From Thysanoteuthis rhombus (lineage: Eukaryota; Mollusca; Cephalopoda; Oegopsida; Thysanoteuthidae), in NCBI GenBank assembly GCA_963457665.1, contig OY735215.1:41355825-41419824 (forward strand): a DNA stretch of 64,000 nt, written 5' to 3'. Below the pieces are notes generated by a model. The model saw only the letters and a program-made list of their open reading frames with translations. It did no database searches and was not told where the DNA came from. The stretch's first letter is position 1. Each line of letters begins with the position of its first letter. The translations under genes were made by a program, and so were the position numbers. Positions 1-64,000 of this stretch are shown here, one piece after another.

Positions 1-539
1 TTTATGCAGATATTTTGTAGATCATACAAACTGAATTGAACTATCATACTAATTTTTTTAATCTCTTATTTGTAAGTGCAAAGTATATAACAATAAACAG
101 ATACTTATAACTTTATTGCATGATTCACCAAATATCTACGGCCATTTACCAATGAAATCGTATTATCAGTGGGGGCAAGTCCACGCAAATATCTGAAATG
201 GAGCCTTAGAGAAAAGAGGTTGAGAACCATTGGCCAATGGGACAACAATCTGAACCCCTGTATCTAATCTCTGAATGGAGAGCATGAATTATGCTTCATA
301 TAAAATAGTAAATGAACAAAAGTACCATAAATAATTTTTTTTCAAACACAATTAATCACGAAAATTAATTTCAGTATACTGCAGTAGTCAATGGACTGGT
401 GGTAATTTAGATGTTTCGTATCAGTATTCCTGATGCTCTCCTGAAACAACCTTAACTTTAAGGGAGCATTATGAAATGACAGAAAAGCAACCCACAAAAC
501 ATCTTGGTGAGGTAGGCGAAAGTACTGAGACATTGAATC

Positions 540-870
540 AACATGGTCACCACTAAGTGGAATACAGATTTTTCTCTCTTTGCTTGTGTGTGTGTGTATG
601 TGCATGTGTGTGGATGCTCATGGTCATATTTTTGGGGCTACTAACTCAAAAATTTGCAAAAGCACACAACTAGGCCCCATCTAAAGCCGTTTTCAAAAAA
701 GTGCTTTTTTGAGTCAGTTTAGACCAACGATGCCCAAACTCAGAGTTGGTATTTTATGGATAATTTCTGATAAAATATCTATTTTTTAAAATAATTACAG
801 ATAAATTTTCTACATAATTAGCTCTGGTACATATGCAGGCTATGATAATTCATATACGTAAGATACACAT
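540..870 (+). repeat. Interspersed family A, copy 1
   Basis: Shared landmarks with the other copies are CATATTTTTGGGGCTACTA, GGCCCCATCTAAA, GACCAACGATGCCCAAA, and near the end AGCTCTGGTACATATGCAGG then CTATGATAATTCAT. There is no coding potential and no terminal repeats were found. The class of the family is unknown. Confidence 0.7.
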
Positions 871-1311
871 ATTAATTCTACATCTATTTTCTTTTTTTCA
901 AAATTTTCCAGTCAAAATTGAAGGGCATCCTTGACGCCAAAAAATACAGTGTTTACAGATGATATAATTATAAAAATTAAAGAAATGCTTGCGAGAGATG
1001 TAACTTGTCAAAAGAAAATCTGAAATTGTGCTATAGTTACAAACTTATAGAAGCAAATGTTTTTATAAGTATATGCCTTTTTCAAAATCAACTTTAAGGT
1101 CTCAGCAAGGGTGCAGTGCTAACTTTTTAGGTGCCAGAGCTGTCAAAATACTCAGTCATATATCTCAGCCTTTTTTCTTTCTCACAGAGGTGCCAGGGTG
1201 GTGCTTCGGTGAGCTCTGGCAGTACTGCACCTTTGGGTTTCAGAATTTTCTTAACTTTCTGACATGCTGGAGCGAGTCTCAAACTGTCCAGTTAAAAGTA
1301 TTTGAAAAATG

Positions 1312-1690
1312 CCTGTTTAGTCACTCAACAGAAACCATCATCTCTAGGTAGTATGCTGCATTGGAGATGATCGATTAAAAAATAGAAAAAAGGGTTGATC
1401 AAGGAATTAGTAACTTCTCTTCTCTTTGGTTGGGTAATGACCACTAAAAAAGTCTAAATTTTCAAAAAACAAGTGATACAAAGTAGGGGTCCGATTTAAC
1501 ATGAATTTTCATTGCAAATTGAATCCCCCATTTAAAACCTTTTTATAAAAAACTAAGGAGTAGATGTTTGAAATTTTCATCTCTCTAGCTCCATTAATGC
1601 TACTTGTATACATCATACATATATAGCCAGCCAGATTAGGTCAAAAACTAAGGAAACTTATGTTGACAGTTTTGGTTGACTGTTTCTAAC
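1312..1690 (+). repeat. Interspersed family B, copy 1
   Basis: Shared blocks are TTAGTCACTCAACAGAAACC, GTATGCTGCATTGGAGATGA, TCGATTAAAAAATAGAAAAA, GTTGATCAAGGAATTAGTAA and the downstream ATGAATTTTCATTGCAAATT. The last part (ATATAGCCAGCCAGATTAGG, TTGACAGTTTTGGTTGACTG) matches copy 2. Non-coding and of unknown class. Confidence 0.7.
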
Positions 1691-2774
1691 AAGAACACAA
1701 CGCTTTGAGGTGTTCCATAAATGTGCATACTTCATTCGATTCTGTCAAGCAACAAACACAAACAGTCGGCAGGAAATTGCTCCTGACTTTATTTACATTT
1801 ACTTCAAAGGCTAGCAAATCTGAGATATTTCCTTCCAGTTTTGTTTTGTTTTTTTTACTAAGAGACACAGGCGCCACCTCGCCAGGAGAACAGTATTCTG
1901 TTTGTGTCTATAATTTCATATTGAAGAGAAATTGATTTGAAATTTTAGATCTTCGAGTAAGAAAGACAGAATACGAAAGATGAAAAGAGAATTATGTTGT
2001 AATTTTCAAAGAATTTTCTTTCCATCGTTTCAAAACAAAATGTCAATCATCTGATTCCCAGAGGCAACAGACAAGTTGCTCGATTCAACGAAACTCGCAA
2101 GTTGTTATATCCTTCTCCCTTACCCTGACACTAAACCTGATCATCATCAACATAGCAGCTTCATCTTTTTTTCTAATTTTATTCTTGATTTTTTGTTTTA
2201 TCCTTTGTCGTCTTGTGCTTTACTTGATTCTTTTTCTTGATAACAAAAGCTGTATATTTTATCATTATGTGCATTATTGTCTATTGTCTGACATCTTGAG
2301 GAGAAAATCAGAGAAGTAAAAGGAAGAAAAAAAATAAGGATAAAAACTTTTGTTAGCTTTTGGGGGTTTTTGAAACTTCAGTTATGAAGTAAGAATCAGT
2401 AATGAGTTCAAAGATAGTTATCATGGTAAATTTTAGACAAATAATGTTAAAAGAAAAAAAAAAATTATTATATGATTATTTCAAGGATCCATATTCATGA
2501 AAGCTTAACTTGATTAGATAGGTATCATTCGTTTCCAAGCACAACCTCAATTCTCTTCTGGGATCTTTGCACACAGCAGAGAATCATAGTATGGAATACT
2601 TGTGTGATATTTCATTGCTTTTTTATGATAAAAAGTCAATGACAAATTCATTACTATGACTAATGATGAGGCAGAACGCAAAATAAGCTTTACATCATAG
2701 CAGATATGCAATATTTTTTCAGCTTTATAAGATTTTCATCCACACACTTATGTTCTGTATTGATTGTAATATGA
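1691..2774. other. No gene seen
   Basis: A+T-rich sequence with scattered stops in all frames and a purine run near 2310-2340. The small frames at 1686-1877 and 1705-1935 overlap on opposite strands and show no family resemblance. Confidence 0.5.
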
Positions 2775-3080
2775 ATCATTGTAGCCCCACAAATTCCTCA
2801 ACCAGATAGCCATGTGAACTGCAGATTCTCCTCTTCTTGCTTGTTTTTATGTGTACATGTGTGTCTCCAGATGCTTCTGGTTACATTTTTTGGGCTACAA
2901 CCATGGAGATTTGCTTGAGTACACGATTAGGCACTATCTATAACTACCAATCTTTTTTTCTTTTTTTCAAAGTGGTTTTTGGGGTCTCCATGGTCATTTT
3001 GGACCAATCAATGCCCAAATTTGGTGCTGGTATTTTTCAGATAATTCTAAATATAAGATCTTTTGCGGGGGTTGGCTATC
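2775..3080 (+). repeat. Interspersed family A, copy 2
   Basis: Landmarks are CTGCAGATTCTCCTCTTCTT, TTTTTGGGCTACAACCATGG, TAGGCACTATCTA, GGTCTCCATGGTCATTTTGG and CAATGCCCAAATTTGG. The 3' landmark TCTGGTACATGCGC is missing. The short ORF here (2837-3133) is an accident of the repeat. Confidence 0.75.
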
Positions 3081-5149
3081 GAGATTCTTTTACGCAGAGT
3101 ACCGATATATTGAATAATATACTATTCATATAGCTGGAAATTTTCAGTTTCAATCATTTTCTAAGAATCTGAATCATACTTGTATTCAAGTCATCAAATA
3201 TGTATGAAAATCTATAAGCATGACAATCTAAATCAATGTGTAGAAAGAAACAAATCTAGACCATCCAGTTTGCTCGAGTGTATTATAGATACCATATTCC
3301 CATCAACTCAGTTATATTCAATCAAACAAACAAGTTGAGTGCATGTTCAGCATTAACATCATAATCACAAATAAGAGAAAAAATCAAGACTTTTTAGCAA
3401 GAGACAAAAGAAACATTCTATAGGATCTTTTATGTACTTCTACATTGTCTGGTACCCTAAAAGCACTTTGATGTAGCCCTGGATTATATCACCTGTGTCT
3501 CTATGAGGACTAGTAAACTGATAAATTTTTCTCTCAGCCTTTCTTTCTCAAACTCCGACACTGGCAGAGTAAGGACGCATTTGTCCTTTTTTTTTTTGAG
3601 GAACTGAAAAAGAGGAAACCAAAAAAAAACAGAGACTCATCCACTGAAAACATGTTCTATAAGAGAGGAAAAAGATCTCCTGAAACATTAATAAACTGAG
3701 GAAAAAAAAAAAATTCTGCAGTAAGAATCTGGTAAACACATATGATATGTTTTTCTATCAGGTAAATAATATGTTGTTTATGCTATTCCTAAGATGAAAA
3801 AATAAATTGCAAATCTATTTTTTTTTTCCGCCTAAAATGTTATTTTTATAAAAAAGAGTGAAAATTCATGCAGGCTGAAATTTTTCTAGGCAAATCGTGT
3901 TACAACTCTTTTTGTGACAGAAATTAAATTAATCATAACGTCAACAAGATGATACCTAAACAGTCAGAGCCTCACACTGGAAGTTGTGAGATTCTTGGTT
4001 TGAAAACGTGGTTATCAAGAATGAAAATTAAAGTCTTGGAGCAAATCTCTATCATCCTCCTCAATCATGTTTTTCAGATTTAGGGGTTATTCTTCAAAGC
4101 TATCCATTAATTAATACTTTTATTAGGAGACTTTAAGCCACATATTGAATCTAATTGCCTTTATCTAAATTTGATAAATAAGTTTCTCTATTTACATATG
4201 AGTGAGTAACTATTATAAAGCTAAATAGGTTTGATTTCATTTGTAATATTTTTTTGGGGGGGGGGAAGTTGGGCAAGAAAATACCTTTAAGGTAAGATCA
4301 CACATCTCATACAGTGCACATGTTTCTAATGTATGTTTTTTCTAAATAAAGACGACAACTTCTATGTTTATGAAAACTACCAACAGGAAAAAAAGGGGAC
4401 AAAATGATTCAATTACCAACAGAAACATTACCCACTTTTTTTTCCATCCACCCTGAACAAGACATTTCCACAAAAGATGAAAGATTGAATAGGGTTTTGT
4501 AGTACATCAACTCATGTGATGGTCATATGTTACAGAACAACAGTAAATTCTCATGCAGCTTCAAATTGTAAAGAATATAAAAGCTACAAAGTATGTTATT
4601 CTTTCGTCTCATTTTAAGAACTTGTGGGCCAGACAGAATGATGCCTTAAGTCTTTCATTCCCACAAGTGACCAATGTTTGAAATCATCAAGTAGGGGCAG
4701 CCGAAGCGTTTATTGAGCCCATAATCAGAATCTGATCTGGAGCACCCCATCACTTCTTGGGAACCTGCTGGTGGCCTCAGTATGCCAAGCAGTCACTGTT
4801 GGTTTATGCATCAGGATGACTTTCTACAAAATATTCAGTGCAGGAAATACAGGTGATTGCTTGATGCTAAATTCGAAGGTTAAATTTTCCTAAAATGGTA
4901 CTCAGTTGGTATCAAGGCCAGATTAAGCTTATAAGGGGCTTGAGGCACAGGTCAACTTGAAGCCCCCTTCACTAAAGATATATATCTATATTTTGACATC
5001 ATTTATTATTACTTGATAAGGCTAATTTTGGCAAACTGTTGAAACAAAAGAAATCATTTGCACAACTGGCCTTCTGATATAATCATTTCACTTTCATATT
5101 GTTGGATTAACCATAATCCACACCAATATAGTATATATTTATACGTATA
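3081..5149. other. No gene seen
   Basis: Includes a G-run after T-run at 4250-4266 and a slightly G+C-richer patch at 4690-4830 (CTGCTGGTGGCCTCAGTATG) that may be an unclassified repeat. No coding or terminal-repeat signal. Confidence 0.5.
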
Positions 5150-5430
5150 AGGTCTATCCATAAGAAAACCAATCTTTTGAAACAGCGTACCAATGAGACA
5201 TTCAACCTGGCTGAAATGTTATGCTGTAATGATCTTTACCTTTGTATGGAAAACTGCATCAAGCCATGTAGGTTAGTTTTCGAGCTACATGCGCTTGATT
5301 TTACAAGTTGAACTACGAACTTTAGTAGAGTGACATGTTTGAGTGGAATTCTCTTACAAATTGGGAAAAACTTTTTGAAAAACTTCTCTAATGTTGCAAC
5401 AGGCCTACAGGGAGAATCATCAGAGCCATA
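5150..5430 (+). mobile_element. mariner-like transposase N-terminal fragment
   Basis: The plus strand carries EFSYKLGKTF and then TSLMLQQAYRENHQS at 5338-5427, a decayed match to the mariner HTH start (IKFCxKLGKxAxETxxMLQxAYG). The preceding GGTCTATCCATAAGAAAACC at 5150 may be the terminal repeat. It is the opposite end of the same kind of element as at 23.2-23.5 kb, but the two are far apart and need not be one copy. Confidence 0.55.
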
Positions 5431-6779
5431 AACCAAAAAAAACGGATGAGACATTGTGCAGCTGAAAAATCTGCCAACATACAAATAAAATGGAACAGGT
5501 TACATAATCAGTTTTTAAATTATCTTTTGCAAACTATTAGATTCCTACTCCTCCTGAAACTTCACAGACAGTCAGGGGACAATTTCCATGAATCACAGGA
5601 CTTCTAAAACCTTTGAAGTTGAACTTGAGAAAGAAAAAGCCAAACACACAAGATAGACATCTACACTTGTATGTTAGTTCAAAAACAAAGCAACATAGCT
5701 AGATGTATTTTTTTACACAAAAGGTCGGGGTCACTGATACATGAGATTTCAGTTTGAGTACTCTAAAATGTCTCATTTGCAAGCTTGGTTTCTTTATGGC
5801 TAGACCTCATATATATTTATATAATATGTATAACAAGAACAAAAAAGAGCCTAATTGATTGCTACTATTTGCTATATAAGCCGAGAGTTTGGCTCTATAT
5901 TTTGTCCTAAAGTTAAGGAATTCAAATACAAAATGAAATACAAACTTTTATGAAATCTACACAAAATGAAAGACCCGCATAATACATAATGTTTCTCAAT
6001 TTACAGGTACACACTGTTTCAGGGCCACTAAGTGCACCCAATAGAGCCTTAGAGTCTGTATCTGGAGTGTATCATGGTTAATATAGCACTTGTTGGTATT
6101 AGATAGAAATGAGGTTGCTTAATTTTGATCAAGCAAGACCTGGTATTTTGCTGCATCTAACTATTTTTTTCTATCTCACTCACTTTTCCTAAATAGTTAT
6201 ATTCTTGATGTTCACACAATGGTGTACTGCCAAAAAAATAAGCAAAGGAAGGCAGAGTTGCTTTTTTAAAAATTTAGTCGATTTGAAGATGTTTTTGGAC
6301 AAATACTAGCTAATTTTTCTCATCAGTGAATTGATCAAATAGAGAATTTTAGAAGCATATGGATAGTGACAGAACACCAAAAATATGAAACCCACATTCC
6401 CAAAGTACTACACAACTGTGTATACATTATTCATTTGTCTGATTCAAGTAAATAGGAAAAGTAAGAAAATTTCAAGGTTTCCAAAGGAAAGATGTATTGA
6501 TTTTTCGAATATTAGTAATAAATTGTGTTATCAATTCAGATAATGACATTTTAGTTTTTTGCAAGATCAGTTCACTTTCACAACTTGTCAAGTAGTTTAT
6601 CTCAATAAAAAGCAAGTTTATTTCAAGTCACTTAGTGGTTGTTCAAATGATGACAGTGTTTATTAGATTTTAATTAAGATTTATAAGTTTTCACACTTAT
6701 TCATTAAATTCTCACAATGTTCTTCTATATTGATCATCCGCAATCTGCAGGGAGTTGCTCTATTAAAAAAAATATCAAG

Positions 6780-6780
<1 letters not shown>

Positions 6781-6849
<69 letters not shown>
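6781..6849. repeat. (TA)n microsatellite
   Basis: An uninterrupted TA run of about 69 bases, abutting a family E repeat. Confidence 0.98.
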
Positions 6850-6851
<2 letters not shown>

Positions 6852-6957
6852 ATCAGAGATGTAGCTGGATATCTGGGGTCCCCCTCCAATATTTAGTGAG
6901 ATTTGTAAGTAGAAATCAGTTGAAGTACTATTTATAAAGCTTATCTCCTTAGTTGAG
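6852..6957 (+). repeat. Interspersed family E, copy 1
   Basis: CCAATATTTAGTGAGATTTG, TAGAAATCAGTTGAAGTACT and ATTTATAAAGCTTAT match 45075-45170. The copy directly follows the (TA)n array at 6781-6849. Confidence 0.5.
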
Positions 6958-7164
6958 TCTCTGATCTCAATCAAAATACCATATGTACACAAAATATCTT
7001 TATTGATAGAAAAGAGGAATTTATGATGTAGAAGTTACGAAAGAAATTTTCCCTGACAGGTTTTGAATGACATAAGTAAAGCAAACTAGACTATTAACTG
7101 CAATCAATATCTAAACTGTGGAAAGTAAGTGACAGAAAGAAGTGAATATTATAAAACAGATTTG

Positions 7165-7630
7165 GTTAGTCACTCAATAGAAACTGTTACATGACCAACA
7201 CTTTTTGACAACATGTGTAGTGGGGGTGATCAATAAAAAAATTCGAAAAAATGGTGATCAATGAACAAGTTACTCCTCTCAACATTTTTTGGCAGCATGC
7301 TGTGTTGGGGATGATCAATTAGAAAAATTGGAACAAGCGGTGATCAATGAATAAGTAACTTCTCTCGCCTTTTCCTGGATCATTGAAAAAACGCAGCAGG
7401 ACACCAACTATGGACCAATTTAGCATAAATGTACATTGTAGATTGAACTTTTCACAGAAACCTATAGAGGCAGATTTGAAAATAAAAATAAATTTTTTTT
7501 TGTCCTTAAGCTTCATTGTTGCAGCCTGTACTTCTGATACATACATAGCCAGCCATCTAGACCAACTTGAGAACTGATAAAACCCATGCTGATAGTTTTG
7601 GTGACAGTTTCAGTTGACGGTTTCTAATAT
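7165..7630 (+). repeat. Interspersed family B, copy 2, with internal duplication
   Basis: It contains the same blocks as copy 1, and the block ending in GGTGATCAATGAA...AAGTAAC-type sequence occurs twice (about 7203-7275 and 7288-7365), each after a GTGTAGTGGGGGTGATCAAT or GTGTTGGGGATGATCAATTA stretch. The 3' part (ACATACATAGCCAGCC, TTCAGTTGACGGTTTCTAAT) matches copy 1. Confidence 0.75.
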
Positions 7631-7744
7631 ATTCATGAAATTTTTACTCTTTTTTTTTTTTTCCTTCTACACATCACATTTCCATATTAGACTGAATAAA
7701 CAACAGTCCTGAATGTAAAGAGCAGCGAGTAAATATTAGTCAGT

Positions 7745-7935
7745 TTTTATTAAAAAAAATATCATCACATGGCACTATTTCTCTCTCCAGATTTATGACT
7801 CACTTTCTCCAATGTCTTGAGCATGGTAGTTGATCTGAGTCTAGTTTTTACATTTTGAGCAGAGGAGTCCTGTTATGTCATCTGCATTTTGGTTTTCCTT
7901 GTTTGCATTGACCTAGTACACAACCTTCAAGACAT
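7745..7935 (-). mobile_element. Displaced RTE LINE RT fragment with YADD-like motif
   Basis: On the minus strand the reading NADDI is followed by a decayed run resembling the region after RT motif C (Cys-Lys-rich, then LRSTTMLKTLEKVSHKS in another phase). This part should lie between the RT start and the 3' tail of a LINE. Instead it sits beyond the tail end at 7961. It may be a second, adjacent LINE fragment or a rearranged piece of the copy at 7961-8860. The reading is degraded and short. Confidence 0.4.
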
Positions 7936-7960
7936 AGAGGTGCAAATCTTGTTTTTGATT

Positions 7961-8860
7961 TCATCATCAGCCTTTTAACATTCATTGTTGAACATAAACT
8001 TTCCCCAAGATTTACCAGACTACTATACCACAGGCTCATGGAGCCGATACTTTCTGAAATGTCAAGTTTGTCATGCCATCTTATTTTTTGCCAGCCTCAG
8101 TTTTGCATACGGTCTCTGGAGATCCATGTTATGAGACGAGATGTCTGGCAGTTGTTTGCCATTTGAGCTTTCCAATGATTCTCATGATATCTTCGACTCC
8201 TGTTTTTTCTCTAATTTACTGTGCTGCTATATGATTACTCAACGTGATGTTGAGCTTGATTCTCTCCAGTGCATGTTGCATTGTTCTCATTTCAAGGGTC
8301 AATCTTTTGGTTATGTTCCATGTTTCACCTCCATAGGTGACTATCAGGAGGATGCGCTGGTTGCATACCTTTCTTTTTAGAAGCGATAGGATTTTTTTAC
8401 AAGCTGCAAGGGCTCAAAGTCGTAGCCTGATGAGGGAATTGCTTTGTTGTAAGACATGTTATATAACTATGATATATATGAGGTCCATACCATGATGTAT
8501 GATAGCATCAATGATCTTCCACTGTGTTCAAAGCCTTCTTGAAGTCAGTAAATGCCACAGCAAGTGACATTTTATATTCTGCTGCTTTCTCTTTCAATTG
8601 ATTTACCAAATGGAGATGGTTAATGGTCCAGTAGCTCCATCTGAAGTCAGGCTCTTCCAGTGGTTTCTTTTTTTATCTAGCATAATGGTAATTCAGTTGT
8701 AGATCACCTTAATAAAAAGTTCGTAGAGTAGGCTTATTGGCCAGTAGTTATTTAGATCTTCCTGGTTCCTCTTTTTTATATAACAGGGTTATAATTGCAA
8801 TGTTTTAATCTTCTGGAGGTTTACTCTGTTTTATAAGTTGAATTTTTCAATTGATTACTC
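7961..8860 (-). mobile_element. RTE-type LINE fragment, reverse transcriptase part plus 3' tail
   Basis: Read on the minus strand, 8860 to 8690 gives a recognisable RT start: NQEDLNNYWPISLLYELF. Near 8556 is RT motif A, FTDFKKAF, preceded by HLVNQLKEKAAEYKMSLAVA. The 3' tail, 8380 to 7961, matches other copies in this window and ends in the GATGATG-type tail typical of this family. Between RT and tail the catalytic motif C region is absent from its expected place. The ORF is broken many times. The 3' tail type is widespread in animal RTE elements. Confidence 0.8.
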
Positions 8861-8940
8861 CCCCTAATGCGGCATGCAGCCTAAAAAATGTTGGTTAAGT
8901 GACTATATTCTATTGAGTGACTGACCAGACCTGTTATTTT
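8845..8940 (-). repeat. Interspersed family B, copy 3 (fragment)
   Basis: The reverse complement carries TCAGTCACTCAATAGAATAT, AACCAACATTTTTTAGGC, TGCATGCCGCATTAGGGG and AGTAATCAATTGAAAAA. It abuts the LINE copy at 7961-8860 and faces copy 4, 220 bases away. Confidence 0.65.
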
Positions 8941-9164
8941 TAGTTGTTCATATAGAAGAGAAGGGCAAGTCTTATCATCTGAAGCCTTGTGGCTAATTTG
9001 GCCAAAGCACAGGAAATTCAAACATATTTTGATATTTACCATACTTACATAGAATATCAGCATAATAATACAAATTAGGACCAAAAGTATGATTTCATAA
9101 CAAACTTGAATCCTCCAAATTGAAATAATTACAATTAGCAATCCTAAGGAAATTATGGATCACT

Positions 9165-9560
9165 GCCATCCACACATGGTTTCTCTTTCCCTCATAAATT
9201 GAGAAGTTTGGTTGTAAAATTTTTTTGAAATTAAAAAACTGGGAAAAGGGGTGATCAATTAATAAGTTACTTCTTTGTAACCACTCAAAACATCTAATTT
9301 AAAAAAAAAAAAACAAGCATGAATGCTGCTGGAGACAAATTAAAGGAACAATTCAGGATAAACTTGCATTGCAAATGGAATCACCCTCTAAAAATCTAGG
9401 GGGGGGGAGAATTTTCAAAAGATGAAAAGTTCTCTCTCGTCATTGAGGGAAGTGTGTGTGCAAAATTTTGAGTTTCTACGATGAACAGTTAGAGCTGGAC
9501 TAATTCCAGATACATATAAATGACAGAATACATGAATAACCTAAACTTGGCCACAGAGTT
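9165..9560 (+). repeat. Interspersed family B, copy 4
   Basis: AACTGGGAAAAGGGGTGATC and AATTAATAAGTTACTTCTTT mark the core. ATAAACTTGCATTGCAAATG and a TTTGAGTTTCTACGATGAAC stretch correspond to the 3' half of copy 1. The 5' block is weak. Confidence 0.6.
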
Positions 9561-10059
9561 TAAACTGGTCCAATGTGGGTAGCTCTAGGCTTACATCTTC
9601 ATCATCAAATAACTCTCCAGAAGTTTCTTACTCATGCCATCAGTGACAGGACAGAATTAAATACATTTTCTATTATTATTCAGAGAGTGCTGTTTCTTCT
9701 TGTCCTAGAGAAAGACATTTGTCTTAAGCATAGAAACATAATGCTTTCATTCTGTTGACAAAAACACTTGATTGATCTAACCTATGTTTTCTGCCAACCA
9801 TTAAGTGTGAACATAGTTTGAATGGTTGCTTAGCTTTTGGTTCAAAGTATTCCTCTGAGCCAAGTTACCAAATTGTACAGCTTGTCTACTTCCTATTGAT
9901 TCTAGATTCCTTGGCTTGTACTCAATAACCAAATGGACATTAAGGGTGAAAGGTTACCTAACTGCTTGCCAAATCTTGAAGGCCTTTAAATCAGGTTGGT
10001 GAAAATCATGATAGTTTGTGATCTGCCAGTTTTGGAGAATTAGACATTTTGCTGCGGTT

Positions 10060-10402
<343 letters not shown>

Positions 10403-10404
10403 AG

Positions 10405-10470
10405 AATTGGATATATGGTCCAACAGAATGAAAGTGTGTAATATTATATAGAAACTCTTTTCTATGGAAA
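10405..10470 (+). repeat. Short repeat next to (TA)n, copy 1
   Basis: TTGGATATATGGTCCAACAG with AATGAAAGTGTGTAATATTA and TATAGAAACT matches 18698-18762, which also lies near a TA-rich tract. Confidence 0.6.
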
Positions 10471-10689
10471 CTAGAATAAAAAGTATCTGACTGTACAAAG
10501 TTGGCATATTTTTATAATCTTCTGATAAGGTGAGGACATTTTTTTTGTTTTGTATCAGTGTATTATACATTAAAAACTCAGGAAACCTAATAAAAAACAA
10601 AAAAAACAAAACCTGGACAACACTTATAGAATACAAACCAAAATGTATAAACTGTCAAGAACACGTAAACATAACATTCCAATACAAGC

Positions 10690-10956
10690 TATTATTCCAG
10701 GTAGAGCTGGCACTCTTCACCAAATAGCAAAAGCCAACACGAATTTTAACACCACTCTTAGGAAAAATCAGCCCCTCACACATTAAAAACTCAGGAGATC
10801 TTATCAAACGACCAGAAAACATCAATGTGGAATATAAAACAATGGCCAACTCAGACATTAAATCCCTATATACAAACATACCAATTACCAAATGCATGGA
10901 CCTTCTGAAAAACTATCTCAACAATTCGAAAATGAAATTTCCCCACCTAAACACAG
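10690..10956 (+). mobile_element. Penelope-like element, reverse transcriptase fragment
   Basis: The plus strand reads ISPSHIKNSGDLIKRPENIN and then a NSDIKSLYTNIPITKCMDLL segment. This matches the S-x-D-x-K-S-L-x-T-N-x-P motif block of Penelope-like reverse transcriptases. A shorter related piece (IKNSGNLIKNKK) lies just upstream at about 10570-10600, so the fragment may be partly duplicated. It is a broken remnant that ends exactly where a Tc1-like terminal sequence begins (10957). Confidence 0.6.
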
Positions 10957-11240
10957 AGGTAAGCAAAAGTATTAGACTCGCTTGGAATTTTTCCAATTTT
11001 GCTGCATTACAGCTTGTAATCTAAAATAATCTACAAGATGGTCTGGTGAGGAGAATTTTTCAAAAGATCTTGTTTTGAATTGAAAAAAAAAAAAAGAAGT
11101 GACTGAAGAGTATTCAAACCCTTTGCTTCAAAGTCCCTAATTAAGATTATATGCAACAAATAACCTTCACAAATCATATAATTAGTTATTAAATACATTT
11201 ACACTGATTTGAAACCAATATCACTCTCTTTCTTCCATGC
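10957..11240 (+). mobile_element. Tc1-like terminal fragment
   Basis: It starts with AGGTAAGCAAAAGTATTAGA, continues TTGGAATTTTTCCAATTTTG, and later has ATTCAAACCCTTTGCTTC at about 11111-11128, all typical of Tc1-like ends. No transposase is present. The first 45 bases match the reverse complement of the end at 10301, so the two termini belong to one family. The right limit is approximate. Confidence 0.5.
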
Positions 11241-11834
11241 ATATATTTGAATAAGGACAAATTATTGCATTAGTTACTGACCCACATCTTGATGATATAC
11301 AATCAACATAAGATATACACAAAGGGGCATAAAAACGAAAATTAAATATTAAACATACTCATCAAAAAGAGGAATGATTTTATAATTTTAGACACAAACA
11401 GAATGAATTAGGCGGCTTCACTTTAGAATAATGTTACATAAGTCATATATTTATAGATATATATGTATAGAATCATTCTGATATATATCAATGATATAGG
11501 CAGAATGAGGTTGACATGTATCAGAGACATGACAAGAACAGGATGATAAATAACCATGCTAGTAAAAGACAGAAATATTGATAAATAGCTATAAATAAAC
11601 AGAGCAAGAGCAAAATGATAATAATCTTTAATGAGAGCATCCATTGTTGTATGACATGCACATATTTTTCGTTTAGAAGAAAAAAAAAACTAGATAGTTA
11701 GTTTATGGTAAGGATTAGACCTTCAATTTTTCCAACACAATTTGGAAGCTAAGAAATCTTCATCTATAAACCAGAATTGATCAATCAAAATATGAGAAAT
11801 GAAGTATGATAATAATATACATTCATCAAAACAC

Positions 11835-12215
11835 CATAGCCCCACTGCCTACCCACCCGACCAACCAGCCAAGTTGGCTATAGATTCTCCTCTCCTTGCA
11901 CACCTGTCTATGTGCGTATAGGTGTAAGTCTTTAGGCTCTCCAGGTCACATTTTGGGAGCTACAACCTTGAAAACACATGCACACACCACTCTGCACCAT
12001 CTAATAAACGTTTTTTAGGGGTTTTTTTTCAAGTATTTTGTGGGTTCTTTATGGTTATTTTGGACCAACAATGCCAAAACATTGTACTGGTATTTTTTTT
12101 TAGATAACTTTAAATTAAAGACCTATTTTGTTTTAGATAAAGATTTTGATAATTGTTTCTGATGCACATGCAAACTATGATGATTCATTTATGTAATGTT
12201 CAGATATCTAGATAC
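11835..12215 (+). repeat. Interspersed family A, copy 3
   Basis: Landmarks are TATAGATTCTCCTCTCCTTG, TTTTGGGAGCTACAACCTTG, CTGCACCATCTAATAAACG, GACCAACAATGCCAAAACAT, repeated AGATAA-type motifs, and TGATGCACATGCAAACTATG with GATGATTCATTTATG at the end. It is one of the fullest copies. Confidence 0.75.
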
Positions 12216-13679
12216 TTTTTAACAAAATAATCATGTTTGTAAATCTACATATTTGATAAATTGAATTATTCATTATTTTTATATTAAACTCTGAGAGAAA
12301 CACACGTAAATGCATTTAACTCTTATGATATTCAAGTGTAGGATATCAGAGCCCCAACACCAATTAGGCAGCATCAATGTAATCTGATTGCTAGACAATA
12401 ATTTTGGTTAATCACTCATTCACTTACATCAGTGATCTTCATTAAATGGAATCATATACATAGATACACATACAAGCCACAAGAGCCTTTAATTGAATCA
12501 TATAGTATGTATAGTAGCACAGACACAATTATTCAAGAGTTCAAAAAGGCTTCAAAAATGTTTTTTTTTTGCGAAAAAACACATTTTTCCTCAAAATTTA
12601 AAAACCAGTATCTTTTAGAAAATTTTTTAAGACCATTTCTACATCCCTACCTCGATAATCTTCATCTAAACTCAACTTTGTGGAGCCCTTGTTTACAATA
12701 TTTCATCTAATAAAAAATTAATAATGAAAATAATAGTCAATTTTTTAACCTGATTATACCTGCTGGAAAATATGAAAGGGGTTTGTGAATATCTCAGCTA
12801 CTCTTGCAACTATTTCATCTGATTGCTGGTAAACAAGTATTAGTCACAGCAGTGTGTGGAGGACTGAATGAAGACAAAGACTAAAGTGGGGGGGAATTGA
12901 TTGACATTGTTTGGCACTTAACAGGTGAAGTAGTGAAAAAGTTAACTAACGTCCTTTGGCACTGAACGTGTTAATGTTGCATCACGTATCTCAACAGCAA
13001 ATCCCAATAGAAGCACAAACATATTTGAAGAAAAAGAAGAGCAGAATAGTTTTGACAATAACTGCATCAAAATTGAACAGACATAGTAATTACATTCCCA
13101 AGTAATTATCTTTTGTTTTCCTTATCTTATCTACTTGTAGTACTTTCGTGATGTTTGAGAATGAGGGAAAAAAAAACACAAAAACAAAATATGGAGAGAA
13201 AAGGACTGAGTTCTCCTCATGTGCACATTGTCTTCATATTGATACAACTAATAAGAAATGGCTTTCTATATCAAAAGAGACGACTTGGCCTTGGGTTGTC
13301 TTATATATTTCATCATGAATCCATCCCCCTCTCCTCTGTCCATTGGTTACGCATACCAAAACTGGTTGGGTGAACCAGACTTTTAGTATTATATACTAAT
13401 AGATGTAAATCATACCATTATATTTGGGAAGAGAGAGGACGCACACCCAACAATTCCTTTTTTTACAATAGGGGAAACCATACATGAATTTTGCACACAT
13501 GCCCTATTCGGAGTCTACTGGAACCATTTTAGACGTGGGGTAAGTCAAAAATTAAGAAATGAAGTGATTTGACCAGAAATCGAATACTGTAAAATAATAT
13601 TATAAACCAATGAAAAATTAAAGAATAACTATTCATAAGAATAGCAGTGTGGTAGTGCATATAAATTGAAGCTACACAG
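12216..13679. other. No gene seen
   Basis: A+T-rich unique-looking sequence. The short frames (12432-12710, 13155-13373) have no recognisable motif and no splice-site support. Confidence 0.5.
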
Positions 13680-13727
13680 TCATCATAATCAGCCTTTTAA
13701 TGTACATTGTTGGACATAGACCTTCTC
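13680..13727 (-). mobile_element. Short RTE LINE 3' tail remnant
   Basis: About 45 bases match the terminal part of the RTE tails found elsewhere here (CATAATCAGCCTTTTAATG and GTTGGACATAGACCTTC on the plus strand, so the element points to the minus strand). Nothing else of the element is present, as expected for an extreme 5' truncation or a deletion remnant. Confidence 0.6.
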
Positions 13728-14643
13728 TCTCAGCCACCAATCCAATACTCTACTGTTCTTTGCATCGATTACAAATTGAATCAAGATATAGGTATCTCCC
13801 ACTTTTTCAAAAGTTTGCTCTATGACACTTTTTTTCCTTTTTATGAAAAATTCCAAAAACTGAGGATAGCGTTCAAAATTTGTTTTGCAGCAAACTGTTA
13901 CAGCAGCAGCTCGCACCCTCTTCCTTCCTTTGTTGTTTTACCCCATTATGGCTCACAAAAGACTTTTATAGGAACGTTCTCCTTTTTGAATAGTGAGGAT
14001 AACCTGTATCCACACCTTCTTGCACATTTCCTTTATGTTGTGGTAAAATGATGATTTGTATTGAAAATGTTTTATTATCAATAATGCATAATCATTATGT
14101 TCACCAAACAAAGCTATTCATCTTGATTAGCTTACTGCATAAAGTTTTATCCAAGCACTCAAGCCGTGGAAACTGATAATAAAAAGGAAGCAAGTTTTTA
14201 TTTTCAAACATGACAATACGATTCTGATAAATTCTCCGGTGAATGAACACTACACATCAAGGCTTTGTCTTACATCGAACAATGAGAAAAAAATCTTGAT
14301 TTCCCAACATCTCAACATCTGTACAAGGCATGTAGCACCAAGTGATAGTCCCGATTCAAATTAGCTGAGACTCTTTCTCCACAAATTTCTTTTTACAAAA
14401 GACATGAGTGTATTTTTTGGTACCTCTTATAAAATGACAGGATAGACTTGGAGAATCAACATCTACATGGGTCGCATGATGCTATTGATGGATGCTTTTT
14501 ATATTGATAAAAAGGCAATGGGAAAGATCATTCTTCCTCTCACAAACAGACCAATGGAGACAAAACTTTGATATCTTTACACCATAAAAATGATTTCCAA
14601 GTACATCAATATCTAAATGATTTTAAAAGGCATTGAAAGATTT

Positions 14644-14704
<61 letters not shown>
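14644..14704. repeat. (TA)n microsatellite
   Basis: A TA run with one AATA interruption near its left end. Confidence 0.97.
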
Positions 14705-14706
<2 letters not shown>

Positions 14707-15050
14707 GATGTGAAGGCTTTGGGTCAACAAAGGAAGTTTTGTTTCTTGTTTTTTTCAAGAGTTTTCCACAGCAGTAAGACCATAAGACCTGTGTGGAATG
14801 GCACTGAAGCCTGAGCAATGGAATTCCAAGGTGGAGTGCTACTTGCCAAAAGCCCAACCCATCCTTGGAACCAAAAGTTTGAATCCTACGGTGGCGAATA
14901 GAAGCAGGGCCCTTAAGTCATAAGATTTGACCGGGGTATCCTTCTTCAAGCATCTTACTTGGCTAGCTGTGGGGGCCTGCCACCCTTTTGCGGGAATAAT
15001 CTGACAGTAAAGCTGACCAGTAGTTAAACCACAGGATCATTCCATAGTTG
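14705..15050. repeat. Unclassified G+C-richer segment between two (TA)n arrays
   Basis: The segment is more G+C-rich than its surroundings (TGGAGTGCTACTTGCC, GGGCCTGCCACCCTTTTGC). It includes a B-box-like TTTGAATCCTAC and is bounded by TA arrays on both sides. It looks like a retroposon copy, but I find no match elsewhere in the window. Confidence 0.35.
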
Positions 15051-15054
15051 GTAG

Positions 15055-15110
<56 letters not shown>

Positions 15111-15114
15111 CTAC
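15051..15114. repeat. (TA)n inside a perfect 64-bp palindrome
   Basis: GTAGATTA, an uninterrupted TA run, then TAATCTAC. The whole 64 bases equal their own reverse complement. Confidence 0.95.
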
Positions 15115-15394
15115 AAACTTTCTTCAAAAAATGTCTATTTTTGTGTCACTCCAGTTACTTATTTCCTAATATCAGTCAATGTAATTTATGTAATTTTCTT
15201 CTATTTTTTTTTTGATGTTTCAATCATACTTCTATATTATTGCACTATGTATAAACTTTTGCTTATTACAGTTGTTTACCATGTAATTTTTTAGAATTTA
15301 AAAACAAAACGATTATATGAATATGGACACCCAACAGTGTTGATCAAAAACTCCATCTCCCTTTCAGCTATGATTTTGATATATAGCTTATGTC

Positions 15395-15396
<2 letters not shown>

Positions 15397-15436
<40 letters not shown>
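15397..15436. repeat. (TA)n microsatellite
   Basis: An uninterrupted TA run of about 40 bases. Confidence 0.97.
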
Positions 15437-15437
<1 letters not shown>

Positions 15438-15696
15438 TGATAAAGAAAATTCAGTATTTCCTACTAATCTATAATTACCAGCAAGCAAAATATCTCCGCT
15501 ATATAAAACAGAAAGACACAACAAGCAGTGACCAACCACTTAACAAGAAAAAGAAAATATAGATAAATAGAATAAGAGACAGATTCTCCACCCCAGAAAA
15601 AAAAGATACACGTCCGCAAAAAAATGTCCTAAATAAATCAATTGATTCACCTGAAAAAGCCCAAACATGTTTTTGTAGCAAATCCGCAACTTCATT

Positions 15697-15726
15697 TTAT
15701 ATATATATATATATATATTTATTTAA

Positions 15727-15771
<45 letters not shown>

Positions 15772-15784
15772 TATATATATATAC
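15697..15784. repeat. (TA)n microsatellite, interrupted
   Basis: TA runs separated by TTTATTTAATTAATTA and by one AAA. The run also produces a chance reading frame of alternating Ile and Tyr. Confidence 0.96.
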
Positions 15785-16187
15785 AGCTATGCCATTGAAT
15801 TCATCTCTACCTTTATCTAAACCGCTGAACTATAAACATAGTCATCCAATATTCTATTTCTTTCAACAGGATCCAACAAATATGCCTGTTCTGCTCTGCT
15901 GGACCTTTTTCAGAAACTATTAATACTAGTGATCATGCACTCTAAGATTATGATGTAATAATATATGCTGATACTTGAAAGGATTCATTCTATATCAGTA
16001 ACACAGAATCATTGCTATGGTTAAGATATGATTAGATGCTGAGGAATTATAGAGACTAAACAATTTCTATCAACAGTGGTAACAGGCCATCTTGAACACC
16101 TTTGGGTGTGACCCCCATCATCTCATCACATTGAAATTCAATTGCTGTCTTTCTACTTCCAACTTTTCATATATGCATTCACTAATC

Positions 16188-16482
16188 ACTGTGGCCTAAG
16201 TCATACCAAGGACTTTGAAAATGGTGCTCAATGCCTCTCCTCTAAGCACTCTGCACAAGGATTGGGGTTGGAGAACCACTCTTCCACCATATCACATTGA
16301 ATATACCAGTTCTTGTAAGATCACTTGAACAACTTCAAGCCTGGTCAGTACCTAGATGGGTGACCACTGGGGATACCGGGTGCTGCAAAGAAGAACTCTG
16401 AAGCTGTGAGATGCCTGGCAAGCCAGAAGTGGATCTTATCAAAATTGCCTATGTGTACCTAACTCAGCAACACTCTCAATAA
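16188..16482 (+). mobile_element. SINE with 5S-rRNA-like segment, copy 1
   Basis: A central block (AAGTCATACCAAGGACTTTG, AAGCACTCTGCACAAGGATT) is followed at about 16303-16395 by a sequence like the 3' half of 5S rRNA. AAGATCACTTGAACAACTTC, GCCTGGTCAGTACCTAGATG and GGTGACCACTGGGGATACCG correspond to the 5S internal control region. A tail block, GCCTGGCAAGCCAGAAGTGG and CAGCAACACTCTCAATAAGG, ends the copy. The tRNA-like head is largely missing. Confidence 0.7.
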
Positions 16483-16747
16483 GGATATAATGATCACACA
16501 TACTTACAGCTGTGCTTGTAACCTAGCATACTTTTCAGACAAAACAAAACTTCCCTTTTCAATTAATATATCTGATATTGTTAATTTTTTTTTTTTAACT
16601 ATAAATCAAATTTGGATTATAAACAAGCTTGTTTGCAGTAGGGTCAAATTTCAATCCTATTCCGATAGAAGATGATTATTGCAATCTTTATGTTTTACAG
16701 ACAATAAATAAAAAATTATATTCTCTTTAAAATTAACATTTATAATA

Positions 16748-16998
16748 TTTGTTCATTAGAATGAGATGAGCCTTGCATATCTGTACAATAAATTTTGTAG
16801 ATATGTAAGACTTGTCAGTTTGGCTCAGTCGGTAGGAGAGCTGGCTACCACTCACCTCCAGATTTTAAATCATGTTAGGGAAATGTTAATTTTAAGAATA
16901 TATTTGTTCATTGGGAATGAAATAAGCCCTTGCCTACTTTTAATACAAATTCAGGTATATATGAAAGACTTGTCAATTTAGCTCAGTCGGTAAGAGAC
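16748..16998 (+). repeat. Tandem pair of tRNA-like repeat units (about 155 bp)
   Basis: AAGACTTGTCAGTTTGGCTC (16807) and AAAGACTTGTCAATTTAGCT (16964) start two tRNA-like segments with a CTCAGTCGGTA D-arm. They are about 157 bases apart and preceded by matching flanks (ATTTGTTCATT, GATGAGCC / GAAATAAGCC). B-boxes are decayed. The units are two copies of a tRNA-derived repeat in tandem. Confidence 0.6.
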
Positions 16999-17224
16999 AT
17001 ATTACCAATTAATTGGCAGTGATTTCAAATCTCATAATATCCGGAGAATGTCAATATTCATTCGTCTAAATTTAGTGAAGATTTCTCTTGTCATTCAAGA
17101 AAAACTCCACTACAGATATAGACAGGAGTTGGACAATATCAAAGACATATTTCTATATAATTCACTTACCTCAAAAAGGCTTATTTAAGTTTTTTTAAAA
17201 AGGTATTTTCACAAGAGACCTAAT

Positions 17225-17470
17225 GGAAAATCTGTCATCACTTGAGGCAACAGGAAGCAAGCAACAGGGAAGGCTGACATTACTACATTAACCCAGCCAA
17301 TCTCAAGGTTGGAACTGGAAGACGTCAGCTGCTGAGGACAAGAAGAAAATGGAAGGACCAGGCTACCCTTTCAGACACTACCAACCAAGGGCTTCTCTAA
17401 TCTTAAATGTGGAAGAGGCGGCATCACACAGATCAGACTCCATAGCCACCTTCAAACCAACAGAAGATAG
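17225..17470 (+). mobile_element. LINE ORF2 C-terminal fragment with zinc-knuckle-like motif
   Basis: In one plus frame SNLKCGRGGITQIRLHSH is readable at about 17398-17452. This recalls the C-x2-C-G-R-x-C-x-S-x-I-G-L-x-S-H motif that ends the second ORF of several animal LINE clades. The region before it (17280-17390) is richer in G+C than its surroundings and has lost its frame. The clade cannot be fixed from this length. Confidence 0.4.
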
Positions 17471-17639
17471 ATATGGGTGTTAACTAAAAATAGCCAAGAC
17501 TGGATCTTAGTGTTACCTACTCAAAAAATACTTTTGGACTTGTTTGACTGCTAAAAACCACTCAATAAAAAAAAAAATGGCCAATGTTGCTGTTAATGGT
17601 CAAAAAATGGCCAAAAACTTCAATAACCGCCATGCTAAT

Positions 17640-18090
17640 TAACATTTTTATATTCTTATTCGTTGAAGGTGAATATTTTACACCAATGGATAGACAGACC
17701 ATCTTCCCCTGATCTTCATAAGCAAAGGAACAGGTCAGCCTCAGCCAATGCCATAGTCACGTGAAGTAATAGAGTATAAATCTGCCCAAAATTTGATCAC
17801 TACTTCCATAGCCAATTACCTGCCCATGCACAAGATTTTATTGAAATTCATTGAGGACCTTCAGAGATATTGTGTGGACAGTCACCAGTATATGAATAGA
17901 TGAATGAAAAAAATTGAAAAATTTGTCTTGAGCCCAAAAATTATTCCTGAATCATTCCCAAAATTTAATCACTTCTTCCATAGCCTATTAACCTACAAAA
18001 TTTAATTAAAATTTGTTGAGTTCATTTTGAGACAATTTGCAGACACAACTTAATATATATACTTCTCCAACTTCATTGACAGAGGTAATG
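17640..18090 (+). repeat. Interspersed family C, copy 1 (LINE-tail-like)
   Basis: Two successive similar blocks, AAAATTTGATCACTACTTCC and AAAATTTAATCACTTCTTCC, are each followed by ATTGAAATTCATTGAGGA or an equivalent and a GAGATATTGTGTGGACAGTC stretch. The end CTTCATTGACAGAGGTAATG resembles the common 'CTTGGCAGAGGTAA' terminus of certain widespread animal retroposons. Classification is from memory. Confidence 0.5.
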
Positions 18091-18697
18091 AGCATATATA
18101 CAACTTGCTATCACAGTCAATAACTGGACATCTGGAGCATCAAAACTTGAAGTCATATGGATATATTCCATCAAAGAATAAATATGGTCAGAATAAATTT
18201 TAATTATGACATCACTGGTGTTTTCCACTGGAAAACATCAAGAATAGAGTAAAAAAAAAAAAAATCTGGAAAATCAAGATATTATCAGTACACCCATCAG
18301 GAAAAGCTTCTTTTTTTTTAAATGAAAGAAATAAAAACATTTTTAGAAAGTGTCAAGTGGAATACAGATGCCAATTTTCAAGACTGTAGACAAAACGGTA
18401 TGGCCAGAAATGCTGAAACAAACAAAGACATGCACATATAAAAAAGGATACAACCCTTTACCATCTTTGATGGCTATGGTGATTCAACAGAGATACAGAG
18501 CGTAATTTAGCGAAATTATTCAGACAGAGATAATCAAGATTCAACAAAGAAGAGACGAAAATAGTTAAAAAATGTAAATTTGTGAAAGTTTATGGAAGAG
18601 CATACAAGGAAAATTATCAAGCGCAATATTGTAGTACAGATTACTGCAATATATCATATCAATACAAAACACACATATATATGTATAGGTATAAAGA

Positions 18698-18762
18698 AAT
18701 GGATATGTTTGGTCGAACAGAATGAATTATAAATTGTGTTATATTATATAGAAACTTATTTA
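18698..18762 (+). repeat. Short repeat next to (TA)n, copy 2
   Basis: ATGGATATGTTTGGTCGAAC with AGAATGAATTATAAATTGTG and TTATATTATATAGAAACT matches 10405-10470. A TATATATG tract precedes it at about 18676. Confidence 0.6.
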
Positions 18763-18842
18763 AGATGATCTCCCATCATTACACAGTTGATATATCACTC
18801 GTCTAATACAAGGTAAATAGAATAAACAATGAAAGAAAATGG

Positions 18843-18926
18843 GGCTGCTGAAGGAATCGAACCTGTCACTGATAGGGTGGCCACTTCAACATAGTGATGC
18901 TCTTACCATTGAGCTAAACAGTTGCA
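18843..18926 (-). tRNA. tRNA-like sequence (Asn GTT-like), probably pseudogene or SINE head
   Basis: On the minus strand: TAGCTCAATGGTAAGAGC gives a 4-bp D stem (GCTC/GAGC). TCACT-ATGTTGA-AGTGG forms a 5-bp anticodon stem with a 7-base loop, U33 and anticodon GTT. GGTTCGATTCC is an exact B-box. The acceptor pairs at about 5 of 7 positions, the T stem is weak, and the variable arm is long (about 14 nt). Failure of the acceptor and T stems points to a pseudogene or retroposon head rather than a working tRNA. Confidence 0.4.
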
Positions 18927-19105
18927 GGTAATGAAAAGGCTGAAATAACTGCTTTCAATCCAAATTTCCATCTCAAATATTCTCAGTCTATTCATTTCTT
19001 TAAATGTGATAGAGTATATATTGATATATAGAATACAACAATTTCTTAATCAAACATAAAATTTTAAATGATTCTTAATAAATTACACTTCTCCATATGA
19101 TATGT

Positions 19106-19134
19106 ATCCATACACACACACACACACACACATC
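19106..19134. repeat. (CA)n microsatellite
   Basis: A CA run of about 24 bases within the local duplication at 18.6-19.6 kb. Confidence 0.95.
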
Positions 19135-19237
19135 AACAAGTCTTAACCAACGCATTAACAATATCAGCTTTTCCATACAAAAAAAATTATCAAGCATAAT
19201 GACGTAATGTATATTATTACAATATATCATATCCTCA

Positions 19238-19255
19238 CAAAACACGCACACACAT

Positions 19256-19296
<41 letters not shown>

Positions 19297-19298
19297 AA
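19238..19298. repeat. (CA)n(TA)n microsatellite
   Basis: CA repeats with small interruptions followed by a TA run. Confidence 0.95.
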
Positions 19299-19504
19299 AA
19301 TCATTTCTCAATCAGATATGAAATAATTCTTAATAAATCACAAATTTGCATATGATATGTGTCTATATAAAAAATACGTATAAATCTTAACCAAAGCTTT
19401 AACGATATCATTTTTCTTCTTCAGTTGAAATCATTAATTTAGTGAACTGGTTGCATAAGAAGGCAAAATTTAGGCGAGGCTTATGCAAGCTATAGATGCG
19501 TGTG

Positions 19505-19505
<1 letters not shown>

Positions 19506-19536
<31 letters not shown>

Positions 19537-19538
19537 AA
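19506..19538. repeat. (TA)n with CA end
   Basis: A TA run of about 24 bases followed by CACACAA. Confidence 0.93.
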
Positions 19539-20624
19539 CCTCAACCACGCTATTTTTCTCCATCAGTTTAGATCATTAATGCAGAAAACAGATAGAAGAA
19601 AAAAAAGAAGCAAAATTCGAGAGCAGCTTAAGCAGACTGAGCATTGAGGCAGAATAATATATGAAATTCCATCTTTGGAAAGAAAGAGAAATAGCAGATA
19701 AAAAAAAAGATAGATAGATAATATCCAACCCATAATAATTTTGTGACAAATTTTGCAGGGAAGAAAATCATGGAAATAAACATAATTAAATAGAAGCGAT
19801 GAAATAACAAGTAAGACAGTGCAGAAAGGAGAGGATGATGAAACAGAAAAAAAAACCTTGCGAGTGGTGTGAATTTACAAGAATATCAATGCATCTGACT
19901 TTTTTTAAGCATACCAAATACATCTTTGCAGAAAGTAATTTTAAACAGGTTCAGTCAGAAAATAACCCTTACTTATCAGGTAATTTTATACTTTGCTCAC
20001 AAGATAAGCCGAAAATTATAAGCTGAAACTTATCAACTTTGCTCTAGCAAGTTCAGAGGTTACCAAACTAGTTCCTACTAATTACAAAACCTTAATTATA
20101 GTGATTCCATTTTAAGAATTCTGGTGGCTGTTCGATGTCAACTGCTCTCAAACAATGTCTATCTGATTATTTAAAAGTGTTTTAAGATAAAAGGAATTTT
20201 GATACGCACATTGAACTGTGATTAAACTTCGAAGAACTTATTTGCCATGGGTGATTTAACTCTATTTGAATGGCTGTAGAAATATATAGGAATATCAATA
20301 AGTCCACAGACTGACTACCAGGGGGTAAAAGACATTAATTCTACACACCGGATATTCATTTTTTAACAATATCTTTCCTTGTTATTCTAACTCATCTTCA
20401 TTAATCATATGAATATTATACAGTGGAAATTTCAGATCAAAATCGAACTGATAACTGTGTCAGGTTCTGGACTTCATTGATCTAACCATATATATTTGCA
20501 TTAATTTCTGAAAGGACTGGGAGAAAAAAAATAGTTGAAATAAAAGTTGAGCTAGTGATCTGCTGATTTGATCTTTGCAGACTCTTCTTCTGAAATAATT
20601 AAAAATACATAAAAACTATGACTG

Positions 20625-20952
20625 ATTAATATGTCTTAGTGGTACAGAGCTCATCTCCAGTTCCGTAGGCCACGGTTCAATCCACGACCAAGTCATACCA
20701 AAGACTTTGAAAATGTAACTGAATGTCTCCCAACTAAGCACTCAGCACAAGGAATAGGCTTGAGTGACCTCCCCCTAAGGCCACTGGGGTAATGGCCTAA
20801 TCACATTGGGTACATTAGTTCTCATAAGATCACCCAAGTTAAGCAACGTTGAGCATGATCAGTACTTATATGGATGGCTATTGGGGAATAGTGTAAGCAA
20901 AAATAAGCTTTGATAGGCCTGGCAAGTCAGTTTTACTAACAATCACCATGTG
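20625..20952 (+). mobile_element. SINE with tRNA-like head and 5S-rRNA-like segment, copy 2
   Basis: Order seen: a tRNA-like head with an A-box-like TCTTAGTGGTACAGAGCTC and a B-box GGTTCAATCC (20673-20682). Next is the block AAGTCATACCAAAGACTTTG to TAAGCACTCAGCACAAGG. Then comes a 5S-like segment (AAGATCACCCAAGTTAAGCA, ACGTTGAGCATGATCAGTAC, TTATATGGATGGCTATTGGG) and the tail GCCTGGCAAGTCAG. The head-then-5S order differs from SINEs whose 5S part comes first. Confidence 0.7.
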
Positions 20953-21367
20953 TGCCAAATGCGACACCCTAGTCTATAGGATTTTCATGAAAAATTTGAG
21001 TGTATTTGCTTAACTATAATCAAATGTTGAGAAAAATAATTTCTGTGAACAGGAACATCACAACAAATCTTTTGTTAAGAAATATAGTTATGTTGCAATT
21101 TCAGTCATATGTGCTAATATGAAAATAGTAAAAATTGTTTTTTAACTTTGATTAATTCTCATTTGATTGTTTGTCAAAAGACTTATATATTCATTAAATA
21201 TAGTTAACTCGATGAAAAATTCTCAGAAAATGATTAGAATACTAGATTCAGTTAAACTGTTATTGCTCTTGAAAGAGTTATGAATAGAAACATTTTCTCC
21301 ATAATCATTACTTATCTTTGGTATTTTTTTTTTCTTGTCGCTCCTCGTGAAGAAATTTGCTTTCAGA

Positions 21368-21512
21368 ACTCTTCAATGAATATGATGAAAAAATAAAATT
21401 TGTTTGTGAAGTGAGAAATTTTAATCAGAAGTTACTTCCCTTAAATAACTTTTCAAATTGGCGAGAATGAATTTAAGAGTTAAAGAGTCTACCCAATAAA
21501 TTCATGAATTTA
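21368..21512 (+). repeat. Interspersed family D, copy 1
   Basis: CTCTTCAATGAATATGATG, TTTTAATCAGAAGTTACTTC, CCTTAAATAACTTTTCAAAT and GAGAATGAATTTAAGAGTT are shared with the other copies. AAGTTACTTCCCTT-type blocks are its most conserved part. Confidence 0.65.
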
Positions 21513-21895
21513 GATTGACTGCTTTTCTATAGCCTTGAGGCAATGTGCAACACTTAATTGCAAGATAAAACAATGTGCCACTAACAGACATAGTATGAAA
21601 ACTATCAATTCAAATTACACACACTTACTTTTGTTTTGAATTCTTATTCAAGTAGAATTTAAAATAAACTTTTTAGATAAATTTTACCTACAGGATAGAA
21701 TTATCTTGAAATATTTTCTTGTTTTCATCACTAAATAAAATCTCTTGGTATAACTTTTATTTGAGACAAGCAGAGAGCTCCTGGTTACAGTGTTGGGGAC
21801 TAAATAACATTTATGACGTTCAGCCTAAATTTCACTAGAAACTTATTCTAACCATTTAACACGTGAGGATGAAGTGTGTCCAGATGTTTATGATT

Positions 21896-21896
<1 letters not shown>

Positions 21897-21955
<59 letters not shown>
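21897..21955. repeat. (TA)n microsatellite
   Basis: An uninterrupted TA run of about 57 bases. Confidence 0.97.
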
Positions 21956-21958
<3 letters not shown>

Positions 21959-22129
21959 ATCTTTTTATTTCTAATAATTAACAGAAAATAAACACATTTA
22001 GTCTAATAACTTCACTTTTATAAAAATGAATCCAATACTTCAATATTCATGTCCTCGTCTATTATCTTATTTTGATAATAATAGTAGAAAGAATGATAGC
22101 TGTTCTTATAAATTATATGGAAATAAATC

Positions 22130-22235
22130 CAATCCTTGCATAGCAGCTCCTTACTAGGGGAATGGAGGCCTATGTCAAAAACTTTGACTGGCCTGGCAAG
22201 CTGGAACAGGATTATGGTACACAGACAGATGAGAG
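22130..22235 (+). mobile_element. SINE tail fragment (third relative)
   Basis: TTTGACTGGCCTGGCAAGCT with GGAACAGGATTATGGTA matches the tail block of the SINEs at 16.4 and 20.9 kb. The upstream parts are not recognisable. Confidence 0.4.
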
Positions 22236-22932
22236 TAATCCAACTGTGATCTCCATTTTCCAATAAGATTTCGAGTATGAGTGGAAGAGAAAAATTAAAA
22301 ATACAAGTGATTAGTTATTGTAATTTGTTGTGATTAAAGATAATTGACTAACAACAAGGACATTTAAGAAGGTCATTTGGTAGAGATCAAGTACCTGATT
22401 CTATTTTTGAACTCTATCTTCAAACCCTTATTTTGATTGATTCAAGACATAAAGGAACAAGGTCAAAAAATGTTTTATCTACACAAAAAGTTTTTTAAGA
22501 TATTACCATAGTCCTTTAGAGTCGTTAGTAATAGAAGTAAACGTCAGTATTAGAGAGATTGTGAGTCAGATTTTTAAAAATAAACTATAGAATGTACCTG
22601 TTTTCTTGAGATTCTAAATTCTAAATCCTGTCTAAGCACAATTTATTCATTTATTTAGCAACACACCACACAAGGTTGTTTTTCACAGAGCAATGAACAG
22701 GGAATTTCAAATCATTTTTTTTTTCTCCACATGAACCAGAGAGAAGAGAAGATGAAATTAATATGGAAAAAGGCATTCTTGACGACAACCAATAGCTTGG
22801 AGCTTTCAGTCCACCACAGTAGCAAAAAAAGATTTTTAAATGAAGTAGATAAAGAATTTTCTTGAGAAATAAAAACAGCAAAGGTTCACATTTGAGAGCC
22901 ACAATAGCAAAAGACAAGTTTATGATACAAAC

Positions 22933-22956
22933 CTTCGCTGTTTCCAAAGCTATTTC
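22933..22956 (-). CDS. Possible 24-nt microexon downstream in the same gene
   Basis: On the minus strand ATATATTACAG precedes 22956, and GAAG is followed by GTTTGTAT after 22933. The 24 bases between fit the one-base exit phase of the exon at 32494-32567. The joined reading would be KSSP followed by RNSFGNSE, a Ser/Asn-rich linker. The pyrimidine tract is poor and the intron would be about 9.5 kb, so this is only a candidate. Without RNA evidence a chance pair of splice-like sites cannot be excluded. Confidence 0.22.
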
Positions 22957-23171
22957 CTGTAATATATGCATATACAAAAACATCTGTTATTCAATTCAGT
23001 TTCAACCGAATGCACAATGATTGAAAAGTAGAAATATAATGCAAGTAATACCAAACTTTCACCTTATTCAGTATTTTTAATTGAAAATCTTCCATTCCAG
23101 AAGAATTTTTCTTTCTAAATTGATATCATAAATATGTAAATGGAAGACTTCTTAGAAAGAACAGCTATAAC

Positions 23172-23480
23172 AAACTATACAACGTCTCTCCGGAAAGTAT
23201 CCTACCATTCATTACTGAGGGGAAAAAAAAATGACCTACCAAGGGCAATGTAACCTTAGTCCTCTTCAAAGCACTCCCCTTGGGATCTTACACATTTAAC
23301 CCAGCACCCCTTCCACTTTTCAATATCGTCCACAAAGTCCTCTTACAAGATAACTCCCAGCTGCCTCATTGTATTCCCCTTAATCTTGTCCACGGTCTGA
23401 AATCTACCCCACTTTCAATAATTGAGGTCTAGAGAGTCAAATCTGAACTGTACAGGGAGGATGTCTGATGGACCTGGCTA
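23172..23480 (-). mobile_element. mariner-like transposase C-terminal fragment
   Basis: On the minus strand VDKIKGNTMRQLGVIL is followed by EDFVDDIEKWKGCWVKCVRS and QGECFEED, the characteristic end of mariner (SETMAR-type) transposases. An upstream piece (YSSDLT) may be a decayed YSPDL motif. The end at 23172 (CGTCTCTCCGGAAAGTATCC) is likely the terminal repeat. The N-terminal part is not adjacent. Confidence 0.7.
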
Positions 23481-23659
23481 ACGCCATCTTTTTGCAAGAA
23501 AACACAGCACAAGAAGTGAAGGACAAATCACTCGGTTACTTTGAATCCAAAGGTCATACAATACAACAAGATTACTCAACGGTGTCTCACTGCAGACTGT
23601 GTAGTCCCATGAGAGAGTGTCTATTCAGACATCCGTACTGAGGCCCTTTTTAATGGTTA

Positions 23660-25164
23660 GCCAATTTACATCAAAGCCGAGCGACTAGTTCCTGAGATAT
23701 TCTCAATGATCTCTTTTTCTGAGCTTGGAACCGATCGAATGTTCAAAGTCTCCTTTTTCACTACTTTGTTAGGTTCTATCTTGAAATGTTGTATTTTAGC
23801 CTGATAATATAGTATGAGAGAGGTCCAAGCCAAAGGCATAGCTAGAGATTTGGGGCTTTGGTTCCTTGATGGGTTTTTTCCAATATTCTTTGAGATTTGA
23901 TAAAAAAAAAAAATTTGCAATGAGTGGACATCTGATTCACTAAGTAGAACAGTATGTATATTTTTACTCTGGAAAGTAAAGAACTACACATCACAGAAGA
24001 GAAACAAAAAAAATCATCACACTGCTATTTACCTACAGAGCATATGTTTCAGTTAACTTTTGTCAAAAAAAAATTGCCGATATCTTTGGGGTCTATGTTT
24101 GTGTGGTTTGTTTCAAAAATTTTGGTTTTTTTTTTTTCAATCAGGGACTTTCCCCAAAACTGCTATACCTGTAAAACTTTTTTGAATCAGCTTCATCCAG
24201 GAAAGGTCTTTGTAATATTTAATTGAACCTAAACATGCATGAAGCAGGGGAGAGGACTTTAAAAAAATTCCTTTCAAGAGCACTAATCGGTAGGCTTCAA
24301 AATTATGGTCGCTCAAAGCCGAGTGGTGAGAAGCACAGAGGATGTAATGAAGAAAGCTTTGATTGTATTCTAGTTTTGTATGCTTTGTACCTATTTGCCC
24401 TTCAAACCTTCCATAAGTTTTGAGAAAGGAAATATTCAAAGGTTTTATAAGAGGGGGTCCTATTCACAATGTAGCTAAAATGCGTAACTACACCCTTACT
24501 TTCCATTCGTCATAGGTTACCATGGATGTGAATTTCTCTTTCTCTCAGTGAGCATGACCCTCCATCCCTATTTGATTTTATGAAAGCTCTATAAAATATA
24601 ATTCTTCTTCCAGTGTTGTGAGATTTACAGGTTTTTCTTCGGGGGCAATGCTGGGTACCCCAGCAAGTGCACTCCAACTCAATTGGTGAAAAACAATCCC
24701 AAAGGCTGACCCGATTCATCTATGAAAAAATATTTCAATGTTATTGTATAATGTCAGCAATAATTCAGTTGGCTTTTGGGGGCCCTCTTCCCTTATGAGA
24801 GAGGGCGGGGGGTTCAAATAGCCACCCTCCCTCTCAACCATGCAGCTGGCCAAAGCCATGCACAGTGAGAGGATTAGTATCTTAAAAATTACTATTGATA
24901 GCCTCAACATTTTTCTTTCAAAGGATACAATATTAGTTGTTACTTTTGCAAACTGATCTAGATCTGCTGTAGGAAACCAGTAAAAATTAAGCTTACTAGG
25001 CAGCTTATTTGTACCATTCTATCCATTCAGTCATTGATAAGGTCAGCTTTCGTAAAGCATCTGCTTGCATTCAAACCATTTGCAATTGGAAACTAGACAT
25101 TTTAAAACTATTAATTCACAAAGTTTCATCTTAAACTCTTGGATTCATAGACTGCTCATACCCC
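23660..25164. other. No gene seen; presumed intron or intergenic
   Basis: Contains opposing open stretches near 24137-24439 and 24510-24910 with no family signature. 24775-24835 holds GGGGGCCCTCTTCC and GAGGGCGGGGGGTT patches, unusual for this window but unexplained. Confidence 0.45.
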
Positions 25165-25320
25165 CAGTGGAACTCTTCAGTGAATAGGATTAAAAAATGG
25201 AACTCTTTTGTGACTTGAATTGAAAGAAAATGAAAATTTACAGTAATTTTAATCAGGAGTTAAACACCTTGAACTACTTTTTAAATCTGCTAGAATGAAT
25301 TTAGGAGTTGATAATGAACA
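25165..25320 (+). repeat. Interspersed family D, copy 2
   Basis: GAACTCTTCAGTGAATAGGA, TGGAACTCTTTTGTGACTTG, TTAATCAGGAGTTAAACACC and AGAATGAATTTAGGAGTTGA match copies 1 and 4. Confidence 0.65.
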
Positions 25321-25984
25321 AGGCTAACATTTCTAATACTAATTACCAAATTAATTAGATGTCTAAAAGTCAGGAATCACTCTCGTGACAAATAAAACCC
25401 CATTAGAACTAATTAATTTCAAGTGGATCATTTAAAAGGAGAATAACATGTCATCCTCTGATAGCTTTCCTTTTTATCTATTTCATGGAACAGAAGATAC
25501 CAGAAATTAACAGTGAACTGGGTTTTCAAGTCTTTTTTTTGACTCTAGAAATATAACAAAAAACTTCTTTGAATTAGATTCCAGAATTAAAAATATCAGA
25601 AACAAAGTTTAATTGGATAGTGCACTCCAACAGAATTCCTGAGTTTCCCAGTCAAGTGTTAGCACCAGGTCATTTGCAAATGATCTTCCTCCTCAATTAT
25701 TTTCCACCTAAAGTGATAAGATTTGCCAGCAAATCTCCCTCGTATCATAAAAACAAGTACATTTGTTAATATAACAACCGAGCTGAATCTTCTCTCATGA
25801 AAATGTAGATTTGCTGTAGAGTATATCACTGTAAGTTGTGAATCAAGAAAATGCTCAACATTGTTCAATGTCAAAAGTACCATACAAAACAGAATGATTA
25901 TAAAATGCAAGCAGGGCCTGTGGAAATTCTAAAGGGCATTTTGCTATGAAGGAAATGAATCAAATCATCAAAGAGCCGCAAATG

Positions 25985-26270
25985 GCCCGCCTAACCACCA
26001 AACCAACCAAATGAACGACAGATTCTTCTCACTGTTTGTTTCCAAGGGCTCTTGGTCACATTTTTAGGGCTACAACCTTGGAATTGCATGAGTACACCAC
26101 TCGGCACCATCTAAAAAATTTTCTGTTTGTTTTTTCAAAATTTTTTTTTTTCTATCTCTATGGTCAATTTTTGACCAACAATGCCCAAATATTGTGCTGA
26201 TCATTTCTTAGATAATTAGTTCTGGTACGTGCGTAGGCTATGGTGATTCATTCATGCGAGGTGCAAACAT
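25985..26270 (+). repeat. Interspersed family A, copy 4
   Basis: Landmarks are GACAGATTCTTCTCACTG, TTTAGGGCTACAACCTTGGA, CTCGGCACCATCTAAA, GACCAACAATGCCCAAATAT, and TTAGTTCTGGTACGTGCGTA with GGTGATTCATTCATGCGAGG at the end. Confidence 0.75.
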
Positions 26271-28974
26271 CAAATCATACATCTTAATATTATTGGAGGG
26301 AGAAATCATTATTTTCACTTTATTAGTCGTAACGTATCCATTTAGGAATTCATCTTTTACTTTCGAGAACTTGACAATTCTCATCCAACCACTTTCCACG
26401 GTTACTTTTCCCCCTTCCTTGATTGATACTTTCTAAGCACAAGCCGGTTATTTTCTCCCCCTCTATCATTGGCTCTTTCTTTCACTCCTTGCGCCTTGAC
26501 CGTTAACTTCTCCTTAACAGTCTTGATTGTTACTCCTTCTGCTCTGCCTTGACCATTACTTTAACATTCTACAATGCTCTTTCAAGTTATTGGTAACTGA
26601 ATAGTTGCAGTTGAGATATTTCAACTTTTGGAAAGATAGGCCCTGGGTTCATAGTCATTGACTGGCAGAGATGAAAATTTCTTCCATTCCAAGAGAATTA
26701 GTAAAGGATCCATGGATAGTAAAATAACTTGATTCATTATAATCAGTACACTCTTAAAGACTCCAAAAACACAGAACATATCATGCCAAAGGTAGGTATA
26801 GAAAGTGATACAAATCAACATATATAAAGAGTCTTTTCTTGTAACTATAGGTGTCAGCATAGGCTTATGAGAATCTTTGGTAAATTAGTCTAAAATTTCA
26901 GGAAAAAGAATCTGGAGGCAAATCAAGCCCTTGGCCCCCTTGACCAAAGGGCTCCCAAGTGCCTAAGGGGGTCAGGGCACAAAAAAGGTTAATAAATATC
27001 ATATTGCACTGTGTGAAGCAATATTATAATCATTTACTTTTCTATAAACCAATAATCTGGCTTGACCAGTGAAAAATTAATTCCATGTTGTATACAAAAT
27101 TAGTTCTCTTATCTATAGCTGACTAAAGAGAAGTGAAATAAAGCACCCACTTTAATCTAGATAATTGCTCTTATATAAGTGCCACAGACTCAAGCTGCTG
27201 AATAACTCTGAAAGTATCAATAAAGACAGAGAGTTTAATTGAAATTCAAGGAAACCTATCAAAATAAACCCCCTTTTATTAAATGAATCCAGGCTTGTGA
27301 ATCCAACAACGTATGCTCTAAAACAAAGACTTGTAATATTCGGACAGTGAAAAATGCAACAATTCAATTTCTCAGTTCAAAGAGTTTTTTTAAGAAGATT
27401 GAACTCCTAGTTGTTTATATCATACAAACATTTTTGCCAATTCATCCTACGACATTATAACTTAATTTACAAGCGTTGCTGGTTATGTTTGAATTTTCTG
27501 TATAATAATGTTTTTCATTTTACACTAACAAAGGAAGAGACCAAAAAAAAGAGATTCTCTTTCCTTACAGATACTATATATTAAACCAGAAGAAGGCCAT
27601 AGAATAAATCGGCTGAAACATCATATGGAAAACAAGACAGAGTTCAAATGACCAAAAACCTTGGTGAATGTAGATGAGCCTACTCAGAAAAATAGGCAAT
27701 TCGATTTTTGATTTTAGTTTATGTTTCATTTCAACTCAAGGGAAAACTGGCCTATATTGTATCTCATGCAATTAACAGACTCACCACACCAACAAAATGT
27801 GCCAAGTTACCCAACATCCATCGAACCAAATAAGCACCTCTTCAGTCGACCTCAAATAACCTCATTCACTGAACCAATTTACCCAACAGCCAATAACGCA
27901 AGCTATAGTAGAATAGGATTTTATGACCCTTAGCACGATAAACCAAAGCAATATGCGAATGTTTTTATCCCCTTGGCAATTGTCCTAATGATGCATTTTG
28001 CTGGAAAGTTCAAGATACTTAAATCAATGACTACTCCTTGCTTGTTACTATTAGTCACAATTCAATACATTATGGGCAGGGGAAAAATGTTAAAACTCTG
28101 ATGATACCACCATTAGTAGCCACTTCCGAAAACCATTTCCATCGTCTTAGTTTCCAACCAATGCATTAATCATCAGACTTTCTATTTCACGTTTATTGAC
28201 CAAGAAATTCAAGGAGAGTTTTTATACCTAATTTACACTCCATAAAATAGAATGATATCATCATGATTTTCTTATAACAAAAATGTAATGATACTGATAC
28301 AGATGATATGAAAATAATTGACACCACAAAAAGTACCAACAATAATAACCCAACCATTATCAGAGTTAACAAGAATATTGTTAACTAGCATATACCAGTA
28401 AAAAATGACAAGGTTATTTATGTATGAATCAGCAATAAGGAGCCTAAAGCTATTTTATTAGGAAACTTATCTTTAATAATAGAAGTATCATAATTTTGAT
28501 TTTTTTAAAGTCAACTCAAGCTGTTCAAAAGGGTGATTAGACAAAGTCTTAGGACAAAATGTTATATAAGAAAAAACACCACTGATATGGTGCGGTATAA
28601 AAGAGAGTCATAGGAAGAAACTGATTTTATTAAAAAATAGTTGAATATTATTTTTTTTAAAAAAACAAAGAAATTATGGCCAAATTTGACAAATCTGGCA
28701 TTTTTCAAAAGCATTGACGCACTTACTCATTTTTCTTTATTCTAATTCCAAACGAGCAGCATTTCTGTGATGTATCATTCATTGTTAAATCACAACAGAC
28801 TATTTCATCTTCTTATGACCCTTTGATTGTACTTCTTTCAGCTTTGTTAATCTATTTCACATGGACCAATCCATTATGACTTTTAGATTATAACAGGAAT
28901 TGGACAGGACAAACAACTATACAATTAAATACACTGATTTGCATACATGACTTTTCTATGGATAAATGATAATC
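26271..28974. other. No gene seen; presumed intron
   Basis: A+T-rich. 26905-26985 is a local G+C-rich patch (CCCTTGGCCCCCTTGACC) resembling 4930-4970 in wording. No exon with good borders was found. Confidence 0.45.
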
Positions 28975-29290
28975 ATCATCAGCCTTTGAGCATTCATTGT
29001 CAGACATTGACCTTCCTTAAGATTAGCCAGACCTCACTATCATGGGCATCGCGAGCCTGTCTCATCAAATTACTCTGTTGCCTACAATTTTGTATATCAT
29101 CTCTTGGGATTTGCATTGTGAGTGATTGTCTGCAATTCTTGCAACATGGCCGATCCATTGCCATTTGAGTTTTCAGAAGGTCCCTATGATATCTCCAACT
29201 CTTGTCTTTTCTCTGATATACTGTAGTCTTATGATCTCTCAACGTGAGGTTGAGCATGATTCTGTCATGTGTACGTTGTATGGTTTTCAT
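28975..29290 (-). mobile_element. RTE LINE 3' end fragment
   Basis: The plus strand begins with the CATCATCAGCC terminus seen in the other copies and continues through the segment whose translation in intact relatives ends the RT protein. On the minus strand RIMLNLTLRDHKTT and later MAMDRPCCKNCRQSL are visible, decayed versions of the RIMLN...WRDH and WAGHVA segments. The 5' side ends near a GAT-rich simple sequence. The copy is 5' truncated, as is common for LINEs. Confidence 0.75.
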
Positions 29291-31188
29291 TATGATGATA
29301 ATAATGACGATAGTAAGAATGGTAATGATGATAATCTTACTGATAACTAAAGAAAAATAGTTACACATTATGAACTGTTGGTATAGAAACAGCAGTAAAT
29401 TGACTACAACTATAATTACTCCTAATAATTCTTATAAGATTACTATCAGAAATATTGATAAAAATAATATTAATGGTTTACTTTTGAGCCTCTGTGAAGA
29501 TTGACATCTAACAGCTTCTACTTGTTAATTATCAACAGAACCCAAATTAATTTTAGTGGGATCGTTAGTTCCTAAAGGATCAATTTGCATTAGTATGAAA
29601 CGCATTGCGAGCATTAATGCCATTGATGATCAACACAGAAGATGAGGACAAATATTCCGCAGCTAATTGGTCCTCTATTGCCAAGGGAGGCGACCATTGA
29701 TGGGAGCAATTAAATTGAGGCGAGTTCAGTTATAAGAGCATCATTTAGTCAACTTGATCTCATCATTGCTTTTGAATCAATGGTCCCCAACCTTTGGTTC
29801 TCAGTAATCTGGGAAGTTACAAAGAGAGGACTTGGATCTAACAAGTTGTAAAGGCTAATTAATTATACGACTCAACCTTTCACACTATCTCACATCAAAT
29901 GGAAAGTTTTCAATACTCAATTTTCATTACACTGTAGACACGTTATAATGCGGAAGTTGAGGTCTATAATTTTCTACCACATTATAAGTGAGTAAACATT
30001 GGAACAATTTTTTTTCTATTTTTACTAACCTTAATCGAAGGCAAGACCAACCCTCATAAATTGTGGAGAAATAAGGAGGAAACAATGGAGGTTTGGGTAG
30101 GGTGAGGCTAAGCCAGTAAGACAGAAATGAATATAAGATAATGTTTAAATCAAGGTATCTCATCAGACAAAACTTAGATACATATGTAGCGAGTGTCCAG
30201 AGCAGTGTGACATTACATTAGTAATATTTTTAGCATCAGATGATGTGTTTCATGTATTGAATACTGAAATGTTTCTGTCTAATTCATTCCCTTTTTTACA
30301 GTTGGTGTAACCTGATTCTGAGGGGCTCTTTTTATTTTTGTATTTAGCTATTATTTTGAGACCCAAATTTGGCATTTTGCAAATTAGTATTAATGCTCCA
30401 TTATAAGTGATTCCATGCTATATTGAACTGCATTATCACATGTCAACAGTGTTTAGTATAGGGATTCAAGGAAAACAATCCCACTTTATATTTTATTTAT
30501 GTTAAGGATATTAACCTTGCTATTTCTTGTATCATCAAGTTAAAATAGGCTTTTGATTGCTTTGTGCATTGATAGCAAAACTGTTTAACTGAGTTTTTGA
30601 ACAAATTTAGACAATAGAGACAATCATTTTGAAGTTCATTAGGTAACTAGTTTTGTATTTGATATACTTTATGTTACCTGTAAACTTTTACATAAACTTG
30701 TGATTTATATCTACATAATATATTTGAAATACATCAGCACACAAATAAGATTGTATAGTATATTCTAAATACAAGTAATTATTTTACTAGAGTATATAAT
30801 TTCAAAATCCAACAAATATTCTATTGTATTTGTGACTGATACTGTTGAACCATTGTATACATTGTTACTTTTATATGTCTGATAAATTTTCAATTGAGAT
30901 TCAGTATTTAGATATAATTTCTCAACATGAGACATCAATAAACACATCGCTTATTAACTGCAACAAAAGCTGACATTTCTCTTTTGCTGAATCAGTTGAT
31001 AGTTTTCATAAGGTAGAAAGGATAAAGATAGAAAGAAGAATATTTTCTTTCTTTTTCATGTCACGCTAAGTCATATGATTCTTTTTCGAATCAATTCTCG
31101 AAATAGAAAAATAGAAAGTACAAGAAAGATAGAAACAGAAAAAGAAAGGAAGCAGCCTGTACACGTGTTAATAACTAATCTCTATACT

Positions 31189-31190
<2 letters not shown>
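29291..31190. other. No gene seen; presumed intron
   Basis: GAT/AAT-rich simple sequence borders the LINE at 29290-29345. Otherwise A+T-rich, with polypurine GAAAGA-type tracts at 31010-31150. Confidence 0.45.
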
Positions 31191-31240
<50 letters not shown>

Positions 31241-31270
31241 AGATACAGATATAGATATAGATATATATAC
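31191..31270. repeat. (TA)n and (GATA)n-like microsatellite
   Basis: A TA run with one TTTA, then AGATACAGATATAGATATAG. Confidence 0.96.
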
Positions 31271-32493
31271 ATATTTGTAACTTTTTCATTTCCCGTACAG
31301 ATGATATTTTTCCTTTTATTTCCGATGCAATGATTATTTATCTTTATTTCAGACATTTTAATGGGGATTAATTTGAAAACTAAATTGGAAACAAATAGTT
31401 TTATTACGGAAACAAATGTAGACAAATATTGCGAATGCTATAATAAATTATATAAACAATGTTGCAGATTTAAAACAAAGTCTGTTTAGATAACTATATA
31501 CTGCAGTATATTATTAGCCAAAAACTTTAGATATCAATATATAATTTGTAGATATGGTGCTGCAATTGATATGTTGTGGATGAATTTGTCACCAATACAC
31601 TATCATTTGTATATATATAGGACCACTATCAATGTATAATGGCCTATGATTTGTATATGCACAATTCTTGTCAGCAGACTATCTATTCTAATAGAATCCC
31701 AACAGTAGCTCATGGTACATAATTTATCTGTTTAGCATAGCAAAATGACTGAAAAACATTAGATAAAAATGGATCAACATGTCTTCACTCAGAGACCTCA
31801 TAGAAAATAACTAAAACTGAAAAAAAAAGATTATCTTTTTATTTACAGCACATTAAAAAATACTATGCTATGATGTGTAAATACAGATTGTATAGTCATA
31901 TATTACAAGACAACCAGATGAACTTGGAATGTCTACATCAGAAAAAAAGAAATATATGATTGGGCAGAGGATGTGTCTGACTTTCTCACATTGTGATGAA
32001 AAACCTACAAAGCCTGGTAATATCATGAAGTATTGGTAATGGAAATAACGTTCCAGTTTCAAAACCATCCCTGACCCGAGGGCCAACATCGAATGATGGC
32101 TTAGTTGGAGGCAATGCTGCTGTTTCGGCAGAATTAGTTGGATGAAATTATCATTGATTATTAGTTACATATAACAAGGCTGAACAAAAATTTCTGAATC
32201 ATAAGCAAAAATACAAAATAGCATGAAATAAAAACTAATAACAAGTAATTTCAAAATAAATAACACCAATGCCCTCCTTAGTCAATGACAGAATCATGTC
32301 CCAATTAAATAAAAGTTTTAGATAAAATAAATGATATCTTATTAATCTAAAGTGTCACTTCAGATGGATAAGACTGTATTCTTCTAGTATAATTTGAACT
32401 ATCATATCCAAAATTCATACCAATGAAATAAGAATAAGTAGACTATGTATTTATTCCAGATGAGATTCATAGCTAAACAGATAAAATACTTAC

Positions 32494-32567
32494 GTGGAGA
32501 ACTCTTAAAGACTTCTTTAAGTTTGTTCCCAAAAGTGGAGAAGCCAAATTCTTTCTTCTTCTGTGGT
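32494..32567 (-). CDS. Internal exon (74 nt) of an unidentified host gene
   Basis: The minus strand shows TTTATTCCAG before 32567 and a perfect GTAAGT donor after 32494. Read in the phase set by the exon at 35873-35935, it encodes Pro-Gln, then KKKEFGFSTFGNKLKEVF, then KSSP. The segment is strongly basic with Ser near its end, as in a membrane-, cytoskeleton- or phosphorylation-regulated linker, but that role is inference. It enters after two bases and leaves one base, so skipping it would shift the frame and it is likely constitutive. No stop occurs in the used frame. The product is unknown. Confidence 0.6.
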
Positions 32568-32750
32568 CTGGAATAAATAACATGAAATTTTAAAAAGAAC
32601 AAATTATAGAATAAAAAATTCAGAATTATAATTCACAAGACATTTTCTGAAGTAGTTAAAAGCCGTAGCATTAGGACAGTGGGTACTGATATAACCAGGT
32701 TTCAAAGACAATAAATGGCTAATGAACTGACTGGTAGCCATAATGTACAT

Positions 32751-33202
32751 CAGTGATTCCCAAAGTGGGTAGTACTGCCCCCTTGGGTGCAGGGGAAGGC
32801 AAGGGGGCCATTAGGGAAGCATTGGAAGACAAGATGCAAGACTACAAATCAATACCTACAACGCATACAGTCTTCTGTCTGAATAGCTGATTTTACACTA
32901 GAGCTGTTTGAAGTTCAACTATTTCCAGTTTTTCTGACTTGAAAAATTCTATCAACTCATTCAAATAATTTAATCACAACTAAATCAACGTAAGATTCCT
33001 TGTGAAACAAAAAACTTAAAATTGAACTTGAAACAAGTACCGCTGTAAAATCAGATTTGACACCATACGTAGGAAGTGTCGAAATTGCACTTCTCACATT
33101 TGATATGACACGGCAAGAAAACACACAGAACTTCATGGGGGTGGATGATGAAATATATAAAGTAAAAGAGAGTGGCAGTAAAGAGAAGTTTGGGGAACAC
33201 TG
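32751..33202. mobile_element. hAT-type MITE with 8-bp target site duplication
   Basis: The left end is CAGTGATTCCCAAAGTGGG. The right end reverse complemented is CAGTGTTCCCCAAACTTC. Flanks are ATGTACAT (32743-32750) and AGGTACAT (33203-33210), an 8-bp duplication with one mismatch, diagnostic of hAT insertion. At 452 bp, with no coding remnant, it is non-autonomous. It lies in the intron upstream of the exon at 32494-32567. Confidence 0.85.
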
Positions 33203-33374
33203 AGGTACATAATTCTAGGTCCTGAGAAGTTAAAGTTCATGCACCAAAATTCAGGTATATGAGCAAAAATATCTAGATTGTATTTTGTAAAATCTACAAC
33301 ACCAAATAGATAATCATGAGCAGGAAAACCAAAATGAACGAGTCAATAGGAGAAAAGCCACTCTTTCTATAAAT

Positions 33375-33700
33375 AAAATGGAGAGATCACAAGACAGCAC
33401 AATATATTAGGAAAAAACAGGGTTCTGAGACATCATAAAATTCATTAAAAAGATGCAAATAGTAATGAGCTGGTTATGTAGCTAGGATAGCAGACAACCA
33501 ATGGACATCACGACTTGCAACATGGATCCCCAGAGATCACATGCAGAAACGAGGCTGGCAGCATACAAGATGGAGAGATAAACTAAATAAGTTCAAGAAG
33601 TATTGGCTTCACCATGCCCATGATAGAGAGGTCTGGTAAATCCTGGGTAAGGTCTATATTGAATGATAGACAATAAAAACTGATGATGATGATGATGAGA
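33375..33700 (+). mobile_element. RTE LINE 3' end fragment with (GAT)n tail
   Basis: The plus strand carries the same terminal region as the other copies: GGAGAGATCACAAGACAGC, the segment that in relatives reads WAGHVARTTDNRWTS, and then WRDKLNKFKKYWLHHAHD near 33570-33630. It ends in a GATGATGATG run at 33679-33697, the family tail. It is 5' truncated and lies inside the presumed intron between the exons at 32494 and 35873. Confidence 0.8.
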
Positions 33701-34099
33701 CCATTAGCATCTTTCCAACACCCTAGTCACCTGTACCTATTACCACCTAACCTCTGACTATTCAGCCTATCATAACATCTTCGCCATTTTAAGGATCTTG
33801 GAATGCTCAAAAATGTTCCCCGTATAAATGAATGCTTCTTGGTTTTGTATCACAGTTCAACAGTCAGTGATCCAATCATTGATTCATCCTATTTTTTACT
33901 GAGGAGCAGTATTTAGTCAGCTAGTCATACAATCCATCATTAACTACACTGTATTTGATTCTCACTGGGTGCTGAACCTATTAAATATCAGTATGCAAGC
34001 AATAATCCTCAGAGGATTGAGGGTTAAAATAAGCAAAAGGCGACAGCTAAACACAAATGATAGATTTAAAGTAGTAACTCAGAAATTCATACAGGATAA

Positions 34100-34240
34100 T
34101 TCAAATAGTAATTCAGGGGGAGCAACTTCTGATTGAAGTTACCTCCCTTGCACTTTTTGGTGATTTTTTTTATTTTTCTATCATTCAATGCACAAGAGAG
34201 CTCCATTATTTTTTTCATATCATTCACTGAAGAGTTCTAC
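34100..34240 (-). repeat. Interspersed family D, copy 3, reverse orientation
   Basis: The reverse complement shows GAACTCTTCAGTGAATGATA, AATAATGGAGCTCTCTTGTG and GGAGGTAACTTCAATCAGAA with GTTGCTCCCCCTGAATTA, so the inverted AAGTTACTTCC box is present here too. Confidence 0.6.
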
Positions 34241-34579
34241 AGAGGTAACAAGCGGTCTATGAATCTAATAGTTAAAAGTAAAAAAATAATATCTTTATCA
34301 TTTCAAAGGTATCTTTGGTAGGATAAGAAAATTATTTTCTGGTTCATTGGCATCAGCATGAATCACTTGATATCTTCTATGAATTTTTCTAGCAAATTAA
34401 CACCATCTTTCAAGTAAAAGAAAACTGGGCTGCAGAAATTTTCACTGATGTTCTCCAACCACCGAACAACTACTATCACAAACTACCAATTTTAGTTTTC
34501 CCAGTTCAAGAACAGATCAGTCCTTGCAAAAGTTCATTAAGGACATTTGGATTGATTGTACATGGTGGTCTAAGAAAGC

Positions 34580-35043
34580 TCAACCTTCAGGAAAATCCCA
34601 TTAGTACTAAAAAGAAAGACATACAACCCAATAGTTACCAATGGAGCTGAAAAATGGAACCTAACGAAGAGATTGACCTTCTAACTGAGAACCATGCTAT
34701 GTGCACATGAAAAAATCATGCTCAACACAACATGGAGAGATCCCAAGACAGCACAGTATATTAGGAGAAAAAACAAGAGTCCGAGACATCATAGAAACCA
34801 TTAGCAAACTCAAATAGCTACGGGCTGGTCATGTTGCAAGAACAACAGACAATTGATGAACATCACAATTCACAACATGGATCCCCAGAGATCAAATGTG
34901 GAATCAAGGCTGGAGAATATAAGATGGCGAGACCAATGAGACAAGTTCAGAAAGTATTGGTTCCGCAACGCCCATGAGAGAGAGGGCTGGTTAATACTTG
35001 GGAATATCCATGTCCAACAACAGACGATAAAAAACTGATGATG
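34580..35043 (+). mobile_element. RTE LINE 3' end fragment
   Basis: This is a plus-oriented copy starting in the KKKDIQPNSYQW-like stretch and running through KIMLNTTWRDPKTAQYIRRK to the terminal GATGATGATAGG at 35033-35043. It is the longest copy of the family's 3' end here. It agrees base by base over long stretches with 33375-33700, only about 0.9 kb away. The frame is broken and the copy is 5' truncated. Confidence 0.8.
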
Positions 35044-35567
35044 ATAGGAATTTTTTAAAATGCCTACTCCCATTTACATTTAGCAATATGGCTACTTCCG
35101 GTTAACTTTTATTATTGTGGTTATGAGTTTTTTTATTACAAAAGATTTAATTATAAGTGAGGCATAACTTTTATGATTATGCCTATGATGACATATTGTT
35201 CTGTGTTACTGGTGGCTAGGGCTATGCATTTGTTTTTTTATTGTAAAGATTCAATTTCAAAGAAACAAGGCAAAACAATCAAATGATTGTGGCATATGAA
35301 TAACAATTTTATCTCCAGATAAAGAAGAAACAATGTAATTTATTTTTAATTATATATGATTTATTTTAAAGAAAGAATCTTATCTTAACATTATGTAAGG
35401 GAATAAATGAATAGTAGCCATATTGCTTAAGTTAATCATTTTATAGCTAACGTTTTTAAAGCCAAGATAAGCAAGGATAACCTTTTTGTTGATGTTATTG
35501 TTCTGCTACAGAAAAGAATATATCAACTCTTAAATTCATAAGCCGCTGGAAACAGCTCCTATTGACA

Positions 35568-35740
35568 GTGGATTACTTTAGCGAATAGGAGAAAAATTAA
35601 TGGAGCTCTTCTATGAATAGAATTGAAAAAAATCGTTTTTAATTTACTTACTCAAAGGGAAGTCACTTTAATCAGTAGTTATTTTCCTTGAAATTTGAAT
35701 TTGATTTTTTTGTATGAATTTAACAGTTGTACATGATATA
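35568..35740 (+). repeat. Interspersed family D, copy 4
   Basis: TTAGCGAATAGGAGAAAAAT, TGGAGCTCTTCTATGAATAG, AAAGGGAAGTCACTTTAATC and TTATTTTCCTTGAAATTTGA match the family, ending in TGTATGAATTTAACAGTTG. It lies just downstream of the exon at 35873-35935 in transcription order. Confidence 0.6.
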
Positions 35741-35872
35741 AAAACATCTCTTTGATAATAAAATCAGTCATGAAAAAATTTTTTATCCAGAATTTTTACG
35801 AGTAGATATAAAAAAAACAGGATTTTTAAGCAATCCTATATTTTACATCGACACTCTCTTCCTGTAACTAAC

Positions 35873-35935
35873 CTTTTCAATTTTATGAAGAAGTGCTCAA
35901 ATTCTTTAGCATGCCCAAGAAAGGCAGCTGAAACA
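35873..35935 (-). CDS. Internal exon (63 nt) of an unidentified host gene
   Basis: On the minus strand the acceptor is GTTTGCTTTACAG before 35935. The donor is AAAAG followed by GTTAGT after 35873. One base completes the incoming codon, 20 codons are open, and two bases are left over. The peptide begins VSAAFLGHAKEFEH and ends FFIKLK, a mixed amphipathic stretch that suggests part of a folded or helical segment. Entry and exit phases agree with the exons on either side (43487-43528 upstream, 32494-32567 downstream). The length is a multiple of three. I cannot assign a family. This is one of the two best-supported exons in the window. Confidence 0.55.
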
Positions 35936-36477
35936 CTGTAAAGCAAACGTATTTAACTCCAGGGGGTCATAACAAAACATGAAATACACAGAAGTTTCCT
36001 AGATTATTAAATAATACGAGTTCAATATGTAAGGAATACAACAACAATAACAAGAGCAATGTAAAGCAGATTTGGAACATTTATGCATTAATAATCAATA
36101 GTAATAATATGTCAAAACTCTCAAAGATACAGTTACAATAGTAATGAAGCTAGAAAAGAGGCATTATGTTGTATTCAAGAACTCTCTTCTTTAGAGATCA
36201 GGGCAAGCATATGTATTGGATTGCAGAAACGAAAATTAGGTTGCACCATCCTCACTCTTTTTTTTCATATATCATGTGGTATCAGAGGGTAGAGATAGAC
36301 AAGAATATTAATGACTGAACTGTAAGTAAATTCTCTCCATGCTTCTTAAAAGGTTACTGGCATTGAGCAATATAAATAATTCAACATGCAAGGCTTAGGA
36401 CCTATCCCCCGGTTCCAATATTTGAACCCCAATTCATATTAGTGAGAACAGCTCAACTTAGAACACTGTTCCATGTA

Positions 36478-37053
36478 CAGGGTAGTCTCAAAGTCCTTGT
36501 GTACATTTAAACATCAATATCTCCAGATTTACAAATGTAAAAATCATGCAGTAAATGTTATATAAAAGCTCAATTCTTATAAGATTTTTTATGTGATAAT
36601 TTCTGCAAGATGTAGCACCCCCTCATAATGCTTTGAACAAGCGATGGGGGTTGAATGATGTCTTTCCAAACAAGTGGAATGATAGAGTCAGACCAATTGC
36701 TTGGGCACCTTATTTGCCTGATCTTACCCAACTGGATTTCTTCTTATTGGGTCATGTTGAACCACTTTTCTACTAATCAAAACCAAATTCTTTGGATGAA
36801 CTCAAAGCCAGATTAATTAATACATTTTAAACAATCACTCAGCAGCAGCTGAGTAATGTTTTCAGGGGATTCAAATATAGGCTTGTTCATTGCATCATAA
36901 ATGATGCCGGCTATGTTGAAGATTGAGAATTAAACTGCATTTTGACAAAAACATTAAAATATAAGATTCCATACGCTCTTTACTATAGAGTTATATTATT
37001 TGTTCATGTCAAGTAATATACTTTAAATAGCCGTAGGCTTTAGGACCATCCTA
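36478..37053 (+). mobile_element. mariner-like DNA transposon, N-terminal half deleted
   Basis: The left end (CAGGGTAGTCTCAAAGTCC) and the reverse complement of the right end (TAGGATGGTCCTAAAGCCT) are imperfect inverted repeats. Between 36603 and 36930 a plus-strand transposase C-terminal half is readable: LQDVAPPHNALNKRW, then RPIAWAPYLPDLTQLDFF and SLDELKARLINTF. These match the second catalytic-Asp block and the PxSPDLxxxDFFLWG motif of mariner-like transposases. The DNA-binding domain and first catalytic region are missing. A TA precedes the left end, and the right flank is not a clean TA. Confidence 0.8.
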
Positions 37054-37234
37054 CACTACAAAATTTATTAATGTAATCACCAGTGCTTTAACCAAAATTC
37101 TTTCAAATCTAATTTTATATCATGAAGTAATTCTGTTTTTATGAACAAATGAGGGTATTTAAACGATGATTTATTGTTAAATAAAAAATAATGTTCAAAA
37201 TAACTCAGTGAGAGAGGATTTTTCCTCTTTCTTG

Positions 37235-37492
37235 ATCCCATAACTCAGTACAGGATTTTCTGTCACTTCTATTGTATTGTTTGGGTACCCATTTACAGGG
37301 ATGTCTTCCTGATGGAAACCATCCCTCTGCAGGATTCCTCAATCCTACTCTTCATGCTGAGTGCTTATCAGAAAGGTATAGAGTACAATTTTCGAAGTCT
37401 CTGATATGTCTTTGATTTGGCCATGGATTAAACCCACATCCCATTGAATTGGAGGCAACAACTATACCATCAAGCCATAGTGATCCTCTTCA
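37235..37492 (-). mobile_element. tRNA-headed SINE, reverse orientation, no 5S part
   Basis: On the minus strand: an A-box-like TATGGCTTGATGGTATAGTT, B-box GGGTTTAATCC, then AATCAAAGACATATCAGAGA and TAAGCACTCAGCATGAAGAG, followed by AGGATTGAGGAATCCTGC. The block after the head is shared with the SINEs at 16.2 and 20.6 kb, but the 5S-like segment is absent. Confidence 0.65.
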
Positions 37493-37544
37493 GGTCTAGG
37501 TAAATGATGCTCTTTCGTTAAAAAGAAAATCTTGTGTTCAAAAC

Positions 37545-37765
37545 TTTGGCTCAGAATAAACACTTAAAATTTGATGATGATAGAGCATTTCTATAATCTA
37601 ACCTGACCCCGCCCCACAGAATGATCATGGAAAAATGTTCTAAAATGAATAAGCTTAATTATAAAATGCTTTTTGTTCATTTATAATGAAGAAGTAATAG
37701 CAGAAAGGTTTCAGTTCAAATATTTATGCAGCAATAGATTAAGGATTACTCATTCAAATATAATG
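37545..37765 (+). repeat. Direct duplication, left copy
   Basis: AATTTGATGATGATAGAGCA, AAATGTTCTAAAATGAATAA, GCTTAATTATAAAATG and TCAAATATTTATGCAGCAAT match the segment at 38037-38265 in the same order and spacing. No coding or terminal-repeat signal is seen, so this may be a segmental duplication or two copies of an unknown repeat. Confidence 0.7.
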
Positions 37766-38036
37766 AAAGGATATGAGAAATAGGAATACACATTGCAGCC
37801 CATAAATGAGTACAGCCCACAATAGAAAGTTATTTTTCTTCAGAGCCCAATATAGAAGGAATTTATCATTTCAAATGGAACATAACACAATTAAAACAGA
37901 TACTATCAGGTATAACTTATGACCAAACAGCATCAAAATTCTGTGACCAAAAATATTTTGTCATGGGGTGAACTCATTTTTGGACGGCAACATAGTTTTA
38001 ACACTATAGAGTTTGGAAAAAAAATTAACACCTGGT

Positions 38037-38265
38037 AACATCTGTTTTTGATTGTAATAAATACTTAATATTTGATGATGGTGAAGCGTTCGTGTAATCT
38101 TACCTTCCAAAAAAAAAAAATCATGAAAAAAATGTTCTAAAATGAAAAGGTTAATTATGAAATGTCTTCAGTTCATTTGTAATGAATAAGTAACAGTAGA
38201 AAAGTCTCAGTCCAAATATTTATGCTGCAATAGTTTAAGTATTAAACATTCAACTAGAGATGATA
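38037..38265 (+). repeat. Direct duplication, right copy
   Basis: TATTTGATGATGGTGAAGCG, AAATGTTCTAAAATGAAAAG, GTTAATTATGAAATG and CCAAATATTTATGCTGCAAT correspond to 37545-37765, about 490 bases to the left. The two copies differ by many substitutions and an A-run, so the duplication is old. Confidence 0.7.
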
Positions 38266-38674
38266 AAGACAGAAAAATCAACTTTCTTTAAGAAAGTGGT
38301 AGGAGTGTACTCATTATTGGGAAATATAGGCCTAAAAGAAATGTTTAAAAATGTTCAAGTTCCAATCGGTATAGTAGTGACCTTCATCTGATGAACGTAG
38401 TAAACATAATAGAAAGGAGAGAGCAAAGGTGAAGTATGCAACAATAGCTTCATTAACTGCATTTATTCAAAGAGAGAGGTACAATATCATGAAGAGATGC
38501 GCGATGAATAATATAAGAAAGAGTTTTCAGCAAGGGCATACCTCCATTGTGGAATTTTCTGCCCACATAGGTAAAAATAGATAATATGCCTGTAGAGGAG
38601 TTCAGAAATACACAAAGAAAAATTCCTTTAGGATATCTTGGGCTGGTGTTAGCCAAAAAAAAATTCTTACTTAC

Positions 38675-38680
38675 CTGTTC
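38675..38680 (-). CDS. Possible 6-nt microexon of the same gene
   Basis: On the minus strand the sequence reads TTTTAAAACAG, then GAACAG, then GTAAGTAAG. This gives a consensus acceptor and an optimal donor only six bases apart. Joined between the exons at 43487-43528 and 35873-35935, it changes a junction Arg into Arg-Asn-Ser and keeps the frame. Neuronal genes in many animals use microexons of this size. The motif is so short that chance is a serious alternative. The GTAAGT could instead be a lone donor-like site. Confidence 0.2.
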
Positions 38681-39269
38681 CTGTTTTAAAATTAAAATGA
38701 TATTATAATTGTTTTGTTTTCTTTATGAATCATTTTATTTCTTCAATCATACAAAACAAACAATAATTTACATACATATAGATACAATTAACATTCATTC
38801 TTTAAGAACTATTCACAATCTAACGTACATTTTGAAAGTCAGATCCTCTAATTCAAATTCTTGATTCACATTTTATTTCTCGTACCAAAAGAAATCACTA
38901 ATTATTGAAACAAATTCTTATTTTCTATCTTGTGTAGGAAATAACATGATTGGTACTGAAAATTAATTTTTAAATAACTAAAATGTAAAATCTATTGGAA
39001 AATTCACATTGGAATGAAATACATTTATATTCTTAAAAATAGGTTAAAGATTTGCTTGAAAGGCTACTAAATTATTTTATGCTTATTTTGAATCATTATT
39101 GTTTGAGGATCACTGTTATAAAAAAAGAAGCAAGATTTTTTCAAGAATTTTTTCTAGAGGAGAGTGGGCTCCAATTACAATGTAATTTTATCCTAAATTG
39201 GTTTCTTAGTCTGCATTCAGCAGTGTTCACACTTATTATTGAAGATCGGAATTATGAGTGATGCAACAA

Positions 39270-39396
39270 AAGGCGAGAGAAGTAAATTATTCATTGATCA
39301 CTTTTTTCCAATCTATTTATTGCTCACCCCAATACAGTGTACAGCCAAAATACAGTTTCAATTGAGTGACTGACCTGACCTCTTATTTATCTATCA
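39270..39396 (-). repeat. Interspersed family B, copy 5 (fragment)
   Basis: The reverse complement shows TCAGTCACTCAATTGAAACT, TGTACACTGTATTGGGGTGA, AAAGTGATCAATGAATAATT and TACTTCTCTCGCCTTTTG. Only the 5' block of the family is present. Confidence 0.65.
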
Positions 39397-40351
39397 CTTT
39401 CTTCCTACTCCCTTCCTGACACTATTTTTTCATTCTTACCGTTTTTGTCTTTACTTCCTATCATATTAGCCTCGTTTTTTTACTTTATTCTCTGAACTTT
39501 CAATTATCTCTTTTTTTATTCAAAGCTCCCTCCCACTCCCCTCACACCTTTCCACTTGCTTCCTCTGTCTTTCTCTCTCAATTTTAGGCACCCATCTTTG
39601 GGTTATGCTATTATAAACCTCTCTATTTCCTCTCTTCCTGGGAATCTTTTATATTCTCTCTCTCTCTCTCTCATATTATCTCCCTCGCAGAATTTTTACT
39701 TCCTTTTTCTTGCCTACCTCTCAAGATCAATTTCAAGGACAAATCTCCCCCCCTTGCACACACACACACACAAATTTATTCATGCAATGACTCATAGAAC
39801 TCATAATTTTACACTCAAATGCACATCCTAATCGAAGCTTTGATATTTCCAAACCACAGATGATAAAAAAGAAATATCTTTGAAAGACTTGTCTACTCTC
39901 ATAATGCAATAATTTTGTGTTTTGTAATATTTTTTATACTGTTTAGAATTATTAATACCAGCACATAAAGGTTGCTTTTAACTTTGGCTCATGACACACA
40001 AGGATACAAAACGAATCAGTGAGGTATCTAAAAAAACTCAACTTACAAAATGGTGCTTTCAAAACATTTCTTCAACTCATATTTTGACCAAAAACATTGA
40101 ACCCATGATATTAAAAGGAAAACTTATATGACGATGTGTTAGTATTTATATCAATGGAGGGGAAAGTTTAAATTGGTTAGAAACAATTCAGTGTTGACAG
40201 CTTAGATAAATCATTCTGCAATAACAGAAAACAATAAAAGATTCATAATTAGGTGAAAAATACTTTTTCAAGGTTTTCAAAAACATTCTTAGTAAATAAT
40301 CAGATAAAACAAGTTAGATAGTACTACCCAGATTTATGATTCTCCCAAAAA

Positions 40352-40552
40352 GCGAATCAAAGTGAAGGTGCGAGTAGTCTAACAGTTGATGACATGGAGA
40401 ACTCAATCAGCTAATTGAGTTCAAACTCAAACTCACATTCACTTTGCACTCTTGCCCTTGGGGAAGACATGAATCCACCTCCCCTATCATCTATGGCAGC
40501 TGGAACCCCTCAGCCAAGTAAGGCAGGCTAGCGCCTTGGCCCTGTAAAAACA
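40352..40552 (+). mobile_element. tRNA-headed SINE of a second family
   Basis: The head GGTGCGAGTAGTCTAACAGT with B-box GAGTTCAAACTC (40416-40427) is followed by TTGCCCTTGGGGAAGACATG, CCACCTCCCCTATCATCTAT and AAGGCAGGCTAGCGCCTTGG. The body differs from the 16-20 kb SINEs. It has higher G+C than its surroundings. Confidence 0.6.
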
Positions 40553-43486
40553 CACTCTTGCTAGAGAAATGGTGATTTGGTCTTCATGGATTGTTCAAGA
40601 CATGGAGAGGAAAATCATTATTTGATATATTGTCTATAACCTGGTGAAGTGTCATCAACATACCAACTTTGCTTTGGACAATTCAATCTCTTCTTTTTAT
40701 CTGCGGTGTAGTCACAATATTTCGAACAATTTATTTGTACAGCCATTTCTAGGTTTGAATTGTAATAAAACAACCAGAAAAAAGCAGCAGAAAAAAAGTA
40801 TCAAACAGAAAATTAAAATGTAAACTGCAACACTTGTGAATATTTTATTTAAGCAATGCTTGCAATACACTTTGTTTCATAAGTTTTAACATGGAATCTT
40901 CTGTTTGATATCAATCGAGAGGAGAGACTCCCTTTCCTAATAAATATTACAATTTACACCTGAAGAGGGCTGCACAAATGAATCAGGCAATACTGTGCGT
41001 GACTACATTGAAGATGAAAAGAAGAGATTAAATTTTCCAAAACAAACTGGGTATTGTCTCACGTGTCATATAGCATAGGAGTATCTGAATCTGAGTGAGT
41101 CTAAGTGGAACTCCCATTCAAAATGAGATTTTCTCTTACTTGAGGTTTTTACTAATAAAGACTAACCAATGATTTGGGTGAAATACATGAAGCCACAAGG
41201 AGATTTTGTGAGTAAAAATGATGCACATATCTGAACTTGTATCTTGCTTTTTTGTGTAATATCATTTCCTTCAATGGTTTTTTTTATGTGTTGTGTAAAT
41301 GTCATATTGTTCTAAAGAGTTATATTGCTAATAGCACTTCAATGTACTAACTTCTCTTGTTTATTTTTGTACAACCGTTATACTACATTTACTAATACAA
41401 AACTTCATTGTTATTACTATCATTTAGGATGACAAATGACAAATCAATTTGGACACAATAGTTCAAAAGTCTTGTTGAAAATAATTCTATAAGAAAAGTA
41501 ATGAAATAAGACAAATAGAAAAGAAAATAGTGCCAGCACTAGCAACAGCGAGAGGAAGGGAGGGAATAAAATTTAGAAGATTTAGATTCCAACCAGCCAA
41601 GAATTTAATTCCATTTAATAAAAGATAGCAGAAAAGATTCAATAAGCAAAGTACCAACCAAAATGAAGTGAAAAGGAATAGCAAAGAGAAAAAAAAATAT
41701 CCCATGAAACAAAATTGAGCAATGAGAAAAGAGATGATGAAGAAACAAGCTTCAAAAAATACATTGATCGATAATTCTTCTTAACATATGAGCCTTATAT
41801 TTAAAATTGTTTGGCATTATGATAAGTTTTAGACTATAACATACAGGAAACCATTGTCTTATCTGAGAGAAATTAGATTCCTTGGTCATCCAGTGGATTT
41901 ATTTTCATGTGCTTACCAGCAGAATGGATGATGAGGTAATAGTTCATGATAGAGGATAAATGACTACCGATATCTTTGATAGAAAGTTAACAGCAGGTGT
42001 ACCTTGATTAGTACGCTTAGATCATTTCAAAATTTTCGGTACTGATCAAAATCACTTTTCAAGGTCTTATATTAATGCAACATGTTTTGTTTTTTTCCAG
42101 CTTATACCTAGTTACATTGATTTGTACAGCAATACCATACTACATCAAAACCTGCATTTATCAAAACCACACCATCAATGGTAGGTATTAGTGTACTTTT
42201 TTCGGTCTAGTAAAGACCGATCCAAACAGAAAAGGATCTCCTATTTATCAGACAAGCACATGAGGAGATTTTATAAGACAACTTTTCCTTTGTATAGGTA
42301 CACTGCTGATTTACCGACAACCTTGGATCCAGAACCATCGCGGATTATCCATTTTATAGAATACACCTCTGGGCCACGAATTATGCATATCTCATATCTT
42401 TAAAGCATTAAAACTCATTCCAGGCAGGTTTTCTCAACGCTTCTGTTTCTTGCATTGATATGGTTAGCACTTAATTGTGACAACCACTGCTATAAACAAT
42501 CAACAGATTGCTCTACACACATGTCACCTGTTGCCAATCAGTGAACTAGTGTGAGAGTTGAGAGAAATTCAAGCATCTGTTAGTGATTTTGCCTGTATCA
42601 AAATAGGTGACAGATCATCAGTTACTGGAAAATTGGTGGTCTACTTGTAATAACTTTTCCTCTCTTCTTGTTCAGCCTTTACAGTTCCATTATCATTAAG
42701 ATTGCAGAAGTACATATGGTTCAAAATTGTCTATTTCCAAGATGCGTGGGCAATCACAAAAGACGTGTGAGAAATCTCAAAACATTTCTACTAATGATTC
42801 ATACAGCACTTCCATGCACATAATTTGCAATGGAAAATTTTTTCACATATGTGATTATCTGGACTGATGTGTCCAGCCCATCAGACTTTCCTTTAAAAGG
42901 CATGAATGGATTGAATGTTCAAGAGAAAACACCCACACTGGAAACTGTCTAGACATTGTGTTCAAGATATTTTAAAAACATGTCATGCTACAAAACTTGT
43001 ACATTAATGATAAAACTTGTTGAAAATCAACAACCTGAATGTCCTAAAATGATGGATTTTTTTATTAACCTTTTGGCTAACTTGTATAATGCAGCACATT
43101 TCAATGGTTAGAACACAAAATATTTCTTAAAAATCGAAAATAACAAAAGAGACGTGTTTTTAAAATTCTCTTTTGTTTTTTTAAACAATTTGTAAGAAAC
43201 ATTAGAGGTTAAGGAAAACGTGCAATTTACAATATAAAAAGCATGCAAAAGTCTAATGAAGTCTACAAAAGGTTAAGTGGTGAAATTGGTCACAAAAGCT
43301 TAGTAAGAAAAGAAATCACAGAGAAAAGGATCAAATAATTCAGCTGAAGAATTCTTGCAAAAACAATAAAAATGCAGTGGGTACTATGAAAAGAAATTTC
43401 TAAATGAAAAAAAGCAAAGGAAAAAACTAAAATTGAAAAAACTAAAAAAAGAATTTACAACACACAAACAAAACATGAGAATTTAC
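40553..43486. other. No gene seen; presumed intron
   Basis: A+T-rich. 42000-42420 has an unusual composition with CGGTCTAGTAAAGACCG (42204-42220), a small palindrome, and may be an unrecognised transposon. An isolated plus-strand acceptor/donor pair near 42104-42180 is treated as chance. Confidence 0.4.
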
Positions 43487-43528
43487 CGGTGGTTGTTAAT
43501 GGTTGGAGGCTTCACAACTGGTGCAACA
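43487..43528 (-). CDS. Small internal exon (42 nt) of an unidentified host gene
   Basis: On the minus strand a T/C-rich tract ends in AG just before 43528, and the exon ends at 43487 in CG followed by GTAAAT. The single open phase reads VAPVVKPPTINNH, with one base at the start and two at the end shared with neighbouring codons. The peptide is proline-rich and looks like a disordered linker. Its exit phase (two bases) fits the entry phase of the next candidate exon at 35873-35935. A length of 42 nt divides by three, so it could be skipped without loss of frame. I do not recognise the protein. The call rests on splice signals and phase only, and no homology could be tested. Confidence 0.45.
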
Positions 43529-43614
43529 CTGAAGAAAATTTAAAATTCAAATTAGGAAGAAAGACTCTTTTGGTTTGATACATTTAACTGTTGGAGATAA
43601 ATACATTTCTTCTA

Positions 43615-44100
43615 CAGGTTGAGTATCCTCTTATTCGAAAAAAAACAAAATGCTCCGAAATCTGAAATTTTTCAAAAGTCAATATGACGTCACAAATGGG
43701 AAATTCTACACCTGACCTCACAGTTATTTGATATAAAGACAAGATACAAAGGTGATTTCCAAGACTTTATTCAACTCATTCTGATCTCAGAAAAAACAAG
43801 GTCATTTTTGTTTCACCCATCCGAAAATTGAAACTATATGTACATCTCAAACAGTAAAAGACAAAAACAAGTCCCCATCAAAACAATTTTGTTTTCTGAA
43901 AATTCAATGCACACAAACGATGAAAAAATATTGTACAAATTACCTTTAGATTATGTGTACAAAGTATACATGGAACATGAATGGTTTTTGTGCTTTGACT
44001 TGGGGTCCTCAATATCTCATCATATTACATAAATATTTCAAAATACCAAAACTTGAACACTTCTGGTTCCAGACATATCAGATAAGGGATACTCAATCTG
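43615..44100. mobile_element. pogo/Tigger-type MITE closely resembling mammalian MER2
   Basis: Ends CAGGTTGAGTATCC and, reverse complemented, CAGATTGAGTATCCCTTATC form the inverted repeat. TA flanks both sides (43613-43614, 44101-44102). The interior also follows what I remember of the mammalian MER2 (Tigger family) consensus: an AAATGCTCCGAAATCTGAAA block, TTCTACACCTGACCTCA, then ATTATGTGTACAAAGTATAC, GACTTGGGGTCCTCAATATC, and CACTTCTGGTTCCAGACATA before the right end. It lies just upstream of the exon at 43487-43528. No transposase is encoded. Confidence 0.85.
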
Positions 44101-45064
44101 TATTATGGAAATCAGAGGTCCACTTTCGATGAAAAAAAAGAGTATCTGTTTATTCCTGAAAAGCAAGGACCACAAAAGATTTACAATGGAGCACAATCCA
44201 AACATCCAATAATTTTCTCACTTTTTCTTCCTTGAAAGTTTGTATTTACGTACGTCTCACTTGATAAAGAAATAAAATCTGAAAACAAAGAATAATTTCT
44301 TCAATTCATTTTTCAATCCGCAAATAATGACGTATTTAGAGTGTGCAAAATTTCTCAGTGATAATTAGAGAAAATCATTTTTTCTTGAGAAACTTTTGAG
44401 CACACCTAATAAATCAAAAGGGAACTTTTCAGATCAAACTTCTTAATTAAAAAAAAAAATAAACTTCATTTGAGAAGTCAAGGAAAACATGGGAATATTT
44501 CATAAAAAATATCAGCTCGGAGACTCGTTTAAACTTGTTTCTTTATGAGAAAAAGCAAAAACAAATTCAAAATGGTAGTGAATTTACACCAAACTGCTAA
44601 TAAACAAAAAAGCAATAATATCTGACAATTCACAAGTTTCTTGGAATCTAAAAAAAAAACAAAGACATCAATAAAAGTTAGAAATATTTCATGCAAAGAA
44701 ATGAGTGTAGTCTTAGTAGACGCTAGTGTAAAATAACTCTCTGATTGATGGTGCAATCACAGGTGACAGGTAAAATGAAAATTTATGCTCATGAGCGAGT
44801 AGCATTCTCTTGTCAAAAGTGAAATGAACTTCTCCTGTCAGCTTTCAACTCAATCAGAATGAAGCACTGGCATATACAATATCAATATTTAGATTCAACT
44901 GTTTAAAAATGACAAGAGTCAGCAAGTTGTTAGTTTTTTTCTCAAGGAATGATACTAAACAATGATTATGAACAAGGGATGGCAACACTTTGCTCAGAAA
45001 TATAAGAACCATGGACAGATTTACCTCATAGATATAGATTTTAAGGTAAATAAATGTATCAATT
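44101..45064. other. No gene seen
   Basis: A+T-rich sequence with A-runs. The frame at 44529-44756 is low complexity with no motif. Confidence 0.5.
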
Positions 45065-45240
45065 GTTTACAGGCAGAGGCAGGCTCCCGATAACATTTAG
45101 TGAGATTTTTTCAATAGAAATGTAGTGAGCAAACTATTATTTATAAAGCTTTTGGAGGTCTGGGGTGGACATTCTTAAATAGCCCCCCCTTTCCTCTCAG
45201 CTACACCTCTGGTTACAGTTAGAAAAATCTTTAGTGCCAA
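45065..45240 (+). repeat. Interspersed family E, copy 2
   Basis: GATAACATTTAGTGAGATTT, CAATAGAAATGTAGTGAGCA and ATTATTTATAAAGCTTTTGG match copy 1. It continues into GGGGTGGACATTC and a CTGAGAGG-type stretch (reverse: GTGTAGCTGAGAGGAAAGG). Confidence 0.5.
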
Positions 45241-45242
45241 TC

Positions 45243-45380
45243 TCCCAAGTGAAAATGTTTGCCAGTCTTGAAAATTATATCGAAGTGCTGACATTTACCT
45301 GGACTCAAACCCCCACTAATCGTGCAAAATGAATACTTATAACTATCTCAACCACCATGTATAGCCCTGACCTAAACACA
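45243..45380 (-). mobile_element. tRNA-headed SINE head, reverse orientation
   Basis: On the minus strand: CTATACATGGTGGTTGAGAT (A-box region), then B-box GGGTTTGAGTCC at about 45302-45313, followed by AGGTAAATGTCAGCACTTCG and GGCAAACATTTTCACTTGGG. The apparent splice donor CCAG|GTAAAT inside it is part of the SINE. Confidence 0.45.
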
Positions 45381-45974
45381 GACAGATAGGAAACAAAGTT
45401 TACTACCCCAAATATCTGACTCATATTTTCTATAAATAGAAAAGCTGCCTCAGAGTATTATGTCTACGATATGAGCGTGTCAGACTTCATATACATAACT
45501 AAGATGCATGTATATATAAGGCCACTTTCCTGATGACAAGTTGATTAACTGTCCCATATCCTCAATTTATCACATCATTCCTTATGTAAATAGCTGACCA
45601 CTGAAAAAATATCAGTAACTTTCTTTCCAATTACTTTTCCCAGGATATTAAGAAGACACTACTTATTCCTGAGCTACAATCCATTTTGAAATTTTTTTCT
45701 ACAATACCATCCAATGCAATCTGTATTCCTACATAATGAGTGTTATTTTCTGATTGCTTATCTGTAAAAAATGTGAAAATGGTTATTATTCTCTACAAGG
45801 CAGTGATCTTTTGAAATTTACCCAATTCAAATCCTTCAACAGGTTGAATTGCTTATCTTCATTCACATTTTTTGAGAAAGAGAACATATAAATCCAATTC
45901 AACATGTATTTACACTAACTTTAAATAAAAGTGACCACAAAAGACTTAAAAATCAATAGTTTCTAGAGAATTAT

Positions 45975-46375
45975 GATTGTAGTGTAAATCACTTTCATAA
46001 AACTAGACCCCAAAATGCAATCTCTCATTATGTTTTCATTATATGTTACTAAGTAGCGGCATTCAAAGTCCAGTGTATCCCATTGAAAGAGCTCACCTTG
46101 CCTCTCCAAATACATTCCCACATTCTCCTTAAATTCATCGAGATGGGTGTTGAGGATATGGACTTTGGGGGACAGTCTACAGCCCATTTTACTGAAGTTC
46201 TTCACCATAGTCTCAAGGTTTGTAATTGCCCTGGAAGCCCTGAACCACTGTGGCAAATCTGTACCAAGCTATTTTCTCCTTTTTAGCGGGCTTCTTTGGG
46301 AATTCCTTGAACTTATTCATCATCTGTGGCTGACAAAGACACCAGCTTTGATTTTTGCCTCAGATAAAACTCTGT
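45975..46375 (-). pseudogene. Transposon-derived protein fossil, C-terminal part, inverted
   Basis: Read on the minus strand: LSEAKIKAGVFVSH, a run resembling QMMNKFKEFPKKPAKKEKIA, WYRFATVVQGFQGNYKP, and finally GCRLSPKVHILNTHLDEFKE, VGMYLERQGELFQWD and ECRYLVTYNENIMRDC. The last part matches the GCxMSxKxHxLxSHLDxFxEN...GExFxxD signature that follows the N-terminal part in this protein family. It therefore continues the protein at 46438-46870 but in reverse orientation. It is broken. Confidence 0.6.
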
Positions 46376-46437
46376 AACAGCATCTGCTGAGTTGTGCAAG
46401 ACCTACAAAGCATATTCTAGAATGCCTATTGGGGATC

Positions 46438-46870
46438 AAGCACTTCATCTACAATACAGCAGTCAAAATCCTGCAAGACATCTTCAAGAATGATAAAAAC
46501 AACTGGAAGGTCATTGAAGATTTCAAAATGGTGGCATTTCTAATGAGTCTCTGAAATGAGTATCCCTGTTATCTTTGCCTCTGGGACAGCAGGGACACTT
46601 TGATGCACTATCAAAGGTGGGACTAGCAACTGCCATTTGATTTGTATGTGAGAGATAGATAACATCACATAGGAGCCACTGGTTGACCTTGGAAACTGCT
46701 GATGTCACCACTGCATATGAAATTAAGCCTTATGAAACAATTTGTCACAGCTAAATAAGGAGTTTGCTGCCTTTAAGTACCTTCACTTAATGTTTTCATC
46801 TTAAGGGAAAAGTTTGAAGTGAATGATAGCCATTTTCTATACTTTTTGAGATATAATCCATCAGAAAATA
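46438..46870 (+). pseudogene. Transposon-derived protein fossil, N-terminal part
   Basis: The plus strand reads HFIYNTAVKILQDIFK, NWKVIEDFKMVAFLMSL, then YPCYLCLWDSRDTLMHYQRW, and later LNKEFAAFKYLHLMF. These recall a multi-copy invertebrate protein family with a FKMVNFLLGQQ...YPCFLCxWDSRA...HY signature and a LGLMKQFVKALxKE...FKYI segment. I know the family only as uncharacterised and probably carried by a mobile element. The copy is decayed. Its continuation is on the opposite strand next door (45975-46375). Confidence 0.55.
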
Positions 46871-47034
46871 ATACCGATTACCAATGAACAAAGTATCCAC
46901 ACACAGTGGAATTTGAAAAAGTAATTTTTACAAGTACATTTTTGAATAGTCTGGATAAAGTCTGCAAAACAGTGAAAGGGATATACATTATAAAATGGAA
47001 CCTCGATTTTAAAATTTTAGTAGATGACCGTGCA

Positions 47035-47172
47035 TTATTTCAGACTAATTCCTTTCTGAAAATCATGAATCCAGCTTTCCCTTGATTAGTCAAATAACTA
47101 GCATTATTTCAAATTAACTCCTTCTAGAAAAGCAAGCATGAAGCCAGCTTTTCCTTGATTAGTCAAATAACT
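47035..47172 (+). repeat. Tandem duplication, 68-70 bp, two copies
   Basis: GCATTATTTCAGACTAATTC to AGTCAAATAACTA is followed at once by GCATTATTTCAAATTAACTC to AGTCAAATAACTA. The shared second half is TCCAGCTTTCCCTTGATTAG / GCCAGCTTTTCCTTGATTAG. Confidence 0.85.
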
Positions 47173-47689
47173 ATCATACAGAAAATAGGGATTGAGTATC
47201 TTCCTTATCATGATACACATGCAAGTTCCAATTCAATATATAAAAAAAGCTACACCGTCAAAAAAATGTGACTTCTTTGCAAATCATATTTTTGATAGAA
47301 GATACAATTTCCAATTTAATGTTTAGAAAAGGTATAGGAGAGAGAAACGAGAACACTTTCGACAAAGAGAGGCAAAAAATAGTTCTTAAAAAATGGAGAG
47401 AAGAAAAAAAATCTGAAATACAAAATATCAAAAAGTTGATAGATCATTAAAGCTAAGTACAAACATATAAATAAGGGAAAAAAGTAAGAAAAACGTGGCT
47501 ATAACAGATAAGTTGGTTATGTTCCAGGACATATTAATCAAACACCACAAAAAATGAATTTCTAGACTTGAAACAGCCTCTAGCTCTCCAAATATTCTTA
47601 CTAAGTAGATATGATAAAAAAAAATTGGCATTTACCAAAGAAAAAATAACTTGGAGATCTGTACCTCACATAGATAAATCACCATAGCC

Positions 47690-47990
47690 CATGTGTGGAC
47701 CAGCACTAAAAATTATCCAAAAGAATAGATCTTTTATCTAAAATTATCTAAAAGGATAGATCTTTCACCTAAAAATTATCTAAAAGAATAGATCTTTCAC
47801 CTTAAAATTATCTAAAAGAATAGATTTTCTACTTAAAAATTATCTGAAAAAAATTACCGCACATGATTTAGGAATTAAAATACCAATATAGACCCTAAAA
47901 AAGACTCTTTTGAAAATACTAAAACAAGTTTCAAGATGGTGCCTCAAGCAAATATCCAATGTTGTAGCCCCAAAAATGTGACCAGAAGTG
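47690..47990 (-). repeat. Interspersed family A, copy 5, reverse orientation
   Basis: The reverse complement shows TGGTCACATTTTTGGGGCTA, CAACATTGGATATTTGCTTG and GGCACCATCTTGAAAC, the start of family A. It then runs into the 32-bp tandem expansion at 47706-47852 instead of the usual 3' half. Confidence 0.7.
47706..47852. repeat. Short tandem array, about 32-bp unit, four copies
   Basis: AATTATCTAAAAGAATAGAT followed by CTTTCACCTAAA repeats four times with small changes (31-32 bp units). It sits inside a minus-oriented family A repeat, at the position where other copies carry one or two AGATAAAAGAT motifs. It therefore looks like a local expansion of that motif. Confidence 0.85.
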
Positions 47991-48417
47991 TTGGGTGAAA
48001 ATTACCATAACTGGGGTTGGAAAAGCCTTTACTATTGCTTTTCCTTTGATCATTTCTTTTGTTCAATAATTTTACCAAATTTCCTTTCTACTAGCAAATC
48101 TGAACAGAAAGTTAAACAAGCGAAACAGAGAAATCATTTTCCCTTTGTATCTTTGAACATTGAAATATGTATGGGGAATTTTTTTCAATAATCCATTGGC
48201 CAAGACAGCCTATTTTTAACATTCATCCAATAATTTTGTTTCTGTCCAAATAGTTTCACAAGTAAAATTAGAAAATGAATTGATTTTCAGAGATTTTATC
48301 TGTCCAAGAAACAATATTTACATTTGAGGTATAGAAACCAACTGATTCTGAGCAATAAAGGAAACCATGGTTTTTGCAAAAAAGATAAGAGAGAAAAAAG
48401 TGGAAAAAGTAATTATT

Positions 48418-48700
48418 ATTATTAGACGGAGAGATCATAATACAGTATACTAGAGAACAAATGGGGGTCAGAGATATCATAAAAATCATCAGAAAACTTA
48501 AATAGCAATGGGTAGGCCATGTTGCAAGCATGTTAGATAACTACTAGACATCATGGATCTTCAGAGATCATACGCAAAATTGTGTTCAGCAAAAAAAAAA
48601 AAAAAATGATTTAGTTCAGAAGATATTGGTACAGTGATGCCCACATCTTAGGGAAGGTCTATGTCCAACGTTGAACATTAAGAGGCTGATTATGATGACA
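48418..48700 (+). mobile_element. RTE LINE 3' end fragment
   Basis: RRRDHNTVY, then a decayed WAGHVAS region, and the terminal GATTATGATGACA mark another copy. An A-run of about 15 bases (48590-48605) interrupts the homology. It is more diverged than the copies at 33-35 kb. Confidence 0.7.
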
Positions 48701-48975
48701 TAAGCTGAGTTGAAAGGATAATGTTAATTAACTTACAAGCGGTAGTGTATGGATGTAGTTCTTGCTTAAGATCCATCTTTTTGATTAACAGCTATGTTTT
48801 TGTCCTGATGCTCTCAATAGACTTTTGAGATTTTGCATCTAAGATACAACATGAAGGATCTGCAGATTTATTTCTGCAGCAAAACTATATATATCTAAAT
48901 AATTGATATTAAGACAGGAAAGTTCAAATCATTTCCCAAAAACATTAGTATGAAATGACAATAACAGTTGGCAAG

Positions 48976-49208
48976 CACAGTTCCCCCTAAGCTGTGCATG
49001 TGCATACGTTTTGCAACCAATGCACAGAGAGAGTTTATGTGTGCACAACAGATATCAAATGCTGTAGATAACTAACTGAGTTTTTATTGAAAAAATAGCA
49101 ATTCCCTTTATCAAATTCAAAAGTGCACATATACTTTTATTATTGAAGAAAATTTGTTCAAGATCAGATTTTTGCGGCCACTGAATATAAAAAATTAGAG
49201 GGACATTA
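48976..49208. mobile_element. hAT-type MITE with 8-bp target site duplication
   Basis: The left end is CACAGTTCCCCCTAAGCTGT. The right end is AAAAATTAGAGGGACATTA, whose reverse complement begins TAATGTCCCTCTAA. Flanks TTGGCAAG (48968-48975) and TTGGCAAC (49209-49216) match at 7 of 8 positions. The termini resemble a hAT MITE with CAGTGTTCCCTCTAAGCTG ends that I know from vertebrate genomes. It is 233 bp long and has no coding capacity. Confidence 0.75.
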
Positions 49209-49879
49209 TTGGCAACAGGAAGTTGATGCTGTTCCCGAGGTCAATAATTCTAAATGTCTTCAATCCATTTTGCCATTCTTCACCGTAGGTAAGACAGAAT
49301 AGAATAAATCATTGAATTAACTATAGAATGAAATGGAACAGGCTGTGAGATTTACATCATCAATCTTAATGGAAAGGCACTAAATTATCAGTGTCCGGTC
49401 TCTGCTCAAAATGTGATATCTATTCTTGTCTATTCAATGAAAATGCATGGAACAAATTTAAATGCCCAAGTCCAAGAAGATAACCAAGATGCACATCCCA
49501 AGAAAGCTGTAGGACTCATATTTATGGCAATTACTATTTCCAAATTATAGTGCTCACAAATAAAGTGACAATAGCTTAAGGAAAGTATACACGACAAGTA
49601 TTTAAAGATACTGTTGCTGCCATGGCCAGAGCTGTCATTGCAGTGAATAAGAAAACCTTGTGAGGATTGCCACTAATAGAAGGGTAACGAAAATGGAAAC
49701 AAAGCAGATTGAAGAAGTCTCTGTGGAGAATGTTTGATGGCAATTATGATTTACCTAGTCCAAAAATTGATCTTGACATTATCAGAAAGACTAACCTTAG
49801 GCTTGGTGTCATATTGCACACTAAGATGAGGGAATAAGTCATAGCAATGGAATCACTGGTTTCCTTTGAGACAAGAATT

Positions 49880-49985
49880 AGGGAGGTTAAGATTAAGCAG
49901 TCATATTCCTGACAGTATTGTCATTCCTCAATCCATTCTTGGATTGCAATAATCAAATGAACAGAAGGAACTTTGCAAAACAAGA
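49880..49985 (+). repeat. Unclassified repeat G, copy 1
   Basis: GATTAAGCAGTCATATTCCT, TTGTCATTCCTCAATCCATT and CTTGGATTGCAATAATCAAA match 52143-52232. The 600 bases upstream (49280-49880) are somewhat richer in G+C, with short open stretches, and may belong to the same element. I cannot identify it. Confidence 0.6.
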
Positions 49986-50477
49986 ATGGAGAAATATTAC
50001 AGTGAGGAAAAATACAGAGCTGAGTTCACAGAAAAGATTGATGGAAAAAACTGGATACAGGGCTGAGGGTGAAATGGCTGCTGGTAGCCTAAGATCTAGT
50101 TTCATAAAGGGAGATAACTACTGATCAATTTGCCCCCTCCCCCATCCCTCTGCTTTAGGTATTTTTTTTCTGTCTGTCTGTCATAATGAGTTTAAGAAAA
50201 CATTATTTCCACCAAAGAAGGGTTACCTAGCAGTTAGAAGCAGTATCAAGCGGTTTATGACATTAAGAGTTGATGTCTATTTGTCTGCTGGCATTGACTC
50301 ACTTATTTTCAAAAGATATGCTACCTTTCTATCAAAAGCTGAGGAACAATAGAAACAGAAACCAAAGTCTAATTTCCAGCTAGCAAAAGGTTTTGAGTAA
50401 AAATGTCAATTATGCTCCCCAGCCCCAGAACTCCCAGGTTTCTTGGTGAAGTAAGAGTTGTTTCATTAGTGGCAGTC

Positions 50478-50575
50478 ATTATTAGCCCACTGCTGGACAA
50501 AGTCCTCTCCCATCTGCTTCCATGATGACCGTGATTACCTTTGAATTACATTGAGGGGGACTGGCAGTGCATGTG
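50478..50575 (-). mobile_element. Short terminus of a second LINE family
   Basis: ATTATTAGCCCACTGCTGGA followed by a CTCTCCCAT stretch resembles a different common animal LINE terminus (CATCAGCCCACTGCTGGAC type), distinct from the ACATTCATTGTTGGAC tails elsewhere in the window. Only about 100 bases are recognisable. Assignment is from memory of the motif. Confidence 0.4.
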
Positions 50576-50659
50576 TTATGAAATTAAACTCTTGTTGAGA
50601 GCATCATGATCAGGTGTTGATGATAGTTGTAAAAAGATCAATGAATCTGCTCATATTTC

Positions 50660-50703
50660 TGTGTGTGTGTATATATATATATATATATAAGTATGTATGT
50701 ATA
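50660..50703. repeat. (GT)n(TA)n(GTAT)n microsatellite
   Basis: GTGTGTGT, a TA run, then AAGTATGTATGTATAC. Confidence 0.95.
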
Positions 50704-50704
50704 C

Positions 50705-51080
50705 ATGGGAGTTGCAGTTGACACACAAAATGAAATTGGCGACCCGAGTTGAAACTCTAGTCAAAGATATGAATTCATCTCTTCTTGCCCCCACTCTGCT
50801 ATGCCTATAATAGCAGAGCAGACTGGGCCCTCTAGCCTTTGGAAGGCAACCAATCTAGAAGGATAACCATTATTCCAAACCAGGGAATGGCACACCTTTA
50901 AGGTAGTTTGGCATACAATTTGAAGTCTTTCCAGTTGTTACTGCAGCCAAGCAGTATCAATCATTGCTTTCCTTTGGATTACACCGGCAAGACCGAGAGG
51001 GGAATTCTGACAACTGAACATCCACGGATCTCCAAATGGAAGGAGACACTCTAGTGTCAACCCATGGTCAGCAGAGACTG
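50705..51080. repeat. Unclassified G+C-richer segment between two GT/TA arrays
   Basis: GGCGACCCGAGTTGAAACTC, ACTCTGCTATGCCTATAATA, GGCCCTCTAGCCTTTGGAAG and TGGATTACACCGGCAAGACC stand out in base composition. Mirror-like microsatellites (GTGTGTATATAT on the left, ATATATGTGTATG on the right) bound the region at about 50660-50703 and 51193-51243. It is probably a retroposon of unknown class. Confidence 0.35.
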
Positions 51081-51194
51081 AATGGTGGCAAATCATTCAT
51101 GAATACATACAGTGATATATACAGTATTTGAACAAACAAACATTAGCAATTACAAGCAAAATATTTGTTAGTTCAAATACTTATGACAAGTATG

Positions 51195-51196
<2 letters not shown>

Positions 51197-51232
<36 letters not shown>

Positions 51233-51243
51233 ATGTATGTATG
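51197..51243. repeat. (TA)n(GTAT)n microsatellite
   Basis: A TA run followed by GTGTATGTATGTATGAG. Confidence 0.95.
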
Positions 51244-52142
51244 AGAGAAATGTACACAATAAACACACTACATCAGCATTTGGGGGGGGGGCAGATAAAC
51301 TCAACTAGACATGAAATCTAAGACCACTTGAACACATTCCTCCAGCACGATGTTCAGAGTTATCCTCTTTTCTCTATACTAGTCTTGTTCAATGATTTAT
51401 GAACGTTAACATGATCTGGGATTTGTTTCAATGAATTCTCCAAAGAAGAACAGCAGATAAATCTCAATAGAAGAATTTGAATGTTTTAAGTGGAATGAAA
51501 AAAATCTTCCTTCTCGAATTTTTTCTTTGTTTTGTATTGTTTTCTCCAATTCAGATGAAAAAAAAATTTATGAGTGATAACTCGTGTTTACAGTTGACTT
51601 TGCAACAGAAAAAAATGTTTTCGATCTACGTCACAACTACGATTGAAGCTACACTTTTTTTTAGCTTGAGATCAGCGGCGGCTGTCATAGTTGACGAGGT
51701 AAATTTCCGTACAAAAACGCTTTGCTTGAATCAGTTAGTTATAATATTAGTCTTAGGAGGGATAGATGCACAAAGAGTTTACTAAGCAAAACACATAACC
51801 TGATTGAATACGAGGCATAATTTTTAACACACTTAAACCTTAATGGTTTATCATCTTTATAATTGAAATATCAGGAAAAAAAATCGACTGTAACTTGAGT
51901 TAACTTCTTAAGATGTCTCAAGTGCTCATTCTGGAATCTGTAAAAAGTTTTCAATTTCTAGCATGCACTCAACAGAATTTTGGACACAAAACAAATTGAT
52001 TTTCATTTATACTGATACGCATACAGAAACGGCGAAAGATTCAAATTCACAATTCATGTATGAATGATCAGAATAATTGTGCTGCAAGCAAGAGGAAATA
52101 TATTTTCTGCATTTTTCCATTTCCTATGTGAACACTTTTCCC
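51244..52142. other. No gene seen
   Basis: A G-run at 51281-51289, then A+T-rich sequence. The frame at 51477-51785 has no homology that I recognise and no splice support. Confidence 0.45.
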
Positions 52143-52232
52143 AGGTTGATTAAGCATTCATATTCCTGACAACATTGTTATTCTACATTTCATTCTTGGA
52201 TTTCAATAATAAAATAAACAGAAAAAAACTTT
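52143..52232 (+). repeat. Unclassified repeat G, copy 2
   Basis: GATTAAGCATTCATATTCCT, TTGTTATTCTACATTTCATT and CTTGGATTTCAATAATAAAA match 49880-49985. The match ends in AATAAACAGAAAAAAACTTT. Confidence 0.6.
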
Positions 52233-52538
52233 TTCCCAAACAGACTTTGATCAAAGTCTCCAGAGATTATTTGGCTCCAACGCACACGGGAAGCAATAGT
52301 AATTTGTCAAATATGAAACAGTTCTATTTGGAGAGGAAAGAGAAAAATTACTAGGAAGAATTGATCTCGGTCAGAGAATAATGTTCCTTTTTCAGCAGAA
52401 GAGAGAGGGACAAAAATAACTTCTTTAATTTTAGTCATAACTATTATGAGACATCAGTTTTCATTGCTGAGAAAGCTATTTTCAGTTTTCAAATGGACAA
52501 ATGTATATAAATGGTCATAATGATACTTATGCTCTATG

Positions 52539-52872
52539 CTAGGGTTGGGCAACCTATGGCCCACAGGCCAGATTTGGTCAGTAAGCAAATATTGGGATAC
52601 TATGCTTATCTGATCCACGAACAATTTTTCCATTTTTTATGTCTGCCGCAGAGTGAAATAAAATGCAACTAAATTGAGTTCCTTGATTACAAACAGCATC
52701 CTTGGTTAAGCACAAATGATTTTCAAAGAGGGATTATTCACGAATTTGAGAAAAAATACAACCAGATGTATTTGAATAGATAATTCCCATATTTCAAACT
52801 TTTTATGGCATTCATCTAGTCCACTGTCAACTTATTATTACACAAAGAAGCAAAAAGGTTGCTGCCCTCTCT
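52539..52872. mobile_element. hAT-type MITE with 8-bp target site duplication
   Basis: The left end is CTAGGGTTGGGCAACCTATG followed by GCCCACAGGCCAG, a common hAT (Charlie-like) terminus. The right end GGTTGCTGCCCTCTCT is a diverged inverted copy. Flanks are GCTCTATG (52531-52538) and GCTCTGTG (52873-52880), 7 of 8 matching. The element is 334 bp and has no ORF. Confidence 0.75.
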
Positions 52873-53049
52873 GCTCTGTGCAAGTCATTGTGAGAACAGA
52901 ATTTTAGCGACTGATCTGACTTATGAACTTGGGTCATTTACCATCTTTTGTATATCTATCTTCGTGTATCTTCAACTGATTTTGACAAAAATATGCAAAA
53001 GAATTAGTATCAAAATGTGATGACATTCCAGTACCAATATTTTTTATCA

Positions 53050-53375
53050 TCATCATCATCATCATCAGCCTTTTAGCACCCATTATTGGATGTAGACCTT
53101 CCTGAAGATACCATGGGTGTCGTGGATCCAGTATTTTCTGAATATATCAAGTTTGTCATGCCATTTTATATTATGTCAGCCTTTGTTTTGCATGTGATTT
53201 CATACGAGTCCTGAAGTCCAGCCCATTGCCATTCAAGTTTTCTTATGTATTCTATGATATCTGGGACTCCAAATTTGCCTATAATATATTGTACTGTCTT
53301 GTGATCTCTCCATCTTATATTGAGCATGATTCTCTCCTCTGCACATAGCATGTATACCCTTCTTTTCAGAACTAC
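53050..53375 (-). mobile_element. RTE LINE 3' end fragment with (CAT)n terminus
   Basis: The plus strand begins with six CAT units and CAGCCTTTTAGCACCC, the reversed family tail. On the minus strand ERIMLNIRWRDHKTVQYI and LEWQWAG are recognisable, matching the end of the RT protein of RTE elements. It is 5' truncated at about 53375. Confidence 0.8.
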
Positions 53376-53892
53376 CAAGATATTCCTTTAAGTAAAATAT
53401 ATGAACCAAGTTTTGATGAGGTTAGCTTGAATCAAATTTGACTTCCTGGATAGCTCTTACAAAGACAAGAACAATAAAAGAAGTATAAATTTACTTTGTT
53501 TAAAAGCTGCTCTCCAAAAGTGAATTATGAACTATCCATTTATATGAAAAAAATGCTGACATTTCTGCTGCACATGATTATAATAAAGGGTCAGAAGAAC
53601 AATCTCCCTGAATTTAGAGAAACTGCAAATGATGTTAAACTTTCAAGAAAGCAAAATCTCACTGGAAACCTTACACATTGTAAAACAGGTTCAGTCAGTG
53701 TGAATGCAACAGTGACACAGTACACAAGCTTGCTCAATGTCACCATATTGCTGATTGAGAAAACACCCGGAAAAGTGTTTTTATTTTCACCAACCTAACC
53801 AATTCTTCATAGCTAGATAAATGTTAGAACTATGGAACAAGCACTAAAAGTATATCTCTGAATTTTTGAGATGAGGTATTATTATTATTTTT

Positions 53893-54197
53893 ATTATTAT
53901 TCGGACCATCCTCATCTTGGTTGTTTTTCATACAACGTTTCGGCCGTTGTATTCTACGGCCTTCATCAGGTATCATCAAGTAATCTGATGGTTCTAAGTT
54001 CAATCCCAGTGTGAGACAATAATAATACTACTAATGCTAAGAGGAGAGTGCAGTCAATATACCCCCGTCAGTTAAATAAAGGGTTCAGTTCGTTACTTCC
54101 CTACACCTACCAGATGATACCTGATGAAGGCCGTAGAGTACAACGGCCGAAACGTTGTATGAAAAACAACCAAGATGAGGATGGTCTGAATAATAAT
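53893..54197. repeat. Inverted repeat with 85-nt arms and a hammerhead-like core
   Basis: Left arm 53893-53977 and right arm 54113-54197 are nearly perfect reverse complements around a 135-nt spacer. Each arm contains CTGATGAAGGCCGTAGA, CAACGGCCGAAACGTTG and ACAACCAAGATGAGGATGG. In the right arm CTGATGA (54121-54127) and GAAAC (54149-54153) flank a 5-bp GGCCG/CGGCC stem, as in a hammerhead ribozyme, but with one extra A before the stem. Penelope-like retroelements are known to carry hammerhead motifs in such terminal repeats. The spacer holds a GTTCAATCCC B-box-like sequence. Confidence 0.7.
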
Positions 54198-55004
54198 AGA
54201 AATAAGCACTAAAAGGTTCTATCCTTCTTTGTATGTGCTTTTTTGTGTTCTAGTACTCCTGTCCAGATCGTTTTGTCTACAGACTTGAAAATCAACATCA
54301 GTACTGTTCTCCTCAAGAATTTCTAAAAAAAATTTCTATTTTTCTTTATTTTTGAAAAAAAAGTTTTTTCGACCATTTTTGGGGGACAGGTTTAATAATA
54401 ACATTCAGAGATCATAAATGGAATTTTTTCAGACTACACTCATTCTCTGATGGAATTTCTTCACATGACTTCAAATTTAGGTGATACGGTTGTTCAATTG
54501 TTGACTGTGATGGCAAGTTTCCAATTTTCTTACATTTTTTCATATTATCACATAGGATATAGACCTACTGATTCATTGAGTTGATACAAGCTCTAATTTC
54601 GACTCTTCTTTGATCTTTGAAGCCATATACATTACTTGTTATCAGATACGTAATGGGAAAATACATTGCTCTTTTGCTTTTATTTACTTTCTGAAATGTT
54701 TCATGTTTTCCTTCCAAGAGAATGAGGTTGAAAATCCTCTGGATATTTTTCAAACATTGATATAGTCAAATCCTCCAAATGTGAATGAGTTTCTCTTCTA
54801 CAAGCTAGCATAATACGTTTGTTTTTTGTTTTTTTTTCCCTTTTAAATACGAAACAGGCATTAACAACAATACAGGTATAACATATCAAAGAAAATAAAT
54901 TATAATCCCTTGAGCAAAAAACAATTAACGAAATAATGGTTATACATTAGATTTTTTTTTTTTTAAATTCTCATTACCTGCCTAAAATCAGTCTTTTCTT
55001 TATG

Positions 55005-56170
55005 TAGCTGAGTACATAAGTTTCTTTTTGTAGTTGAGTATATAATAACAAGTTTCTTTATGTAGTTGAGTATATAATAACAAGTTTCTTTATGTAGTTG
55101 AGTATATAATAACAAGTTTCTTTATGTAGTTGAGTATATAATAACAAGTTTCTTTATGTAGTTGAGTATATAATAACAAGTTTCTTTATGTAGTTGAGTA
55201 TATAATAACAAGTTTCTTTATGTAGTTGAGTATATAATAACAAGTTTCTTTATGTAGTTGAGTATATAATAACAAGTTTCTTTATGTAGTTGAGTATATA
55301 ATAACAAGTTTCTTTATGTAGTTGAGTATATAATAACAAGTTTCTTTATGTAGTTGAGTATATAATAACAAGTTTCTTTATGTAGTTGAGTATATAATAA
55401 CAAGTTTCTTTATGTAGTTGAGTATATAATAACAAGTTTCTTTATGTAGTTGAGTATATAATAACAAGTTTCTTTATGTAGTTGAGTATATAATAACAAG
55501 TTTCTTTAATTAGTTGAGTATATGATAACAAGTTTCTTTATGTAGTTGAGTATATAATAACAAGTTTCTTTATGTAGTTGAGTATATAATAACAAGTTTC
55601 TTTATGTAGTTGAGTATATAATAACAAGTTTCTTTATGTAGTTGAGTATATAATAACAAGTTTCTTTATGTAGTTGAGTATATAATAACAAGTTTCTTTA
55701 TGTAGTTGAGTATATAATAACAAGTTTCTTTATGTAGTTGAGTATATAATAACAAGTTTCTTTATGTAGTTGAGTATATAATAACAAGTTTCTTTATGTA
55801 GTTGAGTATATAATAACAAGTTTCTTTATGTAGTTGAGTATATAATAACAAGTTTCTTTATGTAGTTGAGTATATAATAACAAGTTTCTTTAATTAGTTG
55901 AGTATATAATAAGTTTCTTTTTGTAGTTGAGTATATAATAACAAGTTTCTTTATTCAGTTGAGTATATGAGAAGTTTTTTTTTGAAGTTCAGTATATGAT
56001 AACAAGTTTCTTTATTTAGTTGAGTCTATGATAACAAGTTTCTTTATTTAGTTGAGTATATAATCACAAGTTTCTTTATTTAGTTGAGTATATGATAACA
56101 AGTTTCTTTATATAGTTGAGCATATAATAACAAGTTTCTTCATTTAGTTGAGTATATGATAACAAGTTTC
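55005..56170. repeat. Minisatellite array, 32-bp unit, about 36 copies
   Basis: The unit AAGTTTCTTTATGTAGTTGA plus GTATATAATAAC repeats head to tail. The core (about 55046-55890) is almost perfectly uniform, with a single variant unit near 55507 (TTTAATTAG, then GATAACA). The right third (55890-56170) is diverged and includes shortened units and TTTAGTTGAG variants. The left edge is diverged too. This is the expected pattern for an array growing or homogenising in the middle. No ORF runs through it. Confidence 0.97.
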
Positions 56171-56429
56171 CCCCATTGAGAAAGTTAAATAAGATTGACA
56201 TTTTAATTTCCTGGTTCCTTCCCTACCATCACACAACCAACATAAGTTTCAATTTTCAAGTGGGTTTAGCCTGGTTATCTACATATGTGTTGCACATACA
56301 GTCTATACTAATGGGGCTAGAGAGCTGAAAAGTTCAACATTATTAAGGTTTCTAGTGGAGGGGGTCAATTCGCAATGTAAGTATATGCTATATTGGTCCC
56401 TTAGTTTGTGCCTGGCATTTTTTTTAAAA

Positions 56430-56600
56430 AGAGAATTCTTTAGTGATTACCACCGAACAAAAAATCAGAGAAGTGACTTATTCATTGATCACCCCTTTTT
56501 CCAATTTTTTAGTTGATCATTCCCAACACAGTGTGCTGCCCAAAGATGTTAGTCAGGTGACAGTTTCTTTTGAGTGACTAACCAAACCTGTTTTACTTTC
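56430..56600 (-). repeat. Interspersed family B, copy 6
   Basis: The reverse complement gives AAAACAGGTTTGGTTAGTCA, ATCTTTGGGCAGCACACTGT, GTTGGGAATGATCAACTAAA and AAAAGGGGTGATCAATGAAT. It is probably the least decayed 5' block of the family in the window. Confidence 0.75.
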
Positions 56601-57164
56601 AATTAAATCCATTAAAAATTTGTTTATCTTTTCATATTTTCCCCCTTCACATATATGTCCGATATACAATTCATCACCAAAGCTCCAATGGTACAAGATC
56701 AAACAGAAGAATTAGATAGAGTGCGCTAGAAATCCCTACAGTGAATCACAATTCATCAAGCCTCTGCAAATTTTGAAATAGCCCAGAATCAAAGACTCAT
56801 CACTGTAATAGAACAATGCCCTTGGGCAACACAGGCAGTGATCCCATCAACCAACTTCCAGTGCCTGCCACCTTCAGAGTCAGGTTACAAAGCTATTTGA
56901 GGGTCCACAAAAGAATGTATGACAGAAGTCTTCTTCAGACCCCAGCCAATATTGATACATATCTTTTCATAATACTTGACCCATGTGTAAGTAACTCATA
57001 TTGTGCATATACAGCTTTTGGGAGAATCTTTATCCCATCTATGTTCAGTAAGCTTGGTAAATCAATCACTGGAGATTGAACAACGAAGCGGAAGCTCCCA
57101 ATAAACCAAGCAGCTCCCAATTCAAAACTATAATCAGATAGCCATTATTGAGGACGTATTCTAA

Positions 57165-57550
57165 TATTATCACAGTAGCCCCTCTCTTTTTTTTCATCTG
57201 TGTGTGTGAGTGCATTTGTGGTTGTAGTACCTACATGTTATCAGGAGTACCTCCTGATAACATTTTGGTCTACAACCTTGAAAATCTGCATAAGTTCACC
57301 ACTATGCACCATCTTAAAAGATTTTTGTTGTTTTTCAAAAAAAGTGCTTTCGAGGTCTCTATGCTCATTTCAGACAGACAAGGCCCAAATCTTGTGCTGA
57401 TATTTTTTTAGATGATTTTAGATAAAAGATTGAATCTCTAAAAAATTAATCTACGATAGAAATTCTATCATTTCAGATAACTCTCTGGATAATTAGTTCT
57501 GGTACATGCGCGGGCTACGGTGATTCATTTATGCAATGTATAGATAACAT
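57165..57550 (+). repeat. Interspersed family A, copy 6
   Basis: Landmarks are ACATTTTGGTCTACAACCTT, TATGCACCATCTTAAAAG, GAGGTCTCTATGCTCATTTC and TTAGTTCTGGTACATGCGCG with GGCTACGGTGATTCATTTAT at the end. A small local duplication (TATCAGGAGTACCTCCTGAT, itself a palindrome) is present near 57240-57260. Confidence 0.75.
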
Positions 57551-57769
57551 TAATGTTTTTGATTGGTATAAGCCAGAATACTGTGTAATACAAAAAGAAA
57601 GCTCATAGAATACAACAGAATGAAAAAGTTTTGATCTTAGACAACTGACAAGTACTTCAAGAACGAAAGTTATTATTTGGAAAAATCTTCACAAAAACTT
57701 AAATGATAAGTAACAATTCAAGAAACAGTATTCTTAACAAGTTGAAAATTCCGGTGTATTTTTAGCCAG

Positions 57770-58092
57770 TGCTTTATTGATTCAGCATGGTTCGGTATCA
57801 GACAATCAGTAGTGGGAGATCCGAAGAAAATTGAATTCTCCAGAACTTTTGGAGATTCTGGGCGGAGAAACAGACAAACATGAGGGCGTAGACATAAATA
57901 TATGAAACCAAAAAAAAATATCTCGCAGTCAAAATAAATTTATTCAATTCTTCCTTAACCTGTGGCCAAACCTTCCGCTAAAAGCTATTGAAATTCTTTG
58001 AGAACTTTTGGAGATGTTGTGTGGTCAAATAACAGACAAACATGAGTAAATGTATATACCTCTTCAAACTTTGTTGGCAGAGGTAAAGAAAA
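57770..58092 (+). repeat. Interspersed family C, copy 2
   Basis: TTATTCAATTCTTCCTTAAC, TTGAAATTCTTTGAGAAC, GGAGATGTTGTGTGGTC, AACAGACAAACATGAG and the terminus TTTGTTGGCAGAGGTAAAG match copy 1. A second ACAGACAAACATGAG block at 57871 suggests an internal duplication. Confidence 0.5.
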
Positions 58093-58770
58093 AGTGATTT
58101 GAACGCTCGGCCTATATTACACAAATCAAATTTATATAAATGAGCATAAACATAAAATATAAATGAGCAAGTCATTAAACATGACAAAGATGCTTACAAT
58201 CTAAAGTCACTTGATTGTAGAACTTGTACAGATCCATGTATTTGGATATTTATTTGTTATATGAAAGAATATATTTTGGAGGAAAGATCAATTCAAAAAA
58301 TGACAAAAGCATCTACTTCCTGACAAAAGCGATATCATTAAAACATCATACCAAAGTCTTGTAATATCATTAAATAACTTTGAGCAGAAAAAAACCAGGG
58401 AACAATTTAATCAGAGGAAACAACCCGTTTCCCTACTTGAAGATCTCATTTCAGGATTCAATCTGATTCATTAATCTCTACCATCATGAAAAAAAAATCG
58501 CAAGTAAATAAAACTTTCTCAATGTTTGCAATTCTCATGTTCGTATTCAACTCTTCTTTGATGAACCATCATTGACCGCAAAGCACGTTGCATGTAATTA
58601 AAACATATTATGGTCGGATTTCTTTATCAAAGGGTTCTGACGTTGTGAAGAACATGACATCTAAAGGGAAGTTCTTCAGATTTTTCCTACCAGGCTCTTA
58701 ATGTACATCACAATGACACTCGTACATTCTACTTATCTTCGAGAAGATCTTAGATCTTTCTTATTGCCTA

Positions 58771-59543
58771 CCGTTGCATGTAAATGTATTCGACCCCTAA
58801 ATTATTTTTTCCTATTACCAAGCAATTCGATGTACATTATTCCAGTCTTATACATCATTCATGAATGGAGAGAAATTAGTACCATATCAATACTTGCAAA
58901 ATCAGGTCATCCAAGAAGGATTTCAACATAATGGTTGACTAAAATCATAAGGGAAGTTTCAGTCAACCCCAAAGGATATCCAGACAGATCTGAAGGACCC
59001 TGGAAAAGATATACTCATTTCAACAATTCAAAGAATATTGAACCGACAAGGATTTCATAGAGGAGTCACACTAGAAAAAGCCTCTACCGAAGAAACACAG
59101 AGGAATGGTTCAAGGAGAACAAAGTTAGGGTAATTGAATGGCCTTCTCCAGACCTAAATCCAATCTAACATTTGTGGCTTGAGTTACAATGCTGTTCATA
59201 AAGGAAGCCATTGGATCTGAATGTTTTCAAACTATTCTCCATTGAATAATGGTCAGAAATACCAGTTGCAAGATGTTGAGGCTTCATCAAAGGCCACAAA
59301 AAATGTCTATTAGCAGTGATCAGTGGTACCAAAGGATCACATACTAAGTATTAGTTAAGTACTCCAAATACTCATGCAAAAGTCATTATAATAAAGTATT
59401 GATAATTATGGAAATAAAAATATTTGTATCATTGATTCTCTCTTATTTACTAACAATTCAGATAGTAAACTGTTTGACCAATTCGAATTCTGAATGATTA
59501 AGCAGGAAAATGAATTGGGGTTGAATGCTTTTGCATGCAACTG
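58771..59543 (+). mobile_element. Tc1-like DNA transposon, internally deleted
   Basis: Terminal inverted repeats are clear. The left end is CCGTTGCATGTAAATGTATT and the right end, reverse complemented, is CAGTTGCATGCAAAAGCATT. Both are followed by a CGACCCC/CAACCCC box. TA dinucleotides flank both ends (58769-58770 and 59544-59545). Inside, decayed Tc1 transposase is readable: a HTH segment (NPKGYPD, then TIQRILNRQG type), EEWFKENKVRVIEWPSPDLN with the DLNPI motif, and a C-terminal part near 59300. Intact relatives are about 1.6 kb, so roughly half is missing, including the segment between the N-terminal domain and SPDLN. Confidence 0.85.
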
Positions 59544-59545
59544 TA

Positions 59546-60950
59546 TACAGCTTATAATAGACTCGCATAGTACCTGTAAAAATTGACAGGATTATTTAGT
59601 TATAGATCAGCACTTCTGCCGAGTGTAGTGCATATTAAAAGGTGTTACACACTACAAAAAAACAATAACAAAAAAAACACATATATATATATATATATAT
59701 ATGGATACGCATTGTGTTTAATATATATGAATTACATGGGGGGACAACTTGATCAGTAGTATTTTCCAAATGCTGCTTCCATCTAATATAAGCTACTTAA
59801 TCAATGCTTTGTTCCCCTCAAATCCAACTGTTGACTGACAAAGATTCAAGAGATAAGAATAAAGTGTTTCTATTTGATGGAATAAGACATCGTAAATACA
59901 CACTACACTAAGATCACAGATTAACAACTATTATGTAAGAAAACAACATTAACAACAAAGGTTAATAGAAAAGTCTTTTAAAGGTAGAAAACTTTAAAAT
60001 TGCCATAGTCAGCAGATGCATAATAAAACATAAAAGTGAAGGAAAAGAAGTTTTAAATTTGTTTTTAAAATAAATCCCCAGAAGCCTCTTTCGACAGACA
60101 CTCATCAGGTGGTTTTAGAGTCAATTTACTTAAAAACCAGAAAGCCGGTACTCTGCAAACAAAAGGAATTTGTTTTCATGCTAAAACTTTTTCAATTTAA
60201 CTGCACTTTGAGCGCGTTTTGATTTCAATTTTCACCCCCAGGCAACGTACTTGTTCGCCATTTTGAATAACATTTTCTGAATTAGTTCAAATAATTTCCA
60301 CACAATACATTTAAAACATTTTCTGTTGAGTCATCCTCTGATGATTGTCATTTGAAAGAAGCTTTTAAGGTTGTTATTTTCCCTCCTCCTGTTCTTCTAC
60401 GCATCCACTAATTATGGCAATTTTAAAGATTGATCGCCCAAGTATTTTGCTGCTTTTAGTACATTTTAACAACTAAACTACTAATCTCATCTCATGATTT
60501 GGGAATTCTGAAAAGAAATCACAACTTTCACCTATGAGAACACAGTATTCCAATGTATTAATATTTGAGACTATAAATTGAAATACAAATTGACCATGAC
60601 TAATTCAACAGCTGAAGAAGTGGTGACTTCGTCAGGTCACAAGTGTAAATTAGATAAAAATATTGACAACTCAACCTGAAAATGAATTACCATAGCCACG
60701 TTGCTTCATATTTTTCCACAATACCTCCTGTCAGTTAGTTCTTGTCTATCTGTGACCCAAGACTCCACTAGCACACCTACCCCATCTCAACTCTTCAGAT
60801 AGTGATACAAAGTTACATAGAGCAATATATGACTTGACAAGAACAAAGGTCCCAACTGACTGGAGTTTCAAGGGAATGGGTGTAACAGAACTAATAGAAC
60901 AAAAAAAGGATGTAATTTTCATTTCTTAAAAATTAAAATTTATCCATACA
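59546..60950. other. No gene seen
   Basis: A+T-rich. On the minus strand CCTGATGAGTGTCTGTCGAA (about 60091-60110) recalls the terminal motif of Penelope-like elements but has no pairing stem. No other element part is recognised. Confidence 0.4.
59677..59702. repeat. (TA)n microsatellite
   Basis: ACACATA followed by a TA run of about 22 bases. Confidence 0.95.
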
Positions 60951-60953
60951 CTT

Positions 60954-61009
<56 letters not shown>
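60951..61009. repeat. (CT)n(TA)n microsatellite
   Basis: A CT run of about 26 bases followed by a TA run of about 34 bases, the same compound type as at 10301-10400. Confidence 0.97.
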
Positions 61010-61011
<2 letters not shown>

Positions 61012-61502
61012 CTCATTCTGACAGAGTTTTTCCACAAATGCCTAAACATCATAAATGCTACATCCTATCCGTAGCAAAATAAAATCACAACTGATTATTA
61101 TTGTACCCTCTAAAAATGAGTGATAAAAGACAAATTTCAAAGAAATGAAAAGGCTGATTAAAAGGTTGCTATTGTACTACCTGTGGAGATTTTCAAGGCA
61201 ATGTACCCCAAAATGTGGTTAGTATCACTGAAATAAACGTAGGGAGGGACGGACAGATGAATGAAGAAGAAAGAACACCTCTAGCCTATGTTTTTCGTTA
61301 TTTGGTCAGCTCGGTGATCATAGCTACAGCGACTCAATCGAATATCTAACTACCTTATCCTGCCTGTAAAATGATTTTCAAATTGGTACAAGTTGGGAAA
61401 TAAAGGTTAGAACAAGCGTTGAAAGAAAACCAATTAAATTTTTATGATATACAAATAAAATGAAAGACAACGATAGCAATACAGTTGCTTTCATAAAAAA
61501 AG

Positions 61503-61560
61503 TAAAGATGTCTTCAGTAGAAAAGATCAAGTCTTCAGTAGAAAAGATAGAGTTGCCGTC
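61503..61560. repeat. Outlying relatives of the 24-bp minisatellite
   Basis: GTCTTCAGTAGAAAAGAT occurs twice (about 61509-61527 and 61531-61548), then GAGTTGCCGTCAGGAGAAAA. These are diverged forms of the 24-bp unit at 61665-61908, about 100 bases to the left of it. Confidence 0.6.
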
Positions 61561-61664
61561 AGGAGAAAAAAAAGAATTGGAAAGAGTAATTATTTCATCC
61601 ATAACTTGGATGCTTCAATGACTTACATTGACAGAGTTTTCAAACACAATCTTCAATGGAAAAG

Positions 61665-61908
61665 AGAAAATTGCCTTCAGTATAGAGGAGAAAGTTGCCT
61701 TCGGCAGAGAGGAGAAAGTTGCCTTCAGTAGAGAGGAGAAAGTTGCCTTCGGCAGAGAGGAGAAAGTTGCCTTCAGTATGAAGGAGAAAGTTGCCTTCAG
61801 TAGAGAGGAGAAAGTTGCTTTTGGTAAAGAGGAGAAAGTTGCCTTCGGTAAAGAGGAGAAAGTTGCCTTCGGTAAAGAGGAGAAAGCTGCCTTTGGTAGA
61901 AAAGATAA
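61665..61908. repeat. Minisatellite, 24-bp unit, about 10 copies
   Basis: The unit GAGGAGAAAGTTGCCTTCGG followed by TAAA/CAGA/TAGA repeats with small changes. Because 24 divides by three, several frames stay open on both strands: on plus (61628-61957) it reads as EEKVAFGK/EEKVAFSR repeats, and on minus two frames are also open. Openness on both strands argues against coding. Related single units lie outside the array at 61503-61560. Confidence 0.9.
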
Positions 61909-62009
61909 AGTTACAGTAGCAGAACACACTATAAGCCATGTGGTTAAAATAGCATAATCTGTGAGATGGTAGAGAGTAGAGTGACTTCTATGAATGTGAA
62001 TTTCCATTT

Positions 62010-62042
62010 CTACTGAAGGCAACATCATCTTTTCTACTCATC
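62010..62042 (-). repeat. Inverted unit of the 24-bp minisatellite
   Basis: The plus strand reads TCTACTGAAGGCAACATCA and TCTTTTCTACTC. Its reverse complement is GAGTAGAAAAGATGATGTTG followed by CCTTCAGTAGA, the minisatellite unit in opposite orientation about 100 bases right of the array. Confidence 0.6.
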
Positions 62043-63841
62043 TGGAAGTGAACTTAAAACCTTGTCCGAGTGTTGCTTAAAAGAGTCCAGTGAAACATCA
62101 GTTAGGTTTCTTATATTAGCTGTGTTTAGGCTAAAAAATCAACTCATTTTGATGTGTTCAAATTGAACTAAAACCAAATATCATATAATTTCCAATTAGA
62201 GTAGAAATGAGAAATTCAAAATAAATATAGTATAAATGTAAATACTTTTTTTTCATAAATCAAGAAGTAGATAGCTCATAAAATAAGTTCATATGAAAGT
62301 ATTTAAATTATAGAAAAAAAAACACCTTGCTACTCATTTTCAGCTCAGTCCTTTCAGCGTTCTATGTTTACTCCAACGTCCATGCTTTCCATATTTAAAA
62401 AGCCCGCCATTGTTCAGTCGTTGCTGAGGCAGACGTAAAACTAACTCTCTTTCCAACAACTTTGCTTCAAAGCCGATTTCTCATTGTGCACACTTTATCT
62501 TCTCTTTTCATTCAACATGTTTTGAGTGTATTTGTTTATAATAACTGATGCAACATGTATGCAACAATATTCTTTCTACATCATTAAATGTTCATATATC
62601 TCATCAAAAAATGACTGTTCTTGCTTGTTTATTCCAATGGAGACCAAAATTCTTCATTCAATTTCTACAAGTGAATATTCTATGCAGAATACATCTTTAT
62701 GGGGCCAAACAAACAACTGACCCAAAACAACAAGCAAGTAAGCTATTGAAATGATCAGGTCATCTGATAGCTGGACTTTCTTCCCAAAGGTTTTCTCTCT
62801 TTTGTATTGTACTTCATGTTTTCAAGTGTTGGTATGATACAATCTGTTCTATCACTCACTCGGGTAAGAACTGGGTTTGATGCGAAATTTAGTTCTATTC
62901 TTGTGATATGATAGGTAGATATGGTCCAGGGAAGAAGATGCATATGGTATAATGACAGAGAGTCAGCTCGCACTTAGGGAATGGAGCAGTGGAAAATAAA
63001 AACCAAGACCTGTCAGTGATTGGATTCCTTGCTCTAAAAGACAGATTGAGTTGTCAACTAGTTCTTCTGGCCATCAGAATCACGTAACGTCTTGATCTGT
63101 TGAGGGATCGAGTTCAGTTTAGGTGATTTTTTTTTCTTCTGGAATACCGGATGAAGGACAATTGTTACCGAGATAAGAGTGAATTGTTTTGTTATTCAAC
63201 TGTTCAAGCCACAATTCTTTCAATGATACTTCATGAGTAGATAACTGCATTGCGTTCTTATCTTCCCACCAAAGAATATAAACTCAGATACTGTGAACCT
63301 GATCCAAATCAATTATCTCAAAGGTATCCATTAGTCAGAACCTACGGCACACCAGAGAATTGTTCAATACACTTGCTTTACTTATCTATTTATTTTCGTA
63401 CTTGAAAATACAAATTTTTGCAGCAAATTCAAGTTTATAAGCTTCCATGAAGGGTTTTTTTTTTTTCATCAGAACATATTGCATGGAACTACAAAGTCCC
63501 AATCTTCTTGACACTGTATACAATAATAACAAAATAGTTTGGATGTTTTGAATAAATCATGAAATTTTTGATTAAGTAACGTCTTGAAAAAATTGAAATG
63601 AAAAAATTAGGGAAGAATTTGATGGCTTATAGAATGTACAACAATGGATCAATAAGTCAACAGTCTGACAATAACATTAACTGAATTTTCTCTGTATACT
63701 GTTCAATATACGTACTTCATGTAGAAGCATTGGGTTAAGGGCATGGACAAGGAATGAGGATTTGTTTAAGAATGAATATTTGTTACGTGAAATAAATATT
63801 TTTTTCCATCATTACATAACAGACTTTTATATTCTAGAGAG
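62043..63841. other. No gene seen
   Basis: The short overlapping plus frames at 62526-62754 and the minus frame at 62755-62973 show no family motif. 62340-62480 is slightly richer in G+C (AAAAAGCCCGCCATTGTTCA) without a recognisable promoter or exon. Confidence 0.45.
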
Positions 63842-64000
63842 CACAAACTCAACTTTCAAGAAGAAGAAAATACCATTAGTCCTAAACAGAAGGGTATGCA
63901 ACCAATATATCCTCCTGATAGTCACCTATGGACCTGAAATATGGAACTTTACAAAATTGAGAACCATGCAACAAGTACAGGAAAAATCATGCTCAACATC
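63842..64000 (+). mobile_element. RTE LINE fragment cut by the window end
   Basis: The sequence resembles the segment just upstream of the conserved tail in other copies: KQKGMQP in one phase and EKIMLNI at the extreme end. The RDH...WAGHVA region and the tail should lie beyond 64000. The left border is at about 63842, after a TATATTCTAGAGAGC stretch. Confidence 0.7.

What the first reader, a model, noticed from the sequence alone, without database searches (positions are those of the whole stretch)
43615..44100. Tigger element resembling mammalian MER2 along its whole length
Both ends, the TA target duplication and several internal non-coding blocks (TTCTACACCTGACCTCA, GACTTGGGGTCC, CACTTCTGGTTCCAGACATA) follow the mammalian MER2 consensus as I remember it. 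Such similarity of non-coding DNA between an apparent invertebrate and mammals is unexpected under vertical descent. It suggests horizontal transfer of a pogo/Tigger family, or that the host is closer to vertebrates than other features suggest.
Basis: partly seen in the sequence, partly recalled or inferred. Interest (0 to 1): 0.7.

Follow-up and report, generated by a model that had tools for sequence, protein, structure and literature searches.

The report
Mammal-type jumping gene in a squid
A short, now-dead DNA transposon in an oceanic squid genome is nearly the same, even in its non-coding parts, as the mammalian repeat MER2 as recalled from memory, so this jumping gene very probably crossed between distant animal lineages instead of being inherited from their common ancestor.

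Summary
Window 43615-44100 is a 486-nt non-autonomous Tigger-type element with about 22-nt inverted ends and TA target duplications. The host is an oegopsid squid: its 20,544-nt mitochondrial contig uses the invertebrate code and has COX1-COX2-(ATP8)-ATP6 and COX3 duplicated. The squid carries hundreds of old copies. No mammalian MER2 record could be found, so the comparator is MER2 as I recall it. A consensus of 10 squid copies fetched only after that text was typed matches 307 contiguous nt of it at 93.5% (94.9% outside CpG). Where the window copy departs from the squid consensus (36 sites), recalled MER2 sides with the consensus at 35. Single squid copies differ from their consensus by about 14-15%, more than the two consensuses differ. 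COX1 protein is only 76% identical to a chain taken to be mammalian. Vertical descent cannot explain this; horizontal transfer of a longer parent element, direct or through other hosts, can. A meant negative control, recalled Tigger1, also matched, so two mammalian Tigger families may be shared; a clean negative control from another mammalian family could not be obtained. No autonomous partner was found. Direction, carrier and date are unknown.

The parts
43613..43614 (.). TA target-site duplication, left
   Evidence: Sequence. Across 40 extracts, TA precedes 19 of the 25 left ends recognised with up to 2 substitutions.
43615..43634 (+). left terminal inverted repeat
   Evidence: 91% match over 22 nt, flanking TA included, to the other end.
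43615..43720 (+). left arm collinear with recalled MER2 positions 1-110
   Evidence: BLAST 77%, E 9e-20. The squid consensus of 40 copies is identical at 97 of 110 nt, 90.6% of 96 non-CpG sites.
43721..43887 (+). squid subfamily A internal block, not in the recalled 350-nt MER2
   Evidence: Shared by many squid copies; absent from the recalled MER2 in the alignment.
43888..43918 (+). remnant of the longer internal block, overlapping the start of the right arm
   Evidence: 84% of 31 nt to the recalled longer mammalian piece. Fuller in L036 (85% of 108 nt) and in the consensus of 10 newly fetched copies (90.7% of 108 nt).
43907..44100 (+). right arm collinear with recalled MER2 positions 141-350
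   Evidence: BLAST 73%, E 1e-29. Squid right-arm consensus of 9 copies: 93.6% of 203 sites; of 10 newly fetched copies: 95% of 222 columns.
44081..44100 (-). right terminal inverted repeat
44101..44102 (.). TA target-site duplication, right
   Evidence: Sequence. Across 40 extracts, TA follows 14 of the 22 right ends recognised with up to 2 substitutions.

Best explanation
The window holds one dead copy of a non-autonomous Tigger (Tc1/mariner, pogo group) family of an oegopsid squid. The family's master sequence equals that of mammalian MER2 to within about 4-10% outside CpG sites. A longer parent element moved horizontally between the ancestor of this squid and the eutherian lineage, either directly or from a shared third source. 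In each host it left differently deleted short derivatives, which a Tigger transposase acting in trans cut and pasted into TA sites, and which then decayed. Shown here: anatomy, TA sites, copy family, decay, host phylum, and near-identity to MER2 as recalled. Inferred: mobilisation in trans by a transposase, that a longer parent was what crossed, direction, carrier and date.
For: The subfamily B consensus, from 10 copies fetched only, matches recalled MER2 129-350 at 95% of 222 columns and 1-64 at 90.6%; joined with the recalled longer piece it is 93.5% of 307 nt (94.9% of 294 non-CpG sites, K2P 0.053), score 508 against 29 for the best of 500 shuffles. (2) At 36 sites where the window copy differs from the squid consensus, recalled MER2 agrees with the consensus at 35 and with the window at 1. 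(3) Squid copies lie at K2P 0.146 (sd 0.032, 40 copies) and 0.138 (sd 0.027, 10 copies) from their consensus, more than the two consensuses differ. (4) Two stretches in which recalled MER2 and the squid consensus already agreed have 22 and 268 genome matches with up to 3 mismatches, reversed controls 0 and 0; this counts copies and is not a further test of the recall. (5) Host mitochondrion of oegopsid type. (6) COX1 protein is identical at only 382 of 503 residues to PDB chain 8d4t_N, taken to be mammalian. (7) A second mammalian family, Tigger1 as recalled, also matches: 40 places scored of 93 candidates, 71-88% identity. (8) Tigger transfers between Eutheria and arthropods are in print (PMC9219625, section 3.3).
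Against: The mammalian sequences are recalled, not fetched: scans of viral contigs and of bacterial and archaeal genomes, a phage search and a search of paper text gave no real MER2. No negative control from a mammalian family came out negative: Tigger1 matched and MER5A did not complete. The window copy alone is only 73-77% identical to recalled MER2, below the usual 80% rule (recalled). No autonomous partner was found: 0 of 21 DDE_1 loci examined, out of 150 scored, carry MER2-like arms, and no transposase remnant was seen in 79 loci (19 of them contig starts without the element) plus the window. The 40 aligned copies are the best scorers of 420 candidates, so the decay estimate is biased low. 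Other cephalopods and other animals could not be searched.
Confidence: 0.86

Rival explanations
1. Vertical descent: the family was in the bilaterian ancestor and both lineages kept it.
For: Tigger occurs in many animal phyla (PMC9219625), and the squid genome itself holds many diverse DDE_1 genes (150 scored of 604 candidates). PMC8967140 judged cephalopod repeat homology to be as well explained by vertical descent (passage seen).
Against: The shared parts are non-coding, copies have decayed by about 14-15%, yet the two master sequences differ by only about 4-10% outside CpG. Over more than 500 My (recalled) unconstrained DNA would not stay alignable. COX1 protein, under strong constraint, is only 76% identical.
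Confidence: 0.05
2. The likeness is an artefact of memory: the MER2 I recall was shaped by the window or by copies that I had read.
For: MER2 was typed after the window and eight copies had been read, and the longer piece was typed after L036 had been printed. A further recalled extension matched nothing, so my recall is not fully reliable.
Against: Recalled letters agree with the squid consensus at 35 of 36 sites where the window differs, and at 8 of 10 sites where L036 differs from the subfamily B consensus. Ten copies fetched only give a consensus 95% identical to recalled MER2 over 222 columns.
Confidence: 0.06
3. Mammalian DNA contaminates the squid assembly.
For: Contamination is a common cause of such matches (recalled).
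Against: Copies lie on many large contigs, share internal blocks absent from recalled MER2, and are only 67-84% identical to the query copies. The window is 30-35% GC in every 4-kb step.
Confidence: 0.01
4. Only short terminal repeats are shared, as between unrelated Tigger families, and the rest is chance.
For: Tigger families often share CAG-type ends (recalled).
Against: With 25 nt removed from each end the internal score is 111 against a shuffle maximum of 38. Consensus matches run for 222 columns and 307 nt.
Confidence: 0.01

Closest known systems
MER2 (mammalian Tigger-type non-autonomous element; listed under Mariner/Tc1 in PMC5753468, passage)
   Same: Ends, TA target, order and letters of both arms: 88-91% on the left arm and 93-97% on the right arm at consensus level, against the sequence as recalled.
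   Different: Squid subfamily A has an extra internal block of roughly 170-190 nt plus a further block. Squid subfamily B is 508 nt, with about 137 nt unlike MER2 between a 64-nt left arm and the longer block. Recalled MER2 is 350 nt. So the deletion derivatives differ.
Tigger1 (mammalian, autonomous; recalled)
   Same: Same superfamily. Its recalled 5' end also finds copies in this squid genome.
   Different: Different ends and internal sequence; a separate family from the window element.
Tigger horizontal transfers between Eutheria and arthropods, fishes and reptiles (PMC9219625)
   Same: Same kind of event: Tigger elements more alike than host genes.
   Different: That study reports Eutheria-arthropod as the only transfer between two phyla that it detected. 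It lists Tigger in 8 mollusc species, and its main text does not hold the words MER2, cephalopod or octopus.

Membership tests
Tigger / pogo non-autonomous element | terminal inverted repeats of about 20-25 nt starting CAG | tested here: met
   22-nt arms (flanking TA included) at 91% in the window copy; family consensuses run CAGGTTGAG...CTCAACCTG.
Tigger / pogo non-autonomous element | TA target-site duplication | tested here: met
   Window TA/TA; 19 of 25 recognised left ends and 14 of 22 recognised right ends among 40 extracts.
Tigger / pogo non-autonomous element | mobilised by a DDE_1 Tigger transposase | tested here: inconclusive
   The host has many DDE_1 genes (150 scored), but 0 of 21 examined loci has matching arms.
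MER2 | at least 80% identity over at least 80% of the consensus length (family level; rule recalled) | tested here: met
   Squid consensuses cover recalled MER2 1-110 and 129-350 at about 88% and 94%, or 1-64 and 129-350 at 91% and 95%. The comparator is recalled.
MER2 | the window copy by itself at least 80% identical | tested here: not met
   77% and 73% in the two arms; it is a decayed copy, K2P 0.145-0.161 from the squid consensus.
MER2 | significant hit to the Dfam/Repbase MER2 model | not testable with these tools
   No Dfam model or mammalian genome is held; indirect searches found none.
MER2 | same internal deletion junction as mammalian MER2 | tested here: not met
   Squid subfamilies A and B have other internal blocks. 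So this is the same element lineage, not the same deletion derivative.

The most novel reading that the evidence does not exclude
At least two Tigger families best known from placental mammals, MER2 and Tigger1, were active in the ancestors of an oceanic squid with master sequences close to those of early eutherians. This would mean repeated or linked transfer of DNA transposons between a cephalopod and a mammalian lineage, or a wide wave through many hosts that included both.
Probability: 0.73. Interest if true: 0.82.

Novelty: new member of a known kind. Interest (0 to 1): 0.74.

Why it matters
MER2 and Tigger1 are treated as mammalian families (TIGGER1 is put after the marsupial-placental split and before the placental radiation: PMC3517439, passages). 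If squids carry the same master sequences, these families were part of a wider spread of DNA transposons, and the question of where the eutherian Tigger wave came from becomes testable with marine genomes. It would also add a mammal-mollusc case to the one cross-phylum Tigger transfer reported in PMC9219625.

Tried and rejected
Searches for a real mammalian MER2 in viral contigs, bacterial and archaeal genomes, phages and paper text found nothing. An autonomous partner was sought through DDE_1: 15 loci with long open frames and 6 decayed ones, 21 of 150 scored, carried no MER2-like arms, and 15 transposases matched nothing in 79 loci (60 with copies, 4 of these places fetched twice; 19 contig starts) and the window. 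A recalled extension of the mammalian sequence did not match. The recalled Tigger1 end was meant as a negative control but matched. A hAT control (recalled MER5A) was asked for seven times and never answered, so a clean negative control from another mammalian family is missing.

Contamination, chance, shared ends only, and a host close to vertebrates were considered and rejected on the evidence given.

Full report
What is in the window. The element spans 43615-44100, flanked by TA on both sides, with inverted ends TACAGGTTGAGTATCC / GGATACTCAATCTGTA. No stop-to-stop frame of 110 codons or more overlaps it, and no second copy is seen in the window (best other match E 0.03). The window is 30-35% GC in 4-kb steps with strong CpG depletion (observed/expected 0.31).

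The host. The window lies on contig C18 of a 2.73-Gb assembly of 514 contigs. From the lengths sampled, C1 (94.6 Mb) to C48 (30.5 Mb) are chromosome-scale and C49 is 0.74 Mb, so 48 chromosomes are likely; I did not see every length. Contig C514 (20,544 nt) is the mitochondrion. Its COX1 reads with the invertebrate code, with six AGA codons inside it, and its identity was confirmed against solved structures; the other genes were named by eye. COX1-COX2-(ATP8)-ATP6 (3,150 nt, 99.0% identical) and COX3 (1,325 nt, 98.6%) are present twice. The abstract of PMC7800340, seen in the listing, describes duplicated cox1, cox2, cox3, atp6, atp8 and tRNA-Asp in a 20,851-bp mitogenome of an oegopsid squid. 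The host is therefore a mollusc, an oceanic squid, and not a relative of vertebrates.

The family. A DNA search with the element scored 40 places, the window's own included, out of 420 first-look candidates. All 40 were fetched with flanks and all 40 align to the left-arm consensus, at mean K2P 0.146 (sd 0.032, CpG sites left out). They are the best scorers, so the true mean is probably higher. Where ends are recognisable with up to 2 substitutions, TA stands before 19 of 25 left ends and after 14 of 22 right ends. A second search with the longest copy, L036, scored 40 of 936 candidates; 20 were fetched, 4 of them places already held (L063, L070, L073, L077). Ten new ones define a 508-nt subfamily B, with copies at K2P 0.138 (sd 0.027) over the right part. 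A 30-mer of the left arm has 268 places with up to 3 mismatches, from which I estimate roughly 530-1,190 copies keeping that piece if divergence is 12-17%.

Comparison with mammalian MER2. No mammalian DNA or Dfam model is held; searches for stray MER2 found none. I therefore used MER2 as I recall it (350 nt), typed. The window copy matches it collinearly in both arms, at 77% and 73%; with the ends removed the score is 111 against a shuffle maximum of 38. Because the squid copies have decayed, the proper comparison is between consensuses. The left-arm consensus of 40 copies is identical at 97 of 110 positions. The right-arm consensus of 9 copies, picked from the 40 for long right arms, is identical at 93.6% of 203 positions. 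A consensus of 11 copies from the second search is identical at 197 of 204 ungapped positions with 18 gap columns; one of the 11, L077, is the same place as L012 of the earlier set. The subfamily B consensus, from 10 copies none of which was held, includes the missing 17-nt stretch and is 95% identical over 222 columns of the right arm and 90.6% over the first 64 nt. A longer mammalian-type piece, typed, matches this B consensus at 90.7% of 108 positions. Joined, the B consensus and the recalled longer form agree at 93.5% of 307 sites, or 94.9% of 294 non-CpG sites, K2P 0.053.

Is the recall sound? MER2 was typed after the window and eight copies had been read, and the longer piece after L036 had been printed, so circularity had to be tested. 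At 36 sites where the window differs from the squid consensus, the recalled MER2 agrees with the consensus at 35. At 10 sites where L036 differs from the B consensus, the recalled piece agrees with the consensus at 8 and with L036 at 2. The 28-mer and 30-mer searches (22 and 268 places, 1 and 2 exact, reversed controls 0) used stretches in which the recalled MER2 and the squid consensus were already known to agree, so they count copies and do not test the recall again. A further recalled extension matched nothing, so my memory of the family is not perfect. The control that I intended, the end of Tigger1, turned out to match: 2 places with 3 mismatches for a 28-mer (reversed control 0) and 40 scored of 93 candidates for 250 nt, at 71-88% identity over about 115-200 nt. 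A hAT control did not complete.

Interpretation. The two master sequences differ by about 4-10% outside CpG sites, whereas single squid copies have drifted 14-15% from theirs, and the strongly constrained COX1 protein is identical at only 382 of 503 residues to chain 8d4t_N, which scores like 1occ_A, recalled as bovine. Non-coding DNA inherited separately for more than 500 My (recalled) could not look like this. Horizontal transfer fits all of these results. The internal deletions differ between recalled MER2 and squid subfamilies A and B, which suggests that a longer parent crossed and that the short derivatives arose in each host. This step, the carrier, the direction and the date are inferred. 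No autonomous partner was found among 21 DDE_1 loci examined of 150 scored or in the 79 loci and the window compared.

Literature. PMC9219625 (outline, section 3.3 and passages seen) reports 13 Tigger transfer events with Eutheria-arthropods as the only pair of different phyla, and Tigger in 8 mollusc species. PMC8967140 (passages) found Tigger among the cephalopod families with most Dfam hits, the giant squid being the species with most matches overall; the hits that it reports to distant taxa are mostly to aquatic vertebrates, and it favours vertical descent without excluding transfer. PMC6962438 (passages) gives DNA elements as 11% of the giant squid genome. PMC3517439 (passages) places TIGGER1 expansion between the marsupial split and the placental radiation. 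The listings (20 of 26 shown; 12 of 16 shown; 15 of 168 shown) showed, in titles and starts of abstracts, no report of MER2 in a cephalopod or of a mammal-cephalopod Tigger transfer; this covers only the held library.

Noticed in passing
host genome G000, many contigs, e.g. C15:30780524-30780714: Copies matching the recalled non-coding 5' end of mammalian Tigger1 (40 scored of 93 candidates, 71-88% identity over about 115-200 nt): a second mammalian Tigger family in the squid. The letters of these copies could not be fetched.
   Followed up: partly
window 16279-16391 (+): 5S rRNA model match just over its threshold (38.5 against 38 bits); the surrounding sequence 16198-16426 is repeated at 20690-20930 (67%). 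It may be a 5S-derived SINE.
   Followed up: no
window 54995-56170: Tandem array of a 32-nt unit, about 36 copies, 95% matches.
   Followed up: no
window 61664-61912: 24-nt tandem repeat lying in three overlapping frames of 111 to 140 codons, one of which reads as an eight-residue repeat; no gene evidence.
   Followed up: no
L083, L087, L088, L090 (contig C17) and other places: Several long open DDE_1 (Tigger/jerky-type) frames lie on contig C17. L087 and L090 are 78% alike in protein. They may be host genes or young transposons.
   Followed up: no
L060-L062 (contig C514): Squid mitochondrial genome with two nearly identical copies of COX1-COX2-(ATP8)-ATP6 and of COX3.
   Followed up: yes
L104 (C18:2872900-2874100): One squid copy, picked for its exact 28-nt match, holds a run of 43 nt identical to the recalled MER2.
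   Followed up: partly
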